Source: a virus. Taken from it: DNA of 64,000 bases. Location: the IMG/VR virus record IMGVR_UViG_3300046467_000379, positions 1-64,000 of that record; one strand, 5' to 3'. Of the stretch, positions 1 through 64,000 are shown piece by piece. The notes under the pieces are model-generated. The model saw only the letters and a program-made list of their open reading frames with translations, was not told the origin of the DNA and did not search any database. Each line of letters begins with the position of its first letter. Position 1 is the first letter of the stretch. Position numbers and translations under genes: made by a program.

Positions 1-590
1 TTTAGGAGGGATTTTTCTATGGAAGAAGAATTCCTCAAGGCTCGATTTTCAGGTGCGTGGTCTTGCGAAGAGTGATATTTTGTTCCTGAATATGCTGCCT
101 TCTGGTCTTCCATCCATTGGAACGCCAAGTCTCTAAACTTCTCCATCTCATCATCAGTTAATTTGGACTTCCCTGAATTAACAGAGTTCAGCATTCCCTG
201 AAATCTTTCCATGTTCTGCATATGTTCGTCGGGGTCAAAAGGTTTATCGGTTACAGTAAACGGAGTTTTCGGAGGTATGCCCTCCTTCCTATTCTCATGT
301 CCCCCAAACCACTCACCGTGCATAGCAGCCGCCTGTTCTTGAACCCGTGGGTCAGTGTTTTCTGGGCCTACTGGTAGCCCCTCTTCCCTGGCAATCCTTC
401 GGTCTTGGGCATGTCCTATATCATGCCCATAGCTAGAATCAGGAACTTCTGGCATGGGTTGATACGATGGCTTTCCCCTTGCTACAGCTTCTGGGTCATC
501 TGGAGGTGTTAAATCCTGGGGAGCCTTAAAAAAGTCTAGGGTTGACTTCCAATGCAAATTATTTTCAACTGGTTGTCCATAGTCTGGCAT
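1..590 (-). CDS. Proline-rich, probably disordered phage protein (3' part outside window)
   Basis: An open frame starts at ATG 590 and runs off the left edge, giving 196 residues with no stop. It begins MPDYGQPVENN. A good Shine-Dalgarno (AGGAG, 8 bases before the ATG) lies over the stop of the preceding gene at 595. The composition is rich in Pro, Asp, Glu, Gln and Gly, with no recognisable domain. A helical, charged stretch around residues 125-160 is the most ordered part. The style matches the other long low-complexity proteins of this phage (595-4098, 10352-12985, 56059-57207, 57264-63284). It sits directly downstream of the maturation protease, so a virion or head-assembly role is possible but is inference. 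No function is assigned. Confidence 0.75.
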   Translation of the reverse strand, partial: MPDYGQPVENNLHWKSTLDFFKAPQDLTPPDDPEAVARGKPSYQPMPEVPDSSYGHDIGHAQDRRIAREEGLPVGPENTDPRVQEQAAAMHGEWFGGHENRKEGIPPKTPFTVTDKPFDPDEHMQNMERFQGMLNSVNSGKSKLTDDEMEKFRDLAFQWMEDQKAAYSGTKYHSSQDHAPENRALRNSSSIEKSLL

Positions 591-594
591 ATAA

Positions 595-3500
595 TTATCT
601 CCTAGTTGCAGCTAATCCAAAGGCTTTAGCAAATATCTTATGAATAGGCATATCATTCTCTATAGAATAATATTGCTGTTCAGCAGATGGAGGAGTTGGG
701 GGAGCCTTACGTTCTGCTTGAGGCCGTCCTCCAAACCGTCTACGTCTACCTGGGCTATCTCTCCGTCCTGCTCTAGCTTTATACCGTTCCTCAGCTTGTT
801 GCCGTTCCGAAGGACTGAGACGGTCTGTTTTAGGAGTACGGCGTCCTTGATTTTCCTTCTCTGCCATCAGTCGTTGGGCTTGCCTGTCTATATCCCGCAT
901 AACTTCAGGACTCATTGTTCCGATTTCTCCCTGCGGAAACTCCTCTTTGGCTTGCCCACCTCCTAACCCTCCCATTGACGGACGGCCTCCACGTAGACGT
1001 TTGAGAGTTATCTCCCTACCGAATTCATGGGAATCCCCTAACCTATTTAGAATACTGTCATAGGCTTCTGCCCCTGCACCACCATGTCTACCATGATGCA
1101 CTTGCATATTACGGTCTAGATGTTGTCGCATGTCAGCAAAACTTATGGGTTTGTTCCAATCATCACCCTTCATGTTTATGCTATGATGTTGTGCAAACCT
1201 ATCACCATCTTCAGTTTGACCCAAATGGTGTACTACCGACATCCAATCCTTGGGAGACAAGTTCCCACCTTGATTAATGTGGTCTAAACGTTCTTGTACA
1301 TGGTTATGTTTCTGGTCATTATCCATGCCTTGATGGTCTGTGGGGGAATACCTTATGTCTTTACCTAGCCCCTGAGAAGCATCCATACGTCTCTGTTGCT
1401 GTGCATTACGTCCATATTTGGGTATTCTGTCTACACCTTCACCACCAAGCTGTTGTCCCCTACCAACGTGTTCATCTAAGAAGCCTCGTAGTTTAGCACC
1501 AGCACCTCGGCCCCTCATTCCAGCTTCATCAGCTACACGCCTGGTAGCCCCTTCTTCATCAGGCATATATCGTTTAGGTTGTCCAACACGTCTTGCATCT
1601 TCAGGGTTCTCTAAGAAGCCTCCTAAGGCTCCCTTAGCCCCTCTTGCGCCACGTCCTAGCCACTGTCGAGCCATACGGCCCATCTGCCCACCACGTTCAC
1701 GGGAACCGGCACCAAGCCGATTGTCTGTTTCACCCAAGACAGATGCAGGCTGGTCAGATACAGGTAGGTCAGGTCTAGATTCTTCACGGGGATTCATAAA
1801 CCCACGGAAGGCTCCTCTAGCAGCTTCTACGCCCCTTCTAGCTCCACGGCCTATGCCACGGCCTTCTGGGAACCTTTCGTCATTCATGGTGGGCTTTTCG
1901 TCCTTAAAGCCTCTCAAGAACCCACGCCCTTGTTGCTTGGCATCTCTACCAAATTGCTGCAAGCCTCGTTTAAATCTATCCATATTAGAACGATTCTCAT
2001 AAGCAGCCCTACGTCCTTTGGATTGCGCCCCTGTTACGATATCTTTCACATCGGGGTCTACATATTGTCCCCGTGCTTGACGGGCTTCCCTTACTGCATC
2101 GGCTCTGTTTTTTGATGCTGCATCGTCTCCCCCTCGATAGCGAACAGCTGGCCCTTGTACTGGCTGTCTACGCCCTTGTTCTTCTACAGGAGTTCTAGCT
2201 TGTCGGCCTCTGGCAATGGGGTCAAGCTTCCCTTCCTCATTCAATACCCCACCCTGCCCCCAGGCTGGGTTGTCCTGAACGAATTCACGCTCTCTCTTTA
2301 AGGCACCTCTTCGGCCTTCTACCCTCTGTTGCGCTGCTGCTGCCTGTCGTTCTGGAACTTGTCTTGTCAAACCCTCAGAACGCTCCCTAGCCCTGTCAAG
2401 TCTTGACCCACCTGTCCGTAGGTTCTCTTTATGTTCTGCATCAACCGCCTGTTGCGCTGCCACACCTTGTGATGTTAGAGCAGGGAATGGGGCTTTATTG
2501 GATGAAGATGCATCTGTTCGCTGTGCATCCGTATACTTTACAGGAGATGTTTGACCCGTAGGTTGAAGATGCTCTGGTGCAGAAAAATCTCTTGGAGAAA
2601 AATCTCTTGAAGAATAATCTCTTCTGGAAGATTGAGGATATTGAGGTATGCCCATGTCCCCAGCGAATTCTGCGAGAGGTTGCCCTGCAATCCCAGGATT
2701 TTGTACCTTGGGTTTGGATTCGGTATTAGGAGTAACACCACCAGTTTCGGGGCCACCTTGTTTAACGCCCTCTACATGAGGCATAAAATCCGTAGAACCA
2801 TTAGCTTTACCCATACGCTTTGTAGCTTTCTGGAGAATGGCTTCAAAAACATCAATAGACTTCTTTATGTCATCATTATCCAATCTCTCACCCAGATTTT
2901 CCCCCGCTTCGTTCACAACCCACGGAGGTTTAACATTAATAGGAATTCCATCATCATCAGTCTCAGTTTCAGACACAGGAATATAACGCATCTTGTTCGT
3001 GTCAACTTCGGAAGGGAAGCCATAACGTTGTAAGAGGCGATGGTGTTCAGCTTCTCTACCCGCAATATTATTGAGAGTAGTGAATGATTTACCACTCTTT
3101 AGGGGGTCTTCGTTTTTGCTCATCCAATTTAAGAAAGAATCCCCAAAGTTAATTTTACCAGTATTTTCAGACCTCATAATTACAATCTTCCTATGAACTT
3201 GTATTGGCGGTTTTTCTTCTTCCACCGCATCAAATAACTGGCAGTAATCCCCAGGCATTATATCGCCTACTACTACATCACAAGTTCGTGTATCAGCATT
3301 AAAATATTTACAGTGACCACAATTAATACCCATTTGTTCTTCAGGGGCAGTTGCGTCCCTATAACCACACTGGTCTTTATCTATTTTTCCTGTTTGTGGG
3401 AGTTCGGCTTTTAAGAGTTCAAACCCCGCCCCCTGGTTTACACCCTTCTCACAAATAGTAACTTCAGCTAGTTCCATTTCATCCACTTGCATGTACGGGG

Positions 3501-4098
3501 TTTGGCCCTTCATCATATTCTGTACTTTAGTAGCACTACCCGCAATAGAATAGCTTTTTAACAGTCCATTACTAATCTGGTCTGCAACCTTTTTAGCAAT
3601 AGCAGTATCATCACGTAGTTCACAGATAAAGAAGAGTCCTCCCTTCCCTACTCCTGACTTAAATATTTGACCACCCTTAGATATGTATGCAGGCAACGCC
3701 CATCCTACTTGAACATCTGAATGTAATACCATGACATTACGAGTACGTTGGTTATCCATAAACTTCTTAAAGGCTTTAGATAACGCAGGGGTAGTAATAA
3801 GGTGCCCTTCCCTATCAATCATTTCGACTGAGGCAGGGCCACCAATTACCATAGGGTCAACCATGTCCATCTTTTGAATGCCTACAGCAGCTTGTTTATA
3901 AGTAGGACTGTCGGGAAAGGCTCTATATAGAGTTAAAATCTCTGCTTTAGAAGCATTTCCTGCATCATAATTATTTTTATATTCTGCTAAAGCATCTTGG
4001 ATGTCTTCCATCGTGGTTTTCCCAGTTTGACCCTTCTCCAACCAAAAAATTGAATCAGGGCTTTGAGCCACTTCAGATGTAGTAAAATATTTCGACAT
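595..4098 (-). CDS. XkdF-like prohead maturation protease fused to HiPIP-like Cys cluster and long disordered tail
   Basis: 1167 residues from MSKYFTTSEV; the start overlaps the upstream stop as TAATG. Residues about 90-230 resemble the XkdF / Peptidase S78_2 phage protease family, a herpesvirus-assemblin-type fold that processes scaffold and capsid. A candidate catalytic His is H126 (VMVLHSD) and a candidate Ser is S182 or S184 (LKSYSIAG); the conserved 'AEVTICEKGVN' strand follows. Residues 260-286 carry C-x2-C-x9-C-x12-C, with a further Cys at 244, like a HiPIP iron-sulfur or zinc site. The remaining 850 or so residues are Arg/Gly/Gln-rich and probably disordered, with many repeats of short 'GRGARGA' type, ending IHKIFAKAFG. 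It lies downstream of capsid and scaffold. The family call is from motifs only; the role of the tail is unknown. Confidence 0.65.
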   Translation of the reverse strand: MSKYFTTSEVAQSPDSIFWLEKGQTGKTTMEDIQDALAEYKNNYDAGNASKAEILTLYRAFPDSPTYKQAAVGIQKMDMVDPMVIGGPASVEMIDREGHLITTPALSKAFKKFMDNQRTRNVMVLHSDVQVGWALPAYISKGGQIFKSGVGKGGLFFICELRDDTAIAKKVADQISNGLLKSYSIAGSATKVQNMMKGQTPYMQVDEMELAEVTICEKGVNQGAGFELLKAELPQTGKIDKDQCGYRDATAPEEQMGINCGHCKYFNADTRTCDVVVGDIMPGDYCQLFDAVEEEKPPIQVHRKIVIMRSENTGKINFGDSFLNWMSKNEDPLKSGKSFTTLNNIAGREAEHHRLLQRYGFPSEVDTNKMRYIPVSETETDDDGIPINVKPPWVVNEAGENLGERLDNDDIKKSIDVFEAILQKATKRMGKANGSTDFMPHVEGVKQGGPETGGVTPNTESKPKVQNPGIAGQPLAEFAGDMGIPQYPQSSRRDYSSRDFSPRDFSAPEHLQPTGQTSPVKYTDAQRTDASSSNKAPFPALTSQGVAAQQAVDAEHKENLRTGGSRLDRARERSEGLTRQVPERQAAAAQQRVEGRRGALKREREFVQDNPAWGQGGVLNEEGKLDPIARGRQARTPVEEQGRRQPVQGPAVRYRGGDDAASKNRADAVREARQARGQYVDPDVKDIVTGAQSKGRRAAYENRSNMDRFKRGLQQFGRDAKQQGRGFLRGFKDEKPTMNDERFPEGRGIGRGARRGVEAARGAFRGFMNPREESRPDLPVSDQPASVLGETDNRLGAGSRERGGQMGRMARQWLGRGARGAKGALGGFLENPEDARRVGQPKRYMPDEEGATRRVADEAGMRGRGAGAKLRGFLDEHVGRGQQLGGEGVDRIPKYGRNAQQQRRMDASQGLGKDIRYSPTDHQGMDNDQKHNHVQERLDHINQGGNLSPKDWMSVVHHLGQTEDGDRFAQHHSINMKGDDWNKPISFADMRQHLDRNMQVHHGRHGGAGAEAYDSILNRLGDSHEFGREITLKRLRGGRPSMGGLGGGQAKEEFPQGEIGTMSPEVMRDIDRQAQRLMAEKENQGRRTPKTDRLSPSERQQAEERYKARAGRRDSPGRRRRFGGRPQAERKAPPTPPSAEQQYYSIENDMPIHKIFAKAFGLAATRR

Positions 4099-5027
4099 TA
4101 ACTTGCATGGACTCCCCAAATAACACCATACACCTGGGTACCAGCCCCAGATGCAATAGCAGATATTTTGGTTCGGGCATCTATAGGCCAATTAGTTGTT
4201 ATAGATTCCCCTGTTTTCAAGAGTATGCCTGTGGAGGTTGTACCCGCAGCGGTAGCATCTGTGTCTATAGCTATATTAACGGTCTGACTCCCGTGCCCAT
4301 TCTTTAAACTAAACCCACGTACTGCTGAAATCCCTGGCCTACGTTTCGATTCTGATAGATGGGCAGTCCCATTCCATTCGTAATTAACACCTTGGGCACC
4401 ATCAACATAATCACTTAAATTACCATCTCTACGTTGTTCTACCATAATCTTATCCACGTAAAAATCTATGTTGTGTTGTGCTACAGTAGTAATTGCTACT
4501 CTATACGTAGCAGCCACCCTTTCAAGGATTTCCCACTTGACTGATATACGAGCAAAGGAAGTAGTCAAGCTATGAGTAGCACTGGCAGCTAACTCAACAC
4601 CATCCTCATCCTGAATCACAATTTTAACATCGCCCGATGCAGAAGCCCCTCTAACTTCACACTGAGCTACGATAGATGTTCCTTCCGTATGCCCCGCAAA
4701 TTTATCACTCCAATAGAATCCTTCCCCAGTTGCTGCGTTAGCAGGGTTCACTAAAAGGGAATTGCTGCCTGTGGCAGCTTGGGCACTACTTTGTGAGATT
4801 GCGGAGCCTGAAGCAGTAAATTCTGAAATTGTGGCATGTTCAATAGAGGGGTTCTTTATAAGGTTGACAGCTGGCTCTCCCCGTGCTACAGTCAATAAAT
4901 CAACTGCGGTAGTACCAACAGTGATGTCAATCGGGACATACTTAGTCCATAGATGGACACTACTTCTAGTACTGGGGTCTATTTCCCATTCAGGCCAGTT
5001 CTCTGGAAAATGTTCTGAAGTTGGCAT
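4098..5027 (-). CDS. Structural protein with a carbohydrate-binding-module-like beta domain
   Basis: 309 residues. The central region (about 55-220) reads like a CBM/jelly-roll domain: 'NLIKNPSIEHAT' opening, strands rich in Ser/Thr/Ala, then 'IDFYVDKIMVEQRRDGNLSDYVDG', split here as IDFYVDKIMVEQ and GNLSDYVDG. Such domains are common in phage tail and capsid-surface proteins, where they may bind sugars. The C-terminal 80 residues look like a small beta domain ending IWGVHAS. It lies between a holin-like gene and the maturation protease in the head region, so a head-fibre or decoration role fits. The fold is inferred from sequence style; no binding residues can be named. Confidence 0.55.
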   Translation of the reverse strand: MPTSEHFPENWPEWEIDPSTRSSVHLWTKYVPIDITVGTTAVDLLTVARGEPAVNLIKNPSIEHATISEFTASGSAISQSSAQAATGSNSLLVNPANAATGEGFYWSDKFAGHTEGTSIVAQCEVRGASASGDVKIVIQDEDGVELAASATHSLTTSFARISVKWEILERVAATYRVAITTVAQHNIDFYVDKIMVEQRRDGNLSDYVDGAQGVNYEWNGTAHLSESKRRPGISAVRGFSLKNGHGSQTVNIAIDTDATAAGTTSTGILLKTGESITTNWPIDARTKISAIASGAGTQVYGVIWGVHAS

Positions 5028-5035
5028 ATAATCTC

Positions 5036-5305
5036 CTAATCAGCTGAGAACCAGTTCATTATACCAATAAGGCTGACCAGCACTATTGCTGAATGGGTAA
5101 ATAGTACACCCATCACAAACAAGGCTGATTTAGCCCCATACATACGAGTTCTCCAATGCTTTATTTCATCGAGTTCATCATTAAGTTTCTCTAAACTATT
5201 GCAAATCGTTGCGTTTAATTGGGTTTGCCCTTCTATGTACCTATCTAATCGCTCTGTATAGACTGCTAAGTTAACCTCTATTGAGGCATCATTTGGTACA
5301 GGCAT
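5036..5305 (-). CDS. Small coiled-coil membrane protein, holin-like candidate
   Basis: 89 residues. Residues 1-57 are charged and helical (a coiled coil including LEKLNDELDEIKHW). Residues about 58-87 are hydrophobic, with a short break, and could form one or two membrane segments (SALFVMGVLF then IVLVSLIGIM). This order, a cytoplasmic helix followed by C-terminal membrane segment(s), resembles XhlA-type or other small phage holins. No endolysin is adjacent, so lysis function is not supported by neighbours. It could equally be a virion membrane-interacting protein. It is tightly packed between two structural genes (8-base gaps). Confidence 0.45.
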   Translation of the reverse strand: MPVPNDASIEVNLAVYTERLDRYIEGQTQLNATICNSLEKLNDELDEIKHWRTRMYGAKSALFVMGVLFTHSAIVLVSLIGIMNWFSAD

Positions 5306-5313
5306 CAGGCAAT

Positions 5314-5637
5314 TTATCTACCGAATACTAAGACACGGACGGCAACAGCCGAAACATCAGTTGTAGACGCAACCTCATCCAAAATGGCACCATCAGCACC
5401 AGCTTCATACAAAGCTATTTTAGAGTTCGTGTAGTCATACTGAGCAACATAACCACTGTTTTCCATTGACAGCAACACAATATGGATAGATTCCAATCCC
5501 AAGGTAGCAGCTGTTAGAGCCTCGCCCCCTGAAGCATAGCTGCTATCAAAAGTGGCGGTTTTAATGACATATTTATTGTTTCCAGGGACACCTGTCATAT
5601 CTGAAGCATTGCCTGGAACTGTTATTGCAAGAGCCAT
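5314..5637 (-). CDS. Small beta-rich head decoration-like protein
   Basis: 107 residues beginning MALAITVPGNASDMTG. The composition is Ala/Gly/Ser/Thr/Val-rich with alternating hydrophobic strands, typical of small phage head-surface or head-stabilising proteins encoded right after the capsid gene. The start has a strong AGGAGG Shine-Dalgarno (RC of 'atagtttatcctcctt'). It is the first gene after the major capsid protein, separated by a hairpin. A similar size and style is seen in the products of 54379-54702 and 49362-49733, but clear homology between them is not evident by eye. Function is inferred from position. Confidence 0.5.
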   Translation of the reverse strand: MALAITVPGNASDMTGVPGNNKYVIKTATFDSSYASGGEALTAATLGLESIHIVLLSMENSGYVAQYDYTNSKIALYEAGADGAILDEVASTTDVSAVAVRVLVFGR

Positions 5638-5669
5638 AGTTTATCCTCCTTAAATAGAACAAGAAGAGA

Positions 5670-5697
5670 GGATGGGAGTATATTTCAACCCCCATCC
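5670..5697 (-). terminator. Hairpin after the capsid gene, possible weak terminator or attenuator
   Basis: A 7-bp perfect stem (GGATGGG / CCCATCC) with a 14-base loop lies 15 bases after the capsid stop. On the transcribed strand it is followed by a T-rich but imperfect stretch (TCTCTTCTTGTTCTATTT). It could partly terminate transcription, setting capsid mRNA above downstream genes, or protect the 3' end of capsid mRNA. The broken U-tract makes a strong terminator doubtful. Confidence 0.4.
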
Positions 5698-5711
5698 CCC
5701 CACCGAATTAC

Positions 5712-7076
5712 TTAGACGCTTAGGTCACAGATTTTAGCCTGAACAAAGAAGTTCTTGCAGCGCAACTCACCAAGAGTGTACAGCAAGCCCCTGACAACCA
5801 AGCTGTTAGCAGCGAAGTAGTCACGGTTTTCGATGTATTGGGTAGGCTGGGCAATTGACATCTCAAGATAGTCAGTGTCCAGTACGTAAACGTTACTACC
5901 CAGGATAGCACCAGCAGAGCTTACGCTCTTAGGCACATCGGCATCAGGTAGGATGGGGATACCCATGTAGGTAGCCAAAACCAATCCAGTACGGGTACCA
6001 GGGAATGTTCGCTCAGAGCCAACACCAACCTGATATTCTTCCTGACCCATGTAACGTTGCTGTGAATTCAGCAGACGTTCCAGTTTGAAGTACTGGTCAT
6101 GACCCATGAGGATGAGTTTTGGCTCACCGCCATTTTCCCGAATCTTCTGGATACAAGTATCAATCAGATTAAGGGAGAGGTCACGGCCTACACCAGCGTT
6201 GTGGCTGACGTTAGCAGCAGCATTCCAACCACCAGCAGTCCGTCCAGCTATCGTAAGGTCAAAAGCCCTAGCGTTAGCAGCCAATCCACCAGAAGCAGCC
6301 CCGTCTTCAGCTACGATATCATCCAAGCTGGTGAACCCAGCGCGGGAATATACGTAAGCCAAGTCACCAGCAGCCCAGGCAGGGCTAGAGGTGTCAACAG
6401 TTACAGTGCCAGCACTATGAGCGGTACTAGAAGCACCACCAACAGTGACACCACCAGTTAGGTCATGAGCAGAACCAGAACCGTCGTAACGGGCAAACTC
6501 ATCACCTAGATGGAAGTTATTAGCAATAGCAGCACTGTTGAAAACAACAGTGGTACCGCTACCACCAGTGGCCCTAGCAGCAGCCAAGGACAACAATTCA
6601 AAGTTGACCTCTTTCATGTGGTCTAGCTGGGCGTTTTCATTCTCCAACGCCAGCACGTCACCGACACCACCTTCTAGTTGGGCAGTGAACACTGACTTGA
6701 CCGATGCACCGAAGGTTGTAGCAACAATTCGGGGCAAGCTGGAAACCGTCTGGATAGCAGAAATATCTACTGTCGGGAGGTTACCAGTTTCTAGGATGGG
6801 CGAACTGCGGTTTGCACCACGGTCAGACCGAATCCTCCAACCAGCTGTGTTACCCCACACAGTACGTGGGATAGCATTAAAAAACCTAGTTTGGTTGTTT
6901 AGAGCTTGCCAAACTTTCCGTCCATACGTGGTATTAAAAATACCAGTAGCGGTATCAACCGTGAACGGAGTTCCGACACCAGCACCAGCTTTCTTCATGA
7001 AGCCAGGGCCGAATACACTCTGATACAACCCTCGTTGTGACTGAGCAATATACTCAGAAAGGGATGGATTAGCCAT
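5712..7076 (-). CDS. Major capsid protein (HK97-fold candidate)
   Basis: 454 residues. The N-terminus has 'SEYIAQSQRGLYQSVFGPGF', followed by a region describing capsid-like strands and a central Gly/Ala/Ser/Thr-rich insertion (about 170-260). The C-terminal half has a recognisable capsid P-domain style: 'KLILMGHDQYFKLERLLNSQ', 'GIPILPDADVP', 'NVYVLDTDYLEMSIAQPTQY' and a closing 'LYTLGELRCKNFF' strand. These are characteristic of HK97-type capsid proteins in many marine siphoviruses. Directly upstream is an acidic coiled-coil scaffold gene, and downstream are a decoration-like gene and a maturation protease, the usual head cassette. The start has AAGGAG upstream. The fold is inferred; context makes the call firm. 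Confidence 0.85.
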   Translation of the reverse strand: MANPSLSEYIAQSQRGLYQSVFGPGFMKKAGAGVGTPFTVDTATGIFNTTYGRKVWQALNNQTRFFNAIPRTVWGNTAGWRIRSDRGANRSSPILETGNLPTVDISAIQTVSSLPRIVATTFGASVKSVFTAQLEGGVGDVLALENENAQLDHMKEVNFELLSLAAARATGGSGTTVVFNSAAIANNFHLGDEFARYDGSGSAHDLTGGVTVGGASSTAHSAGTVTVDTSSPAWAAGDLAYVYSRAGFTSLDDIVAEDGAASGGLAANARAFDLTIAGRTAGGWNAAANVSHNAGVGRDLSLNLIDTCIQKIRENGGEPKLILMGHDQYFKLERLLNSQQRYMGQEEYQVGVGSERTFPGTRTGLVLATYMGIPILPDADVPKSVSSAGAILGSNVYVLDTDYLEMSIAQPTQYIENRDYFAANSLVVRGLLYTLGELRCKNFFVQAKICDLSV

Positions 7077-7105
7077 AAAAAATCTCCTTACGCTTTGTTT
7101 TTAAA

Positions 7106-7951
7106 TTAACCTATGAGTTCGCGGGGAACGCCGTCCGTCTCACCACTTTCAATAGTTTCCTGCAACCGACGCAAGTCCTGATAGGACATCTGCATCATCT
7201 GGTCAACAGTATCTCCACCCGCAGCTTCCTTCTGAATAGGTGCAGTGCCATCTGTACCAATGGTATCCTCATAGCGGATAACGGTAGGACGGGTAAGAGA
7301 AGTCTCTTCACGGAAGCCCATCTTTCGCAGACGGCCCTCAGTTTCAGTTTGAATGGCTTTCTGCATACTGTTTGCACCACTCAAAGCAGACTTCAACTCA
7401 TTAATCTGTTTCTGCATATTTTCTATTACTGGATACTGTTCCGCGTTCTCCATTCCATAGCCATATCCTTCTTCCAATTCTTTATCCTTGTCTTCTTCTG
7501 TATCCTCAGGTTCACCATTCTCCTCGTTCAAATCCTCGTCTTCCTCTGTATACATCGCTTCTTCCTTCAACAGGTTAAGCTGTTTTTGCATGGCTTGAAT
7601 TGTAGCCTGTTGGTCAGTCAACTTATTAACTACAGTGACTGCCTTTTCAGAGTCATCATGCCCCTTTGTCACAGAGCCAGCCTTGCGTTCTTTCGCAGAG
7701 CCTTCTTTGTCCATATCAGGCATACCCTGGTCTGCTTTAATCAAACCATACACTTCCCCAGCTACGGCCTTAATGATTTCTTGCTTCTCAAAAGCATCTT
7801 CCTCATTCTCAGCCAATTCCATATCATACTCTTCCTGTTTACTTATACGGTAGTCCATCTTGTGCAAGACCTCCGCAACAGCAGCAAGAGCGAGATTAGA
7901 GCCTTCTATCTGTTTCTCCAACCTCTCCACAATGTCATTGTCTTGTGCCAT
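7106..7951 (-). CDS. Capsid scaffolding-like protein
   Basis: 281 residues from MAQDNDIVERL. The start is set by AGGAGG six bases upstream; an ATG two codons earlier is too close to it. The protein is acidic and helical: an N-terminal coiled coil (residues 1-60), a Glu/Asp-rich linker (about 135-165, 'EEDEDLNEENGEPEDTEEDK'), a second coiled coil ('IENMQKQINELKSALSG') and a C-terminal helical segment ending GVPRELIG. An acidic coiled-coil protein immediately upstream of the capsid gene is the standard position and style for a scaffold. The separate protease at 595-4098 could remove it during maturation. Its own leader contains a promoter motif and a hairpin. Confidence 0.6.
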   Translation of the reverse strand: MAQDNDIVERLEKQIEGSNLALAAVAEVLHKMDYRISKQEEYDMELAENEEDAFEKQEIIKAVAGEVYGLIKADQGMPDMDKEGSAKERKAGSVTKGHDDSEKAVTVVNKLTDQQATIQAMQKQLNLLKEEAMYTEEDEDLNEENGEPEDTEEDKDKELEEGYGYGMENAEQYPVIENMQKQINELKSALSGANSMQKAIQTETEGRLRKMGFREETSLTRPTVIRYEDTIGTDGTAPIQKEAAGGDTVDQMMQMSYQDLRRLQETIESGETDGVPRELIG

Positions 7952-8022
7952 GTGCATCCTCCTTCCTAGTTCAGAAAGTTGGTCTAAGCCACCTCCGACT
8001 TCCCGACAAATAAATAGATATA

Positions 8023-8040
8023 GTACGACGGATTTCGTAC
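8023..8040 (-). promoter_or_regulatory. Hairpin at predicted 5' end of the scaffold-capsid mRNA
   Basis: The transcribed strand reads GTACGA AATCCG TCGTAC, a perfect 6-bp stem with a 6-base loop. It begins 8 bases after the TATAAT at 8053-8048, that is, at the expected transcription start. A 5'-terminal stem-loop of this kind often protects mRNA from decay. The start site is predicted, not known. Confidence 0.4.
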
Positions 8041-8047
8041 TTAATAT

Positions 8048-8053
8048 ATTATA
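8048..8053 (-). promoter_or_regulatory. Phage promoter motif (CATAGTATAATATATT) upstream of scaffold and capsid
   Basis: TATAAT on the minus strand within ATAGTATAATATATTAA, in the only gap of more than 140 bases in the window (7952-8097). It is one of nine similar motifs listed here. No TTGACA-like -35 is visible. It would drive scaffold, capsid and following genes, which are needed in large amounts. Confidence 0.6.
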
Positions 8054-8097
8054 CTATGAATTCCGAATTATTTCGTATTTTTATAGTATAATTAGTG

Positions 8098-8316
8098 TCA
8101 GTTTTCAATGTCTTCTGGAACGTCCCCTTCTACTGTAAGCTTTAGAATTTCATTCCTAAAGTCATAGAGAGGAACTTGTATCAATTTTTTAACTTTTTCA
8201 CATTGAGTCCCTTCAGGCATAGCAGTCTCAATTAAATCTAAAACTTTACCTACCATACGTGAATGTCTTGCGATAACATACTCTTGTAAAGGGGTTACTT
8301 TACTCACATCTACCAT
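8098..8316 (-). CDS. Small hypothetical protein
   Basis: 72 residues, mostly helical and charged (MVDVSKVTPLQEYVIARHS...), ending in an acidic tail (GDVPEDIEN). No family recognised. It is the last gene before the scaffold-capsid promoter region and follows 8332-8712 by 15 bases, in the head-assembly cluster; a role in head assembly is possible by position only. Confidence 0.6.
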   Translation of the reverse strand: MVDVSKVTPLQEYVIARHSRMVGKVLDLIETAMPEGTQCEKVKKLIQVPLYDFRNEILKLTVEGDVPEDIEN

Positions 8317-8331
8317 AATCTCGCTCCTAAC

Positions 8332-8712
8332 TTATAAATATCGTTGTAAACTATTTGGTTTCCGTAATGCTTCCATACATTTTTGAAGAGTATCCTCTAT
8401 CGAAAACCCCACAGTAGGTGACTCCTCTTCTTGAGCCTCTAGTTGTGCTAATTCTAATGCAGAGGGCATTGTATTCTGCCTCACATGCGACTGTATCCAT
8501 GTATACCCACCTCCCTTTTTTCTTCTGTAATGACCTGTAACGTCTTGACCACCACTATACGCTGTTTCCACCTTCTGTTGTACTACATCCACCCCATCAA
8601 CCACCAATTCACCCTGAGCAGAAAACTTAAAGTGTCTGTCAGGGTGTTCTTGCTGTAAACAATCCAGCACAAATTGGTATATAGCGGATTCTATTTGAGT
8701 TTGTATAGACAT
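8332..8712 (-). CDS. Hypothetical protein
   Basis: 126 residues. A helical N-terminus (MSIQTQIESAIYQFVLDCLQ) is followed by a short beta-like segment with a basic Gly-rich loop (GHYRRKKGGGYTWIQSH), then an acidic helix (LELAQLEAQEEE). The 'GGQDVTGHYRRKKGGGYTWIQSHVR' region (two parts joined here, shown as GGQDVTGHYRR and KKGGGYTWIQSHVR) resembles short segments found near capsid minor proteins, but no family can be named. Conserved spacing with its neighbours indicates a real gene of the head cluster. Confidence 0.6.
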   Translation of the reverse strand: MSIQTQIESAIYQFVLDCLQQEHPDRHFKFSAQGELVVDGVDVVQQKVETAYSGGQDVTGHYRRKKGGGYTWIQSHVRQNTMPSALELAQLEAQEEESPTVGFSIEDTLQKCMEALRKPNSLQRYL

Positions 8713-8719
8713 CGTATAT

Positions 8720-8935
8720 TTACTGAGTACCTTCTAATGAAATTTTTTGAATCTTCTTCATTGTAATTCTTTCTTTCTCTCCAAACCCCCACCGTTCCCT
8801 TAATCCTGGCCTACGCAACAGTTCCTGTTTTAAGACTTCCAATTCCTCTGGGCCAAGCTCCCCACCAAATCCAGGGGTGAGGAGCCGTATATCATATCCT
8901 GTACGTTCTGTGAATGTTTTTTTAAACTTTGGCAT
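8720..8935 (-). CDS. Small hypothetical protein, start uncertain
   Basis: 71 residues from MPKFKKTFTER; an upstream in-frame ATG at 8953 would add six residues. Neither start has a clear Shine-Dalgarno. The start overlaps the 3' end of the phosphoesterase gene, which suggests translational coupling. Short basic protein with a Gly/Pro turn (LLTPGFGGELGPEEL) and a helix. A segment of this kind, 'L(K)QELLRRPGLRERWG', is reminiscent of head-to-tail minor proteins, but the match is weak. Confidence 0.5.
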   Translation of the reverse strand: MPKFKKTFTERTGYDIRLLTPGFGGELGPEELEVLKQELLRRPGLRERWGFGEKERITMKKIQKISLEGTQ

Positions 8936-10238
8936 AGGTGGTAGCCCACACATCTTTCATAGTACTATTAAACATGCTGGGTGTATCATCAAACCTGTCT
9001 AAATAAATCACTTCCAGGCCCACATTGCCATAGTCTGGGTGCCAATAAGTAACTACTTGTTTAGGGGGCGTAATGGCTTGAACACGCTGCAAGGCGAATT
9101 CATCTCCACCCTTCATTGTCCCACATATATATGCTGCCCCAGTACCTATATCCATAACATCTACACGATGGAAATGGCCCATAAGGACATCTGAGAAATT
9201 TCCTGGCATCACCCCATCATGTTCTACAATAGTGCTTTCCAGAGCTTGTTTAAACTGTATAACCCCACGCATATTCCCAATCATTCGACTGATAGATGCA
9301 GAACTTCCACCACCTGATATAGCATCACCATGAAACATTAGAACATTTTTACCAGCTATATCCACTATATGAGCAAAAGATTTAGGTATATCAAAGTGAA
9401 TGTTCTTCTGATTCGCACAGAAAGCCGCCATCCATTGGTATGCCAAGTAATCCCAATCCATGTATTTATCCTTCATTGGAGGTTTTCTTGTCATTCTTCC
9501 ATGATTACCTACCACACAAGGAACCTTAATAGTTTTAAAGTGCGGAGCCAAAAACATGAGTGCTTGGGAAATTGAACTAGCTGTGTGCATCATCTGCATC
9601 ATACAGTTATCAAGATTGGTACGAGATAATTCTTCATGTATATCCCCACTAATCATATCCCCTAACATAGGAACCATCAACTCATCAATATTACAAATAT
9701 TACGCCTATATGTGGCTAAATTTAGAACTTGGTTCGCCCACCCTGACAACCGCCTATTAAAAATATCATAATCATAAGCGTTCATAGACATCATTTGGGG
9801 TGCAAACACTTCTTCCCCTACATGCGTATCAGTAAGTACAGCCACCATCACTTGAGCTTTGGATGATTTCCCTTTGGCAGGGGGTGGTTTGATAGGCACA
9901 GCATCAAAAGTTGGTGCATATGTTTGAATAGCCTCTACAATCAAATCTTTCTTAGCATCGCCTGAAATCACTTGCTGATACAATTTTTTATAGTAATTTA
10001 GTTCTGCTTTATAGGTTGCTACTTTTTTATCAAGCTTAGTTCTATCCTCTATCGACTCCAAGAGTTCTTCTTGGTCTACCTCGTCTTCGCTGAAAGCCTC
10101 TCTGTCGTACCAGCGTTGGACGGTTGTCCTGTGAATCGGAATCCCGTATTCCTCCTCTATCCACTGTGATATCCCCGTCCACGTCTCCCCCTCTTGCTTC
10201 TTTTTTATTATTTCTAATCTTGCCTGTTCTGGAATCAT
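8922..10238 (-). CDS. Calcineurin-like metallophosphoesterase with N-terminal HTH
   Basis: 438 residues; the start follows AAGGAG. Residues 1-48 look like a helix-turn-helix (IPIHRTTVQRWYDREAF), and 55-95 form a coiled coil. Residues about 130-400 carry the metallophosphoesterase metal-binding motifs in order: D137-T-H139 (VLTDTHVG), D194 (MLGDMISGD), N245-H246 (VVGNHGR), H303 (MFHGD) and H355-x-H357 (GHFHRVD). This superfamily includes nucleases (SbcD/Mre11) and phosphatases; the substrate here is not known. The position between portal-side genes and capsid genes, rather than in the replication block, hints at a packaging or head-associated nucleic-acid role. The HTH may target DNA. Confidence 0.8.
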   Translation of the reverse strand: MIPEQARLEIIKKKQEGETWTGISQWIEEEYGIPIHRTTVQRWYDREAFSEDEVDQEELLESIEDRTKLDKKVATYKAELNYYKKLYQQVISGDAKKDLIVEAIQTYAPTFDAVPIKPPPAKGKSSKAQVMVAVLTDTHVGEEVFAPQMMSMNAYDYDIFNRRLSGWANQVLNLATYRRNICNIDELMVPMLGDMISGDIHEELSRTNLDNCMMQMMHTASSISQALMFLAPHFKTIKVPCVVGNHGRMTRKPPMKDKYMDWDYLAYQWMAAFCANQKNIHFDIPKSFAHIVDIAGKNVLMFHGDAISGGGSSASISRMIGNMRGVIQFKQALESTIVEHDGVMPGNFSDVLMGHFHRVDVMDIGTGAAYICGTMKGGDEFALQRVQAITPPKQVVTYWHPDYGNVGLEVIYLDRFDDTPSMFNSTMKDVWATTYAKV

Positions 10239-10359
10239 ACTCTCTCCTTACCGTTAGAACTATAATTTTCCCGCACATCAAACAATTTAAGTCATTGTCC
10301 TCATTGACATACATATTGCCTGCACATTTAGGACACATACTATCAGAAATACTAGGCAT
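10042..10359 (-). CDS. Small zinc-ribbon protein overlapping the phosphoesterase start
   Basis: 105 residues from MPSISDSMCPKC. The N-terminal 30 residues hold a clear C-x2-C-x13-C-x2-C zinc-ribbon (CPKC ... CLMC). The start ATG overlaps the stop of the preceding 877-residue gene by 8 bases. The last 65 residues are read out of frame through the phosphoesterase HTH region and are Arg/Gly/Asp-rich, so they may not be under selection as protein. The zinc ribbon itself looks real; whether the long C-terminal extension is translated as shown is uncertain. Confidence 0.5.
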   Translation of the reverse strand: MPSISDSMCPKCAGNMYVNEDNDLNCLMCGKIIVLTVRREYDSRTGKIRNNKKEARGGDVDGDITVDRGGIRDSDSQDNRPTLVRQRGFQRRRGRPRRTLGVDRG

Positions 10360-12985
10360 AGTCAACCTTCAAAAGGGCATTCAGAATCGGAGCGTCATCA
10401 CCAGCTTCTTCTAATGCCTTTCTCATAGCCTCTAATTTGGCTACTTTCCCTGTTTCAGGCACCCAATATGTGGATGCATCCTCATCTGAAACCTCAGGGT
10501 CATCCGTATCTTGGTCACCCCCTCTATGCAGTGCGTCAGTCTGCCCATAATCTGACGTATATGCCATTTGCAGCCCCAAACCAGCAACTGGCTTTGAACC
10601 CTCTGGTTCAGTGTTGCTCTCTTGTTTACGTCTTCGTTGCATATCATTCTCCTTAGTTACAGCATCTTTATGGGGAGCCTCATTAGGATTATCTTTAGTT
10701 CGTTCTACGAAAAGGGCTTGTGGGTGTGGCCCAGTTGCTGCTTGGCTATTTTGGTCTGGGGTATTGTTTCCAGCCCCCTCAGTACTGGCTTTTTGCACAT
10801 AAGTCTTGTTATGCCAGCCAGGTTTCCGTTCCGTTGTACCGTTACTAACAGAAGGGTCTTCCTCTTGAGGATATGGTGCTGCAATAGCTGCTTCCATTCC
10901 TCCTGCGAGGCCCATATTAATGTGGGGTTCGTTCTTTTCAGCAACTTCCATCGCATCCTCTAATTTACGGCTTGTCTTCTTATGGTTGAGAGTATCCTCT
11001 GTCACATCTTTCTCCCAACTAAGTCTTTGATACGGGGTAATATTTTGGTTATATGCATCCGCTGTGGCGGGGGCACCTGACATATCCTCATCAAGTCCTG
11101 GGGCAAGACCCTTTTTACCACCTTTAGACATATTAGGAGAACCATCGTATAAAAATTGAACGAGCCTATCTACCCCACTCTTCTTGCTTTTACCCATCAA
11201 TTTCTCTCGTTTCTTATCTTGCCTACGTTTGTTTTTAAGATGCCTTTTCTTTGTACCACGTCCCCCAAAGGTTGGTGTAAAGACTCCTGCATTTGTAGAA
11301 GTAAAGACTGTACCTGAGAGGCCATTAAAAGCACCGCCATCTCCTCCACCCTCACCTTCTTTACGAATAAACTTCATTAGCTTACTTACAGAGAAATACC
11401 GTTGTATATCAGGGTCAGTTTCAAAAGAACCTGTAGGTTTGTAGCTAGGAGATTCAAAGGCTACTTTATCAAACATCCGCTGTACACCCTCTTGATGTTG
11501 AGATGGTACTTTTGAGAGCATTGACTCCGTATGGTCTGTTAAGAAGTCATGTATGTTCATTTCTTTTCTAGTTGTATCTAAATATTCTTGGCTGGGCCTT
11601 TGACCTTTGGGCGCATTACGAGGAGGTCTGTTAGGTCTAGCTCTTCCTAAAGGAAAAGCATCGTCATAATCCATATCACGAACAGCAGCCCCATGTCTCT
11701 GCAACATATCAGAACGATGTACTCCTTTTAAACCATCCGCATGTTGGTTAGCAGTCATAGGAACATCTCTATGAATTTTATCTAAATAATTATAAGCATG
11801 GTAATGTACACTAGGTACTGGGCGTCCCTCCCCCTTATTCTCTAAAAAGAGGGGAGCCTTGTCATGCCCAACAGGAAGAAATAAGTCAGGATGTGTATCT
11901 TCCCATTCAGTGTGGGGCCGATTCTTATCGACTTGACGTTGTATTTCATCCCCCATATGCCTACGGAAACCTTCTATACCATCATCTTCTTCAGCTTTTA
12001 TGAATTTCATTAGTTTGCTTACAGCCTTTTCCTCATCCCCAAATAAATCTGGGAATCGCTGTTTAAAAGCATTTTTGGCCTTCGGCTGGGGGGAAACGGG
12101 TGTCTCTGCTGAAGGGTTTGCTGACGGGTTTGCAGAGGGTTCTTCAAGCTCACCCCCCATCGTTCTATATGTTTCACGCCTCCCTCTCATAGAAGGGTAG
12201 CGATATTCTGCCGTATCAGAATGGTGTCCTGATTCCATTGCCGCATCCCCTCTCCTTGCTCGATTCTCACGCCCATAACGTTCTTTAGGCCAAGCCTCCC
12301 CTCTGTCATAACCCTTAAAATCTGAGTGGGGGCCAGGTTGAGGGTCTGTTGGAAATTGGGGCTTCATTTCTCCCCGAATATTATCTCCCTCTCCTTCAGG
12401 GGGTAAGGGAGCCGAATCAGCAAAAGAACGAGTCATAGATGCAGGCCATTGCAATGGATTATACCCTAAACTATCAGGATTAAAGGCAGGACTTACCTGC
12501 CGAAGGCGGCGATGTAAATCATCTGCCAATCCCATAGCATTATGGGACATATCAGTCCTCATATTAGCCCTAAGATGGTTACGATGAAAGCCTTCTAAAG
12601 TCATATTATCATTTAGACCAGCCCCCCTCTCTTCTTGAGGCTCTTCTATTTTATATTGAATAGAATCAGGATGGTATGAATACTCTTCCCCATGATTTAA
12701 TATGTTATGTACAGTGCCTATGGCATGATGCCCCTCCATGTGAGTTCCCATGTCAATCCCGTCAGGATGTTCTCGTAGCAACTGTATATATGCATGAGCA
12801 GCATGAAGAGGACTACTATCCCCAGGATAATCATAGGGCTGCATTTTATTAGCTATGGTCTGAATCCGCTGTGCGTCCTTACTCCCAGATTCAGGAAGCC
12901 CTGCGGATTGATTCATATTAAACCCTTTAGGGTAAGACTCTTCTGAGTCAGGGAAACCAATTTTCTCAATGTCTTTATCGGGCAT
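10352..12985 (-). CDS. Large low-complexity phage protein, possible head component
   Basis: 877 residues from MPDKDIEKIGF, with a GAGG ribosome site and an 11-base overlap with the portal stop. Mostly Pro/Gly/Gln/Arg/Asp-rich and probably disordered. Two near-identical amphipathic motifs, SKLMKFIKAEE (about residue 320) and SKLMKFIRKEG (about residue 530), and a looser DRLVQFL stand out. A His-rich helical patch (HAAHAYIQLLREH ... MEGHHAIGTVHN) lies near residue 70. A basic stretch (KKRHLKNKRRQDKKREK) is near residue 565. The C-terminus is helical (ALEEAGDDAPILNALLKVDYA, 21 residues split as ALEEAGDDAP and ILNALLKVDYA). Gene order next to the portal suggests a minor head or internal protein. 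No family recognised. Confidence 0.7.
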   Translation of the reverse strand: MPDKDIEKIGFPDSEESYPKGFNMNQSAGLPESGSKDAQRIQTIANKMQPYDYPGDSSPLHAAHAYIQLLREHPDGIDMGTHMEGHHAIGTVHNILNHGEEYSYHPDSIQYKIEEPQEERGAGLNDNMTLEGFHRNHLRANMRTDMSHNAMGLADDLHRRLRQVSPAFNPDSLGYNPLQWPASMTRSFADSAPLPPEGEGDNIRGEMKPQFPTDPQPGPHSDFKGYDRGEAWPKERYGRENRARRGDAAMESGHHSDTAEYRYPSMRGRRETYRTMGGELEEPSANPSANPSAETPVSPQPKAKNAFKQRFPDLFGDEEKAVSKLMKFIKAEEDDGIEGFRRHMGDEIQRQVDKNRPHTEWEDTHPDLFLPVGHDKAPLFLENKGEGRPVPSVHYHAYNYLDKIHRDVPMTANQHADGLKGVHRSDMLQRHGAAVRDMDYDDAFPLGRARPNRPPRNAPKGQRPSQEYLDTTRKEMNIHDFLTDHTESMLSKVPSQHQEGVQRMFDKVAFESPSYKPTGSFETDPDIQRYFSVSKLMKFIRKEGEGGGDGGAFNGLSGTVFTSTNAGVFTPTFGGRGTKKRHLKNKRRQDKKREKLMGKSKKSGVDRLVQFLYDGSPNMSKGGKKGLAPGLDEDMSGAPATADAYNQNITPYQRLSWEKDVTEDTLNHKKTSRKLEDAMEVAEKNEPHINMGLAGGMEAAIAAPYPQEEDPSVSNGTTERKPGWHNKTYVQKASTEGAGNNTPDQNSQAATGPHPQALFVERTKDNPNEAPHKDAVTKENDMQRRRKQESNTEPEGSKPVAGLGLQMAYTSDYGQTDALHRGGDQDTDDPEVSDEDASTYWVPETGKVAKLEAMRKALEEAGDDAPILNALLKVDYA

Positions 12986-15023
12986 TTTCATCCTCTTCCT
13001 CATAGGGGTTATATTCCCTAGATTCCGAATCACTAGTAGTATTATATTTGATTCCTTCGGTATGCGGGGTTTTATACACTGGCCCCATTCCGAAGGAAGC
13101 CTTTTCAACATGAGTCACACCTGTGGAATGTAAGTCTGCCACAAAGTCTATCCCATCTTGACTAAACCACATTTGTTTACCATCTTCAGATACCTGTTTA
13201 ATGATAGGCGTTTGGTATCCTTTAGACATAAGCCCCTCAACCCAATTCTTAGGAGGGTTTAAATTAGTTGGGTCATCCTCAGATTTCCGATTATCTGCAT
13301 ATTTATCCAACTCCTCAGTAGTCCTCTCCTTCCTGGGCAGCGAGTTATATGTATAGTCTTTATTCTGACCGCCTTTCAACGGTGCGAAAGCCATATTTTG
13401 CATGGGCATGGGGGGCATTGGTTGTGCTTCTGCGGATTCCCCTCCACCTGGCGCAGCCCCAGTGCGTCCAGGGGCAGGATTAACGCCCTCAGGAGGAGCG
13501 GGGGGTTGTCCAGGCTGTTGCCCCGATTGAGCTTGCTGTTCCATCATTTGTTGCTGTTGTTGCATCTGTTCCATCTGTTGTTTCTGCTGGTCTATTGCCA
13601 TATCCATCTGTTCACCCTGTTTTTCCATCATGTTAACAGGCTTACCAAATATCATGAACTCAGCATCTTCCACAGGAACACCGTCATCCTTCAGACGTAT
13701 CTCAAAGCCCAATGCAATGAATTGATTTGCAATTTGAGCCTTTTGTTGAGAGAAGCTGATACGAGTTGCTTCAGCCTTCTCTTCAGGATTCGGTAGTTTC
13801 AAGCCCCAATCAGTTATTCCAAACGCTTCCAAAATCTGCGGGAACACCTTTTCATGGAACAATCTTTGGTCACCCTCAACCACCCTACTCATAACAACTA
13901 ATTGCTGAGTTTGGGTAGAGAGGCCACCAAAGGCTTCAGGCGCACCCTGCCAAGCAGGAGTTACGCCCCACATAGCTGCAATTCGTTCCCGTATTTCGCT
14001 TCTAACAGGCAAATAGTCCATCTCATTTAGTGTATGGAACAAACGTACCATATCCACTCTTCCTCTGTTATTACGGGAGGACACAGCCACCATTGGTATA
14101 TAGTTAGGGTCAAGACGTGTTTGTGCTGCAATCTGCTGCCTTTCCCTACGCAGAGACTCAGGGTCATCTGTAAAGACCATCATCATAGATGCTGGCATTT
14201 TCCTCTCAAAGAAATATCTATATAGGTTTTTATCCATTCCTATTAAAGTAAGAGCTTTTTCAAAGATAGTTAGAATTGGACTCCATCCGTATGTCTCACT
14301 AGGAGAAAATTTAGATAGATGGATAATTTCCCCATCCAACATGAAGATATGTTGATTCCGATGATAATACTTATACATTACAGGTTGTAATTTAATGTCA
14401 CAATCATCTTGGGGGCAGTCTCCAGGGTCTTCTTTCACTTCATCTCTATGGATTGGGCATAAGAAGTGGGCGTTTTTAGGCAACCCTGCGGCATCTAGGT
14501 CAAATTCTACTAAAGCTGGATTCAATCGTCTGAGTTCATTTACTTTAGATTTAATGCTACCGTCCTCATCCTTTTTATATTCTTTAACTATGTATAAAAA
14601 GGAGTCATCAATCGCATTTAAGTCAAAATGAAACTGCCTCAAGACTTCTTCCAATGATTGGTCAAAAATATTACAATCATCCATAAATTTCATGAGACGT
14701 TTCTGTTGTTCAGGGTCTGGATTTTCTACTAGAGGCACCCATTCTATGCCTCTCCTAAATACTTCACCTGTTATGTGCTGTAACGGGGAACGTACTTCTT
14801 CAATGGAGTAGGCCAACATTTGCAAGTCCATCACAAGCTGCTGACGATACGCCATTTGATGACGTACCCACGTATTCACTACATGGTCTAGACCTATAGT
14901 AGGGGCACGGCCCGTTTCTCCATTCCCAGACTTCATTAAATCTAAAAAGTTAATTTGTTCATTAAGATTAATAACAGTTTGGGCTAGTTTAGGCACCTCA
15001 GGTAGATAATCCTGTAGTCTCAT
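12975..15023 (-). CDS. Portal protein
   Basis: 682 residues. It has the general layout of a phage portal: an N-terminal helical wing (MRLQDYLPEVP...), a central region with 'HLSKFSPSETYGWSPILTIF', then the stem-type sequence 'MWGVTPAWQGAPEAFGGLST'. The last two thirds-to-end is a Gln/Met-rich (QQKQQMEQMQQQQQMMEQQ) and Pro/Gly-rich linker (about 470-570), then a C-terminal domain. A Cys/His cluster, CPIH ... CPQDDC at about residues 188-208, sits in the wing region and could bind a metal. Located after the large terminase and reductase and before the capsid block. The assignment rests on length, motif style and position. Confidence 0.75.
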   Translation of the reverse strand: MRLQDYLPEVPKLAQTVINLNEQINFLDLMKSGNGETGRAPTIGLDHVVNTWVRHQMAYRQQLVMDLQMLAYSIEEVRSPLQHITGEVFRRGIEWVPLVENPDPEQQKRLMKFMDDCNIFDQSLEEVLRQFHFDLNAIDDSFLYIVKEYKKDEDGSIKSKVNELRRLNPALVEFDLDAAGLPKNAHFLCPIHRDEVKEDPGDCPQDDCDIKLQPVMYKYYHRNQHIFMLDGEIIHLSKFSPSETYGWSPILTIFEKALTLIGMDKNLYRYFFERKMPASMMMVFTDDPESLRRERQQIAAQTRLDPNYIPMVAVSSRNNRGRVDMVRLFHTLNEMDYLPVRSEIRERIAAMWGVTPAWQGAPEAFGGLSTQTQQLVVMSRVVEGDQRLFHEKVFPQILEAFGITDWGLKLPNPEEKAEATRISFSQQKAQIANQFIALGFEIRLKDDGVPVEDAEFMIFGKPVNMMEKQGEQMDMAIDQQKQQMEQMQQQQQMMEQQAQSGQQPGQPPAPPEGVNPAPGRTGAAPGGGESAEAQPMPPMPMQNMAFAPLKGGQNKDYTYNSLPRKERTTEELDKYADNRKSEDDPTNLNPPKNWVEGLMSKGYQTPIIKQVSEDGKQMWFSQDGIDFVADLHSTGVTHVEKASFGMGPVYKTPHTEGIKYNTTSDSESREYNPYEEEDENAR

Positions 15024-15026
15024 AAA

Positions 15027-15443
15027 TTAATCCTTTGTCAAGTTTTCTATGTCTGACATACTGGTAAGTTTAAGCATTGTTTGCATAGCCATTTCTTTAA
15101 GTAAGAAACCCTCAGTTTTATGGATTTGTTGAGTAGTAGTATGCAAAGATTTTTCCATTTCAAGCAAACGCTCTCTAAGAACGTGGTTTTCTTCTTCTAA
15201 CCCAGAATTATTTTCAAAAGCAGAATTTTGTAATGTGCCCAACCTTGCAGCTTCTTTCACTAGAGCTATGAAAGCACCTTCCGTTAGAACCGTAACGGCT
15301 TTACTATCATCTTCAACCTCATCCTCTGGCCCTAAGTTAGTTAGGTCTTCATGCCACGTATCTAAAATACGCCAAGTATTAGTGACCTCATCCCGATTAG
15401 CTGTATACTGGGTTTCCCTATCTTTTAAGAACATTCCTACCAT
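15027..15443 (-). CDS. Hypothetical coiled-coil protein
   Basis: 138 residues; AGGAGGG lies 5 bases before the ATG. The N-terminal half has acidic 'EDEVEDDSKAVTVLTEGAF', followed by a long coiled coil (about 75-120, SGLEEENHVLRERLLEMEKS). No family recognised. It is the first gene after a promoter motif at 15474-15479 and ends 3 bases before the portal start, so it is probably co-transcribed and possibly co-functioning with the portal. Confidence 0.6.
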   Translation of the reverse strand: MVGMFLKDRETQYTANRDEVTNTWRILDTWHEDLTNLGPEDEVEDDSKAVTVLTEGAFIALVKEAARLGTLQNSAFENNSGLEEENHVLRERLLEMEKSLHTTTQQIHKTEGFLLKEMAMQTMLKLTSMSDIENLTKD

Positions 15444-15473
15444 AATTACCCTCCTACTATACTTCTCTAATAC

Positions 15474-15479
15474 ATTATA
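15474..15479 (-). promoter_or_regulatory. Phage promoter motif (ATAGTATAATGTATTAG) upstream of portal operon
   Basis: TATAAT within TATAGTATAATGTATT in the 54-base gap between the reductase stop and the small coiled-coil gene. It matches the motif at eight other sites in this window. The start of the downstream gene lies about 30 bases further on, enough for a short leader with AGGAGGG. Confidence 0.55.
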
Positions 15480-15497
15480 CTATAAAATTTGATTTTC

Positions 15498-17348
15498 TTA
15501 CGAAATCTTACACGCACTCCACCCACACACTTTACAAGTCTCACAACCACTTTCTTGTACAATCAACGGAGACTCACAATCACACTTAGCATCTTCCCCT
15601 TCTAAATGCCCCGTTACCAACACCTCTTTCTCCCTACTACCATTACGATATACGGTAATTCCTTTGCATCCCGTCTCCCAAGCTGTCATATAAGCTTCAA
15701 ACACATCTTCTAAGGTAGCCTCAGACGCAAAATTAATGGTTTTAGAGATGCCAGAATCCACATATTGTTGGAAACGGGCTTGCATTAAAACATGGTCTTC
15801 AGGAGAAATGTCTTGGGCTGTTACATATACTTCTTTAACCCAATCTGGAACATCGTCACGGTCTTTTAAAGAACCACCAGAGGCCAAATAAAGCATAAGG
15901 TCTTCAGAATAGAAATTATTTTCTTTCGCATCTTTTTTAAACTCTTCGTTAATATAGAATAGGGTCTGACCCTCCAATATATTTTGTTTACGCCACGCCA
16001 AAGCAAAGATAGGTTCAATTCCACTAGCGCACCCCGCAATCATAGAAATAGTGCCCGTAGGGGCTACCGTCAAACGACAAGCGTTCCTATAATTTTCTTG
16101 AATCTTATAACTACTTTGTTCCCACGCGGGGAAAGTTCCTCTAAGCGAACCTAATTCTAATGATTTAACGCTTGCCATATGATTAACAAATCGCATAACC
16201 TCGTCTCCAACTATCCGTGCCTCTTCAGAGTTATACGGAATTCGCAACTTAATCAATAAGTCAGCAAAGCCCATAACACCTAATCCAATCTTACGAGTGG
16301 CCTTTGTCATCTTTTCAATTTCAGGAATACTATAATCATTTGCATCAATAACATTATCAAGGAAATGTACTGCATTACGGATTACGTGTTGAAGCCTATC
16401 CCAATCAATCATGTTTTCCCAGCCAACCTCAGACTGGTCAAGTCCAGTGGGACGAACAAACTTAGCGAGATTAATTGACCCCAGGTTACAACTCTCATAC
16501 CCTAATAGGGGCTGTTCTCCACAAGGATTAGTTGCAATTATATCCCCGTATTCCTCACCAACTTTATTATCTTCATTCATTCTATCGAGGAAGACCATCC
16601 CAGGTTCTCCATTACGCCATGCACCCTGAACAATCTTTAAGAAGACTTCTCTTGCATTTAAAACTGAGACGGGGAATCCTGTTTTAGGGTCATTTAATGT
16701 ATAGTCCTGGCCCAGTTTAACTGACTTCATGAAGTGGGTGTCAACAGCAACAGAAATATTAAAATTATGTATATCTCCCTCTGTTCTCTTACACTCAATA
16801 AAAGAAAGGATGTCGGGGTGTCTCACACTCAGAACAGCCATGTTAGCTCCGTCACGCTTGCCCCCCTGAGTTATCATACTGGACACCCTAGAGAGCGTTT
16901 TAAGCACCTCTATGGGGCCACAGGCAACACCATGAGTAGATTGAATCTTAGCCCCCTTGGGTCTAATTTTAGATAGCGCAAAACCTGTGCCGCCACCAAA
17001 TTTCTGCACCATAGCGGCATCCGTAGCAGACTTCATGATTTGTTCCATACTATCTTCCAATGGCAAAACGAAACAAGCTGACAAAGTGCCTTGAGCAGTG
17101 CCTGCATTCATTAGTGTGGGGGAATTAGGCAGAAATTCCAGACTCCATAGCATCTCAAAGAAATTTTGTTCTAAGAGTGTTATTTCATTTGGAAGGACTT
17201 CATAATAGCTATCTACCTCAGCTATTGCTTTTGCCACCCTCCAAAATAGTTCTGGTGAATCTTCTGTTGGGTTCCCTTCCATATCTTTAAGAAAATATCG
17301 GTGTGCCAAAATGGTTTCTGCCTGTTCAGAAATGTGTGTGTCTATCAA
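15498..17348 (-). CDS. nrdJ: Ribonucleotide reductase, class II (adenosylcobalamin-dependent)
   Basis: Converts ribonucleotides to deoxyribonucleotides for phage DNA synthesis; the class II type needs vitamin B12 cofactor and no separate radical subunit. Counting from the TTG start, the redox cysteine pair is C92 (LSACFVL) and C287, and the thiyl-radical cysteine C276 lies in [15 protein letters not shown]. Also visible are FGGGTGF, '[10 protein letters not shown]', [10 protein letters not shown] and a C-terminal Cys-rich tail (CDCESPL ... [12 protein letters not shown]) for thiol exchange. About 616 residues, no intein. Start: GGGGG followed by TTG at 17348 immediately after the terminase stop; an upstream in-frame GTG/ATG at 17429 lacks a ribosome site and overlaps terminase by 77 bases. 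It sits between the terminase and portal genes, an odd place for a metabolic gene. Confidence 0.93.
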
Positions 17349-17352
17349 TCTC

Positions 17353-19032
17353 CTACCCCCTATGTCCACAATATATACAAAGTTTCCGTTCTGGTACCCA
17401 AAATTCTGGTTTGCAAATAATCTCATCACAAAGTGGATTTGGACAATCTGCCATCGTTAAATCTGGGTTCATTGTCCTAGTATAATCCATCTTGACACCT
17501 CCTGGCAACGCCATTTCCTTAACTGGGTCAAGTTCCGGTTCTAAAAAGGCCGGTGGTTCCCCTGTTTCCTTCATCTCTGCTGGGTTTTCTGGGTCAAGGA
17601 ACCCTTGCAAATCACCTAGATTGGTGAATCCAAATTGCCCTGTTTCCCAGGAAGCTAGTAAAGCCATGCCAATAGAAAAGAATGCGTCTCCATGCCCCAT
17701 AGGAGTTTCAGGAGCTTTTAATTCATTACTAACTGACAAGATTTGCTGCTTCTGCCTTTCATCTTTTAGAAGTTTAAGGTTCCCTGAAAGCACATATTGT
17801 TCAAAAATCTGTGCCATTGTATTTTTAGATTTAACAGTAAAGGTTAAGGGGTGCCACCGATAATCCAGCCCTCTATCCTCTAATTCTCCCCTAGTATTAT
17901 CTACGTATCCCTTATCTATATCAAAATTCTCCGCTACTTCATTTAAGTATTCTATTTGGTCAGAGTAGTTCCACCCATCTAACCAAGATTGGTGAATTTG
18001 GCGGCATATACTCCCAACCCTCTCAAATATAACTAGGTGAGAAGGGTGGCGTTTTTTACCAACGTCAAACCCCGCAAAAATAAAGGAGCCTTCTTGCTTC
18101 CTATATTTACGGGTTGTGGGGAACTCCCGCAACGTCTCATCTTCGCAACTGAGGATATCTTCCTCATTAAAATAGGCTTCAGTAGCAAAGTGAGGAACCA
18201 ACAAAAACTCAGACGCAAAGGATTTAGGCCTAGCTTTTTGTTGTTGCAGTAGCCAATCCTCATTGTACAACTCAGGCATTAGCACCCTACGCCCAGGAAC
18301 GGGGTCAAGGGCTGGCAATACTCTAGACATGAAACGTTCATCCTTCTGGAGGTTGGCAAGTAAGTCCCCAGGCATCATAGGAGTTCCTAACACTATGACT
18401 GGCACACCCTTCAAAGGAATAAACAAAGACTCCGTTAAGAAATGGTCTTCAACCTTTGTTACCTGTCCAATATTCAAAGGGTTTTCAGGGTCACGAAGAA
18501 TGTCATCTGCAATTAAAGCACCGTTAACATGCATACCCCGTTTAAATGAAAAAAGACCCCCATGCATGATGTTCATAGGCTTATTATTAATCATATATCT
18601 AGCTGAGAAGTCAGCTTTGGGAGTACGGTTATCCATCCACTCCACTAATTGGGGGTTCCTAGAGATGGCTTTGTTAATCTCAGAGATGTGGTAACGAGCC
18701 ATCCCATCACTATACGATAAATACAGTACAGAGCAGTCTCTGGGGGCTGTTAAGAGCCTCCACACACTAAAGGCGTGGCCTAAGAGGGTACTTTTAAAAT
18801 GGAACCGTGGGAGGACGGCACAATAGTTCAACCCTGCTTGCATACATTTTTCAATGTCTTCAGCTACTATGCCAACATGCCAAGCCTTAAAATATTCAGG
18901 GTTATCAAAACTTTGTGACCATATATTAACAAGAAATTCATGGAAGGAGCCTACCTTGGCTTTTCCAGAAGTTAATAATCCTGCTGCTAATCTATCAAAT
19001 GCATCATTAAAGGTAGTTATCTCTTGTGTCAT
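17353..19032 (-). CDS. terL: Terminase large subunit
   Basis: Motor and nuclease that packages DNA into the prohead. 559 residues. ATPase: Walker A-like LPRFHFKST at 74-82 and Walker B ALIADDIL at 172-179, followed by the coupling motif 'VIVLGTPMM'. Nuclease domain: D323 (FAGFDVGKK) and D378 (GYVDNTRG) are the metal-binding acidic residues, with a further Asp in MGHGDAFFS near residue 460. The last 30 residues form a C-terminal Cys cluster (CPNPLC ... CIYCGH), unusual for this family. It overlaps the small terminase gene by 4 bases (ATGA). Confidence 0.93.
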   Translation of the reverse strand: MTQEITTFNDAFDRLAAGLLTSGKAKVGSFHEFLVNIWSQSFDNPEYFKAWHVGIVAEDIEKCMQAGLNYCAVLPRFHFKSTLLGHAFSVWRLLTAPRDCSVLYLSYSDGMARYHISEINKAISRNPQLVEWMDNRTPKADFSARYMINNKPMNIMHGGLFSFKRGMHVNGALIADDILRDPENPLNIGQVTKVEDHFLTESLFIPLKGVPVIVLGTPMMPGDLLANLQKDERFMSRVLPALDPVPGRRVLMPELYNEDWLLQQQKARPKSFASEFLLVPHFATEAYFNEEDILSCEDETLREFPTTRKYRKQEGSFIFAGFDVGKKRHPSHLVIFERVGSICRQIHQSWLDGWNYSDQIEYLNEVAENFDIDKGYVDNTRGELEDRGLDYRWHPLTFTVKSKNTMAQIFEQYVLSGNLKLLKDERQKQQILSVSNELKAPETPMGHGDAFFSIGMALLASWETGQFGFTNLGDLQGFLDPENPAEMKETGEPPAFLEPELDPVKEMALPGGVKMDYTRTMNPDLTMADCPNPLCDEIICKPEFWVPERKLCIYCGHRG

Positions 19033-19538
19033 GAAAGTGCTGGCTCCTCAGTTTGTATTAATGCTTTTAATCGTCCCGCTACCCGCTTCAATGTATCTTC
19101 ATCATTAATTTCTTCTACCAAGACACTTAGCACATTCTGTACAAATTGAAGATTAACCATTCCCTTAATCACTTCACGCTCTCCTTTTATACCCATATCT
19201 AAGGCCTTAGCCGCATCGGATGCCTTATCAAAATTTAAATGTTCTAATTCATGCCCTGCTTTATGACGAAGGGATTCGTAGGTATCTAAATGTTCCTGCT
19301 GAGTTCTGGCAAACCGTTGACCTTCACTTTCTTTTATCTTATTAATTGCCTCAACACGAACTTCGACCTGTTGCACACCCCAATCCCCGTCCCTTGCCCA
19401 CAAATAAATGGTGGATGGCTTCACCTCAACAGCAAAGTCATCCCACAAGATTTCAGCAATCTCTCTAGCAGATTTATCACCTTTAATGTATAACCCTAAA
19501 GCCCTCTCTTTAATCTCAGGGGGGAATTGTTTTGGCAT
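19029..19538 (-). CDS. terS: Terminase small subunit (HTH DNA-binding)
   Basis: 169 residues from MPKQFPPEIKERAL; GGGAG lies 7 bases upstream. A longer reading frame exists upstream but overlaps the previous gene. An N-terminal helix-turn-helix (residues about 8-50, KSAREIAEILWDDFA ... STIYLWARDGDW) would recognise the packaging site, followed by a long helical oligomerisation region. It lies directly upstream of terL with a 4-base overlap. The assignment rests on HTH, length and position. Confidence 0.75.
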   Translation of the reverse strand: MPKQFPPEIKERALGLYIKGDKSAREIAEILWDDFAVEVKPSTIYLWARDGDWGVQQVEVRVEAINKIKESEGQRFARTQQEHLDTYESLRHKAGHELEHLNFDKASDAAKALDMGIKGEREVIKGMVNLQFVQNVLSVLVEEINDEDTLKRVAGRLKALIQTEEPALS

Positions 19539-19539
19539 T

Positions 19540-20022
19540 TTAATACTCCCTAATATCGGGGGCACGTAAACCCCTTCTAGGTGCCCTATCTTCCTGTCCC
19601 CAATTAGAAGGAATGTCAAATGACGGGTCTTCCATATGCTGGGATTCAAGGCTTCCCCCATAAGGACTTCCATCAGACTGTAACAACCCTGCAAAATTCA
19701 GGTTTCCCGTTTTCCTTACAGCAGAAGTAAAGCATTCAGGTTTACCGTTGAGATATTTTAATCCAATCTCTTGGCGAGTACATAGCCCTCTCCACACACC
19801 AGCATCTTTGCCAATAGGCTGATACCCACGCTTATTCAATAACTTACCAGTTGTCCGTTGAGTATCTTCTACTTGGGTATTATGCTTACATCCAAAATAG
19901 TCACACCAAACCACTACCCCATACTTCTTTTTAAATTCTTGGGCTGTCATGCCCTCAGGTAGTTTATCCACATACTCTACGCTAGTCTCAGTCTTCCCTT
20001 TCATATAAAATACTACACTCAT
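19540..20022 (-). CDS. Hypothetical Cys-containing protein
   Basis: 160 residues. Four cysteines are spread over residues 40-97 (VVWCDYFGCKHN and RGLCTRQEIG ... PECFTSA), compatible with a small metal site. A Gly/Ser/Pro-rich C-terminus follows. It overlaps the RuvC-like gene by 4 bases and ends 1 base before the terminase small subunit, so it is co-transcribed with recombination and packaging genes. No family recognised. Confidence 0.6.
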   Translation of the reverse strand: MSVVFYMKGKTETSVEYVDKLPEGMTAQEFKKKYGVVVWCDYFGCKHNTQVEDTQRTTGKLLNKRGYQPIGKDAGVWRGLCTRQEIGLKYLNGKPECFTSAVRKTGNLNFAGLLQSDGSPYGGSLESQHMEDPSFDIPSNWGQEDRAPRRGLRAPDIREY

Positions 20023-20501
20023 ATTTTCTCCTCCGCAAGTTCATTTCTACACCACAGGGCTACGCAAGAGGCATCAGCCCAATCCTGTTCTGCAAATTGA
20101 GTATCCCAAAACCTGTTTGCATACTCTAAAATATCACTCTTCGCTGCATTCCCATTCCCCACTGTCACTTTCTTCCATGTTTTATTTTGTACTAATGTAC
20201 TCTCCAACCCATGTAAAGAACATATAAACTTCGTAGCATACACTACAGAGGCAATCTGCATTGTAGTGCGTGGGTTTTGAATAAAAATGGGGGCTTCAAC
20301 AGCCACCCATAACGAAGGATACCTTTCTATTATTATACCTAGCTCCTCGTAAAATTTAGTCAAAAAGTCCACGAATCTGGAGTCAAAATCCTTAATTGGA
20401 GAAATCCATTTTCTAGTTTCTTGTAAGACCCCATCATGATTAATGATGCTCCCGTGGACGGCTTTACTAGAGCAGTCTAATCCTAGATAGTATCTATCCA
20501 T
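20019..20501 (-). CDS. RuvC-like Holliday junction resolvase
   Basis: 160 residues from MDRYYLGLDCSSK. The RNase H-like resolvase active site is visible: D9 (LGLDCSS), E69 (VAVEAPIF), and D140/D143 (EQDWADASCVALW). The segment KVTVGNGNAAKSDI matches the RuvC-type basic loop. It would cut branched recombination or replication intermediates before packaging, which is consistent with terminase just downstream. An ORF start 26 codons upstream is rejected because GGGG and ATG 20501 fit better and it overlaps the previous gene by only 8 bases. Confidence 0.85.
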   Translation of the reverse strand: MDRYYLGLDCSSKAVHGSIINHDGVLQETRKWISPIKDFDSRFVDFLTKFYEELGIIIERYPSLWVAVEAPIFIQNPRTTMQIASVVYATKFICSLHGLESTLVQNKTWKKVTVGNGNAAKSDILEYANRFWDTQFAEQDWADASCVALWCRNELAEEKI

Positions 20502-20994
20502 AAGTAACCCCTGGAGAGATGCGAAGGGCCACAATTCTGGAAACTGTGTGGTAGGCCGAAGTATACGCACTAAGCACACCAGACATTTTCACATATGTGG
20601 CTTCTTGTTCAATAATTTCTCGACTCAACTCACGTAACTGTGGGTAGTTAGCTAATGCTGCCCCACGAACCTCATCCCTAGTTAACTTTTTCTTACCCTC
20701 TGATTCCCTATCCTCTGCCATTTTATATCCAGCAGTTGCATATCCTTCATCAAACGCTGCTTTTAACGCATTCTTACCAGCTTCAATATCAGCTACCCTA
20801 GATTCTAAATATGCTTTATACCCACCATATAAAGTTAAAAACTCTTCTAACGTTTTGGAATCAGCATTCATCAAATTTGCAAATTCTAAGTTGGGTTGTT
20901 CACTTAAATCCGTCTTAAACGGAGGAACCATTAACTCATCTATAACCCTATTCGCTTTCCCCAACGCCTTCATTGGTGTCCACTTCTCTACCAT
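20494..20994 (-). CDS. Hypothetical helical protein of the recombination cluster
   Basis: 166 residues from MVEKWTPMKAL; AGGAGG sits 6 bases before the ATG, which decides against an ATG 24 codons upstream. The start overlaps the Cas4-like gene by 47 bases. Predominantly helical and charged, with 'LTRDEVRGAALANYPQLREL' in the middle and a helical C-terminus. No family recognised; a recombination or replication accessory role is suggested by both neighbours (nuclease and resolvase). Confidence 0.55.
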   Translation of the reverse strand: MVEKWTPMKALGKANRVIDELMVPPFKTDLSEQPNLEFANLMNADSKTLEEFLTLYGGYKAYLESRVADIEAGKNALKAAFDEGYATAGYKMAEDRESEGKKKLTRDEVRGAALANYPQLRELSREIIEQEATYVKMSGVLSAYTSAYHTVSRIVALRISPGVTYG

Positions 20995-21679
20995 TAGCAT
21001 CCTCCTCATATTTTCTACAGGCACACCAAACGGCCCCCGTACAGCTTTCAGGGATTTCTGTAGCATCCTGTATTTTCTTACATCGCTTCACTAAAGCATT
21101 CCATTCTTTGGGGCTTCGTTCCACTTTAAAGGCCTTTAATTTTTGGTCATTCTTATTTTCATAGAGAACGATGCCATACGGTTTATCCATCAACTGCAAG
21201 TATACTTGTAATTGAATACCGTGTTCAACCTTTGGTTTTCCATAGAGATTTTTAAAGCCTTTATCATTAATTGATTTCAACTCTAACACTACTTCAGTAT
21301 GTTCTTCATGAGCCAGTAAGAAGTCTGCTCGTCCTGAAATAGGGGGGTCATCACATTTAAGGGGTATTTCTCGTCCTTTTAAAATCCCCATCTGTTCAAA
21401 ATATTTTGTCATTCTATCTTCTAAAGAAGACCCCGTGTCAAAAATCCGTTGGGTTCCACTACTAATCACTTGTTGAGGTAGAACCCCTCTATATGCTAAG
21501 TACAAGTATCTATCACACTCATTCCCTAACATAGAGGGGTAGAACACTCCCACTCGACTACTCCTTTGTTCAGACCCCAACGTATCCTCAAACATTTTAA
21601 GGAGCCATTTATCTTGATTAGATGTGCGGCTACGAGTCTTGGTTTCTACTTGTTGGTTAAGTTGTTTAATGCCTGCCAT
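20948..21679 (-). CDS. Cas4/RecB-like PD-(D/E)XK exonuclease with Fe-S cysteines
   Basis: 243 residues. The nuclease motifs are in order: GRAD (D119), E133-x-K135 (LELKSIND) and Q156-x3-Y160 (QLQVYLQ). Four cysteines in the Cas4/AddB pattern, C55 (GNECDRYLYL) and C213/C219/C221 (SCTGAVWCAC), would hold a 4Fe-4S cluster. Related phage enzymes work with RecA-like or SSB proteins in DNA end processing. It lies between a small DUF559-like nuclease and a RuvC-like resolvase. Confidence 0.8.
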   Translation of the reverse strand: MAGIKQLNQQVETKTRSRTSNQDKWLLKMFEDTLGSEQRSSRVGVFYPSMLGNECDRYLYLAYRGVLPQQVISSGTQRIFDTGSSLEDRMTKYFEQMGILKGREIPLKCDDPPISGRADFLLAHEEHTEVVLELKSINDKGFKNLYGKPKVEHGIQLQVYLQLMDKPYGIVLYENKNDQKLKAFKVERSPKEWNALVKRCKKIQDATEIPESCTGAVWCACRKYEEDANGREVDTNEGVGESE

Positions 21680-21948
21680 AATGTATCCTTTACCCCTTGT
21701 TTAGTAGTATCTTTAATATGTAAAATATTCTCTATTCCAAACACCCGCATAATTTCAGAGTCCCTATAGGTATCCCTCTTTCCCAAATGCCCATACACCC
21801 CATCCGCTTCAATAACAAGACCTAATTCAGGAACAAAGAAATCAGCCGTATACTGATTTATAGGTACTTGTTGGTCATACCGCAGACCGAATTCGGACAA
21901 TTGGTCTGCGATAAGGTTTTCTTGTTTAGTATAATCTCTAGGTAACAC
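21646..21948 (-). CDS. DUF559/VSR-like endonuclease
   Basis: 100 residues. The central pattern DFFVPELGLVIEADG ... GH (catalytic Asp of DFF, Glu-x-Asp of VIEADG) followed by RDSEIMRVFGIENILHI matches the small PD-(D/E)XK endonuclease family around DUF559 and VSR. Such proteins are found in restriction, repair or as free-standing nucleases. It overlaps the RecA gene by 11 bases, so it is co-translated with recombination genes. The diverged relative at 41596-41928 shares its pattern. Confidence 0.65.
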   Translation of the reverse strand: MLPRDYTKQENLIADQLSEFGLRYDQQVPINQYTADFFVPELGLVIEADGVYGHLGKRDTYRDSEIMRVFGIENILHIKDTTKQGVKDTLWQALNNLTNK

Positions 21949-22885
21949 AGGCTTTCAACTTCTCAAGTAAGTCAGTGTCTTTCAGAAATTGGTCTTTCAG
22001 CCCATTCATACCCATAGCTTTAGTTCCTTCATAATCATACCACGGGCCTTTCTGGATAATCAACTTCTGTTGTATGGCTTCTCTAATGTAACTTTCTAGG
22101 ATATCTATACCACCATTCACTCTAAAGGGAACAATCGCATTACTCCAATTCTCCCCCCCTACCTTACTCTTACGTAATCTAACTTCCATATCGAACCCAA
22201 CCTTATTTCCCTTACCCTCTTCAATCCATCCAGACCTTCTAACCTGAAGCAAGAAGTGGGCAAAGAACCCTTGAGCTAAACCCCCAGGCATAGTATCTAA
22301 AGCTACAGGGCCAATACTTGACCTTACTTGATTGATAGCAATAAAAGCTGACCCAGATTTTAAGTTGGGGAGAAGCCTGGGCAAAGCCGAATTCACAAAC
22401 CTAGCTTGCCATGCCATAGGACTAAATTCAAAGCCCTTCTCATTATCCTGCACATCTGATGGGACTAACCCTGCAATAGAATCCAAAACAATGATATCTA
22501 CTCCTGCCCTCATAAGTTCTTTAGCTGTCCCTAAAGCCTCTTCTCCACTAGTAGGCTGAGATACCATCATACGTTCAGAGTCAATACCACACTTCTCTAC
22601 CCATTCTGCATCCCAGGATAGTTCTGTGTCTATCCATGCAGCCGTTCCACCCTCTCGTTGAACATTTGCCACTACCTGGGAAGCAAGATAAGATTTCCCC
22701 ACATTTGTAGGCCCATACATAATGGTCATGCGTTTCTTAGGGATACCGCCACCAGTAAGCTTATCTAGTGCGGGAATGCCAAAGGGAATCCGTGTATAAT
22801 TAAAAGCCTCACTATTACCCTTTTGCAAATTTAGTTTTTTATCACCCAATAATTGGGCAATTACTTCATCAGCAGTATTTTTCAT
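21938..22885 (-). CDS. RecA-like recombinase
   Basis: 315 residues from MKNTADEVIAQLLGD (an upstream in-frame ATG lies inside the previous gene). Walker A GPTNVGKS at 58-65, Walker B IIVLDSIAG at about 131-139, the loop segment AFIAINQVRSSIG and the C-terminal 'KVGFDMEVRLRKSKVGG' identify a RecA/UvsX-type ATPase. It promotes strand exchange for phage DNA repair and recombination-dependent replication. It lies with polymerase, exonuclease and resolvase genes. Confidence 0.88.
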   Translation of the reverse strand: MKNTADEVIAQLLGDKKLNLQKGNSEAFNYTRIPFGIPALDKLTGGGIPKKRMTIMYGPTNVGKSYLASQVVANVQREGGTAAWIDTELSWDAEWVEKCGIDSERMMVSQPTSGEEALGTAKELMRAGVDIIVLDSIAGLVPSDVQDNEKGFEFSPMAWQARFVNSALPRLLPNLKSGSAFIAINQVRSSIGPVALDTMPGGLAQGFFAHFLLQVRRSGWIEEGKGNKVGFDMEVRLRKSKVGGENWSNAIVPFRVNGGIDILESYIREAIQQKLIIQKGPWYDYEGTKAMGMNGLKDQFLKDTDLLEKLKACVT

Positions 22886-23069
22886 TCTTTGAAATTTCCT
22901 CCTTACACGCTTCAGCCAGAGCAAAACATATAGATGCTAATTGAATATACTGTGTATATCCATATACTGGCTGTATTTGATTAGTAATGTTATTATCCCA
23001 AGATGTGTCTTGTCGTTCTCGTTCTAACAACACATCTTCTAATACTTTAATCCTTGCTACTTCACTCAT
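22869..23069 (-). CDS. Small hypothetical protein
   Basis: 66 residues, with a helical N-terminus (MSEVARIKVLEDVLLERERQD) and a hydrophobic central helix (QLASICFALAEACKEE). It overlaps the upstream gene by 4 bases and the RecA start by 17, so it is translationally coupled. Residues 18-24 (ERERQDT) resemble the start of small phage proteins related to nucleotide metabolism (MazG-like), but the core metal-binding residues are not seen, so no function is assigned. Confidence 0.5.
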   Translation of the reverse strand: MSEVARIKVLEDVLLERERQDTSWDNNITNQIQPVYGYTQYIQLASICFALAEACKEEISKNEKYC

Positions 23070-23290
23070 GATGTACTACCAGCATCTAAGACCGTCTCAA
23101 TCTTTTCATCTACCGCTTCCCTAACCACTGTCCATACTTGGTCTAGGGTATTAGATGCTTCATTCATCTGGTCTTTCACAGACAATTCAGTATCTATGTC
23201 CCTAACATCCACATCAATACGGCTGTACTGATTCGTCTCTAGTGGCCCTACCCTAAACGTAAACCCTAAATGTACACTTACTTTTGCCAT
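23066..23290 (-). CDS. Small hypothetical protein
   Basis: 74 residues: a beta-like N-terminal half (VSVHLGFTFRVGPLETNQYSR) and an acidic helical C-terminal half (QVWTVVREAVDEKIETVLDAG). No family recognised. Sits 3 bases after 23294-23740 and overlaps the next gene by 4 bases. Confidence 0.55.
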   Translation of the reverse strand: MAKVSVHLGFTFRVGPLETNQYSRIDVDVRDIDTELSVKDQMNEASNTLDQVWTVVREAVDEKIETVLDAGSTS

Positions 23291-23293
23291 TCT

Positions 23294-23740
23294 TTACCCC
23301 CCATTTTCTAATTTTTTCTCCCACGCATACTTAACATGCTTCTTAATGTGCCCCTGCTTGATAGCCTCCGATGATGGGGGCTTCTTTCCGTAATGCCACC
23401 CATATTTCTCAGCTTCTTTTTTATCCCTACACAACTGCGAATGTATCTCTTTCCCCCTTCTTTTCTTGCCACAACCTTCACAAAATACCGGCGTATTTAA
23501 CCATTCATAATAAGCCTTGGCTTTTTGCCTTCCTCTATATGACCTTTCCTTCTGGTCTGCTAATGCACGTTCCTTGCGTTTGGTTTCGTTATATTTATCT
23601 ATATCCCAGTCATATAGATGCTGTAGATTTGGTTGCGCTTTGTGAGGTTTATTATGTTCCTCTAAATACTCTTTTAATGGGAGATGAGGATAGGCTGGTT
23701 CCTCCCATCTTTTAGCTTTGCCCCAATTTAATTTAGTCAT
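23294..23740 (-). CDS. Hypothetical protein with a small zinc motif
   Basis: 148 residues from MTKLNWGKAK; AGGGGG precedes the ATG, and an upstream TTG is less likely. Highly charged and basic. A C-x2-C ... H ... C cluster (PVFCEGCGKKRRG ... IHSQLC) near residue 88 could bind zinc. Located between DNA polymerase and RecA, so a nucleic-acid role is plausible. Not an HNH nuclease by motif. Confidence 0.55.
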   Translation of the reverse strand: MTKLNWGKAKRWEEPAYPHLPLKEYLEEHNKPHKAQPNLQHLYDWDIDKYNETKRKERALADQKERSYRGRQKAKAYYEWLNTPVFCEGCGKKRRGKEIHSQLCRDKKEAEKYGWHYGKKPPSSEAIKQGHIKKHVKYAWEKKLENGG

Positions 23741-23748
23741 AATACCCC

Positions 23749-25728
23749 CTAATCCCAATCTATAGCTTCTTCTATTGTAACAGGTTTGGGGATATCAGTC
23801 AAGTATTTCTTGGTAGCCCAGGAAGGGTCACACACCTCAACATCAACCTTGAGCGGAATCCCCAAACTATTCTCTTCTAGTAATTTCTGTATTTCTGATG
23901 GTACGCTGTGTATTTCATCATCATGTATTTCACAAATGATTTCATCGTGGACTTGCAACAAGATACGACTCTGTTTGGTTTTAAGGTACTCATGGGTTCT
24001 AATCATCCTTTCATTTAAAATATCAGCACTGGTGCCCTGTACTAAATAATTGACACCTTTATAGGCTAAATCCTCTGGTATTACATACTTTCTGCCATAC
24101 CGATTCTTAACCCAACCCCGTGTACTCACGGTACGGGAAACTTTATCTATGAAGGACTTTGAACCTGATATACCAGCAAAGTACTTCTTTTTGTATTGAA
24201 ACGCCTCTTTTTCAGAGACATTTAATTGATTAGCAAGCCTTGCCTTCCCTATACCATAGATAACTCCAAACGTAATGTTCTTCGCCATCTGCCTATAAAA
24301 CTTATATTCACTACTACTCTCTTCTACCCCAAAAGCAATTTTTGCGGCTTCACCATGAAAGTCTACATCTTCTCTTGCCAAGAGTGCATCAACGTCTTCA
24401 TTGTGTAAATAACTCAGGAAGACCCGAACTTCCATCTGAGAATAATCAAATGACACTAACCTGTACCCTTTTCTAGGAATAAACATTCTACGCATTGCTA
24501 CCTGTTCTCTATCCTCAGGGTCAAAGGATTCGTCCCCCACAAAGCCCCAGGTGTCCAACACATGGTTACTAAGGTCTAAGACTGCACTAGTACCTTTGGC
24601 GGCTATAATGGCGTTTATACGGCCTCTCACGGTATTCCGTTCATCCTCTGTAAGTTCCCTATCCAGCAACTTGAAATGGGTTCTGGGGATGTTCTGGAGA
24701 TTGGGTTCTTTAGAAGACAACCTACCTGTCAAAGTTCCCCAATTACAGTACGAAGTATGCATTACAGGAGCATCTAAATACGGTTCCAGATAAGTAGATT
24801 TCAGTTTCTCTAATGCCCTATATTGTCTAATGTATCCTGCTAAGGGGTCATCTATCTGAACTAGTGCCAATTCACTCCAAGACTCTTTCCCCTTGGGAGT
24901 CTGAATAGATGACCTAATGCCCCTCTCATTCAGTAGTTCCCCCACTTGTTGAGAACTGTTTATATTAAATTCTTTATCTGCTAAATCATAAATTTTGGCT
25001 TCGACTTCATTTCGACGTTGGTCAATTCTTGTAATAGCATCTTGAACATATGCCGTGTCAATAGCAATGCCTTCATTCTCTAGAGAATATAGAACCTTAG
25101 TTAAATCAAATTCTAGATTCATAACATCAACTTGGTTACTTTCTACAATTTGTTTGAGGGTTTTAACGTAGAGCTTATGCGTCCAATATACATCTTGTTC
25201 ACAATATGGCCCCAGTAGTTCAGGTGGGGATAAGGAGAAGTCTTTATGCCACTTATTAGAACGTAACTCCTTCTTCGTATCCTTATCGTAGGAAGCCGCC
25301 GCTTCCCCATATATCCTTTGAATTGTATGGGTTAGCCCCAATTCTTTTACAGAAGCTGGTTCAGTTAAGCGAACCATGACAATGACATCAGCAAAAGTCA
25401 CTTCCTCAGGCGGTTTATATCCTGCTTTCTCTAGAAACTTGAGGTCAAACTTAATGTTATACCCCACCAACATATCTGTCATCTCCAAGCATCTCATTAA
25501 CCTACGCTGATGCGTTGGGTCTAGATTCTTTCCCTGCTGATGCCTGAAGGGAAAATAATAGGTTTCGTCTTTATATCCAAGTCCCACCCCACATAGCTGA
25601 TTACGTCCAAAGGCATCTAAGCCGTTTGTTTCCACATCTACTACAAGGTGGCTTGACTCACTGTGGGCCAAATCTTTTTCAATTTGGCCCACGTATTCGT
25701 TAAATTTAGATGTGGTGTCAACCAACAT
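23749..25728 (-). CDS. polA: DNA polymerase, family A, with 3'-5' exonuclease
   Basis: 659 residues; start overlaps the SSB stop as TAATG. Proofreading domain: D31/E33 (DVETNGL), D95 (NIKFDLKFL) and Y175...D179 (YCEQDVYW). Polymerase: TGRLSSKEPNLQNIPR at about 334-349, motif A D428 (SFDYSQMEVR), motif B R479/K483/F487/Y491 (RQMAKNITFGVIYG) and motif C H594-D595-E596. Phe at the position equivalent to E. coli Phe762 suggests normal discrimination against dideoxynucleotides. There is no 5' nuclease domain. An insertion of some 50 residues lies between LQNIPR and motif A compared with bacterial Pol I. The replicative polymerase of this phage. Confidence 0.93.
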   Translation of the reverse strand: MLVDTTSKFNEYVGQIEKDLAHSESSHLVVDVETNGLDAFGRNQLCGVGLGYKDETYYFPFRHQQGKNLDPTHQRRLMRCLEMTDMLVGYNIKFDLKFLEKAGYKPPEEVTFADVIVMVRLTEPASVKELGLTHTIQRIYGEAAASYDKDTKKELRSNKWHKDFSLSPPELLGPYCEQDVYWTHKLYVKTLKQIVESNQVDVMNLEFDLTKVLYSLENEGIAIDTAYVQDAITRIDQRRNEVEAKIYDLADKEFNINSSQQVGELLNERGIRSSIQTPKGKESWSELALVQIDDPLAGYIRQYRALEKLKSTYLEPYLDAPVMHTSYCNWGTLTGRLSSKEPNLQNIPRTHFKLLDRELTEDERNTVRGRINAIIAAKGTSAVLDLSNHVLDTWGFVGDESFDPEDREQVAMRRMFIPRKGYRLVSFDYSQMEVRVFLSYLHNEDVDALLAREDVDFHGEAAKIAFGVEESSSEYKFYRQMAKNITFGVIYGIGKARLANQLNVSEKEAFQYKKKYFAGISGSKSFIDKVSRTVSTRGWVKNRYGRKYVIPEDLAYKGVNYLVQGTSADILNERMIRTHEYLKTKQSRILLQVHDEIICEIHDDEIHSVPSEIQKLLEENSLGIPLKVDVEVCDPSWATKKYLTDIPKPVTIEEAIDWD

Positions 25729-26420
25729 TAAAACAAATCATCCGCATCATCGCTAGAAGCAGTAGACACACCAGCCATTGCTGGGATTTGAGTAGTCTGA
25801 CCACCATAACGAGACTTGAAGTACTCCTTAACAGTTGGCAAGTCTGCAATCTTCTCCTCTTCATCACTAGGAATTTCTTCCTGTCTGGCGGTGCCAGCTA
25901 GTTGGTAAGAGGTATCGAACATCCCCGTTCCTGTACGCTTAATACGCATTACACCCTTATTCAGACCGTTCCAGTCATTGTAAATATCAACCAATTGGTT
26001 CCAAATATAGTCGCTACGCCCAAAGGTGAGGGAAACAATACGGAAGTCATTAATTACTTCTTTATACAACTTCTTACCACCTGGGCCTTGAATTACTTCC
26101 CAATCATCGTTACGCCGTTCATTATGAATGATTTCATGGACATATGCCCAGAACGCAAACTTATGTGAAGGCCGTGTATTATCAGGAATTCCACTCTTAT
26201 CTACATCAGGGTCATCCAATAAGTTCACCCACCGACTACCAGAATTATAGGTGTACATATACAAATCATCCAAGTTAGTGTCTCCCTCTTCCCCCGTAGC
26301 TACAGATGAAAGGAAGGCTTGGTCACCATCTCTAAACCAGATTTCCCTGCCAGGGACTCCGCTACTACCGCCTTGACTCCGTGTTTCCCGTGCCTCTTGA
26401 ATTCTTCCTATTCCACTCAT
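25728..26420 (-). CDS. Single-stranded DNA-binding protein
   Basis: 230 residues. N-terminal 'GREIWFRDGDQAFLSSVATG' is typical of the phage SSB (gp32/gp2.5-like) OB-fold start. The C-terminus is flexible and acidic, ending SSDDADDLF, the classic SSB tail that recruits polymerase and helicase. Situated between primase and polymerase, the expected replisome order. Assigned from tail, fold-start sequence and neighbours. Confidence 0.75.
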   Translation of the reverse strand: MSGIGRIQEARETRSQGGSSGVPGREIWFRDGDQAFLSSVATGEEGDTNLDDLYMYTYNSGSRWVNLLDDPDVDKSGIPDNTRPSHKFAFWAYVHEIIHNERRNDDWEVIQGPGGKKLYKEVINDFRIVSLTFGRSDYIWNQLVDIYNDWNGLNKGVMRIKRTGTGMFDTSYQLAGTARQEEIPSDEEEKIADLPTVKEYFKSRYGGQTTQIPAMAGVSTASSDDADDLF

Positions 26421-26435
26421 ATTTTTCTCCTTTTA

Positions 26436-27299
26436 TTAAAAAAACGTTCTATTCTTTATGATACTTAAAAGTTCGTCGCTACTTCTTACATCCTGTACAT
26501 CTTTGTACTCCTTTGGCAATTTCACATAGCTTACCACAAAACTTTTAGACAAGCAACCCATCGCTTTATGGAATCCTATGCGTCCTGCCTCATCATTATC
26601 TAAGCATAACACCAGTTCTTCGGTGTGTAAACCCAATGTTAGTTCTTCTTGGGCTTTAGATAAAGATGCCCCTAATATGGCTACACTAGGACACCCATGC
26701 TGGTCTAGCCACATCGTATCTAAGGTACCTTCTGTAATGCATACAAAAGGTGTTTTCTCTACTCTTAAATGTTGCCCAAACAACACCCTAGATTTTTTTA
26801 ATCCCTTTGAATATAAATATTTTGGGGTCATGTATTGCCTACGACTAACCCAACCAATTAAACGAGATGTGTCATCTTGAATGGGAACTATTAAACTGTT
26901 CTCACTATCTATCCCACACCCCCATTTATTAAGAGTGCGTTTATCAAACCCCCTATCAAATATCCATTCTGGCACATACCCCTGTTTGAAAGGGAATTGG
27001 ACTTCAGGCATCATCATTTCATCTGGAGTAAACTCATCAAATAAATTAATGTCGAACACAGAGATGTTAGACATAACTTTTTGTTGGGCTTCTTCATAGC
27101 TAATGCCTAGATACTTCATTAGAAAACTATACAGCGTTCCTTGACCACAGCCTGCAAAACAAATCCACACACCTTTCTCAGTGTTTATTGAACAGGAATC
27201 TACAGTATCTTCATGGAAAGGGCACTGAAGAGTGAACTGGTCTTTATCAATAGGGACAATAATCCCTATGTCTGCCAATATATTGGCCCACTCAGTCAT
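26436..27299 (-). CDS. DNA primase (CHC2 zinc finger and TOPRIM)
   Basis: 287 residues. The zinc-binding motif is C26-x2-H29 ... C47-x3-C51 (QCPFHED ... ICFAGCGQG). The TOPRIM catalytic set is E190 (CITEGTLD) and D234-x-D236 (LCLDNDEAG). It is shorter than bacterial DnaG and lacks a helicase-binding domain, a form common in phages with a separate helicase. Its start overlaps the helicase stop by 1 base, coupling the two. Makes RNA primers at the fork. Confidence 0.87.
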   Translation of the reverse strand: MTEWANILADIGIIVPIDKDQFTLQCPFHEDTVDSCSINTEKGVWICFAGCGQGTLYSFLMKYLGISYEEAQQKVMSNISVFDINLFDEFTPDEMMMPEVQFPFKQGYVPEWIFDRGFDKRTLNKWGCGIDSENSLIVPIQDDTSRLIGWVSRRQYMTPKYLYSKGLKKSRVLFGQHLRVEKTPFVCITEGTLDTMWLDQHGCPSVAILGASLSKAQEELTLGLHTEELVLCLDNDEAGRIGFHKAMGCLSKSFVVSYVKLPKEYKDVQDVRSSDELLSIIKNRTFF

Positions 27300-28537
27300 T
27301 AGAAATCGTCTGGGGCTTCGGCTATAAGACCATTATTAACTTGCCAATCTAATACTGCTGTATTCAATGGCATTAACCCATCTCTGTACTTTTGGAAAGC
27401 TAGAAGACGCTTTTCATTTTCATCTTCAATCATACACATAGACATAACTACATCAGAAGCCCGTAACAATGCATCCCCAAAAGCTACTTGGTCTGCCATA
27501 GGCGGCATAAATACATCTGAAGCTTCTTTTGTCGCTTGTGTAGAAACAAACATAGCTGTGTTGGTGGATAAACAGATGTTTTTTAACCCATAAAATAACA
27601 TGTGTGTCTGTTCCCACATAGCTTTGAAATTCTTACTAGAATTAGTTATTAAGTAAACCCCATCAATCACTACAAAGTCTGGTACGTACTTCCGAATAAG
27701 GTTATGGATGCTTTCTAAAGATATACTGGACTCTCCCTCAATGTGGTCACACACTAACAATGGAACATTCTCTAAGTTACGTAAAAACTCTTGATATGAT
27801 TCTTCATCAATTGGATTACCATTACGTAAATCAGAATGAGAGAAATTATACCCCATAGCTTTACCCATAACTACATCGGTTCTCATATTCATTTGAGCGG
27901 CAGGCATTTCAGTGGAAATAAGTAGGGTTTTGTGCCCGTTCATAGCCGCCGTAACCGCCGCTTGGACACACACCCAAGATTTACCTACTGATGGCCTAGC
28001 AAACAAAGAAACCATTTCGCCTGGAAGCCACCCTACTCCCAACCTATTTACGGAATTGAATGGGGTTTTAATGCCCATAATTCCGTCCCCCATCCTACGT
28101 TTTTCAGTTCGTTTTTTCCAATCATCATAACGATTTTCAGGGTGATTGTTATAATACAACACATCTTCATCATAAATAACTGCAACATCTTGCAAACCGT
28201 GGTTTATTTGAGCCAACGCATGTTTCGGGTTTTCAGACAATAACTCTTTATTCTCTTGAAAAACATTAATGACTTGCCTAAACAATACTTGGTTTTGAAA
28301 TGTGTCTAAAGCATAATCAAAGTTGAGGTTTTGAGCAGAAGGGTTTAATGTAGGAAAGTTTTCACACAGTGTTTCAGGGGTGGGAACCTCTCCATAAGAA
28401 TCATAATGTCCAGTAAGGAATTTATGTGCATCTCCATGTTTAGCAAAATCCTTACTGCTGTATTTAAATTTTCTAAAGGCTAATCGGTCAGTGAGTCCAA
28501 AAATAATACCAGATTCAACAAAGTCAAAGTTTTCCAT
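27299..28537 (-). CDS. DnaB-like replicative helicase
   Basis: 412 residues. RecA-type core: Walker A ARPSVGKS at 180-187, LLISTEMP, Walker B DFVVIDGVYL, the SQ-type 'VSTQATKEA' and an arginine-rich C-terminal finger (FQKYRDGLMP). The N-terminal 150 residues are a reduced version of the DnaB N-terminal domain. Unwinds the fork with the adjacent primase. Some 3'-5' polarity cannot be read from sequence. Confidence 0.88.
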   Translation of the reverse strand: MENFDFVESGIIFGLTDRLAFRKFKYSSKDFAKHGDAHKFLTGHYDSYGEVPTPETLCENFPTLNPSAQNLNFDYALDTFQNQVLFRQVINVFQENKELLSENPKHALAQINHGLQDVAVIYDEDVLYYNNHPENRYDDWKKRTEKRRMGDGIMGIKTPFNSVNRLGVGWLPGEMVSLFARPSVGKSWVCVQAAVTAAMNGHKTLLISTEMPAAQMNMRTDVVMGKAMGYNFSHSDLRNGNPIDEESYQEFLRNLENVPLLVCDHIEGESSISLESIHNLIRKYVPDFVVIDGVYLITNSSKNFKAMWEQTHMLFYGLKNICLSTNTAMFVSTQATKEASDVFMPPMADQVAFGDALLRASDVVMSMCMIEDENEKRLLAFQKYRDGLMPLNTAVLDWQVNNGLIAEAPDDF

Positions 28538-28552
28538 ATCTTCTCCAAACCA

Positions 28553-28777
28553 TTAAAGTTTAGATATTATCCTGTTAGAATCTCCATGTACATACACGTC
28601 TAGTGAATTTTGCTTGACTTCTTGCGCTTTATCTAAGGCGTCTTGCAAAGTTGTGTATGTTCCCCACAATTGGATTCCATCGGTTTGAATATCTACACTT
28701 ATAACTCTATACTCTTCTTCCGTTGCTGTCAACCACTGTTTCCTTATCATCCCCCCACGGTGCGTTCTGCGTCTCAT
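28553..28777 (-). CDS. Small hypothetical protein overlapping the sigma-factor gene
   Basis: 74 residues beginning MRRRTHRGGM. The GGGAG seven bases upstream supports this start, which lies 71 bases inside the sigma-like gene in another frame. Middle part beta-like (YRVISVDIQTDGIQLWGTY) with a helix (LQDALDKAQEVKQ). No family recognised; coupling to the sigma factor is clear from the overlap. Confidence 0.5.
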   Translation of the reverse strand: MRRRTHRGGMIRKQWLTATEEEYRVISVDIQTDGIQLWGTYTTLQDALDKAQEVKQNSLDVYVHGDSNRIISKL

Positions 28778-29291
28778 TTAAAACTCCCTTAAATAATTTT
28801 GCCCGTACTGCTTGACGCACTTTATATGCGGGTTCACCCAAATCTTCAGTAATTTCTTCCATAGTTAGTCCTTCTAATCGTAGTGTGATAAAAGCTTTTT
28901 CTATGGCATCTAACCCACACACGTCTACAAATTCTTTGAACTCAACATCAATTGTGAAATCTGAAGGGTCAGTAAGAGCTTTTAAAATTTCGACTGATTG
29001 GCTAGGAAGGGACGCCATAAAGTCTAAGTTCACAGCATCTAGACTCACCGTTGCGGGGCTTTGTCTCTGACTTTTCGATAACAGAGTCCGAATCGTATTC
29101 GTCATGGCGGTATGTAAATAGGTATGAAAGACTACTCCACGGTCTTCTTCAAACCCTTTCGCTGCTTTTACAATAGCTAATCTTAATTCCTGAGCAACAT
29201 CGTCTCTATCTAATCCCACCACATATACATTAGAAACCATTTTCTGAACTTTGGGTTCCCATTGCCTAATTAAATCATCATTAATTTCCAT
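28707..29291 (-). CDS. Sigma-70-like RNA polymerase factor
   Basis: 194 residues. Region 2-like core: DDVAQELRLAIVKAAKGFEED followed by 'FHTYLHTAMTNTIRTLL' (shown separately as DDVAQELRLAIVK and FHTYLHTAMTNTI), which matches sigma region 2.1-2.4. The C-terminal half has the region 4 helix-turn-helix look: LDAIEKAFITLRLEGLTMEE and DLGEPAYKVRQAV. It is the size of an ECF-type sigma. It could redirect host RNA polymerase to phage late promoters; the GTATAATATA sites are candidates but the link is inference. Just downstream of an HTH/zinc protein. Confidence 0.7.
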   Translation of the reverse strand: MEINDDLIRQWEPKVQKMVSNVYVVGLDRDDVAQELRLAIVKAAKGFEEDRGVVFHTYLHTAMTNTIRTLLSKSQRQSPATVSLDAVNLDFMASLPSQSVEILKALTDPSDFTIDVEFKEFVDVCGLDAIEKAFITLRLEGLTMEEITEDLGEPAYKVRQAVRAKLFKGVLNETQNAPWGDDKETVVDSNGRRV

Positions 29292-29304
29292 GCTGTTCTC
29301 CTAC

Positions 29305-29676
29305 CTAACCATCTTTACGTCCCTTATAATAACATGGTTGACTACAGTATATCTTATTATACTTCCTTCTATGCCTCTGTGTCACCTCTGAACGCTTCAA
29401 ATAAAAGTCTACATGACAAAATGAACAAGTAACTTTTATACGATAGTAATTAAAGTGACAGGTGCCACTACAAATATTAACGCGAAGGCCGACAGGTTCG
29501 TTACATTGTTTGCACCTATTGAATTTCTTCTTCTTAGGAACACTAGTATTTAAATCTTCCTTCCTAAGAATTTTATGGACGTATTGTTTAGATACGCCCA
29601 CTTCCTTTCCTATTTCCACAGAGTTCATTAATGGGTTCTCTGTACGAAGTTGTATTATTTGTTCTTTGCTAGACAT
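29305..29676 (-). CDS. HTH and zinc-finger DNA-binding protein
   Basis: 123 residues. Residues about 5-38 form a helix-turn-helix (NSVEIGKEVGVSKQYVHKIL). The rest has two Cys clusters, RCKQCNEPVG ... CSGTC and TCSFCHVDFY ... YCSQPC, each able to bind zinc. Likely a phage transcription regulator or replication-initiation helper. Placed at the border between the structural block and the replication block and next to the sigma-like gene. It overlaps the S74 tail gene by 8 bases. Confidence 0.55.
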   Translation of the reverse strand: MSSKEQIIQLRTENPLMNSVEIGKEVGVSKQYVHKILRKEDLNTSVPKKKKFNRCKQCNEPVGLRVNICSGTCHFNYYRIKVTCSFCHVDFYLKRSEVTQRHRRKYNKIYCSQPCYYKGRKDG

Positions 29677-32600
29677 TTCCCTCCAATACTTCTATTCTAG
29701 CCTTTAATTCTTTAACGGCCCCGATTAATGGTGCAATCAACTGAGTATAACTTAAACCTCTGGGATTGGGTACTTCAGCTTCAGTCCCATCAGGGTCTAT
29801 TACTTGAGTAACAGTTTCTGTATCAGGCAAATCAATTAAATTAAACTTAGTTTTATCTATATTCAATCCTGTTAAGGCTTCTTCTACTTCTTGGGCCACT
29901 AAGCCATAATTAATTACGTCTATAGTCTCTCCAGCATTATCTAACCGTTTATAACTTCTTGGACGTAAGCTATCAATAAAGGCTAATGAATTAGCGTTTG
30001 TTAAATCTTGAATATCTGTTTTAATTCTAGAATCTGACCCCTCTGTTAGTGTATTACAGTATACGACTGCCCATTTATAGCTACTGCTTCCTGAATTATA
30101 GAAGTTATTAATATACGGAATTACGCTAGTTCGCATCTCAATTGTATTACCGCTAATATCGTTTATTCCAGTTAGGGTAACTAAACCAGCAGTAATATCT
30201 AAACTAGAGCTATGGGTATGCCCACCGCTGCCGTGCGTACCGTGGTTATCTGGGTCTTGCCACGTTGCTTGACCAGCAGAACCACTATACACTAAGAGTT
30301 GATTAGCTGACCCATTAATAGGAAGGTGATAACTTCCATTAGCAACAAGATGGTCAATGGTTTGGGTGTGGGTTCCAGAGGAGGTGTTCTGGTCACCTGA
30401 TAAATGTGTTCCCGCTGTAATATTAACACCTTCAATATCCCCAACGTGTTCATCTGTAATAGTAATAGTTTTAGTTGACCCCGTACCTGAAGCAGTTACA
30501 CCATTACCTACGAAGTTAATTGTTGTAGCTGCTGTCGCTAAAGAGGAGCCTTCCTCTTGTACAGTTAAACTACTACCATTAGCAGCTACATAAGCTATAA
30601 TAGCTGCCTCTGTCGCTAGTTTAGTGTGTACACCAGAACCTGAACTACTAATAGTTTGCAAAAAAGCATTGGGGCCAGTAATAGAGCCAACACTATCAGT
30701 GAAGCCAGCATCAGCACTACTTATAACTAGCTTAGTTGATAGTAGCTCTATATTTACCAGACTCATCAAAGGACTATTTGCGGCAGTAGCCCCTGAACCT
30801 GATGCTACAAGAATTAACGCCCGTCCGGTGGCGATTCCTGCTTGATTACCACGATATAGGGTGGTATAACTCTCCTCCCCACTAGAGGGGTTATGTCGCC
30901 AGTTAATACTTCTAGCTGTGGTTTCGGCTGCTGCTCCGAAAGCAATTCCATCTGCACCTAAAACAATGCTGCTGCTAGTCCCTGCTACAGTAATGGTACC
31001 ATCTATTGCTAATGTACTAGCAGAGTTATCCCAAGCAAATTTATCTCCTAAGGAAAAATCTCCAGCTGTACCAGCATGACTGTTCCCATCACTTCCATCT
31101 ACCCCCCTAACAAAAAATGGGGTGTCATCATCGTTAAAATTACCTGTTCCCATATGAAAGGTAGAGGCAGTTACTGCTAACCCACCTATTGTTCCAGATT
31201 CAGCACCAGCTACTAATCGTATATTTGCTGTAGTATCTGAATTTAACCCACCATTACTATTAATCTCAGAAGCATAAGTAAAGTTTAACTGACTGACGGA
31301 AAGGGTACCATCTTGTACTTTAGCGGCATTAATAGCATCATCAGCTATTTTAGCTCTCTCTACCGCTAAATCCTCTAACAACTCCGCTTTAATTGAAGCT
31401 ACGTCTATGATTGCCCCAGCTTCATTTTTCAGTGGGATTGTTCCATTTACTTCAGTATGATTAAGCCAAATGTTGGGCTGTAAGCGAATGGTAGGCTTCG
31501 TTATTCCCGCAGTATTAGTAGCGATTACATGGAGTATGGGTATATTATCGGAGTCTCTTGTATACGTCCCAACACGTTTTGTATATAGATGATAGGTTCC
31601 TTCTGCACCTAGATTTTCTCCTTCGGGGTCTAAATATACAATATAATGTTGGTTAGCTACCATGTTAGCACCCAGGCCATACGTACCAACAGCAGTAGAC
31701 CCTGCGGCAAATTTGAAGACTCTACCGTCAACTAACCTCACGGTACCCGCACTCCATGTAGCTTTCAATGCTGTCTGTGCTTCTGAGCCATTGGGTATAG
31801 TGACAACCACCTCACCAAAAAGGCTTCCTAGAGCCTGTGGTTGGAGAATTTGAGTTTTTTCTCTTACGCCTAAAGCTGTTTGGGCAATTTGGGATATTAA
31901 CCCGCTAACTCTATGTCCCCCACCTAATCTACTTTCATTCTTACCAATAGAAGACACCCTACTTTCAGGGATTGGGTCTTCATTATATGCAATCTTAGAT
32001 ATAATGTGTTCCCCATAAACCTCTGCTATAACGTTATCCAGAAAGACTTCAGTTCCTGCCCGAAGCGGAACTATAATTCGTATGGGGTCACCCACAGCAA
32101 AGCTTCGCACTACGCCAGCGTCGGATGAAGAGGAAGCATCTAAAGTAGTCCCTGCACTATTCCGCACTTGTAAATTAATTGCAAATGATGTGTTACTCTC
32201 CATGTCTCCAATATAACCATAAACATCTAGACCACCATGCTGTGCAATGGCAGCATGATTGGCAGTCATTTTATGTACAAGCATTCCTTCTCGTACCCCA
32301 AAGTTTGTGATGTTTACAGCTGCTGACCCATTTATATTTTTAACCGTTATGTCTTGTCCAGCACCAGATGCCGTTGCTGTGGCTATAGAATGTACCAAAC
32401 CATCCCACCAATAATAGGGGGCTTTAGAAAAAGAATATGAGCCTTGACGTAATCCCGTGGTAGCTTGAGCTAATCTAGAAGCAATCTCTGTCCGTAAATC
32501 TGTGGGGTCTTCATCATTCATCAGCCCCATATCTATAACTTTATGCGCTCCCCATACTTTGGAGGGGCGTCCTTCATGGGCTTCTGTTAGCCCCACTGCA

Positions 32601-34450
32601 AGATTTAACCTACATTTTGCCCCACTGACAGCCCCCCTTAATTCAACATAAGTATCAGAACCATAATTAGAAGAAGGGAAGGTAGATTTAATATCTGACA
32701 ATAATATGTATGCAAAGTTTGTACTGCCTGTTAATGTACTATGGCTTTGATATTGAATTCTGGCTACGTCATCTAATTGTTTTACCCCCGAAGCATTATA
32801 AACATCTATATATTCTGCTGTATTAGTTGTTGCTGCTGTACTTTGATGGTCAGCAGATATATTACGTCCGTCCCAATGGAACGATGTATTAGTGTCTGGG
32901 CTAGTACCAAGAGCAACCTCTGTTACATACATAATCTCCAGCCGCTTTTGGGTAAAGTGCGGAGTATTAGTCTCATGGATGCCACTTGCAAGTTTATCAT
33001 CCTTTGCGTTATTGTACGAAAGGACAGCTTCTGTAGCTAAATCTTCTTTGCTATCTTCAAAATTAAAACCACTTTGCATAATAGTTTGAGCGGAACGTGG
33101 GTTACTAATAACGGCATTCACACTATGAGAAGCAGCGGTTGTAGAGGCGTATCCCCTAAGAACCTCTAGTTCATCCCCAGCACCACCACCAGTGACATCT
33201 GGCATAACTTGCTTCACATACATATATTCGCTGTCAATCTGAATTTGGTCACCAGCAACAATCCCATTATTAACAACTTCAAACGTAGTTACAGAAGCAT
33301 TAAGACTTTCTGATATCTCTCCTACATTTGTTGCGGTAGTCCCCACCCTAGCTGCGGTTGTAAGAGTAGGATATTTAACTGTTAAACCATATACCGCTGC
33401 GTCTTGCCCAGCCCCTCCCGCAGCAGACAAACGATTACCACGTTTAAAATAATTAAAGTGGGAAGCATTAAAGCCTGTAACACCTGGGCCAATTGTAGCA
33501 TTGAGATTATTTTTACCATAGTTAGCGTCTACGAAGAAATCGTAGCCAAAAGCTCTTTCACTTGTATTACTAGCGTGGGGGTCTAACATAGCCCACCTAG
33601 CAATCTCAGCCAATAGATGTTTAGTTCCAGTCATTTCAGCATTCCATTTGATGTCCCCACGAAAGTCTGTGGCAGACTTTTCAAATCGAGAATGTTGATT
33701 GGTTGCAGTACTAGTACCAATATCCTCATTAGTTAATATACCACTAGGACTATTCGCAATAGTCGTGACGTTACTATTAGCAATCGGAACATTCACACCA
33801 GGGCCAGCATCAGGCTGATTTCCTTCATAATTAGTGGCTAAATTTAACATGTATTTAATTAAATCACTACGCCCATAGCTAGTACTAAATGTTGCACTTT
33901 TAACTAAAGCAGAAGTAGTAATATTAGCAATATCGTTTAATGCGTCCAGTGCTTCCAATTGAATAATAGAACCATTACCGTCTTCATACCGTTTTGTAAT
34001 TTTGGAGAGTCTACCAGCAAAAAGAACCAGATGACTTTCTAAATCAACTATGCGTACATGTTGGAATTCATAGAAGAAGTTTGTAAAAACGCCCCAACGT
34101 TTCCGTAAATAAACCTCACCATCGTCAAGGGTGCCTGGATATGAAGGATAGTCGGGAATTTCCATCCCATCACTATCTTTATACACATGCTTATAAACAT
34201 CTGTATTGTAAGCTTTAAAATCTTGGGGACGGTTTGTTATACGCATAGTAGCATACATACTACTAAATATTCTATCGGAAAGATTTACACTTTCTAAAGC
34301 ATTTCCACGCCGTTGATTCGTAGCTATATTTTCATGTGTTTCACAGGCCACCCATCGGGCAGGCTCATATAACCCTGCCAACGTTCCATCTGCGTTCACA
34401 ATCCGAATTTTCGGTTTCCATACTTCTAGTCTACATTTAGGTGATGCCAT
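29669..34450 (-). CDS. Tail tip / fibre protein with S74 intramolecular chaperone
   Basis: 1593 residues, the largest tail gene. The N-terminal part (about 1-420) resembles a baseplate-hub-type sequence with several short helical and beta segments. The middle (about 850-1400) is rich in Gly/Ser/Thr/Ala repeats as in shaft regions. The last 130 residues are a peptidase S74 / endosialidase-type chaperone: 'GSDSRIKTDIQDL' with the serine-lysine cleavage site, RPRSYKRLDN, NYGLVAQEVEEAL, 'TQLIAPLIGAVKELK'. Such chaperones trimerise fibres and then cut themselves off. It is the final gene before the regulatory block, so it is most likely the tail tip or side fibre that touches the host. Confidence 0.75.
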   Translation of the reverse strand: MASPKCRLEVWKPKIRIVNADGTLAGLYEPARWVACETHENIATNQRRGNALESVNLSDRIFSSMYATMRITNRPQDFKAYNTDVYKHVYKDSDGMEIPDYPSYPGTLDDGEVYLRKRWGVFTNFFYEFQHVRIVDLESHLVLFAGRLSKITKRYEDGNGSIIQLEALDALNDIANITTSALVKSATFSTSYGRSDLIKYMLNLATNYEGNQPDAGPGVNVPIANSNVTTIANSPSGILTNEDIGTSTATNQHSRFEKSATDFRGDIKWNAEMTGTKHLLAEIARWAMLDPHASNTSERAFGYDFFVDANYGKNNLNATIGPGVTGFNASHFNYFKRGNRLSAAGGAGQDAAVYGLTVKYPTLTTAARVGTTATNVGEISESLNASVTTFEVVNNGIVAGDQIQIDSEYMYVKQVMPDVTGGGAGDELEVLRGYASTTAASHSVNAVISNPRSAQTIMQSGFNFEDSKEDLATEAVLSYNNAKDDKLASGIHETNTPHFTQKRLEIMYVTEVALGTSPDTNTSFHWDGRNISADHQSTAATTNTAEYIDVYNASGVKQLDDVARIQYQSHSTLTGSTNFAYILLSDIKSTFPSSNYGSDTYVELRGAVSGAKCRLNLAVGLTEAHEGRPSKVWGAHKVIDMGLMNDEDPTDLRTEIASRLAQATTGLRQGSYSFSKAPYYWWDGLVHSIATATASGAGQDITVKNINGSAAVNITNFGVREGMLVHKMTANHAAIAQHGGLDVYGYIGDMESNTSFAINLQVRNSAGTTLDASSSSDAGVVRSFAVGDPIRIIVPLRAGTEVFLDNVIAEVYGEHIISKIAYNEDPIPESRVSSIGKNESRLGGGHRVSGLISQIAQTALGVREKTQILQPQALGSLFGEVVVTIPNGSEAQTALKATWSAGTVRLVDGRVFKFAAGSTAVGTYGLGANMVANQHYIVYLDPEGENLGAEGTYHLYTKRVGTYTRDSDNIPILHVIATNTAGITKPTIRLQPNIWLNHTEVNGTIPLKNEAGAIIDVASIKAELLEDLAVERAKIADDAINAAKVQDGTLSVSQLNFTYASEINSNGGLNSDTTANIRLVAGAESGTIGGLAVTASTFHMGTGNFNDDDTPFFVRGVDGSDGNSHAGTAGDFSLGDKFAWDNSASTLAIDGTITVAGTSSSIVLGADGIAFGAAAETTARSINWRHNPSSGEESYTTLYRGNQAGIATGRALILVASGSGATAANSPLMSLVNIELLSTKLVISSADAGFTDSVGSITGPNAFLQTISSSGSGVHTKLATEAAIIAYVAANGSSLTVQEEGSSLATAATTINFVGNGVTASGTGSTKTITITDEHVGDIEGVNITAGTHLSGDQNTSSGTHTQTIDHLVANGSYHLPINGSANQLLVYSGSAGQATWQDPDNHGTHGSGGHTHSSSLDITAGLVTLTGINDISGNTIEMRTSVIPYINNFYNSGSSSYKWAVVYCNTLTEGSDSRIKTDIQDLTNANSLAFIDSLRPRSYKRLDNAGETIDVINYGLVAQEVEEALTGLNIDKTKFNLIDLPDTETVTQVIDPDGTEAEVPNPRGLSYTQLIAPLIGAVKELKARIEVLEGNV

Positions 34451-34461
34451 TTATATTTCTC

Positions 34462-35103
34462 CTACGCTGCTGATGGAGTATCTATTCTACTAGTTGCTAC
34501 AAATTGAAGAGAAAAATCATACCTATCTTCTTTTGCGGCATTCAATGAAAATCTGCCCTGTTGAATAGCTACATCATAAATTGCTCCTCCAGTCGCGTGT
34601 TGATTCGCCACACTAAATCGTTGTACTGGGGAGCCTGCGCCAGATGTACCCAGATATCCCCCATATGAAGAAATTGGATACTTGGCATCTCCGATTTCTA
34701 GTTGTATAGTTTGACTTCCTCCTAAGAATAGCCAGTTAGCCACCGCCTCTTCTAAAGCATTCTTATAAGGAATGTAATAGGTTTGAGCAGAGCCGCTCCC
34801 ACCATCAGAAAAAATGGTTGACGCTGATGCGGCACCACGGGTATAGGTAATGGATTCCATTCCTGCAAACCCAAGAGTAGTGTTGGAGGAGTCACCCCCA
34901 ACGGTATCTACTAAACCTGTCACAGTAATAGACGGCCTATAAAAACCCAAGTCAATAATTTCAGGGCTTTGTTGAGCAATGGGAATTTGGATTGGTGTTC
35001 TAGCATAGGAAATAGCTACGTCATTACATTTTAATGCGTATTTTATGGTTGCTGTTGCGTGATTCCCATTTCTTAATAAGACTGCTAATGATGGGTCTGC
35101 CAT
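34462..35103 (-). CDS. Distal tail / minor tail structural protein
   Basis: 213 residues. Beta-rich with a strand pattern near that of tail tube relatives ('FYRPSITVTGLVDTVGGDSS', 'YDFSLQFVATSRID'). Located between tape measure and the tail tip gene, the position of a distal tail protein. Assigned by location and style rather than a domain hit. Confidence 0.55.
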   Translation of the reverse strand: MADPSLAVLLRNGNHATATIKYALKCNDVAISYARTPIQIPIAQQSPEIIDLGFYRPSITVTGLVDTVGGDSSNTTLGFAGMESITYTRGAASASTIFSDGGSGSAQTYYIPYKNALEEAVANWLFLGGSQTIQLEIGDAKYPISSYGGYLGTSGAGSPVQRFSVANQHATGGAIYDVAIQQGRFSLNAAKEDRYDFSLQFVATSRIDTPSAA

Positions 35104-35129
35104 TTAACACCCTCCTTTATTCCTAAATC

Positions 35130-37361
35130 TTACCACGGGACATCCATCGTTGCATCATGCCCATCTATTTTAATTTGTAAATGGCTTGACGTTGACGCTA
35201 CCCCTTGTCTATAAGCGTCCAATAATTCTCTCGATAATGCTTCCTGTTCTTTATTCTGGTCACCCATTGCCCCCCAAAGGGCAGTCATTTGTGCTGTCGA
35301 TGTAGCAGCTGAAATGGGCATCCCTGCTAACCCAAAAGCCCCTGCTCCCGTACTAACAGTACCTAATGCCATTTGGGTGAAGATATTTCCAGCCTTTGTT
35401 TGATTCATATAACCAGCTAATGCAGTGGTTGTACCAGCATTAATCATATCAATATCACCCTTGCTCCGCATGTACCCTTCTGCCCATCCTATGGGATTCC
35501 ATTTACTTCGTTTTGTATGCTCTTCTTCACCAAAAGCTTGACGTATATCATTAATGCCAGACATTCTTCCTAGAGTATTCATTGCTGCTTCGGTGTTTTC
35601 CTTTGGGATAACCCAACCCATGTCTGACCTAAATATCTTGTTAACTCCATAGGCTGTCTCCATAACTCCAACAGCTGCTCCAATAATAGGTAAAGCTCTT
35701 AACAAAGAATTTTTAACTAGGTTCACACTTCCTCTAAGGGCAACTTTGGTTGCTGATGATGCTGGTAATTCATTTATCAACTTCAAAATACCTGATGCTT
35801 TCGTGTTTGTCTCTGTTATAAGGGCTTTTGCACGGCCTGGAACAGAAAGTATGTCCTTCAAACCTTTTAATTTGTCTTTCACCCAAGAAGTAAAAGTAAA
35901 GATTTTTATTTTTACTTTAGTTAGTTTACTTGAGCTTCCTCCTGCCATGTCATCGGCATTATTGACTGAGCTTGGTATTTCCTTACCAAATGGGTCAAAC
36001 AACCCACTACCCCTTGGCCTTACCGTTGGAACGTCTGGCCCCCCAATACTCGGTACGACAGGAGTTCTCCCAAACCCCAAGTCCTTTAGCATGTTTCCTT
36101 TCCACTCACCCATAGCTGCACCCAAAGCATTTTTTGGGCTTTGCCCTCTAGCAACTTGTCCAATAAACGCTTCTTGAGAAAAGGGATTAATTTGTTGGGC
36201 AATTCCCCTTACAATTCCTAGTGCCACCTTACCAGGGGCCAAACCTAAGTTTCCTACCCTACCCACACCACGTGTGATGAGGTTCTTAATTTTCAGCCCA
36301 GCAACAGCGGTTGTAGATACCCCTACCGCAAGCAAAGATGTTTTCAGCACAACGCCGAAATCATCAAACATCTCTTTCATTGCGGCTGGGGCACTACTAA
36401 TCGTCTCCGTTAGCTTTTTATCCTCCTTCTCATAAGGGGCATCCCAATTTATTGGGTTACTAGCAGTCCCCCTAGTGGGGTCTGGCGTATGGGTTGGGTC
36501 ACTTCTGGGAGTGCCAAAAGCGGTATCATTGAAGCTCCCTTCATTATTTGCCTGGTCGAAAGCATTACTATTTGCCGCTTGTTTTTTAGGGGATGCACCA
36601 TTCCACGTTGGTATATCAAGCTTCCAGATGCTTTTACCCCCTAAAGTAGCATTCCACAGGTTCCGAAATATATCATGCCAAGTGTCCCACGAAAACAGAG
36701 ACGTTATCCCGCTTATTATCTTGCCTGGCGCAGCCTTAATTACGTCTAACATAGGTTGCAAGACGGAATCTTTCCACCACGTTGCACTCCCCATGTTTTT
36801 AATCCCATTCCAAATGTCTTCGCCCTTAGCTTTCAGCCAATCATATCCCTTTACCGTCCAGTCCTTAATCTTAATACCCACACCAATAATTTTCATAATG
36901 GTACTGCCTACAAAACCGAAGAAGGCTCTGGATAAACGTCCCATTGTAGGAATTTGACGGGCAAACCAACGCATTAATGGCATTAATACTGGCTTGATTA
37001 ACGGAGCCAGCATTACGTCTACCATAGCACCAAAAATCTGGAAGAAGGCACCAACAGTACTTGTGAAAACTTGAGATTGTTTTAAGACGCCAGCCAACCC
37101 CATTTGAATGCCTAGGGTCTTAAACATCTTAGTCCACCATTTAGGCTGGTCTTTGGCGAAACCTAAGGCCTTTACATTGGCATCCTTAATAGTTTTCTGT
37201 ATCCCCCGCGCTTCCCGTTCCCCCGCAGCAGAGCCAGCATTCCCATTGCTGCCCCCACCACCAGCGAGTCCAGAACCTAAAGAGGGGCTTCCACCAGCCA
37301 TGCTTGCGGCCTGGTTAGCCCCCTCAATTATTAGTTTACCAAGTATGTTTTCAGCAGCCAT
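35130..37361 (-). CDS. Tail tape measure protein
   Basis: 743 residues. The N-terminus is Gly/Ala/Ser-rich and helical, followed by a string of hydrophobic segments (about 85-160, QMGLAGVLKQ ... FFQIFGAMVDVML ... MRWFARQIP), more hydrophobic helices around 350-370 and 555-590, and 'GKIISGITSLFSWDTWHDIF'. With about 0.15 nm per residue (family rule), the tail would be near 110 nm long. It lies directly after the frameshifted chaperone gene and before the distal tail gene, the standard order. The Shine-Dalgarno is supplied by the end of the chaperone frame. Confidence 0.85.
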   Translation of the reverse strand: MAAENILGKLIIEGANQAASMAGGSPSLGSGLAGGGGSNGNAGSAAGEREARGIQKTIKDANVKALGFAKDQPKWWTKMFKTLGIQMGLAGVLKQSQVFTSTVGAFFQIFGAMVDVMLAPLIKPVLMPLMRWFARQIPTMGRLSRAFFGFVGSTIMKIIGVGIKIKDWTVKGYDWLKAKGEDIWNGIKNMGSATWWKDSVLQPMLDVIKAAPGKIISGITSLFSWDTWHDIFRNLWNATLGGKSIWKLDIPTWNGASPKKQAANSNAFDQANNEGSFNDTAFGTPRSDPTHTPDPTRGTASNPINWDAPYEKEDKKLTETISSAPAAMKEMFDDFGVVLKTSLLAVGVSTTAVAGLKIKNLITRGVGRVGNLGLAPGKVALGIVRGIAQQINPFSQEAFIGQVARGQSPKNALGAAMGEWKGNMLKDLGFGRTPVVPSIGGPDVPTVRPRGSGLFDPFGKEIPSSVNNADDMAGGSSSKLTKVKIKIFTFTSWVKDKLKGLKDILSVPGRAKALITETNTKASGILKLINELPASSATKVALRGSVNLVKNSLLRALPIIGAAVGVMETAYGVNKIFRSDMGWVIPKENTEAAMNTLGRMSGINDIRQAFGEEEHTKRSKWNPIGWAEGYMRSKGDIDMINAGTTTALAGYMNQTKAGNIFTQMALGTVSTGAGAFGLAGMPISAATSTAQMTALWGAMGDQNKEQEALSRELLDAYRQGVASTSSHLQIKIDGHDATMDVPW

Positions 37362-37365
37362 TTAG

Positions 37366-38033
37366 TTATCCTTTCGCATTTAACTCATGTTCCCGTTCTG
37401 CTTTAGCCATCATTAGGGCTAATACTAAGGATACTTCAGCGGGTAACATTTGCTCTATATAATCCCACGGTATACCTTTTTCTAACAACGTTAAAAGAAC
37501 TGTCCAATGATTATATAGGTGGGCTTCATTTTGAGAAATATCACCTAAGTCTTTATAAAAGAGCGTTATTCGTCTTTTAAATTTTCAATGTCATCCATCT
37601 CTCCTGTCCCAAAAGCTTGAGGTACAATACTTTCTAAGGCACTTCCCAACCTCTCATCAATCGACAACAAAAATAACTCCGTAGTTTTTCCCCACGGAGC
37701 GTCTACTAACATTTCTTTTAAAGATTCTCTAACATAGGAATCCCCGTCAAATTTAGCCCCACCCTCGGTATCCCAAGCCATTGCTTTAGAGAGAATTTGA
37801 TTCCTCTTACTCCATGATAGAGGACGAACTGTTACCGTAAACTCAGCCCCATCCAATTCTATAGTACGTATTTCTGTTTTATTAGCAATACGATATTTAT
37901 TGAAGTCAAATTCTTTTTTAGGTTTGTTGAGAGAAAGGGGAAGGGAGTCTTCCAATTCTTCTCTCTGTTCCTCTTCTTCCTCCGTTAACATATCTAATGA
38001 CGGGCCACTAGCCCCTTTTCTTTTATTTGCCAT
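37366..38033 (-). CDS. Tail assembly chaperone, -1 frameshift fusion (gpGT-like)
   Basis: The 155-residue upstream frame (37566-38033) ends GAA AAT TTA AAA GAC GAA TAA. Slipping back by one base at the A AAT TTA / T TTA AAA heptamers continues for 69 residues in the -1 frame to TAA at 37366, giving about 222 residues. The added segment reads RRITLFYKDLG ... HWTVLLTLLEKGIPWDYIEQM and ends ELNAKG, a helical, protein-like sequence without its own start and with no in-frame stop. This mirrors lambda gpG/gpGT, where rare frameshift product and the main one in a set ratio wrap the tape measure. The tape-measure gene starts 5 bases after this stop. Confidence 0.8.
37566..38033 (-). CDS. Tail assembly chaperone (gpG-like)
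   Basis: 155 residues. A basic N-terminus, an acidic stretch (LTEEEEEQREELEDSLP), and a middle beta-like segment (TVTVRPLSWSKRNQ). C-terminal 'GTGEMDDIENLKDE' holds the slippery codons. It lies between the tail tube and tape measure, which is the position of lambda gpG. It serves as a chaperone that keeps the tape measure unfolded during tail assembly. The main product if no frameshift happens. Confidence 0.75.
   Translation of the reverse strand: MANKRKGASGPSLDMLTEEEEEQREELEDSLPLSLNKPKKEFDFNKYRIANKTEIRTIELDGAEFTVTVRPLSWSKRNQILSKAMAWDTEGGAKFDGDSYVRESLKEMLVDAPWGKTTELFLLSIDERLGSALESIVPQAFGTGEMDDIENLKDE
37575..37584 (-). other. Programmed -1 frameshift slippery site (AAATTTAAAA)
   Basis: On the minus strand, codons GAA AAT TTA AAA contain two overlapping canonical heptamers: A AAT TTA (37584-37578) and T TTA AAA (37581-37575). 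A Shine-Dalgarno-like AGGAGAG lies about 16 bases upstream, which could aid slippage. The frame-0 stop follows within three codons. No strong downstream hairpin is seen. Confidence 0.8.
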
Positions 38034-38042
38034 ACTTTCCTC

Positions 38043-39701
38043 CTACGGGTAATAATAAAGACTATCTGTCACCAATATTTTTGCATTCCTTACTAAGATA
38101 TCAGCATCTACTTGAACTGGGTTATCTCCTGTTATACCATGTGGGGCAGACCTAAAGAAGGCTCCCTGTTCATTACCACCTGTTGCAGCTGTACCATCAT
38201 CAGGTATGGTAATCGTAATAGAATCATTTGTTCCTCTAGTAAATGATAACACAATATTAAACCCCTGCATACCACTTCCAAAATCTCCCTCAGTTAGGAA
38301 TTCTTTGAAAATAGTGTTTCCAGAAGCCCCAGCAGCGGCTTGAGAATCAGGCAACGCTAAGGTTACTCCTAATGTATACTCTCTGCGTTGTTCTCTAATT
38401 TCAGTTGGCCCTCGTTTATTTCCCTGTCTCCGTTGGATATAGTATCGCGGTTCTTCTCCGTTAGATACACCCAAACTAAAGGAGCGAACTCTAGCCACCT
38501 CTACCCCAAACATGGTCACACTCCCCTGAGAGAAGAAATAAGGGTTGCTTGTTGGGAAATCTACGTTAGCCGCCGTAATACTTTGCATTAAACCGGCATG
38601 AGGCACTATTGCCGAACTACTACTAGAGTTACCCTGCATCTGATTATGCTTAAATCCTTGGAAGTTCACACCATCCCAAGACATATTCAGCATTCCTCCC
38701 TCATCTGCTGCAAGAGTAGCTGACCCTATCAGACCCCCAAAATACGTCCTGTCGAAGTCATTGGCGGCAGTTTCTCCGCTATCCCGCATATGCACATGCC
38801 ACGATACAGTATCCAAATCTACTTGTTCAAATATATGGTGGTCATACGTTATGCCTGTAGCTGCTACAGTTTTAATTTGAGTAGTTCCTGACCCTGCTGC
38901 TGCATGAGCATAAGTTAACGGATAATCTAATTGTAGCGTTAGGGTACTTATAGCCACAATCTTACGCACCTCAGAGACACTGGTAGCCACTGGAGAAGCA
39001 GCCTCGTCTATAGCTATCAATCCACCCACCGCCAACGTGGGGCTAGTGATGGCTGCAACAGTAATAAACACATCCCCTTTTCTTGCCTCAGCAGTTAGAT
39101 ACGTACCAGCAGAACTGGTACTAGCCTTAGTTACTACCTTTCCAAAGGGATAACGCAACGCCCGTCCATTTAGAAGAACAAAACCACTGACAGAGCCTGT
39201 AAAAGCCTGTTGACCCTTATATACTGCAAAGAAGTCACGTTTTGACTGAGTACCTAAGAAATAACGGGGTTCCAGAGTTGGAGTCATGTCTGGTACTTCA
39301 ACAGTATCATATACCCCAGGAATCTGATTCATATAAATATCAGCAGCGGTAGTAATAATAGCTGTTACTACTTGAATATTGGTATTATCTGGGTGGAAAA
39401 AGGCCGTAGGAGCATCGAGAAACAAGGTCGTTCCTTCAACTAATTCTACTCGTCGCACTTCAGATTCAGCCGTTGTCCCACTTCCTGCAACTTCGGGGCC
39501 AATTTGAATATCTTCATTAGCGGTAATACCCGACATGGCATCTACAGTCATTTTCGTAGACCCCGCAGGCAATCCCGCAGCCATATTCAGAACAGCAGCC
39601 CCTGTGCCATCGGTTACATCACTAGCTAATTCGGGGTATCCCCCAGGCGCAGCTTCAGGGCCAAAAGTTAGTTGTGCTTGGTCACTTCGATATACAGCCA
39701 T
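38043..39701 (-). CDS. Major tail tube protein
   Basis: 552 residues, long for a tail tube protein because of extra beta domains. The C-terminal half has the usual tube layout: 'SFSLGVSNGEEPRYYIQRR', REYTLGVTLALPD, IFKEFLTEG and FNIVLSFTRGTNDSITI. The N-terminal half holds an Ala/Gly/Thr-rich added domain. It follows a promoter motif and precedes the frameshifting chaperone and tape measure, giving a classic tail operon. A shorter HxH-free sequence and no sheath gene support a siphovirus. Confidence 0.75.
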   Translation of the reverse strand: MAVYRSDQAQLTFGPEAAPGGYPELASDVTDGTGAAVLNMAAGLPAGSTKMTVDAMSGITANEDIQIGPEVAGSGTTAESEVRRVELVEGTTLFLDAPTAFFHPDNTNIQVVTAIITTAADIYMNQIPGVYDTVEVPDMTPTLEPRYFLGTQSKRDFFAVYKGQQAFTGSVSGFVLLNGRALRYPFGKVVTKASTSSAGTYLTAEARKGDVFITVAAITSPTLAVGGLIAIDEAASPVATSVSEVRKIVAISTLTLQLDYPLTYAHAAAGSGTTQIKTVAATGITYDHHIFEQVDLDTVSWHVHMRDSGETAANDFDRTYFGGLIGSATLAADEGGMLNMSWDGVNFQGFKHNQMQGNSSSSSAIVPHAGLMQSITAANVDFPTSNPYFFSQGSVTMFGVEVARVRSFSLGVSNGEEPRYYIQRRQGNKRGPTEIREQRREYTLGVTLALPDSQAAAGASGNTIFKEFLTEGDFGSGMQGFNIVLSFTRGTNDSITITIPDDGTAATGGNEQGAFFRSAPHGITGDNPVQVDADILVRNAKILVTDSLYYYP

Positions 39702-39731
39702 TATTGTCCTCCATCATAGAGCATATATTAT

Positions 39732-39737
39732 ATTATA
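39732..39737 (-). promoter_or_regulatory. Phage promoter motif (AGAGTATAATATAATATATG) upstream of tail tube
   Basis: TATAAT in GAGTATAATATAAT in the 43-base gap between connector and tube genes. Part of the nine-site family. The start of the tube gene lies about 30 bases downstream, with a GGAGG ribosome site. High expression of a major tail protein fits. Confidence 0.6.
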
Positions 39738-39744
39738 CTCTGGT

Positions 39745-40188
39745 TTACGTAGTTTCTAAAAGAATTGCACTGTTTTCTAGTTGAATATTAACTAGGCCTG
39801 ACCAAACATTAACTTGTTGTTGGGTCAATTCCTGAAAGTTTACAAAACGAATACGTTGAAAATTTGTTAGGCTGTGCATCCTGGCATGACAGAGTTTACG
39901 TATTTCTCGTATTAAGTCATACAATCTTTGACGATTTCCATTTGTATGTATCTCTAATTCTATATTATACAACCTATTTCCATATACCCAATTCCCTATG
40001 GGAACCTCATCTACTGCGGGATTACCTGGCCTTCCTACTACTACATCCTTTACATTCAAATCATAACGTAATGGGTCATTAGTACTTCCTGTCACTTCAA
40101 TAAATCTAGGCTCAACCACATTAGACGCATTCCATTGCGTATCAAAGTCATCTAGTAATTCTTTTACTGGTAACGGCTCTGCTGGCAT
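39745..40188 (-). CDS. Tail terminator / tail completion-like protein
   Basis: 147 residues with a strand-rich core ('WVYGNRLYNIELEIHTNGNR') and a helix (LYDLIREIRKLCHAR). The size, alpha-beta pattern and position between head-tail connector and tail tube fit a tail terminator (gpU-like / gp17-like). No signature motif, so the call is by location. Start codon overlaps the connector stop by one base. Confidence 0.55.
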   Translation of the reverse strand: MPAEPLPVKELLDDFDTQWNASNVVEPRFIEVTGSTNDPLRYDLNVKDVVVGRPGNPAVDEVPIGNWVYGNRLYNIELEIHTNGNRQRLYDLIREIRKLCHARMHSLTNFQRIRFVNFQELTQQQVNVWSGLVNIQLENSAILLETT

Positions 40189-41309
40189 TAGAATATCTCC
40201 CAGGAGCGTAAGGTTTCTAGTCGTTCATCTACTTCTCTTGACCACCCCTCAATTTTTTGCATTAATTGTACTCTATCCGTTCCACTAACCGTGAACTGCC
40301 CAAAATCTGAAGACCTTAACACATCTATAGCAGTAAGCTTTTTAGCGACATCGTGTATGACCCCAGCTTCCATAGGGTTAGTATTAACATCCCTGCCAGC
40401 TAAATACCGCAGTCTGATTGGATTTGTAAACTCACCCCCGCCAAAACGCCACACAGGAGCATTATAGGATTGGAATCTAGCAGGGAGTAAGAAGTACCTA
40501 GAAAAATATACTATGCCTACATCTGGGGTCAGGAAAAAATCCTTTGTGCGTCCCTCGGTTTTAGTATCCCAGTTAGCACCATTCCATATTTCAAGGGACA
40601 GTATTTTATATGCATCGTTTCTCTTTAGCCTAAAACCATTAAGGTTAAAGTCATGATATTCTTCCGCAATATAATTAGGCCTCCAAGATTTCCTAGTGTA
40701 GTAATCAATTTTAGATTGGGCAGCATCTATATATTGTTCCACAGTTATTTTTGATGGTAATGTAGATGTTGTAAAATCTGTAGTGTCACTGATATTTGTT
40801 AACTGGAGTAGATTGAAAATATCTTTTGTGCTACAATATGAATTAATAGGACGCATTTGAATTCGTTTAATCGTTGGTGCCGTGTCTGAACTAGCAGCCG
40901 TAACCCGAACCCAATATTTAGTAACACTATTAATAGCAACTGTAGCCCAATCACTCAAGAGATTGACAGGGAAAATTTCTACGCCATCTCGCATAAAATC
41001 ATACATCTTCCCAAAATCAGAAGCATCTGGGTCATGAACCAGTCTAGCTGTCGCTGGAATAAAGGTTGTCCAAGCTGACCCATTATAATATTGCCATGTC
41101 AATGCTCCTAGCACTCCTGGCACATCAATATCAAAAGCAGCCATGTCGAACCTTTCGTCATGCCCCAAGTAAAGATAATGAGCAGCAGTATCTAATACAG
41201 AAAAGGAAGTCCCGCCTGGAGACTGGGCTTCCAAAGTTACATCTGTATAAGTACTGCTACCATCAAAATTAAATATTTTTGTAAATTCTAACCCTGTGTA
41301 AAGGGGCAT
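40188..41309 (-). CDS. Head-tail connector protein with gp6-like C-terminal region
   Basis: 373 residues. The C-terminal half reads like head-completion adaptors (gp6/gp15 type): 'TVEQYIDAAQSKIDYYTRKS', 'IRLRYLAGRDVN', 'AGVIHDVAKKLTAIDVL'. The N-terminal half is a beta-rich added domain ('YLYLGHDERFDMAAFDID', TWQYYNGSAW) that could be surface exposed. It would bridge portal and tail. It lies before the tail terminator and tube. Confidence 0.6.
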   Translation of the reverse strand: MPLYTGLEFTKIFNFDGSSTYTDVTLEAQSPGGTSFSVLDTAAHYLYLGHDERFDMAAFDIDVPGVLGALTWQYYNGSAWTTFIPATARLVHDPDASDFGKMYDFMRDGVEIFPVNLLSDWATVAINSVTKYWVRVTAASSDTAPTIKRIQMRPINSYCSTKDIFNLLQLTNISDTTDFTTSTLPSKITVEQYIDAAQSKIDYYTRKSWRPNYIAEEYHDFNLNGFRLKRNDAYKILSLEIWNGANWDTKTEGRTKDFFLTPDVGIVYFSRYFLLPARFQSYNAPVWRFGGGEFTNPIRLRYLAGRDVNTNPMEAGVIHDVAKKLTAIDVLRSSDFGQFTVSGTDRVQLMQKIEGWSREVDERLETLRSWEIF

Positions 41310-41318
41310 TTGTTCTCC

Positions 41319-41561
41319 TTATGTTGCCAATAGTTCCTCTGGATACCCTTCGCTTCTCTCAAAGTCTTCCGCTATGCCATTAGTACTCTTTGGTTGTTCC
41401 TCTTGTTGTTTCCCCCTCAAGTACATAGCTATGCCATTGAGGTTATGAATCTGCTGCATAAGGGTTTCCCTCTGCGTATTCAATTCATTTGCTTGTGCCA
41501 CCAATTCTTCTAGCTGTTGATTTACCTGGGCCAAGTCTTGTTCTACATCTATCTCTGGCAT
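41319..41561 (-). CDS. Small coiled-coil protein
   Basis: 80 residues. A single long coiled coil (residues about 5-50, EQDLAQVNQQLEELVAQANE, QRETLMQQIHNL). A flexible acidic tail follows. Strong AGGAGG-type ribosome site and a promoter motif 35 bases upstream. No family; location before the connector suggests a head-tail assembly factor. Confidence 0.55.
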   Translation of the reverse strand: MPEIDVEQDLAQVNQQLEELVAQANELNTQRETLMQQIHNLNGIAMYLRGKQQEEQPKSTNGIAEDFERSEGYPEELLAT

Positions 41562-41594
41562 ATCTATCCCTCCTAACCTTTTGTTTACTTATAT

Positions 41595-41600
41595 ATTATA
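41595..41600 (-). promoter_or_regulatory. Phage promoter motif (CGGTATAATATATAAG) overlapping a stop codon
   Basis: TATAAT in ACGGTATAATATATAAG; the first TAA of the motif is the stop of the nuclease-like gene at 41596. One of nine related sites. It would drive the small coiled-coil and connector genes. Confidence 0.55.
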
Positions 41601-41928
41601 CCGTAGCAAATGCTTTTATTAATATATTCCTAAGCTCATCCTCAGTTTCAGCTTCTAGATGCAAGATATTTTTTATGTAAGGTATCCTACATTGAATAAC
41701 ATCATCCGTTAATGAGTATTTAGTACCGTGACCATTCTCCCCATCTGCTTGAATAACCATTCCTAAGTCTTCTCCCAGGAAGAAATCCCATGTAAAGAAA
41801 TACGTGTTCTCAATATTAACATTTACTCTGTGGTCATACCAGTGTCCCAAGGAATCCAGAATATTGGCAATATGATGTTCTTGCATACTTGGACACTCAT
41901 CGCAGAATATACCTTCCCGTTCCCCCAT
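41596..41928 (-). CDS. Diverged DUF559/VSR-like nuclease, catalytic Glu replaced by Gln
   Basis: 110 residues from ATG 41928; an ATT-started reading from 42003 with GGGGGAAG ahead would add 25 residues (starting INEHNEIPPL). It aligns by eye with the 21646-21948 nuclease: YDHRVNVN / YDQQVPIN, then DFFLGEDLGMVIQADG ... GH against DFFVPELGLVIEADG ... GH, then IKNILHL / IENILHI. The Glu of the E-x-D motif is Gln here, so cleavage may be weak or lost; Asp of DFF is kept. N-terminal Cys (FCDECP) may add a metal site. Neighbours are oxygenase-like and connector genes, away from the replication block. Confidence 0.55.
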   Translation of the reverse strand: MGEREGIFCDECPSMQEHHIANILDSLGHWYDHRVNVNIENTYFFTWDFFLGEDLGMVIQADGENGHGTKYSLTDDVIQCRIPYIKNILHLEAETEDELRNILIKAFATV

Positions 41929-42036
41929 TTCAGTTGTAATCCCTTCTTCCTCATACCCTGAAGGGATAAGAGTTAAGGGTGGAATCTCGTTGTGTTCGTT
42001 AATGTTACTTCCCCCGTAACGTTTGCTTCCTTATAT

Positions 42037-42042
42037 ATTATA
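42037..42042 (-). promoter_or_regulatory. Phage promoter motif (GTAGTATAATATATAAGG)
   Basis: TATAAT in TAGTATAATATATAAG, immediately after the stop of the oxygenase-like gene at 42043. Upstream of the diverged nuclease gene and its 108-base leader. One of nine related sites. Confidence 0.55.
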
Positions 42043-42603
42043 CTACCTACTCCACATTAAATGGGGCTGAGGAGGCATAGGTTCATAATTAAAAGATATT
42101 GCTATTCGTTCTTGACTACTTTTAATTGTGTTCACCCCATGTCTTGTAGAGCCATTAAAGATTACTAACTGACCCGTTACAGGTTCAATATGATGTTCTA
42201 AGTCTGGAAACATTAATGCTCCAGCATAATCTGAGGGTACGGTAAGATAAAATACCCCGCTCCAAACAGCAGGCCAGTGGTTATGAACCTTAGTATAATC
42301 ACCCTTTTGATATTTTGCCCCCCACATATTCACTATTTGTAAAGGTGGGGGTGACCCATCTATAATTCCTGATATATGCTGTATTATACCACTAAACTCT
42401 TCTTCCAGTTCCATAAAGCCTGGTTGCTCTTGCATACCCCAGTCAGTCATACATGCTTTAACATTAGAGGTATAATTTTGTTTATCCCCTTCGTTAATAA
42501 TATGAATTATTTTATCCCTGACTTCAGGCTTAATTTGTAGTTCAGTTGTAAACACAGTTTCTGGTTGAGTTGTAGCATATTGATGTATGTCAATGTGAGC
42601 CAT
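42043..42603 (-). CDS. 2-oxoglutarate/Fe(II) oxygenase-like protein (TIGR02466-like)
   Basis: 186 residues. The probable metal-binding His pair lies in VHNHWPAVWSGVFYL (H107, H109), the distal His in TRHGV (H155) and the 2-oxoglutarate arginine in ERIAISFN (R166). The pattern H-x-H ... SGV-x-Y-L and later R-H-G-V resembles the phage family TIGR02466 of putative 2OG-Fe(II) oxygenases. The substrate is unknown; phage members are proposed to modify proteins or nucleic acids. It lies 5 bases after another oxygenase gene. Confidence 0.65.
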   Translation of the reverse strand: MAHIDIHQYATTQPETVFTTELQIKPEVRDKIIHIINEGDKQNYTSNVKACMTDWGMQEQPGFMELEEEFSGIIQHISGIIDGSPPPLQIVNMWGAKYQKGDYTKVHNHWPAVWSGVFYLTVPSDYAGALMFPDLEHHIEPVTGQLVIFNGSTRHGVNTIKSSQERIAISFNYEPMPPQPHLMWSR

Positions 42604-42608
42604 TTATA

Positions 42609-43319
42609 TCACCTATATCTATATTGAGAAGGAATATTCTCAGCATTAAACCCTAACCATAAGTTAATTGAAAACCTACTATCTTTAAATTCTCCTTCAT
42701 GTGTAGTTGCATCTACTGCATGAACACACTTGTTAGATTCAAAAAATATTGCAGTATTATGTACAGGTGGATAAGCTAACTGGTCTTCGATAGTCTCTCC
42801 AGATAGGATAAGTTCTCCACCTTCATACTGTCGTGGTTCAGTATTAAAATGAAGTACACACGTAATAATTCTGTTTGGGAAAGTGGGTTCAGAATCCATG
42901 TGCCACCCGTAAAAATCACACATACCATAAGAACTTAGTATAGTTTCCATGTGCGTAGTTTGGCTAACTATAGGAAACATGTGCGGTAATTTTTGGAAGG
43001 CATTAAGGAATTGATGACTGCCCAAAGCAAATTCTAATTGAGTTAGGATAACACTTTTCTCTCTCTTGCCCTTATAGTGGGTATCTAAAAAAACAATGTC
43101 ATTACTTCTTATGGCTAACTTTAACTTCTTAGTTTGAAGTATGCATTCATCGCACTCATCCCCATCTTCTAGGTGTGGTACCCCACCAATGCTTGCTGGT
43201 TCAAATACGGGTTCCAGCCATTGTGCTTCAGCTAAACATTCTCTAGCTGATGGTTCAGACAGGAAATTCTCAATTATTACATGAGGACTAGGACTTTCCT
43301 TATACTCTATCTTTTGCAT
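42609..43319 (-). CDS. 2-oxoglutarate/Fe(II) oxygenase (prolyl-4-hydroxylase-like)
   Basis: 236 residues. The double-stranded beta-helix motif is complete: H140-M-D142 (YGWHMDSEP), H200 (NKCVHAV) and R215 (SRFSINLW), with EGGEL between as in prolyl-4-hydroxylases. It would use Fe(II), oxygen and 2-oxoglutarate to hydroxylate a substrate, possibly a virion protein, as often proposed for marine phage relatives. A Cys pair (CDECIL) lies near residue 57. Its neighbours are an IPEWW-type protein, a second oxygenase-like gene and tail genes. Confidence 0.8.
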   Translation of the reverse strand: MQKIEYKESPSPHVIIENFLSEPSARECLAEAQWLEPVFEPASIGGVPHLEDGDECDECILQTKKLKLAIRSNDIVFLDTHYKGKREKSVILTQLEFALGSHQFLNAFQKLPHMFPIVSQTTHMETILSSYGMCDFYGWHMDSEPTFPNRIITCVLHFNTEPRQYEGGELILSGETIEDQLAYPPVHNTAIFFESNKCVHAVDATTHEGEFKDSRFSINLWLGFNAENIPSQYRYR

Positions 43320-43344
43320 TGTTTCTCCTCTAACTATGTCTTTA

Positions 43345-43350
43345 ATTATA
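43345..43350 (-). promoter_or_regulatory. Phage promoter-like motif (GATGTATAATTAAAG)
   Basis: TATAAT in TGTATAATTAAAG, in the 58-base gap upstream of the oxygenase gene. The match to the GTATAATATA family is poorer after TATAAT. The leader is short and has a GGAG ribosome site. Confidence 0.4.
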
Positions 43351-43377
43351 CATCAGTGGTCAGGTTTTGTCAACTTC

Positions 43378-44136
43378 CTACTTAAATTTTATTGGGCATC
43401 CATGATGTATCTTATAGCCATCTCTTAGATGGGAAGTAAATTCATTAATTACAGACTCCCTATTATTGTATTCTTCACTATTCACTTCTATAGGCTTGAC
43501 AGAAGAAGTCCATTCTTCTCGTTTAAAGGGAATAACTTGTATAAGAGGCATTCCCCTTTTCAATACCCCAGGTGTGCTAATACCTTTTCTAAACCCAAAA
43601 AAGAAATTAACTTGGTTGAAATACGTGTCTGTATTTACGATTCCAGAAAAGAGTTTTATTACAGAATTTTCATTATTTAGAGGTGTTGTAAATAAACACG
43701 AATATCCAGGGGGAGTCCGAATAAGCCACGGATTATGAAATGAAAATGAAGCCCCATAAATTATGTCTTCTATCCCCGCAATTTCTTCCCAAGCCCCCCA
43801 CCCTTTAGCTGTTACTGGTGGGTGACCTGTCCCAGATACTTCATCCCCTCTCCCCCAATTTATGGTCATTCTAGGCTCACTCTCACCATAGTATTCACTT
43901 GTGTCAGAATAAGCTATGTCTTGCCACAAAGGAATTATATACCCTGTCCTCAAAGTATCAGTAAATGGTTGGCAGGCTTTAAATGTTGAGTGGTCTTTTT
44001 TCCCTATTGTAGGGTCACCACTACCTTCCTCTATGCGTTGCGCTTTTAGCCACCATTCTGGTATCGCTTGCACTGCTGGAATGGGAGGTAACAAAGTCTC
44101 TACTGTCTGTGCTGCCGCAAAAAATTCTATTTCCAT
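43378..44136 (-). CDS. Phage protein of unknown function (DUF6065-like candidate)
   Basis: 252 residues from MEIEFFAAA; GGAG lies 9 bases before this ATG, while an ATG 12 codons earlier overlaps the previous gene. Tell-tale segments are IPEWWLKAQ near the N-terminus, then STFKACQPFTDTLRTGYIIP and PWLIRTPPGYSCLFTTPLN. I recall similar segments (short 'IPxWW', 'C.P..D.L..GYIIP', 'TPPGYS') in marine phage proteins often found next to 2OG oxygenases, probably DUF6065, but this naming is from memory. No catalytic residues can be named. Next to two oxygenase-like genes, so joint action is suggested. Confidence 0.6.
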   Translation of the reverse strand: MEIEFFAAAQTVETLLPPIPAVQAIPEWWLKAQRIEEGSGDPTIGKKDHSTFKACQPFTDTLRTGYIIPLWQDIAYSDTSEYYGESEPRMTINWGRGDEVSGTGHPPVTAKGWGAWEEIAGIEDIIYGASFSFHNPWLIRTPPGYSCLFTTPLNNENSVIKLFSGIVNTDTYFNQVNFFFGFRKGISTPGVLKRGMPLIQVIPFKREEWTSSVKPIEVNSEEYNNRESVINEFTSHLRDGYKIHHGCPIKFK

Positions 44137-44155
44137 ATTATTAATCTCCGCTATT

Positions 44156-45547
44156 CTAAAAATTCGCCCCAAACATGCCTACGTTTCCACTAGCATCAGC
44201 GGGTTCTTCTGGAGCCATTATCCAAGTGACTGTTTTATACGCAGGATTGACACCAGTGGCTTGCACAACACCTTGAGTACCAGAAGTATAACTCCCTGTA
44301 GCGGCACAGTTAGTGGATGAACTATTGTAAGCGTGGTCATGGCAGTTAGGAGACATAACCCTAGTTCCACCTTGACCAGAACCCCAACCCCAGTTCTGTG
44401 TTGCACCAAAACCACCTGTACTTGGGTAGGTGTAATTCCCTGTATTAGAAGACGATAGGGTATGTCCGTGATTACCACCACCACCGTGGGAATGACCTCC
44501 TGGGCTAGAATGGTTATGGCTGGAAGACCCACCAGTACCTCCAACAGCACCACCACTAGAAGATAATTTAATATATTTAGCAGCATTCAAATTAGGAGTA
44601 CTGTTGTTGCCATCACATAAAACCCAGCCTTCATCAGTGAAGGTTGAAAGAGTGTCTCCAGATATAAAACCTATTCCTCCCTCTAACCAAGAATCAGAGC
44701 TATTAGTTACACCCCACACAGAAATATACGGAGCTTCTAAAGTAGCTCCTCCTGATGTTCCACCACTAGCAGCATTGGCAGTACCCGAAGCGGTACCAGG
44801 CCCTGCTGATGGTACTGAATGCGTATGACACCCTGGAGTTTGTTCTCTACAGTAGTCTTCTGGGCAGCCGCCACCTTGACCACCGCTGCCTGAGGAAGTA
44901 CTGCCGCTTCCCGCTGAATGCGTGTGACTCCCGCCACCACCACCATGCGTATGATTCCCACAAGAACCATGAGAATGGGAACCAGGCGTTACCGCACTCC
45001 CTCCACTACTAGCACCACGTATAAACTTTCCAACGCTTCCACCATGTTGACTCCAACCAGATTCTGTGGTAGGGTTAGACGCAGTACCCCACAACACCAC
45101 AGAGTTTGCGGGAAAGCCATCACCACTTCCATCGCTCTTAATTACACGGAAAGTATAATAAGGAGAAAGGCTGCTACCGGAGCCATAGTTACCATTCCCC
45201 CCGCTGCTACCACTAGTAGTTGCAGGGCCAAGGGAAGCAGCAGGATGCACATGGCAGGCACCTCTTCCTGGGCCGCCAGAAGACCAGTACAAATATTGGG
45301 AGTAGGGGGGGAAATACGGGGCTTGGGTACAGTTACCTTGCATACTTGAAGTACTGTGAGTATGGCTACCCCCTGGATGGGAATGATTATTTCCATTATG
45401 ATTATGGTTATCAGACCCTCCCGTACCAGAACCGCTATTAGCACTATAGGGCATTTTATTATCAAAAGCCGTGTCAGTAGTCCACCCACTAGGAGTAGAG
45501 GCACTACTGGGCCATAAAATTCTTACGTTCTCTGGAATCGAAGCCAT
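44156..45547 (-). CDS. His/Gly-rich tail collar-like fibre protein with three repeated modules
   Basis: 463 residues, built of three versions of one module. Each opens with a 'V-x-LW/ W-x-x-x' strand (ILWPSSASTPSGWTTD, VVLWGTASNPTTESGW, TFTDEGWVLCDG), passes through a Ser/Gly loop and ends in His-rich strings of H-x-H type (NHSHPGGSHTHS, SHSHGSCGNHTHGG, GHSHGGGGNHGHT). Such H-x-H sites bind metal ions in T4 gp12/gp37-type fibres. Several Cys (CPEDYC, CHDH) may form disulfides. The C-terminal segment (NPAYKTVTWIM) matches the end of tail-collar domain proteins. Probably a host-recognition tip. Confidence 0.65.
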   Translation of the reverse strand: MASIPENVRILWPSSASTPSGWTTDTAFDNKMPYSANSGSGTGGSDNHNHNGNNHSHPGGSHTHSTSSMQGNCTQAPYFPPYSQYLYWSSGGPGRGACHVHPAASLGPATTSGSSGGNGNYGSGSSLSPYYTFRVIKSDGSGDGFPANSVVLWGTASNPTTESGWSQHGGSVGKFIRGASSGGSAVTPGSHSHGSCGNHTHGGGGGSHTHSAGSGSTSSGSGGQGGGCPEDYCREQTPGCHTHSVPSAGPGTASGTANAASGGTSGGATLEAPYISVWGVTNSSDSWLEGGIGFISGDTLSTFTDEGWVLCDGNNSTPNLNAAKYIKLSSSGGAVGGTGGSSSHNHSSPGGHSHGGGGNHGHTLSSSNTGNYTYPSTGGFGATQNWGWGSGQGGTRVMSPNCHDHAYNSSSTNCAATGSYTSGTQGVVQATGVNPAYKTVTWIMAPEEPADASGNVGMFGANF

Positions 45548-45549
45548 GC

Positions 45550-45939
45550 TTATTCACCACCTGTAATGCGTGTACCAGTAGACCCGAAAGGACTATCTAT
45601 CTCTGTTTCCTCCCCAGGTTCTTCATCATCTGGATAAACACCATGTAAATTCTTTTCCCGCACAATCATGTCTTTTGCAATAATTGCACTTATTTCTTCA
45701 TCTGTTGCCCGTTTAGGAACTTCTATCCGTACATCATTCATAAATGGATTCCATCTTTCTAGGGAGTCATCCAGAAACTTAAACTCATACGTTACGAGCA
45801 AAATATCAAACAAACCCCCTGGAGATTCCAAAGCTTTGGGCTGCACCGTATACCCCATTACAAGCGTAAGTGGCGTTTCTTCTGATGGAACGACATCTGG
45901 GTTATTCTCAATATTTATATCTTCGCCTGGTGTTACCAT
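45550..45939 (-). CDS. Hypothetical protein of the fibre region
   Basis: 129 residues. An acidic protein with a central alpha/beta stretch ('LLVTYEFKFLDDSLERW', 'RIEVPKRATDEEISAI') and a disordered acidic tail (EEPGEETEIDSPFG). No family recognised. Located between the collar-like protein (3-base gap) and a large fibre gene. Confidence 0.55.
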   Translation of the reverse strand: MVTPGEDINIENNPDVVPSEETPLTLVMGYTVQPKALESPGGLFDILLVTYEFKFLDDSLERWNPFMNDVRIEVPKRATDEEISAIIAKDMIVREKNLHGVYPDDEEPGEETEIDSPFGSTGTRITGGE

Positions 45940-45963
45940 TAGTCTCCTCCATATCCCCTTAGT

Positions 45964-48090
45964 TTAAGCGAATGCTACGGAAGCACTCCCGTAAAAATTG
46001 GTGCCATCATAAAAGAAAGCTACTATATCAATCCCTGCTGCGCCTGCAAGCGTAGGAGCCGTGCCAGCAGCCCACATAATAGGAGTAACGGCATCACTCC
46101 ACGTTACTGTCCTACCAGCCCCAGAATGTATAATCTTTAGCATAACATTACCAGGGCCAGCAGGAGCAGCCATTGTAATTGTTACGTTGCCACTTAAAGT
46201 AACATATTGTTTCATCCCAGTTGCCCAGTTTAGAGCGACTGTGCCAGAACTAGCACTTCCACCATTTACTAAAGCAAATGTAGCAGTCTTTATATTTGCG
46301 ATATTCTGGTCACTGGCATCCATATCCGCACCACTCAGAGTCAGTGCGCCAGCTATATCCACAGCACCAGAAAAGTCTCCTGTCGCTGCATCTAGTTCGC
46401 CAGAAATGGTAAGGTTTCTTTGCCCTGTAGTATCTACGTTTGCATCCGCAGTAACTACTTTAGAAGCAACAGCAGTACCAACTGTGGTAATACCATCTAG
46501 TAGCTCTAATTCAGCTTCAGCCAGAACTGCGTTACCAGCAGTAAAGCCTGTACCCGTTACTAATCCCGAAGAAGTAACCGCACCAGAACCAATTGTACCT
46601 ATACCTGTTATATTCGTACTGGCATCTAGCACCAATGCTTTAGAGGCAGCAGCCGTGCCTGCTGTTATATCCTCAATTTGTTCTAAATCAACTTCTACAA
46701 TTGAAGCATTCCCTATTGTAAATCCTGTAGCACTTACTACACCCGAAGATGTAATAGCCCCAGAACCAATTGTACCTATGGTTGCTATATTTTTACTGCC
46801 ATCCAAAACTACGGCTTTATTTACAGCAGCAGTACCAGGCGTAATGTCCTCTACTCTCTCTAAATCAGCTTCTACCATTGTGGCACTACCCATTGTAAGC
46901 CCCGCAGAAGTAATAATCCCAGAGGCACCAAGAGTGGTAATACCAGATAATGCTCCAGCAAAGACTACAGCACCATTAATGTCTACCGTAGTATCCGATT
47001 CTATGGTGAGAACACCATCAGCCGATTGGTGAATAAAAGTACCGGCATCGCCAAACTGTATTTTACGAGAACTGTTTAACAATAATCCTGTATCGTGTAC
47101 ATGGGTCAAACTTACATCTGAGTTTACACCAAAATTCACTACAGCCGCATCAGATATTAATGTTAAATCATCGCCAAGAATGGTATCTAAAGTCACGCTT
47201 AGTCCACCATCTGTTTGAAGGGAGCCATCCGTAATGGACGTTGCATTCGTTGTAGCATCCGTTTTTATAATCCCAGATGAGGTAATTGCACCAGCACTGA
47301 TAGTACCTATCCCTGTTATGTTAGTACTGGCATCTAGAACTAATGCCTTAGAAGCGGCAGCGGTTCCTGCGGTAATGTCATCTATCATTTCCAATTCAGC
47401 TTCTGCAATAACAGCAGACCCAATGGTAAAGCCAGTAGCAGTTACTACACCAGTAGATGTAATTGCGCCTAAGCCAGTTACGCTACCATCAGTAGCGAAA
47501 GTGTAGTTACCATCAGTAAACACACCATCTATCGTTAAGTTTCTAATGGTTCCGATATCTTTATTCGCATCCACTACCAAGGCTTTGGAAGCCACCGCAG
47601 TACCAGCAGTCAAATCATCTATCTGTTCTAAATCGGCTTCGGTTATAACCGCACTACCGATAGTAATAGACGTAGTAAAGGTTGGGGTAGCCACAGGAGC
47701 AATGCCAGCTTCTGCAAGCGTCTGGTTTATCCAAGCAGAACCATTCCACTTTAGTACTTCCCCAGAAGCGATTGAAGAAATGGTTACATCTGTCATTTCT
47801 GTGATAGTATTTAAAGCAGTTGTGGCTGTGGTTACAAATGCAGTAGTAGCCAACTGAGTGGTATTAGTCCCAGCATTGGCAGTAGGGCCAGCAGGCGTTC
47901 CTGTAAAAGTAGGACTCGCTAAAATACTAGCCTGGAGATTCGTGATGGTTAACTGCTTCAACGCTGTAGCAGAAATATCATAGATAATGAGGGTATCATC
48001 TGACGCAGGCGTACTTCCCAAACTACTTTGGTCTGTAATGAACGAGTTCCGTATTGGTAGACCTTCTAACGGATTAGCTATATATGGCAT
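45964..48090 (-). CDS. Repeat-built tail fibre protein
   Basis: 708 residues. The N-terminal 90 residues look like a phage tail-fibre attachment region. A repeat of about 43 residues occurs five times (residues about 143-185, 222-264, 398-441, 457-500, 516-560), each like 'TIGSA-x-x-x-EA-x-LE-x-I-x-DITAGTAAASKALVLDAS'. These repeats recur in marine phage fibres and may form trimeric shafts. The C-terminal 100 residues ('TLSGNVTITMAAPAGPG', 'AFFYDGTNFYGSASVAFA') form a compact beta domain that likely contacts the host. Contains very few charged loops. Confidence 0.7.
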   Translation of the reverse strand: MPYIANPLEGLPIRNSFITDQSSLGSTPASDDTLIIYDISATALKQLTITNLQASILASPTFTGTPAGPTANAGTNTTQLATTAFVTTATTALNTITEMTDVTISSIASGEVLKWNGSAWINQTLAEAGIAPVATPTFTTSITIGSAVITEADLEQIDDLTAGTAVASKALVVDANKDIGTIRNLTIDGVFTDGNYTFATDGSVTGLGAITSTGVVTATGFTIGSAVIAEAELEMIDDITAGTAAASKALVLDASTNITGIGTISAGAITSSGIIKTDATTNATSITDGSLQTDGGLSVTLDTILGDDLTLISDAAVVNFGVNSDVSLTHVHDTGLLLNSSRKIQFGDAGTFIHQSADGVLTIESDTTVDINGAVVFAGALSGITTLGASGIITSAGLTMGSATMVEADLERVEDITPGTAAVNKAVVLDGSKNIATIGTIGSGAITSSGVVSATGFTIGNASIVEVDLEQIEDITAGTAAASKALVLDASTNITGIGTIGSGAVTSSGLVTGTGFTAGNAVLAEAELELLDGITTVGTAVASKVVTADANVDTTGQRNLTISGELDAATGDFSGAVDIAGALTLSGADMDASDQNIANIKTATFALVNGGSASSGTVALNWATGMKQYVTLSGNVTITMAAPAGPGNVMLKIIHSGAGRTVTWSDAVTPIMWAAGTAPTLAGAAGIDIVAFFYDGTNFYGSASVAFA
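46411..47664 (-). repeat. Five diverged copies of a ~43-codon fibre repeat
   Basis: Copies are visible in the protein of 45964-48090 as 'GSA-x-I-x-EA-x-LE-x-IDDITAGTA-ASKALVLDA' with substitutions; copies 2 and 4 are the closest. Spacing between copies varies, so the DNA is not a tandem array but spread over 1250 bases. Such repeats favour recombination and domain swapping. Confidence 0.6.
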
Positions 48091-48104
48091 TTTAGATTAC
48101 CCCT

Positions 48105-48413
48105 TTAATTTGAGTAGCCCCCGTAGGCTCTGCGTTCACCAGCGGGTTGGATTTCTCCCATCTGTTGAAACATTTCTCCTATTACTTCATGTTCACCCAT
48201 GATGGTCTGCATCTGGTCATCTGCAACTGCGAGGTTCTTTTCTAAGGTATTCAACCTTTCGGTTAAGCTTTCCGATTCTGCGTGTATTGCTTCTAATTGC
48301 ACAACCGCAGTTGTAACATCACTTCTTAAAGATAGTACCCACCCTATCAATCCTATGCCCACTATAATTAGTGGGACTATCGTAGCTATGAGGCTTAGAT
48401 TCATTTTGCCCAT
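48105..48413 (-). CDS. Single-pass membrane protein with coiled coil
   Basis: 102 residues. Residues about 7-28 are a membrane helix (LIATIVPLIIVGIGLIGWVL); residues 31-85 are a coiled coil (AIHAESESLTERLNTLEKN) followed by a Gly/Tyr tail. The layout resembles an inner-membrane spanin or a virion-anchored protein; no lysozyme gene is in the window. The ATG lies just 6 bases after a TATAAT motif, so a leaderless mRNA is possible; an ATG four codons on (MNLSLI) with GGGC ahead is an alternative start. Confidence 0.5.
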   Translation of the reverse strand: MGKMNLSLIATIVPLIIVGIGLIGWVLSLRSDVTTAVVQLEAIHAESESLTERLNTLEKNLAVADDQMQTIMGEHEVIGEMFQQMGEIQPAGERRAYGGYSN

Positions 48414-48418
48414 AGTAT

Positions 48419-48424
48419 ATTATA
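48419..48424 (-). promoter_or_regulatory. Phage promoter motif (GAGTATAATATACTATGGG) abutting a start codon
   Basis: TATAAT in GAGTATAATATACTATGGGC. The stop TAA of the upstream gene is part of the motif, and the ATG of 48413 follows after 6 bases, so transcription would begin at or next to the start codon. One of nine related sites. Confidence 0.5.
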
Positions 48425-49016
48425 CTCCATTCCACATAATTTCTGGGTCATACAGATGGGCTACACCATTCTTGTCTATGGTAATATACCCCTTATGAAA
48501 AATATGGGCTACCGCATCCTCTCTATTCCATTCAATCGAAATATCTCCTACGTAATCCTTTACAAGTCTCCTAGATTCATCGTCCATCCAAGGCTTACGT
48601 TCATCCCTAATACGCCAACAAACGTCATGTCTATTATAACATAAACGATTGTTTGTAGGGGGTAGAGTTTCCCCTTCTTCGACTATTTCATGTGGGAGAC
48701 TGTCGGGGTCACGGTACAAATACAAAGTTTCCCCATCTAAAATAGGTATGGCTTTCAGGTATAAACGGCCTTTCGCATTATCCGTAGAAAGCACTTGAGC
48801 CTTACCCATTAATTCTTTAAAATGCCAAGTCCCTTTATCTTTTATGATGATTCTCATAAAAGCTTTGTGTCTATCCCAAGATAATTCTAAGGTATTTAAT
48901 TCCGTAGGTATTGGCTCTTGGGGGCCAATGTCCTCAAAACTTTGGAACTGGCTTTCAGGATAAGTTTCCAATAACTCATCTTCCGACAACAAATCAAATT
49001 TAGTTTTTTCTACCAT
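48420..49016 (-). CDS. Hypothetical protein
   Basis: 198 residues from MVEKTKFDLLS, with GGGGG a few bases ahead; an upstream TTG is less likely. Charged alpha/beta protein with 'MRIIIKDKGTWHFKELMGKA', a Trp/Arg-rich middle (CYNRHDVCWRIRDERKPWMD) and a short C-terminal beta segment. No family recognised. Overlaps the 49000-49350 stop by 17 bases. Confidence 0.55.
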   Translation of the reverse strand: MVEKTKFDLLSEDELLETYPESQFQSFEDIGPQEPIPTELNTLELSWDRHKAFMRIIIKDKGTWHFKELMGKAQVLSTDNAKGRLYLKAIPILDGETLYLYRDPDSLPHEIVEEGETLPPTNNRLCYNRHDVCWRIRDERKPWMDDESRRLVKDYVGDISIEWNREDAVAHIFHKGYITIDKNGVAHLYDPEIMWNGV

Positions 49017-49350
49017 TGGTACCCCCAATACCCGCCAAACTAGGCAATATCTTAATCTCGCCAGTCGCTTCCAATATTTGGATGCGGTCTAATGTTAATT
49101 CACCATCTTTCAGTTGTTGAAGTATAGGTTCTGAAACTTGAGTAGGGATTTCTAAATCAGGGTCATGTTCAAAGACAGATGATACACGATACCAATTCCT
49201 CCCCCATGCTAATTTTTGCGCCTTAGAAATAGCTTCAGCCTCATTAGTCGCAATCAAGTCTAACGTAACCTGGCCCTGCAAAATTGGTATGCCTCCCATA
49301 CCTGCAATTTCCTCATCATATCCTAGAACTGTGTAATGCGTATGTCTCAT
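49000..49350 (-). CDS. Small hypothetical protein
   Basis: 116 residues: an N-terminal beta-alpha unit (HTHYTVLGYDEEIAGMGG ... LDLIATNEAEAISKAQKLA) typical of small nucleotide- or protein-interacting folds, then an acidic helix and a Gly-rich end. No family recognised. Located between structural genes in the fibre region. Confidence 0.5.
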   Translation of the reverse strand: MRHTHYTVLGYDEEIAGMGGIPILQGQVTLDLIATNEAEAISKAQKLAWGRNWYRVSSVFEHDPDLEIPTQVSEPILQQLKDGELTLDRIQILEATGEIKILPSLAGIGGTNGRKN

Positions 49351-49361
49351 CTATCCTCCGT

Positions 49362-49733
49362 TTATGTATTCTCTAATATACTTACTACTGCGTCTAAATG
49401 TGTAGCCCCAGTTTGACACCTAACTTGAAGCGTGTCTCCCGTGCCAGAACCAGTATTCGCTAGAACTACTTTACCTGATATAACTTCCAATGCGCTGCCA
49501 TATGGGATATCCGCATTTTTAACGAGGTAAACATCGTCACCCTGACCACTTTGACCTTCGATTAAAACATCTACAACTACTGCTCCCCCCGAAATATTAG
49601 TTAATAGCAGACCAATTACCACTGTATCACAGTTAGGGGGAACTACATATAAATCGCTAGTACCATTAGTTGTATTTGGTAATGCAGTAGTAGGAACATC
49701 GCCCATTGTTGCTCTTTTAAATTCAGTTGCCAT
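49362..49733 (-). CDS. Small beta-rich structural protein
   Basis: 123 residues. Strand-rich, Val/Thr/Gly-heavy sequence ('VVIGLLLTNISGGAVVVDVL', 'VYLVKNADIPYGSALEVISG', KVVLANTGSGTGDTLQVRCQ) resembles small phage proteins of marine genomes associated with tail fibres or head decoration. Ends 10 bases before the downstream gene's stop. No function beyond structural is supported. Confidence 0.5.
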   Translation of the reverse strand: MATEFKRATMGDVPTTALPNTTNGTSDLYVVPPNCDTVVIGLLLTNISGGAVVVDVLIEGQSGQGDDVYLVKNADIPYGSALEVISGKVVLANTGSGTGDTLQVRCQTGATHLDAVVSILENT

Positions 49734-49742
49734 TATTACTCC

Positions 49743-51848
49743 TTACAGTGCGACTGCCATTGCAATGGCGAATGATTCGTCTGCGGAATCCCCAGCAGCA
49801 TATGTTTTAAGCTGCGAAGCATTAATATATTTCGTAGCTCCACCATCATCAATTAACAATTTATCCGCATCAACAATTGTAATTCCAGTTCCATCAGTAC
49901 CACTGTCTATTTGAATTGCCCCACCCGCTACTTTATCAGCCGTTGAAATTGTGGCTAATTTAGTGTCTACTATTGCAGCATCAGATTTAATATCTGCATT
50001 GACAATAACATCGGCAGTTATAGCAGCAACACTAGTAACATTTGCAGAACCATTGAACGATGCAGAAGTCCAAGTAATATCACCTGACGCTGAAATTGTT
50101 CGACCAGTAGCTAACGTATCAGCATTCCCTGTTACATCCCCCGTGACATTTCCTTCTAAATTCGCAACAATTGTTCCGACAGAGCCTGATACTACTTCAC
50201 TAGATAAGGTAGCATCAGGTACAAAGGTTAGTTTCGCAGCAGAATCATCCCATCCTAAGAATGCCTGTTTAGCAGCAGAGCCGTTGTGGTATTCCATCAT
50301 CAGGCCCACATCTTTATTTGTATCGGATGCTAAATCTCCTCCACCAGAGGCAGTTTGTAAATGTATAATGGGGTCTACAACCGTTAAGACAGTGCTATTG
50401 ACAGTTGTGGTAGTTCCTGTTACAGTTAAATTGCCTGCGGATATAGTACCTGTAGTGGTTATGTTACTAGAACCAGTGTCAATAGCCCCAAATCCCGAAG
50501 TAATGGAGCCTGCATTCAAGGCACCTGTTGCTACGATAGCTGTTAGATTGCCCGTTCCCACCAAAGTCCCTGTTGCCACAGGAAGAGTGAGGGTAACATT
50601 CCCTGAATAAGCACTATGAGCAGCAGACTTTAATTCAGCATAATGAAGATTACTAACTTCACAATACAAACGAACTACTGATGCTGTGCCACCATTCTTA
50701 ACATCTAATATACCAGAATTCAACGTGGTATTACCAGAAACGGTTAATGTACCAGCAAGAGTTAAAGCACCATTGGCAACAGTAATTAAATCTGTATCAT
50801 CTGTATGGCCTATCGTAGCCCCATTTATTAACACATCGTCTATATCTAAAGACCCACCAGAAATTAAGCCAGTTGTAGTAATTGCACTAGAACCATTGTT
50901 AATGACCCCAAAGTTGGAACTAATTGACCCTGCATCTAAAGCCCCTACAGAGGTTATCTGAGTTTGAGCAGCATCTACATTTAGTGTATTAGTAGATAGG
51001 GTTATTCCTGTACCAGCTACTAAAGTTGTTTTAGACATTTCAATGGCTGCGGAAGCATTGATATCTGCATTTACTACTACACCACTAGCAATCGCTACGG
51101 CACCATCTGTCCCTAATGTTATATCACCACTAATAGCTTTATTATCCCAACTATCAGTACCATCATATATTAGAACATGTGCGCCAGCTATATTAGCAAT
51201 CGTAGTATCATTCAATAATGCTATAGTATCAGATGAAACACCGCCAGCTACAAGGTTTCCAATTGTTACTTTTCGTACTCCTGAAGCAGAAGCATCATAC
51301 ATTATCACAAAATCATTAGAATTGTTAACTGTAGTAGTTGCAGATAGGTCTGTCACGGCTCCAGCTGCTAAAGTCATAGCCCCTGTATCATTAATAGTAG
51401 CTGCCCCTGATAGAGTCGCATCTCGCCATCGAGAAGTTCCCGTATCATATAGAATTAGGGCTGCGTCGGTGGGAGACGTAATAGCTGTATCAGTCAATCC
51501 TTCAAAAGCAGTACCACTAGCAGCTTCTGTAAGGTTATATTCTACATTTACATCATTTTTAAAATAAAGCTTATTATCAGATTTAGCATACATCACCCCA
51601 AAGCCTGATGCAGGCTGGCCTGGAGCCGAACCTTCAACAACCGTAATTCCTGCGGATGTAAAACTCTTATTAGAAAAGGTTTGAGCAAGACTATTGCCTG
51701 CAACTACATTCCATGCACTCCCATCCCACATATACATATCATCTGTATTTGTTTCAAGGAAGGTTGTACCCGTAAGTACATTGCTTGTGGGTTTAGTATC
51801 GCCACTAACCCCAGTAAGTCTATTTCCAGCTAAATACTTAATTGCCAT
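49743..51848 (-). CDS. Repeat-built tail fibre protein, paralog of 51848-53827
   Basis: 701 residues from MAIKYLAGNRL (an ATG six codons up is inside the previous gene). The first 70 residues are nearly the same as the neighbouring fibre: 'TFLETNTDDMYMWDGSAWNV' against TFLETNTDDLYFWDGDSWNV, then AQT-x-x-NK. The rest is a Gly/Ser/Thr/Ala/Asp shaft with short repeats (GALDAGSI..., 'TVTGTTTTVNSTVLTVVDPI') and a block 'DADKLLIDDGGATKYINASQLKTY' (given as DADKLLIDDGG and KYINASQLKTY) at the C-terminus. Probably a trimeric receptor-binding fibre. Its start ATG overlaps the upstream stop (TAATG). Confidence 0.65.
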   Translation of the reverse strand: MAIKYLAGNRLTGVSGDTKPTSNVLTGTTFLETNTDDMYMWDGSAWNVVAGNSLAQTFSNKSFTSAGITVVEGSAPGQPASGFGVMYAKSDNKLYFKNDVNVEYNLTEAASGTAFEGLTDTAITSPTDAALILYDTGTSRWRDATLSGAATINDTGAMTLAAGAVTDLSATTTVNNSNDFVIMYDASASGVRKVTIGNLVAGGVSSDTIALLNDTTIANIAGAHVLIYDGTDSWDNKAISGDITLGTDGAVAIASGVVVNADINASAAIEMSKTTLVAGTGITLSTNTLNVDAAQTQITSVGALDAGSISSNFGVINNGSSAITTTGLISGGSLDIDDVLINGATIGHTDDTDLITVANGALTLAGTLTVSGNTTLNSGILDVKNGGTASVVRLYCEVSNLHYAELKSAAHSAYSGNVTLTLPVATGTLVGTGNLTAIVATGALNAGSITSGFGAIDTGSSNITTTGTISAGNLTVTGTTTTVNSTVLTVVDPIIHLQTASGGGDLASDTNKDVGLMMEYHNGSAAKQAFLGWDDSAAKLTFVPDATLSSEVVSGSVGTIVANLEGNVTGDVTGNADTLATGRTISASGDITWTSASFNGSANVTSVAAITADVIVNADIKSDAAIVDTKLATISTADKVAGGAIQIDSGTDGTGITIVDADKLLIDDGGATKYINASQLKTYAAGDSADESFAIAMAVAL

Positions 51849-53827
51849 TATGCAACCCTCGTCCAATCCGTCATTGGAACCTCGTAAGAATGTCCACAGT
51901 ATAGCTCTAGGAGCATCGTAGAACGGGCAAAGTCATATGTCGGGTCTTTTGCCCCATCTCTACCACCACATACCCCACAAATCGCCTTAGGTGACGTTAA
52001 TTCCACTTCTACAACTGCCCCTGCCTTTTGAATCTTACAAGCTAAAGCGTTATTATTCGCATCTACTTCTTTAAGATACAAGATAGCAAATTCTGTTGAG
52101 GGGTCAGCAGGAGCAGCCTTAGTATCAAATGCTAAAAAGGCTCCATTTGCAGTAGCATTACTTATAGTCACACCGCTAGTCCCTTTTCCAGATATTTTAA
52201 TGCCTGTATTGGTTTCTCCACTAGCTGTTATAGTCGCAGGATTGCCTGTAGACCCATTTGCGAGAGTAATTTCATTGACAGCACTTCCAGTAGCTGTTAC
52301 AATCATTAACTCATTGCCGTTGGTGTCTAAAATAGACGTACCAATTCTAGGACTTGTTAGCGTCTTAGTGGTCAACGTTTGTGTGGCAGCTAAGGTAACT
52401 ATATCAGAACCACCAACAGTTCCAGCATCAGCAGTTAAGGTATCTATATTCGCAGTACCATCAAGATGCAAATCTTGCCATTCTAATGAGGCAGTACCTA
52501 AGTCTCTAGCACCATCACTAGAAGGAACCAAATCACTATCAAATCTACCTGTAGCAGTAATGGTATCACTAGTCGCATTCCCTAAATCAACATCTCCGTT
52601 AAATACCCCAGCCCCTGTCACCGTTAGGGAGCCTAATGTACCTACAGAAGTAATGTTAGTTTGGGCTGCGGTTGCGATTGTTGCATAAAGATTAGCAAAT
52701 TCCGCATCCCCTACTGTCCCTGAAAACACTTCAGAGCTATTAGTAGCATTAGTGAAGAATTTAAACCTACTATCACTATCATCTAGACCAAAAAACCCTA
52801 TTCTAGCAGAGGAACCATCATGATATCTAAACTCAATGCCTCTATCTTTATTATCATCACTTCCAGGGGCTGTATCCCCTCCTAAAGTGAATACGGGGTC
52901 ATCAATAGTAACAGTAGTACTATTAACTGTGGTAGTAGTTCCACCGACAGTAAGATTTCCTGAAATTGTTACGTTAGCAGGCAAACCAATCGTGACAGTC
53001 CCACTTGATTCGGCTACAGTCGTTTCATTTGCTGTTGCAGCTATAGTTAGCGTTCCACCTGGGGCTACGTTAGAAGTATTAGACCCATCACTTATTACTA
53101 GACTAGGCCCAGATAACTTCCCGTTAGCAATGCTGCCAGCAAGTTGGTCACTTGTGACTCCACCGCTTTTAATGGTAACAGCACCGCTGGATACTGAGAA
53201 ATCATTGCTACTGAAACTGGCAACCCCTTTGTTACTCGCACTAGCATCCTCTCCCTCAATTGTTACTAAATTAGACCCCATTGTAGTATTAATGCCTTCT
53301 CCCGCTGTGAAGGTAAATGTCTCCCCCAAGGAAGTGGGGTCATTGCTCCCCGATTCCGCAGCAAACGTAATAGAAGCAGATGCAAGATTAGCATTAGAAA
53401 TCCCAGCAGAACCACTTAAATTAGCGTTGACAATGTTACTTACTGTATTATTAGAAACGTTTATGGTTTTGTTGGTGAGTGTCGCTGCATGGGCTTCCAT
53501 TGCAAATGTGTCATTCCCTGTTAAAAGAGGCATACCGACAGTTCTATCTGCTGCCAATTCTTGAACAGAGAATATATACTGGTGGTCAGATGAAGTATCA
53601 TTAATTTGGGGGGTTGTCAGAACAGGACTTGCCAGAGTTTTATTGGTGAGTGTTTGAGCAACTGCATCCCCAGCAACAACATTCCAACTATCACCATCCC
53701 AAAAGTATAAGTCATCTGTATTGGTTTCAAGAAAAGTTAGCCCTGTAACAATATTACTTGTATTAACGTTGGCTCTATCGGTGGATGTTCCTGCCCAGTT
53801 ATTACCGGCATAATATGTAATCGCCAT
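51848..53827 (-). CDS. Repeat-built tail fibre with C-terminal zinc-ribbon-like module
   Basis: 659 residues. N-terminal attachment region shared with 49743-51848 (YAGNNWAGTSTDRANVN, TFLETNTDDLYFWDGDSWNV), then shaft repeats ('NLTVGGTTTTVNSTTVTIDDPV'). The last 50 residues, 'ICGVCGGRDGAKDPTYDFA' and 'LLELYCGHSYEVPM', form a C-x2-C ... C-G-H cluster that could bind zinc. The same module ends the next fibre, 53827-54375. Charged beta segment before it: YLKEVDANNNALACKIQKAG. Likely tail fibre with a metal-stabilised tip. Confidence 0.65.
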   Translation of the reverse strand: MAITYYAGNNWAGTSTDRANVNTSNIVTGLTFLETNTDDLYFWDGDSWNVVAGDAVAQTLTNKTLASPVLTTPQINDTSSDHQYIFSVQELAADRTVGMPLLTGNDTFAMEAHAATLTNKTINVSNNTVSNIVNANLSGSAGISNANLASASITFAAESGSNDPTSLGETFTFTAGEGINTTMGSNLVTIEGEDASASNKGVASFSSNDFSVSSGAVTIKSGGVTSDQLAGSIANGKLSGPSLVISDGSNTSNVAPGGTLTIAATANETTVAESSGTVTIGLPANVTISGNLTVGGTTTTVNSTTVTIDDPVFTLGGDTAPGSDDNKDRGIEFRYHDGSSARIGFFGLDDSDSRFKFFTNATNSSEVFSGTVGDAEFANLYATIATAAQTNITSVGTLGSLTVTGAGVFNGDVDLGNATSDTITATGRFDSDLVPSSDGARDLGTASLEWQDLHLDGTANIDTLTADAGTVGGSDIVTLAATQTLTTKTLTSPRIGTSILDTNGNELMIVTATGSAVNEITLANGSTGNPATITASGETNTGIKISGKGTSGVTISNATANGAFLAFDTKAAPADPSTEFAILYLKEVDANNNALACKIQKAGAVVEVELTSPKAICGVCGGRDGAKDPTYDFARSTMLLELYCGHSYEVPMTDWTRVA

Positions 53828-54375
53828 TACTGTATTCTCCTCAAATTGGACATTTCCATTTCATAGGAGTGCCCACAATATAGTTCTACTATCATTATAC
53901 CAGTTTGGAAGTTAAAAATGGGGTCTTTTGCTCCATCTTCACTCCCACAAACACCACATACACACCCAGGAGAGGTTAATTCTACCTCAACAACACTTCC
54001 AGCCTTTTGTATCTTAATTGCCAGAGCATTATTATTAGAATTTATTTCTTTGAGGTACAATCGCCCCTCTTCCGCGCCAGGGGCTGTGGGAGCAGAGATA
54101 ACAGAAAAATCTAAAAATGTTCTATTAACCCATTTACTAGATATACTGTCATATTGCAAATGATTATTATCTGCAATACTACCTATAGTTGTATCTGACA
54201 TCCCTGCCACAGAGTTACTAGTACCTACAAAATCTACAACCGCTTTAGCTGATGGAATTGTATTATGAGAAGCTGATATAGATGTTAAATCGGTATCTAA
54301 TGTATTTATATCAATATCCGATGTAACTATTTGTTGAGAAGTGGCTCCTCCTCTTGCTCGTTTAAATAAAGGCAT
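53827..54375 (-). CDS. Short fibre protein with the same C-terminal zinc-ribbon-like module
   Basis: 182 residues. Ser/Thr/Asp-rich N-terminal half (TSDIDINTLDTDLTSISASH), then 'RLYLKEINSNNNALAIKIQK' and the module C138/C140/C143 ... C167-G-H169 (CVCGVCGSEDGAKDP, IVELYCGHSYEME). The last 75 residues align closely with the end of the neighbouring 659-residue fibre, so one arose by duplication. Overlap with the neighbour's start is one base. Probably an accessory fibre or fibre cap. Confidence 0.6.
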   Translation of the reverse strand: MPLFKRARGGATSQQIVTSDIDINTLDTDLTSISASHNTIPSAKAVVDFVGTSNSVAGMSDTTIGSIADNNHLQYDSISSKWVNRTFLDFSVISAPTAPGAEEGRLYLKEINSNNNALAIKIQKAGSVVEVELTSPGCVCGVCGSEDGAKDPIFNFQTGIMIVELYCGHSYEMEMSNLRRIQ

Positions 54376-54378
54376 GGT

Positions 54379-54702
54379 TTATCTCCCCCAAGCGATACCA
54401 CGTATCCTAGCATTGGTTCCCCCTGCCCTAATAATACTAATCTTAGACCCTACATATACTGCGTCATCAAAATATCCCTCATCTTGAGGAACAAGCATTG
54501 AAGAAGTTGTCGCATCCCCATCAAATTCCACATATGCGTCTGCTAATTCTATTACAAACGATATTTTACTGCATTCTTCCATAACTGCACCAATATCAAC
54601 TACAGTTTCTGCTGAAGCCCCACTCGTAGTAACCGTAAACGTCTTATGTTTACTATAAGTTTGTAGAAGTTCTATCTCTTGTCTCCACGGCTTAGTTGTC
54701 AT
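54379..54702 (-). CDS. Small beta-rich structural protein
   Basis: 107 residues from MTTKPWRQEIEL; AAGGAG 7 bases before this ATG decides the start over an ATG seven codons earlier. A short helix, then a strand-rich region (TVTTSGASAETVVDIGAVM, 'VEFDGDATTSSMLVPQDEGYF') and a closing Gly/Arg turn (IRGIAWGR). The size and style match small fibre-associated or decoration proteins. No family named. Confidence 0.5.
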   Translation of the reverse strand: MTTKPWRQEIELLQTYSKHKTFTVTTSGASAETVVDIGAVMEECSKISFVIELADAYVEFDGDATTSSMLVPQDEGYFDDAVYVGSKISIIRAGGTNARIRGIAWGR

Positions 54703-55654
54703 CGCTAAACTCCTTGTGAGCAAACCTTAGTAAGGTTGGTTTGCTATTCCCCAATGTATTTTTTCGATAATTAAGAGCAGAGGATGCCAATGGCACCTTA
54801 AATCCTTCTTGTTTGGCTATAGCCCCAACCGACATGGGCCTTGGTGCCGATAATTCTGCCCGTAGACGCTTGTTTTCTACGGCAATTGTGGTCATATCAT
54901 CCATTAAGTCATCCATTTGCTTACTTAGCTCGGTTCGTACCCGTTTTTCAGCATCCGTACTCCCACTTTGGTTCCTAATCAGCAGTTGTTGTTCTAATTC
55001 ATGCTTGTGAGTAGTCAACATTGCCACTTGCCCATTCAAGGTCAGGGATTCTTTGTCTAATTTCTCCCACATTTCTAAAGTTTCTGTGTATTTATTACTT
55101 AAATCTTTAGAAAATTCCGTTAATGCTTGATGTTCTTGCTGCAAATTCCCCAACACTGCCCTCAATTCGGACTCTACAGCCATTTTATTAAGGTTCTCTT
55201 GGTAATTCGACTCTACTTTATTTTGCAAATTAGCATTATTGACCCGCAATTGTTCCAATTCAGTCTGTTGGGTATCTGCTTTGGTCTGAACAATGTTCAA
55301 ATTAGCAGTCATTTCACCCCAACCAGAGGACATGTCATCAAAATTAGACTTCATAACTGCCATTTCCTCAAAAATACGGTGTTTTTCAACCACTTCTGCA
55401 TCTAAATTGTCAATTCTGTTCTGTAAAAGCTTATTATCCCCCAATAATGCCTCATTTGCGAGGCTTTTACTCTCTAAAAGGTTCTGCAATTGACTCTTTT
55501 CACCGTTTATATCGTCAATTTCAACGATTTTACCCTCCAAATCAGTTATTTTTGACTGTAAAACGGCCTCTTTATGGGCATTATTAAGGTCAAAAATTTG
55601 CGTGTTTTGGGGCTTAGAGACGGGGTTTTTGTCGTAAAATGCACCTAATTTCAT
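54692..55654 (-). CDS. Long coiled-coil protein
   Basis: 320 residues from MKLGAFYDKN. Residues about 30-270 are one long coiled coil (LQSKITDLEGKIVEIDDING, NLLESKSLANEALLGDNKLL, 'LDAEVVEKHRIFEEMAVMKS', 'LNGQVAMLTTHKHELEQQLL') with few Pro/Gly, as in a fibre neck or a rod-like internal protein. The C-terminal 45 residues are basic and lose the coil. Starts 1 base after the upstream stop. Possible roles include whisker/neck fibre or internal scaffold; function unknown. Confidence 0.6.
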   Translation of the reverse strand: MKLGAFYDKNPVSKPQNTQIFDLNNAHKEAVLQSKITDLEGKIVEIDDINGEKSQLQNLLESKSLANEALLGDNKLLQNRIDNLDAEVVEKHRIFEEMAVMKSNFDDMSSGWGEMTANLNIVQTKADTQQTELEQLRVNNANLQNKVESNYQENLNKMAVESELRAVLGNLQQEHQALTEFSKDLSNKYTETLEMWEKLDKESLTLNGQVAMLTTHKHELEQQLLIRNQSGSTDAEKRVRTELSKQMDDLMDDMTTIAVENKRLRAELSAPRPMSVGAIAKQEGFKVPLASSALNYRKNTLGNSKPTLLRFAHKEFSDDN

Positions 55655-55655
55655 A

Positions 55656-56066
55656 TTATTCCACTTCATCCAAGGTTAAAATCTCAGATGTGAAGTATCC
55701 ATCAGGCAAAATAGCACTTGGGAGATTTTCCATCCATTTACGGGTAGATTGTCGAGGCACCCACTTATTTGTATCCACCTGAATGGCCCTATTTACAAAA
55801 TTATCCATATATATTTGATATCCAGCTTCATAACTATAAGTTATATCATCTGTGGACTCCCAATAACGCACTTCACCCACTGGAAACTCTACAGGTACAG
55901 GAATATTCGGTAAGGTCTTATTTACTTTAACCATAATAATGTGTTTTTTAGGTGTTGCCTCTTCTACTGCTTCTGAAATGGTTTGAACGGTGGGATGTGA
56001 ACCCCACTCCTCTAGTTTTGGCCCATATACCACTAATTCTGGTTTAACCGTCTTTTTTCTAGGCAT
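55656..56066 (-). CDS. Hypothetical protein
   Basis: 136 residues. Acidic/basic alternating alpha/beta sequence ('IPVPVEFPVGEVRYWESTDD', IYMDNFVNRAIQVDTNKWVP) ending TLDEVE. No family recognised. It overlaps the basic protein 56059-57207 by 8 bases and ends 1 base before the coiled-coil gene, so all three are co-translated. Confidence 0.55.
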   Translation of the reverse strand: MPRKKTVKPELVVYGPKLEEWGSHPTVQTISEAVEEATPKKHIIMVKVNKTLPNIPVPVEFPVGEVRYWESTDDITYSYEAGYQIYMDNFVNRAIQVDTNKWVPRQSTRKWMENLPSAILPDGYFTSEILTLDEVE

Positions 56067-57207
56067 TTTTTACCCCCCTCTTCTTTTTTTCTTCTATATT
56101 TGACTTTGGATGCTGCCCAATCCTCTTTTTATCGTGAGGCTTCGTTTGCCCAGCGTCAGCAACGCTTCGGAAACGCCGTCCAGCTTCCATACTACCAGCA
56201 CCTTTACCACCTGGGCCTTTACGAGAGATAGAGCGTTCATGAACACCCGTACCTGACCCACGCATACGTCTTTTACCCTGTACTTCCCATACGGTACGCC
56301 CTAATTTCTCTGGGCGAGTCCAACGATGCTTAACCGCATCCCACATTAACCCCATTCTAGGGGGTACGGGGGCATGGTCTTTATAAAGCATCGCTAAATC
56401 ATCTAAAAAATTGCCATCATCCGATTTTCGCAGTCCTTTCAACTTACGAATCATTTCTTCTTGCAATTTCCGCTTTTCTTCACGGTTTTGTGTCCGTTCC
56501 CACTCCTGAGCCATGTGTGGGGGGACTTCATGACTTGCAGTATCCGCACTTAATGCCCACCCAGCCGCAGCAGACAATAAACGGGCTAATGCAGGGCTTA
56601 CACCCTTTTGCATGTTCATAATAGCCTTTTCAGAGTCTTTTGCCTTAGATTTTTCCTTAATTTGCTTCCATCTTTTAGGATTATGTTGTAAAAACCTTAC
56701 ATAAGCATTCCGTCTAGTGAATTTATCACTTCCTTCGGGGGCATCCCCCATTCCAGGCCTCCAATCACTTCCCGCAGCACTACGAGTATCCCCATGCCGC
56801 ATTCCTACGGCTGCTGTAGCGAATCGAGACATTTCCTCTATTTCACTGCCTTTACGTCTTCCCCGTGACCCATAAACGGCGGGGTTTTTATATGCAGCAT
56901 TAGGGTCACGCGGCCTTCCTACAGGCTTTGCTCCCTCTTTTCGTTGCACCTTCATAAGAGCTTTTTGAGTAGATTGCGTCTGAGATTCCTCTTTACTACG
57001 TCGAATGCCTGCAACCATTCGTTCCAAAGCATTTTTATTGTGGTCTGCAAGAGTTTTCCTAGCTTCAGAAACATCATCCTTGGACATATACTTGATGTCT
57101 CCCTCATCAGCAGCTATTTGACGAGCAGCACTACCCTCCCGCATATTAAAGCGGGGGGCACCATACCCCTTTTCAAAGAAGCCCTGTAATTCGTCAAAGG
57201 CACTCAT
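56059..57207 (-). CDS. Highly basic low-complexity protein
   Basis: 382 residues from MSAFDELQGFFEKG; GGAGGAG six bases before the ATG decides against a start five codons earlier. Rich in Arg, Lys, Gly; basic along its length. Segments such as KGVSPALARLLSAAAGWALS may be helical; 'WDAVKHRWTRPEKLGRTVWE' and 'RMRGSGTGVHERSISRKGPG' resemble short motifs found in phage internal or head proteins. Follows a promoter motif in a 56-base gap. A DNA-binding internal virion role is possible. Confidence 0.6.
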   Translation of the reverse strand: MSAFDELQGFFEKGYGAPRFNMREGSAARQIAADEGDIKYMSKDDVSEARKTLADHNKNALERMVAGIRRSKEESQTQSTQKALMKVQRKEGAKPVGRPRDPNAAYKNPAVYGSRGRRKGSEIEEMSRFATAAVGMRHGDTRSAAGSDWRPGMGDAPEGSDKFTRRNAYVRFLQHNPKRWKQIKEKSKAKDSEKAIMNMQKGVSPALARLLSAAAGWALSADTASHEVPPHMAQEWERTQNREEKRKLQEEMIRKLKGLRKSDDGNFLDDLAMLYKDHAPVPPRMGLMWDAVKHRWTRPEKLGRTVWEVQGKRRMRGSGTGVHERSISRKGPGGKGAGSMEAGRRFRSVADAGQTKPHDKKRIGQHPKSNIEEKKKRGVKNA

Positions 57208-57237
57208 AAATAACTCCTCCACAAGTTCATATATTAT

Positions 57238-57243
57238 ATTATA
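57238..57243 (-). promoter_or_regulatory. Phage promoter motif (ACATAGTATAATATAATATATG)
   Basis: TATAAT in TAGTATAATATAATATATG in the 56-base gap between the 2006-residue gene and the basic protein gene. A second, overlapping TATAAT-like core follows. The downstream gene begins about 30 bases after. One of nine related sites. Confidence 0.6.
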
Positions 57244-57263
57244 CTATGTACACTACGAAAAAT

Positions 57264-60200
57264 CTATGCTATTAGCCCCTGTAATGTGTTTTGTTGTCTA
57301 TTGCCCGAATCATCCCCCACTAACCCTTGAAGTTGGCTGCTTTGTGGGGAATCATCTCCTATCAACCCTGACAACCCTCCAGAAGGCGGCTGTCCTGCTT
57401 GAGAAGGTTGGTACTCTTGGGGTGGGTTCTCAAACCGACTAGCCCAGCTACCGTCCCCCTCAGAGGGATGCGGAGCAAATTTATCTTGTACTTGTTGATT
57501 TCCCATATGCTGGTCATATAACCTGTTAATATGTTCCCAATCGGAGTCCAACTCAGAATTTAGCCCATTTAATTGGTTGTTTATATTTTGAAACTTCAGA
57601 TTTTCCTCATCATGGTTTTGATGTTCTTGACTCTTAGCCGCACCTGTTCCCCGCTTTGCTCTTTCAGCTGCCATCTTTACAGCTTCTTGTTGATGCCACT
57701 TACCTCTTTTAGAGACATGGTTTCGCAAGTCCTTCATATCTTGTGCCCGTGCCTGGGCTTCGCCAGGAGATAGATATCTCATTGGCTTCCCATGCATCTC
57801 TAGTTTATCCATAACATCCTTAGTACGTTGTTCTGCTTCTGCATCAACCCTATATTGTCTGCGTATCCGACGTATGGCTTCAAAAGCGGGGTCTTTACTA
57901 CCTAAAGCTCTAGACACCACTCCCTTCACCCCTCGTCCTATACCACCAGCACTAACATCTGATGTTACCGCAAATGGGTTTATAATGCCACCAAGCCATC
58001 CTACTATACCAGAACCAGGGTAATTGATTACATCTTGATAACGCTGTCGATATTCTTGATTACGGCCCCAGAATTCTCCTGAATGTCCTAACTCATCTGA
58101 CATTAAGTCTTTACTCCCTGGTTGTGATTGAGGCTCCGTAGAAGCCTGTCTCCTTCGACGTTCCAATGCATCTCCTCGCAACACGTCCTTTAATAGTTGC
58201 ATCTGCAACGGTGCTTGTGGGGGCGTCTGTGGGGGATTCTGTGGACGTAAGACCTTCCCAGTTAAGAAGTTACCTTGATTGTCCTTAAAACTATCCGCTG
58301 TTTGAGTGAAATAATTATAAAACTGTTGGGAATGATAATCATGGATTACATCATTCACTGTTTGCGGTTGAGTCTTATCCTTTTGTTGAACCGCAGACCA
58401 CTCAGCATCCGCATGATTAATGTTACCTTGGGAATCCACATAGTAAGATAAGTCATTGTTGTTGTTCATTTGAGCTGTTTTTGCTTTACCCCTACGAGCA
58501 AAGGCATATCGAGGGTTGGGTTCCCCCTGACCATTAGCTCTATGAGAGCCATGATAGTGTTCCCCCGCAGGAATCATCATACCTGAGCCTGCCCCAGCAG
58601 CCGCTAGTTCATCTCTCACATCATTATACCTATGGGGGTTTATCCATGCCCCTGATTCGGGATGGAACCAACCATGTTGTACACCTTGTTCCCCTAAGAG
58701 GTTTTTAGTCTTTGCAAATTTAGTATCATCATTATCAAATCTTTCTAATGCACCTCGATGGTCAAGAGGTCTAAAGTTAGCATACCTGTCTACCTTACTC
58801 CAGAATTTTTCAGCAGCGGATGGTTGAGGTTGATTGCCTGGCGTCTCATTATAATCAAAATAATGGGTATCCTCGTCAAACTCCAGCGAATTGGGGTCAA
58901 TTTCCTTCCCCCATTCTCCAGTTCTCTCATCACGTTGTCGAAGGTCATGCACAGTTCCCGCCCCATTAGAATCATATTTAATGACTAACCAGGGTTTGTG
59001 GTTTCTATTAGAACGTAATGCGCCCCCTTCTCCCACAGCTTTCATATATGCCGCCTCGCCGTGCATCTCCTTAACATGGGCTTTACCCGCTGTCTTCAAG
59101 TGTTCTTCTCCACCATATTCTACATTATCTTGTTCCGCTTGGGCTTTATCCGAAGCAATAAATTCATTCATATCAAAATCTGGTATGTTTGCAGCGGCTT
59201 GAGAAATTTCCTGCCAACGTTGATTCCATATTTTTCGTGTGGCATCGGTCATATGTTCCCCGTGTTTATTTTTCCAATACTCCAACCTACGAATTTGAGT
59301 AGTAACGTCATCTTGTGTGGGCATCTGCTGTAGAGGAAGAATTCCACGATAGCCCTCTATATCATTAGCATCCACCTGAAGTTGACGTTTGTTAGAGTCT
59401 GCTATATGTTTTGCATTAGCTTTAAGGGCGGCTCCGTAATCGCTTCTAAATTGTTTAGGAGTACTGGCTGCATTCATCCGCATGTAGTTTTCCATATCCT
59501 CATCTACAGGAATCCCCGTATTTTCAACGGCAGATTTATACGCCGCTAACATACGTTCTAGTTCATCTGCTTCAATGGGTTTATCGGCATCAGTAAGTGT
59601 TTTCGTTGATTTTGCTTCTTCGGTTTCAGCCCGTAGTTTAGCCTTATCTCTAGCTTTCCGACGTACTTGGATAACTCGTTTATCGTGTTCCTCTTCAAGG
59701 CGATTGTTTCCATGATGCCTAAGCATACTACCAATCTCACCGTCAATCTCCTCTTGCAAGTCAGGGTCATTCTGGGCCTGCTCTTCATAATCCTTACCGA
59801 ATTGTTGTCCTAATATCTGACGAATCTGTTCATTTCGGGTTGAAATACTTTCGGGTACCTCGGGTTCGTCAAATTGATTGCCCTCTACCATTAAACCTGT
59901 ACCAGCTAATAGAGTTTCCTCTGCACTAGGCTCTTTCCACTCCCAATCCCCTTCTAATGGATTATTTTTATTCGCTATCCATACCCATTTATGGTTCTCT
60001 TGACCCCAACCACTTAACTCTGGTTCAGGTGGGGCTACTTCAGCAGTACCAGCAGCGGGGGCAGCATCAGCAACAACAGGCTCAGTAACAGGCGAAGTTG
60101 TAGTAACGGCATCAGGGGATGGTGCTACGGCTTCTTCCTGTACTGCGGCACCTATAATTTCAGGAGCAAATCCCCAACGTTCCATTCGGTCAGAACGCTT

Positions 60201-63200
60201 TACTAGGGGCTGTCTATGGTTGTCACTTCTGGCAGAATCTTCTTTATATAGATGCATTCTCGGTGAACCGTTTGGGCCTAGACCTTCTGTATTTAACTGG
60301 TCTGTGGGCCATACATCTCCCATCACATCGGCATAATCACCATTCAGAAAGTTATTCGTCCATGTCCAAAAATCTGGTTTTGATTCTCTACGTGTTGCAA
60401 TCTCCTGTTCTTCAGGAGTTTGTCCAGCTTCGGGAATCACTCTTGCAGGGTCATGTTCAGCCGTGGGATTCCCTAAATATGTTTGATAATCATTCCATGC
60501 ATTACCATACGCCCCATCCATTGACCCCTCATGTTCTAGCTTGAATCTTGCTTTGTCTTCCTCATGAGTAGTTTTCCATAAACTTGAGCGGTTATAGTCC
60601 TGTGCTAAGTCCGAATATGCTTCACCAGTTTCGGGGTCAGTACCTTCCAAACCTTTCAAATTAAGCAATGCTTGAATTGTATTTACTCCTTTCCAAATAT
60701 CCCCATACTTTAATCCATGCCCACCCTCTCTATCATAATCCTTCCGACTAAGCATATGAAAGCCTGGGTAACCAGTAGCAGGGTCTACCAATCCTTGGGA
60801 ATATAGAGCGTCTACCCACTCCCACGCATTAGGATGGATATATATATCATCGCCCAATTGACTTTTGCTTTGGTCATATATACCACCTCTATAGGCAGGA
60901 TGGTCTTCGGGCAATGTTGTATTATATGTCAGCCTTTCCTGAGTATTAGGGCCAAGTAAATTCTCAGGCCAAGCATTGGCATCGCCTTCGGCACTAGCGT
61001 TTGTAAAGGCCTCTAAATCGGCTTCAGTATATGGTTCATTCGTAGCTGGGTTGATTAGGTTACTCGCTTCACCCATAATAATAGGCATAGTTTTATCTGG
61101 GTCAGGTAACCTATACCGCTCTATTCTATCAGTAGTGAGGCCCAACAATCCCCCAAATTTTTTAAGGTATTGTTCTAATACTCCATTATTTTCCATATAA
61201 CTATTATAGGCATCATTATTAAAACCATCATCCTCAACATTTATATCGTAGTAATATGGGTCATCCTCACGGTTGTATGTACCAAATCTACGAGATAGAG
61301 AATCTGGGTGATTTCTATTACTAGAAGCCTTGAATATCTTCAACAGTCTCAAGAACATGTCATTAAGGTGTGTTTTGCTTTCTTCAGGAGACATGTCCTT
61401 TAAGAGTGTGCCTTCTTCATTGCGAAGAGGGTCTATGTCTGCTCCCTCTACAAACTCACCATTTTCCCAAGAAGGCATTTCACGGGGGAGGAGCAGACTT
61501 TTCTTTCTCTCTGCTTGGTCTACCCCTTCAGCATAAGTGTCTACTTCTTTATGGGGATATTCGTTCATGTATGCTTCCCATCCTTCGGAAGTCATATCAG
61601 AAATTTGGTCAGCAGTAGGGGTAGTTGGTTCAGGGTCAGCAGTTATAACTGTCCCTTCATCACTTTCTTCTACTGTGCTATTGGGGTCTTCGTTTTCATT
61701 TCGTTCTGTATTAATAGCTGTTGTGGGAACATGGCCTGTTAAAGACCCATCCGTATAAGCTGCCATCATTGCAGAAAATACCGTGTCATTTAGGGGTTGT
61801 GCCTTGTTACCTCTAGCACTTTGAGCTTGAGTACGTATTGCGTGAGTTAATAGAGCCTCCCAAGGTTTACCAGCCTCAGCCCACTCATAATTCCGTCTAT
61901 CGCCCATACTCCCATCTGTGTTCTCTTTATTAACCAGTCCTAACTTGCGTAGAGCATTAAACTGCCCAGCCTTTAATTGCGGGTTATTCCCCCAACCTTC
62001 CTCAGCCGTTGGAAGATTTATATTGTAATTTCCAGCATTAGCCCTAATCAAGTCATTTAATGCTGCCAAGTCAAAGGCAGGAACGCCTTCAGTAGGCGTA
62101 GCAGTCTCTTGGGTTCCCACAGGAGGGGTTTCCGCAGAAGGAGTTCCTCCAGCTGGGGTATCGTCCTCAACCAAACCTTCTGGGGCTGCATCGGTACTAG
62201 GGGCTGCATCAGGTTCAGGGCCATCATCAATTAGGGTGTTCAAGACAGGAGGGGCATATGCATCTTCTTCCCTAGTCCCCTCCGGTGCTGCATCGTCAAC
62301 TATTTGGTTTTGTTCTTGCACAAAAGGATGATTTGCGTATTTACTGAAGCCTTGAGTAATTAAAGGGGATATGGCACCAGTACTGGGGTTTGTATACTCA
62401 TCCACAAAATCTAATAGTACAGGGTTTGTTCTCCCTATTATATCCTCTAACTTACGTCCAGGGCTATCTTTTAACTCCTCTAGAAAAGGAATCAAATCTG
62501 AAAACTTTCCTGAAGCAACATTTAAAGCTTGATACAACAAACCTAATGGCATTGTCTTATCTTTACCAAAACTATGGTTAACTATTAAACCAGGGTCAGC
62601 AAGTGGGTTCTGGTTCTCAGGAAAATCCCAAAATCGTTTCTGTTCATTTAATTCCTTTACATTAGTAATAAACGCTTTATAGTTATCAATATTGTCTATA
62701 AGCGATTGTTCATACGGGGCGTGAGAAGCCACTTCTTCCTCGTTTCCATTATCTGGAGCCTCTTCCGCTTTGCCAATATGTGCATTATATTTGCGTTCTA
62801 TAGTCTCTAAATCGTCTACGCCATCTATCTCGTTCATCATATCGGTAATACTGTCTTTCTTATCACCACTTGAGGATTCAGCATGAGTCGTTAGAAAACC
62901 TTGTAAATTCTCTAAGTCTATATTAAAAACATTGTTGATGAGTTCAGCATGAGGTTTCCAGTTAGCTACAAACCTTTTTACTTTATTAAGAACGTTACTC
63001 TCAGAGTGCCCAAATAAACCACCTCTGTTATTATCTCCCGTACCTTCCAAGGCCCGTTTAAATTTTTCTATGTCAAACTCCGAAGGTTCGTCAGCCTTTT
63101 GTATAAAGTCAAAAAGCTTCTCCAAAGCAGGAGTCTCATCAAAGCCAAGAGCTAACGCTTTTTCGTTATTACGAAATTGTCTAGCCCGTTGTTGTGCTTC

Positions 63201-64000: not shown

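Follow-up and report, generated by a model that had tools for sequence, protein, structure and literature searches.

A tail assembly chaperone gene with a probable lambda G/GT-type -1 frameshift in an uncultured virus and its relatives

The chaperone locus and its genomic setting

We analyzed a 64,000-nucleotide stretch of DNA (hereafter the window) from the record of an uncultured virus (66,941 bases), focusing on a frameshift feature at positions 37366-38033. The ORF list and a check of the sequence placed the whole feature on the minus strand (Table 1). ORF1, which encodes the predicted tail assembly chaperone described below, lies between the gene for a tail tube protein and a putative tape measure gene, and this order of tail tube, chaperone and tape measure position is the placement of the lambda G/GT type. 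ORF1 ends with the codons ATG GAT GAC ATT GAA AAT TTA AAA GAC GAA TAA, in which the heptamers A AAT TTA and T TTA AAA overlap, both in the zero-frame phase X XXY YYZ that tandem -1 slippage requires. From 37584 the -1 frame can be read without a stop as far as a TAA at 37368..37366, and the ATG of the putative tape measure gene (37361) follows 4 bases past this stop; reading in the +1 frame meets a stop within 4 codons in the window, and most relatives likewise have an early stop there. No family match to the putative tape measure protein was obtained in profile searches, and the protein has the motif LKQSQVFTSTxGxxFQxxGAxVDVxLAP in common with the product of the same-position ORF of a related lineage (L002).

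Table 1. Coordinates of the features discussed (window positions unless a lineage of relatives, L, is named)
Feature	Position	Strand	Remarks
ORF1, predicted gpG-like tail assembly chaperone, 155 aa	37566..38033	-	ORF call; AGGAGG before ATG
ORF1 stop TAA	37568..37566	-	Codons GAC, GAA, TAA after TTA AAA
Candidate slip heptamer T TTA AAA	37575..37581	-	Retained in sister lineage L014
Overlapping heptamer A AAT TTA	37578..37584	-	Window only among 73 distinct sequences
T-like domain in the -1 frame past the slip, 69 codons	37366..37575	-	
AGGAGAG, possible internal Shine-Dalgarno-like stimulator	37599..37605	-	
Tail tube protein, upstream neighbour	38043..39701	-	PF18906 Phage_tube_2
Putative tape measure protein, 743 aa, downstream neighbour	35130..37361	-	Position and size
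Tail fibre protein, 1593 aa	29669-34450	-	Ends in Peptidase_S74 intramolecular chaperone domain
Sigma-factor-like protein	28707..29291	-	PHROG 351 and 1740
Covarying hairpin (predicted)	L002 3306-3370; L006 4042-4110; L015 3868-3930; L016 5345-5410; L024 3104-3170		Also L029, L087 and others

With regard to the virus itself, the nearest isolates for the major capsid and tail tube proteins were the haloarchaeal viruses HVTV-1, HCTV-1 and HCTV-5. Unlike haloarchaeal tailed viruses, however, the window carries replication genes (DNA polymerase I, DnaB-like helicase, DnaG-like primase and RecA-like protein) and a sigma-factor-like protein that suggest a bacterial host, the virion module being halovirus-like. 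A host-genome scan matched a 9.3 kb contig of a Maricaulis MAG, which was rejected as a host clue because its ORF layout looked viral throughout, so that no host was assigned. Protein relationships and the uncultured origin of the relatives suggest a marine origin. Elsewhere in the window, two adjacent minus-strand ORFs (42043-42603 and 42609-43319) located amid the structural genes looked 2-oxoglutarate/iron oxygenase-like by eye, and two 177-base tandem copies with a 74% match were observed at 46541-46898, inside an ORF of 708 aa (45964..48090).

The predicted chaperone and its -1 frame extension

Comparison of ORF1 with PHROG profiles yielded weak matches (E 2e-4 to 2e-3) to three families, all annotated as tail assembly chaperone, and in the ORF1 family as many as 8 of 12 members gave such matches as well. 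The structure modelled by AlphaFold from 19 relatives had a mean pLDDT of 79, with a core above 90. Its best matches in BFVD were chaperones, including those of HHTV-2 and a Bacillus phage, with E values down to 4.5e-7. Although a Foldseek search of the whole model against PDB gave no significant match, a second look with VIA-align against solved structures did: YqbN (3klu, Z 7.7), the HK97 tail assembly chaperone gp13 (2ob9, Z 5.9) and 3fgx (Z 4.8) were among the top four, and unrelated rows had Z of 2-3. A Z below 8 alone is not decisive, and the assignment is made because profile, position and named fold all agree. With profile, synteny and predicted fold in concurrence, we conclude that the predicted product of ORF1 is a tail assembly chaperone, as the first-pass annotation had proposed.

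Single-protein scans with ORF1 and with the putative tape measure protein found no relative. A scan with the tail tube protein provided the first one, and profiles of the fusion provided the rest. In total, 107 loci besides the window were gathered, which amounted to 73 distinct sequences including the window and to 53 lineages at under 75% nucleotide identity. The -1 frame was open for 63-88 codons past the ORF1 stop in all 73 distinct sequences, and no internal stop was detected in the -1 frame of any of the 73 fusions. Relatives carrying such stops would have spoken against a frameshift according to the earlier annotation, which had also described the 69 open codons of the window as protein-like. 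This description was borne out, since the -1-encoded proteins aligned across all relatives and the region was coding-like in them: substitutions between close pairs fell on codon positions 1, 2 and 3 in proportions of 32, 13 and 55%, respectively, indicating that the -1 frame evolves as coding sequence. The AlphaFold model of the -1 domain was compact and all-helical, with a mean pLDDT of 88; it had no fold match in PDB, and the domain alone had no match in PHROG.

Slip site and stimulators across the family

Examination of related phages, which the first-pass annotation had called for, revealed an in-phase heptamer near the ORF1 stop in all 72 relatives as well as in the window (73/73). The background of in-phase X3(A/T)3Z heptamers was 0.0027 per codon in the genes of the window and 0.0053 in the long ORFs of relatives, and thus the presence of the heptamer at this place is more than chance would give. 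The site was very uniform: A AAA AAA was found in 70 of the 73 sequences, A AAA AAC in one and T TTA AAA in two, namely the window and L014, which are sister lineages (support 99/92). Compared with the rest of the family, GAC replaces the second AAA in these two sequences and TTA precedes the remaining AAA. On this tree, A AAA AAA appears to have been exchanged for T TTA AAA once, three bases (one codon) upstream. A separate observation concerns three lineages (L080, L084 and L088), in which the slip site lay about 22 nt ahead of the stop and was made up of 9 A in a row, compared with 7 A at 10-13 nt, and transcriptional slippage at this run could contribute there.

Folding of the 60 bases after the slip site showed more structure than random stretches of the same loci, with z below -2 in 36% of cases versus 6% (p 1.7e-8). 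A hairpin was predicted past the ORF1 stop in about a third of the lineages. Its 5' arm starts 7-9 nt after the heptamer and spans the bases just past the stop, and a conserved Glu codon marks the position of its 3' arm. When a codon alignment of 19 sequences was folded with RNAalifold, no consensus structure emerged, because this alignment placed the window and L014 one codon out of step and the stem register slides by 1-2 nt between lineages. We therefore swapped hairpin arms between lineages instead: the mean energy was -6.48 kcal/mol for a lineage's own arms versus -4.33 kcal/mol for swapped arms, none of 20000 permutations reached the observed value, and shifted controls gave little signal (z -1.0 to -2.3). 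Thus, by this comparison of sequences, the hairpin covaries in about a third of the lineages. At the hairpin position of the window, no stem-loop of the dnaX-like 3' type was found (arms -2.7 kcal/mol, rank 37/53), and the window's own small hairpins had z between -1.5 and -2.0. As the window lacks the hairpin, the element had gone unseen in the first-pass annotation.

The internal AGGAGAG, previously noted near the slip sites, lies 14 nt upstream of the first heptamer (A AAT TTA) and 17 nt upstream of the second (T TTA AAA), and its predicted anti-Shine-Dalgarno duplex has an energy of -7.4 kcal/mol. The spacing of the internal Shine-Dalgarno in dnaX is shorter than this. Counterparts reading AGGAGGT were present at a similar distance in L014 and L027. 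Across the family, 23 of 53 lineages had a Shine-Dalgarno-like motif upstream of the slip site, where synonymous recoding would give 18.8 +/- 1.9; the excess is slight, and a stimulatory role of AGGAGAG is weakly supported. We also considered whether the Shine-Dalgarno-like element and the hairpin are alternatives to each other between lineages, and no trade-off was observed (Spearman -0.02, Fisher p 0.15). Because the window lacks the hairpin, and AGGAGAG is weak and distant, the frameshift efficiency in the window is not predictable.

Frameshift model, alternatives and meaning

We consider it highly probable, from sequence comparison, that ORF1 encodes a gpG-like tail assembly chaperone and that a -1 frameshift of the lambda G/GT type at T TTA AAA yields a gpGT-like fusion. 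The earlier suggestion of a gpG/gpGT-type frameshift is thus supported by synteny, homology, fold, the conserved heptamer and the open -1 frame; the rarity of T TTA AAA in the family (2/73), the missing hairpin in the window and the missing PDB fold match of the -1 domain count against it. As we infer the occurrence and level of frameshifting and the roles of both products, most ribosomes would read ORF1 and terminate at the TAA. A minority would move back one base on T TTA AAA, with the Leu and Lys tRNAs re-pairing on TTT AAA, bypass the stop and append 69 residues, giving the gpGT-like fusion. If the products act as in lambda, the part shared by both may bind the tape measure protein, the helical domain added in the fusion may recruit tail tube subunits, and a low ratio of fusion to short form would matter for tail assembly. 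The slip site would have been inherited from a lineage in which T TTA AAA, three bases further upstream, took the place of A AAA AAA.

The double slippery heptamer that had been proposed as the mechanism was not supported, since A AAT TTA was absent from 72/72 relatives, including the sister lineage L014. The latter reads GAC AAT TTA AAA, in which T TTA AAA is kept and the first heptamer is broken to C AAT TTA, so that a single third-position base decides whether A AAT TTA exists. Given AAT TTA, just an A at the third position of the preceding codon is needed, which makes its presence unremarkable. Overlapping pairs also occurred elsewhere, with 15 among 245 heptamers in the long ORFs of relatives. 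A slip at either heptamer would give an identical protein (...ENLK-RRIT...), and mass spectrometry would thus be blind to which of them slips. It is unlikely, in our view, that the pair itself is the signal, with slips at A AAT TTA or T TTA AAA jointly setting the fusion level, even though both heptamers are in phase and a second chance to slip could compensate for the lack of the family hairpin in the window. Stacking of heptamers is not more than expected by chance in these sequences and adds nothing demonstrable, and A AAT TTA in the window is probably incidental.

Other explanations would dispense with ribosomal slippage altogether. The two frames could be separate genes, translation of the second relying on reinitiation or a rare start codon, and in some relatives (L002, L009 and L022) an ATG does overlap the ORF1 stop (TAATG). 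However, no ATG, GTG or TTG occurs within 20 codons of the slip site in the -1 frame of the window, none was present near the junction in the window and 22 other distinct sequences, which together make up 17 of the 53 lineages, and the universal in-phase heptamer would be left unexplained; this arrangement appears very unlikely. A shift produced by RNA polymerase on an A run would be in keeping with the 7-A run of most relatives (66/73), but the longest A run at the site in the window is 4, the bacterial case has been described on runs of 9 A or T (PMC5009743), and the phase of the heptamer and the downstream hairpin fit ribosomal slippage, which makes slippage of the polymerase highly improbable. 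Because the window derives from a contig of an uncultured virus, a sequencing or assembly indel that broke one gene into two might be suspected. The relatives already refute it, as the same break was found in 73 distinct sequences from separate assemblies, and its probability is practically negligible.

The preferred reading, a -1 frameshift at T TTA AAA, can be compared with known systems. In lambda, gpG and gpGT are made at 30:1 via -1 frameshifting, a feature widely conserved in long-tailed phages, and the haloviruses HVTV-1, HCTV-1, HCTV-2 and HCTV-5 also appear to use a -1 frameshift in tail genes (PMC5009743). Mutants of TP901-1 revealed that the fusion was needed and that permanent fusion was not infectious (PMC4493119). 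As in lambda, HK97 and TP901-1, the gene in the window lies between tail tube and tape measure and has a candidate -1 slip site of the X XXY YYZ form near its end, followed by an extension of about 70 codons. Similarity to HK97 extends to the predicted fold of ORF1 (2ob9), whereas no sequence similarity between ORF1 and lambda G could be detected. The slip site of TP901-1 is reported to be of the GGGAAAG type (PMC4493119), in contrast with T TTA AAA in the window and A AAA AAA in the family. ORF1 matches the tail assembly chaperone of HHTV-2; unlike the window, HHTV-2 gp47/gp48 has no canonical heptamer, although its -1 frame is open. The nearest solved folds to ORF1 are YqbN-type prophage chaperones (3klu and 3fgx), but with a sequence identity of 7-12% the likeness is in fold only. 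Overall, the window fits the lambda G/GT model in every testable feature, except that stimulators vary across the family.

A more far-reaching idea is that, after loss of A AAA AAA and the hairpin, the window lineage restored the former fusion level by a different heptamer, placed three bases further upstream, with the aid of another heptamer overlapping it and of an internal Shine-Dalgarno. We regard this as a speculative and rather doubtful scenario; if true, the level of recoding would have been held constant while its cis-signals turned over.

Frameshifting of the lambda type has long been known in tailed phages, and the slip site of the window is somewhat unusual. Since it has no start codon, the 69-codon -1 ORF is missed by ordinary gene callers, and it belongs in a joined CDS. 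The tail-chaperone frameshift appears to be present throughout this large family of uncultured phages, most of them probably marine; the site hardly varies (A AAA AAA, 70/73), with one clear case of a slip-site exchange and one-codon move in the window and L014. The lineages with the hairpin (about a third) and those lacking it form a natural series in which the stimulators required for a -1 frameshift could be tested. For the phage studied here, the frameshifted chaperone would very probably provide two forms of a tail-assembly helper.
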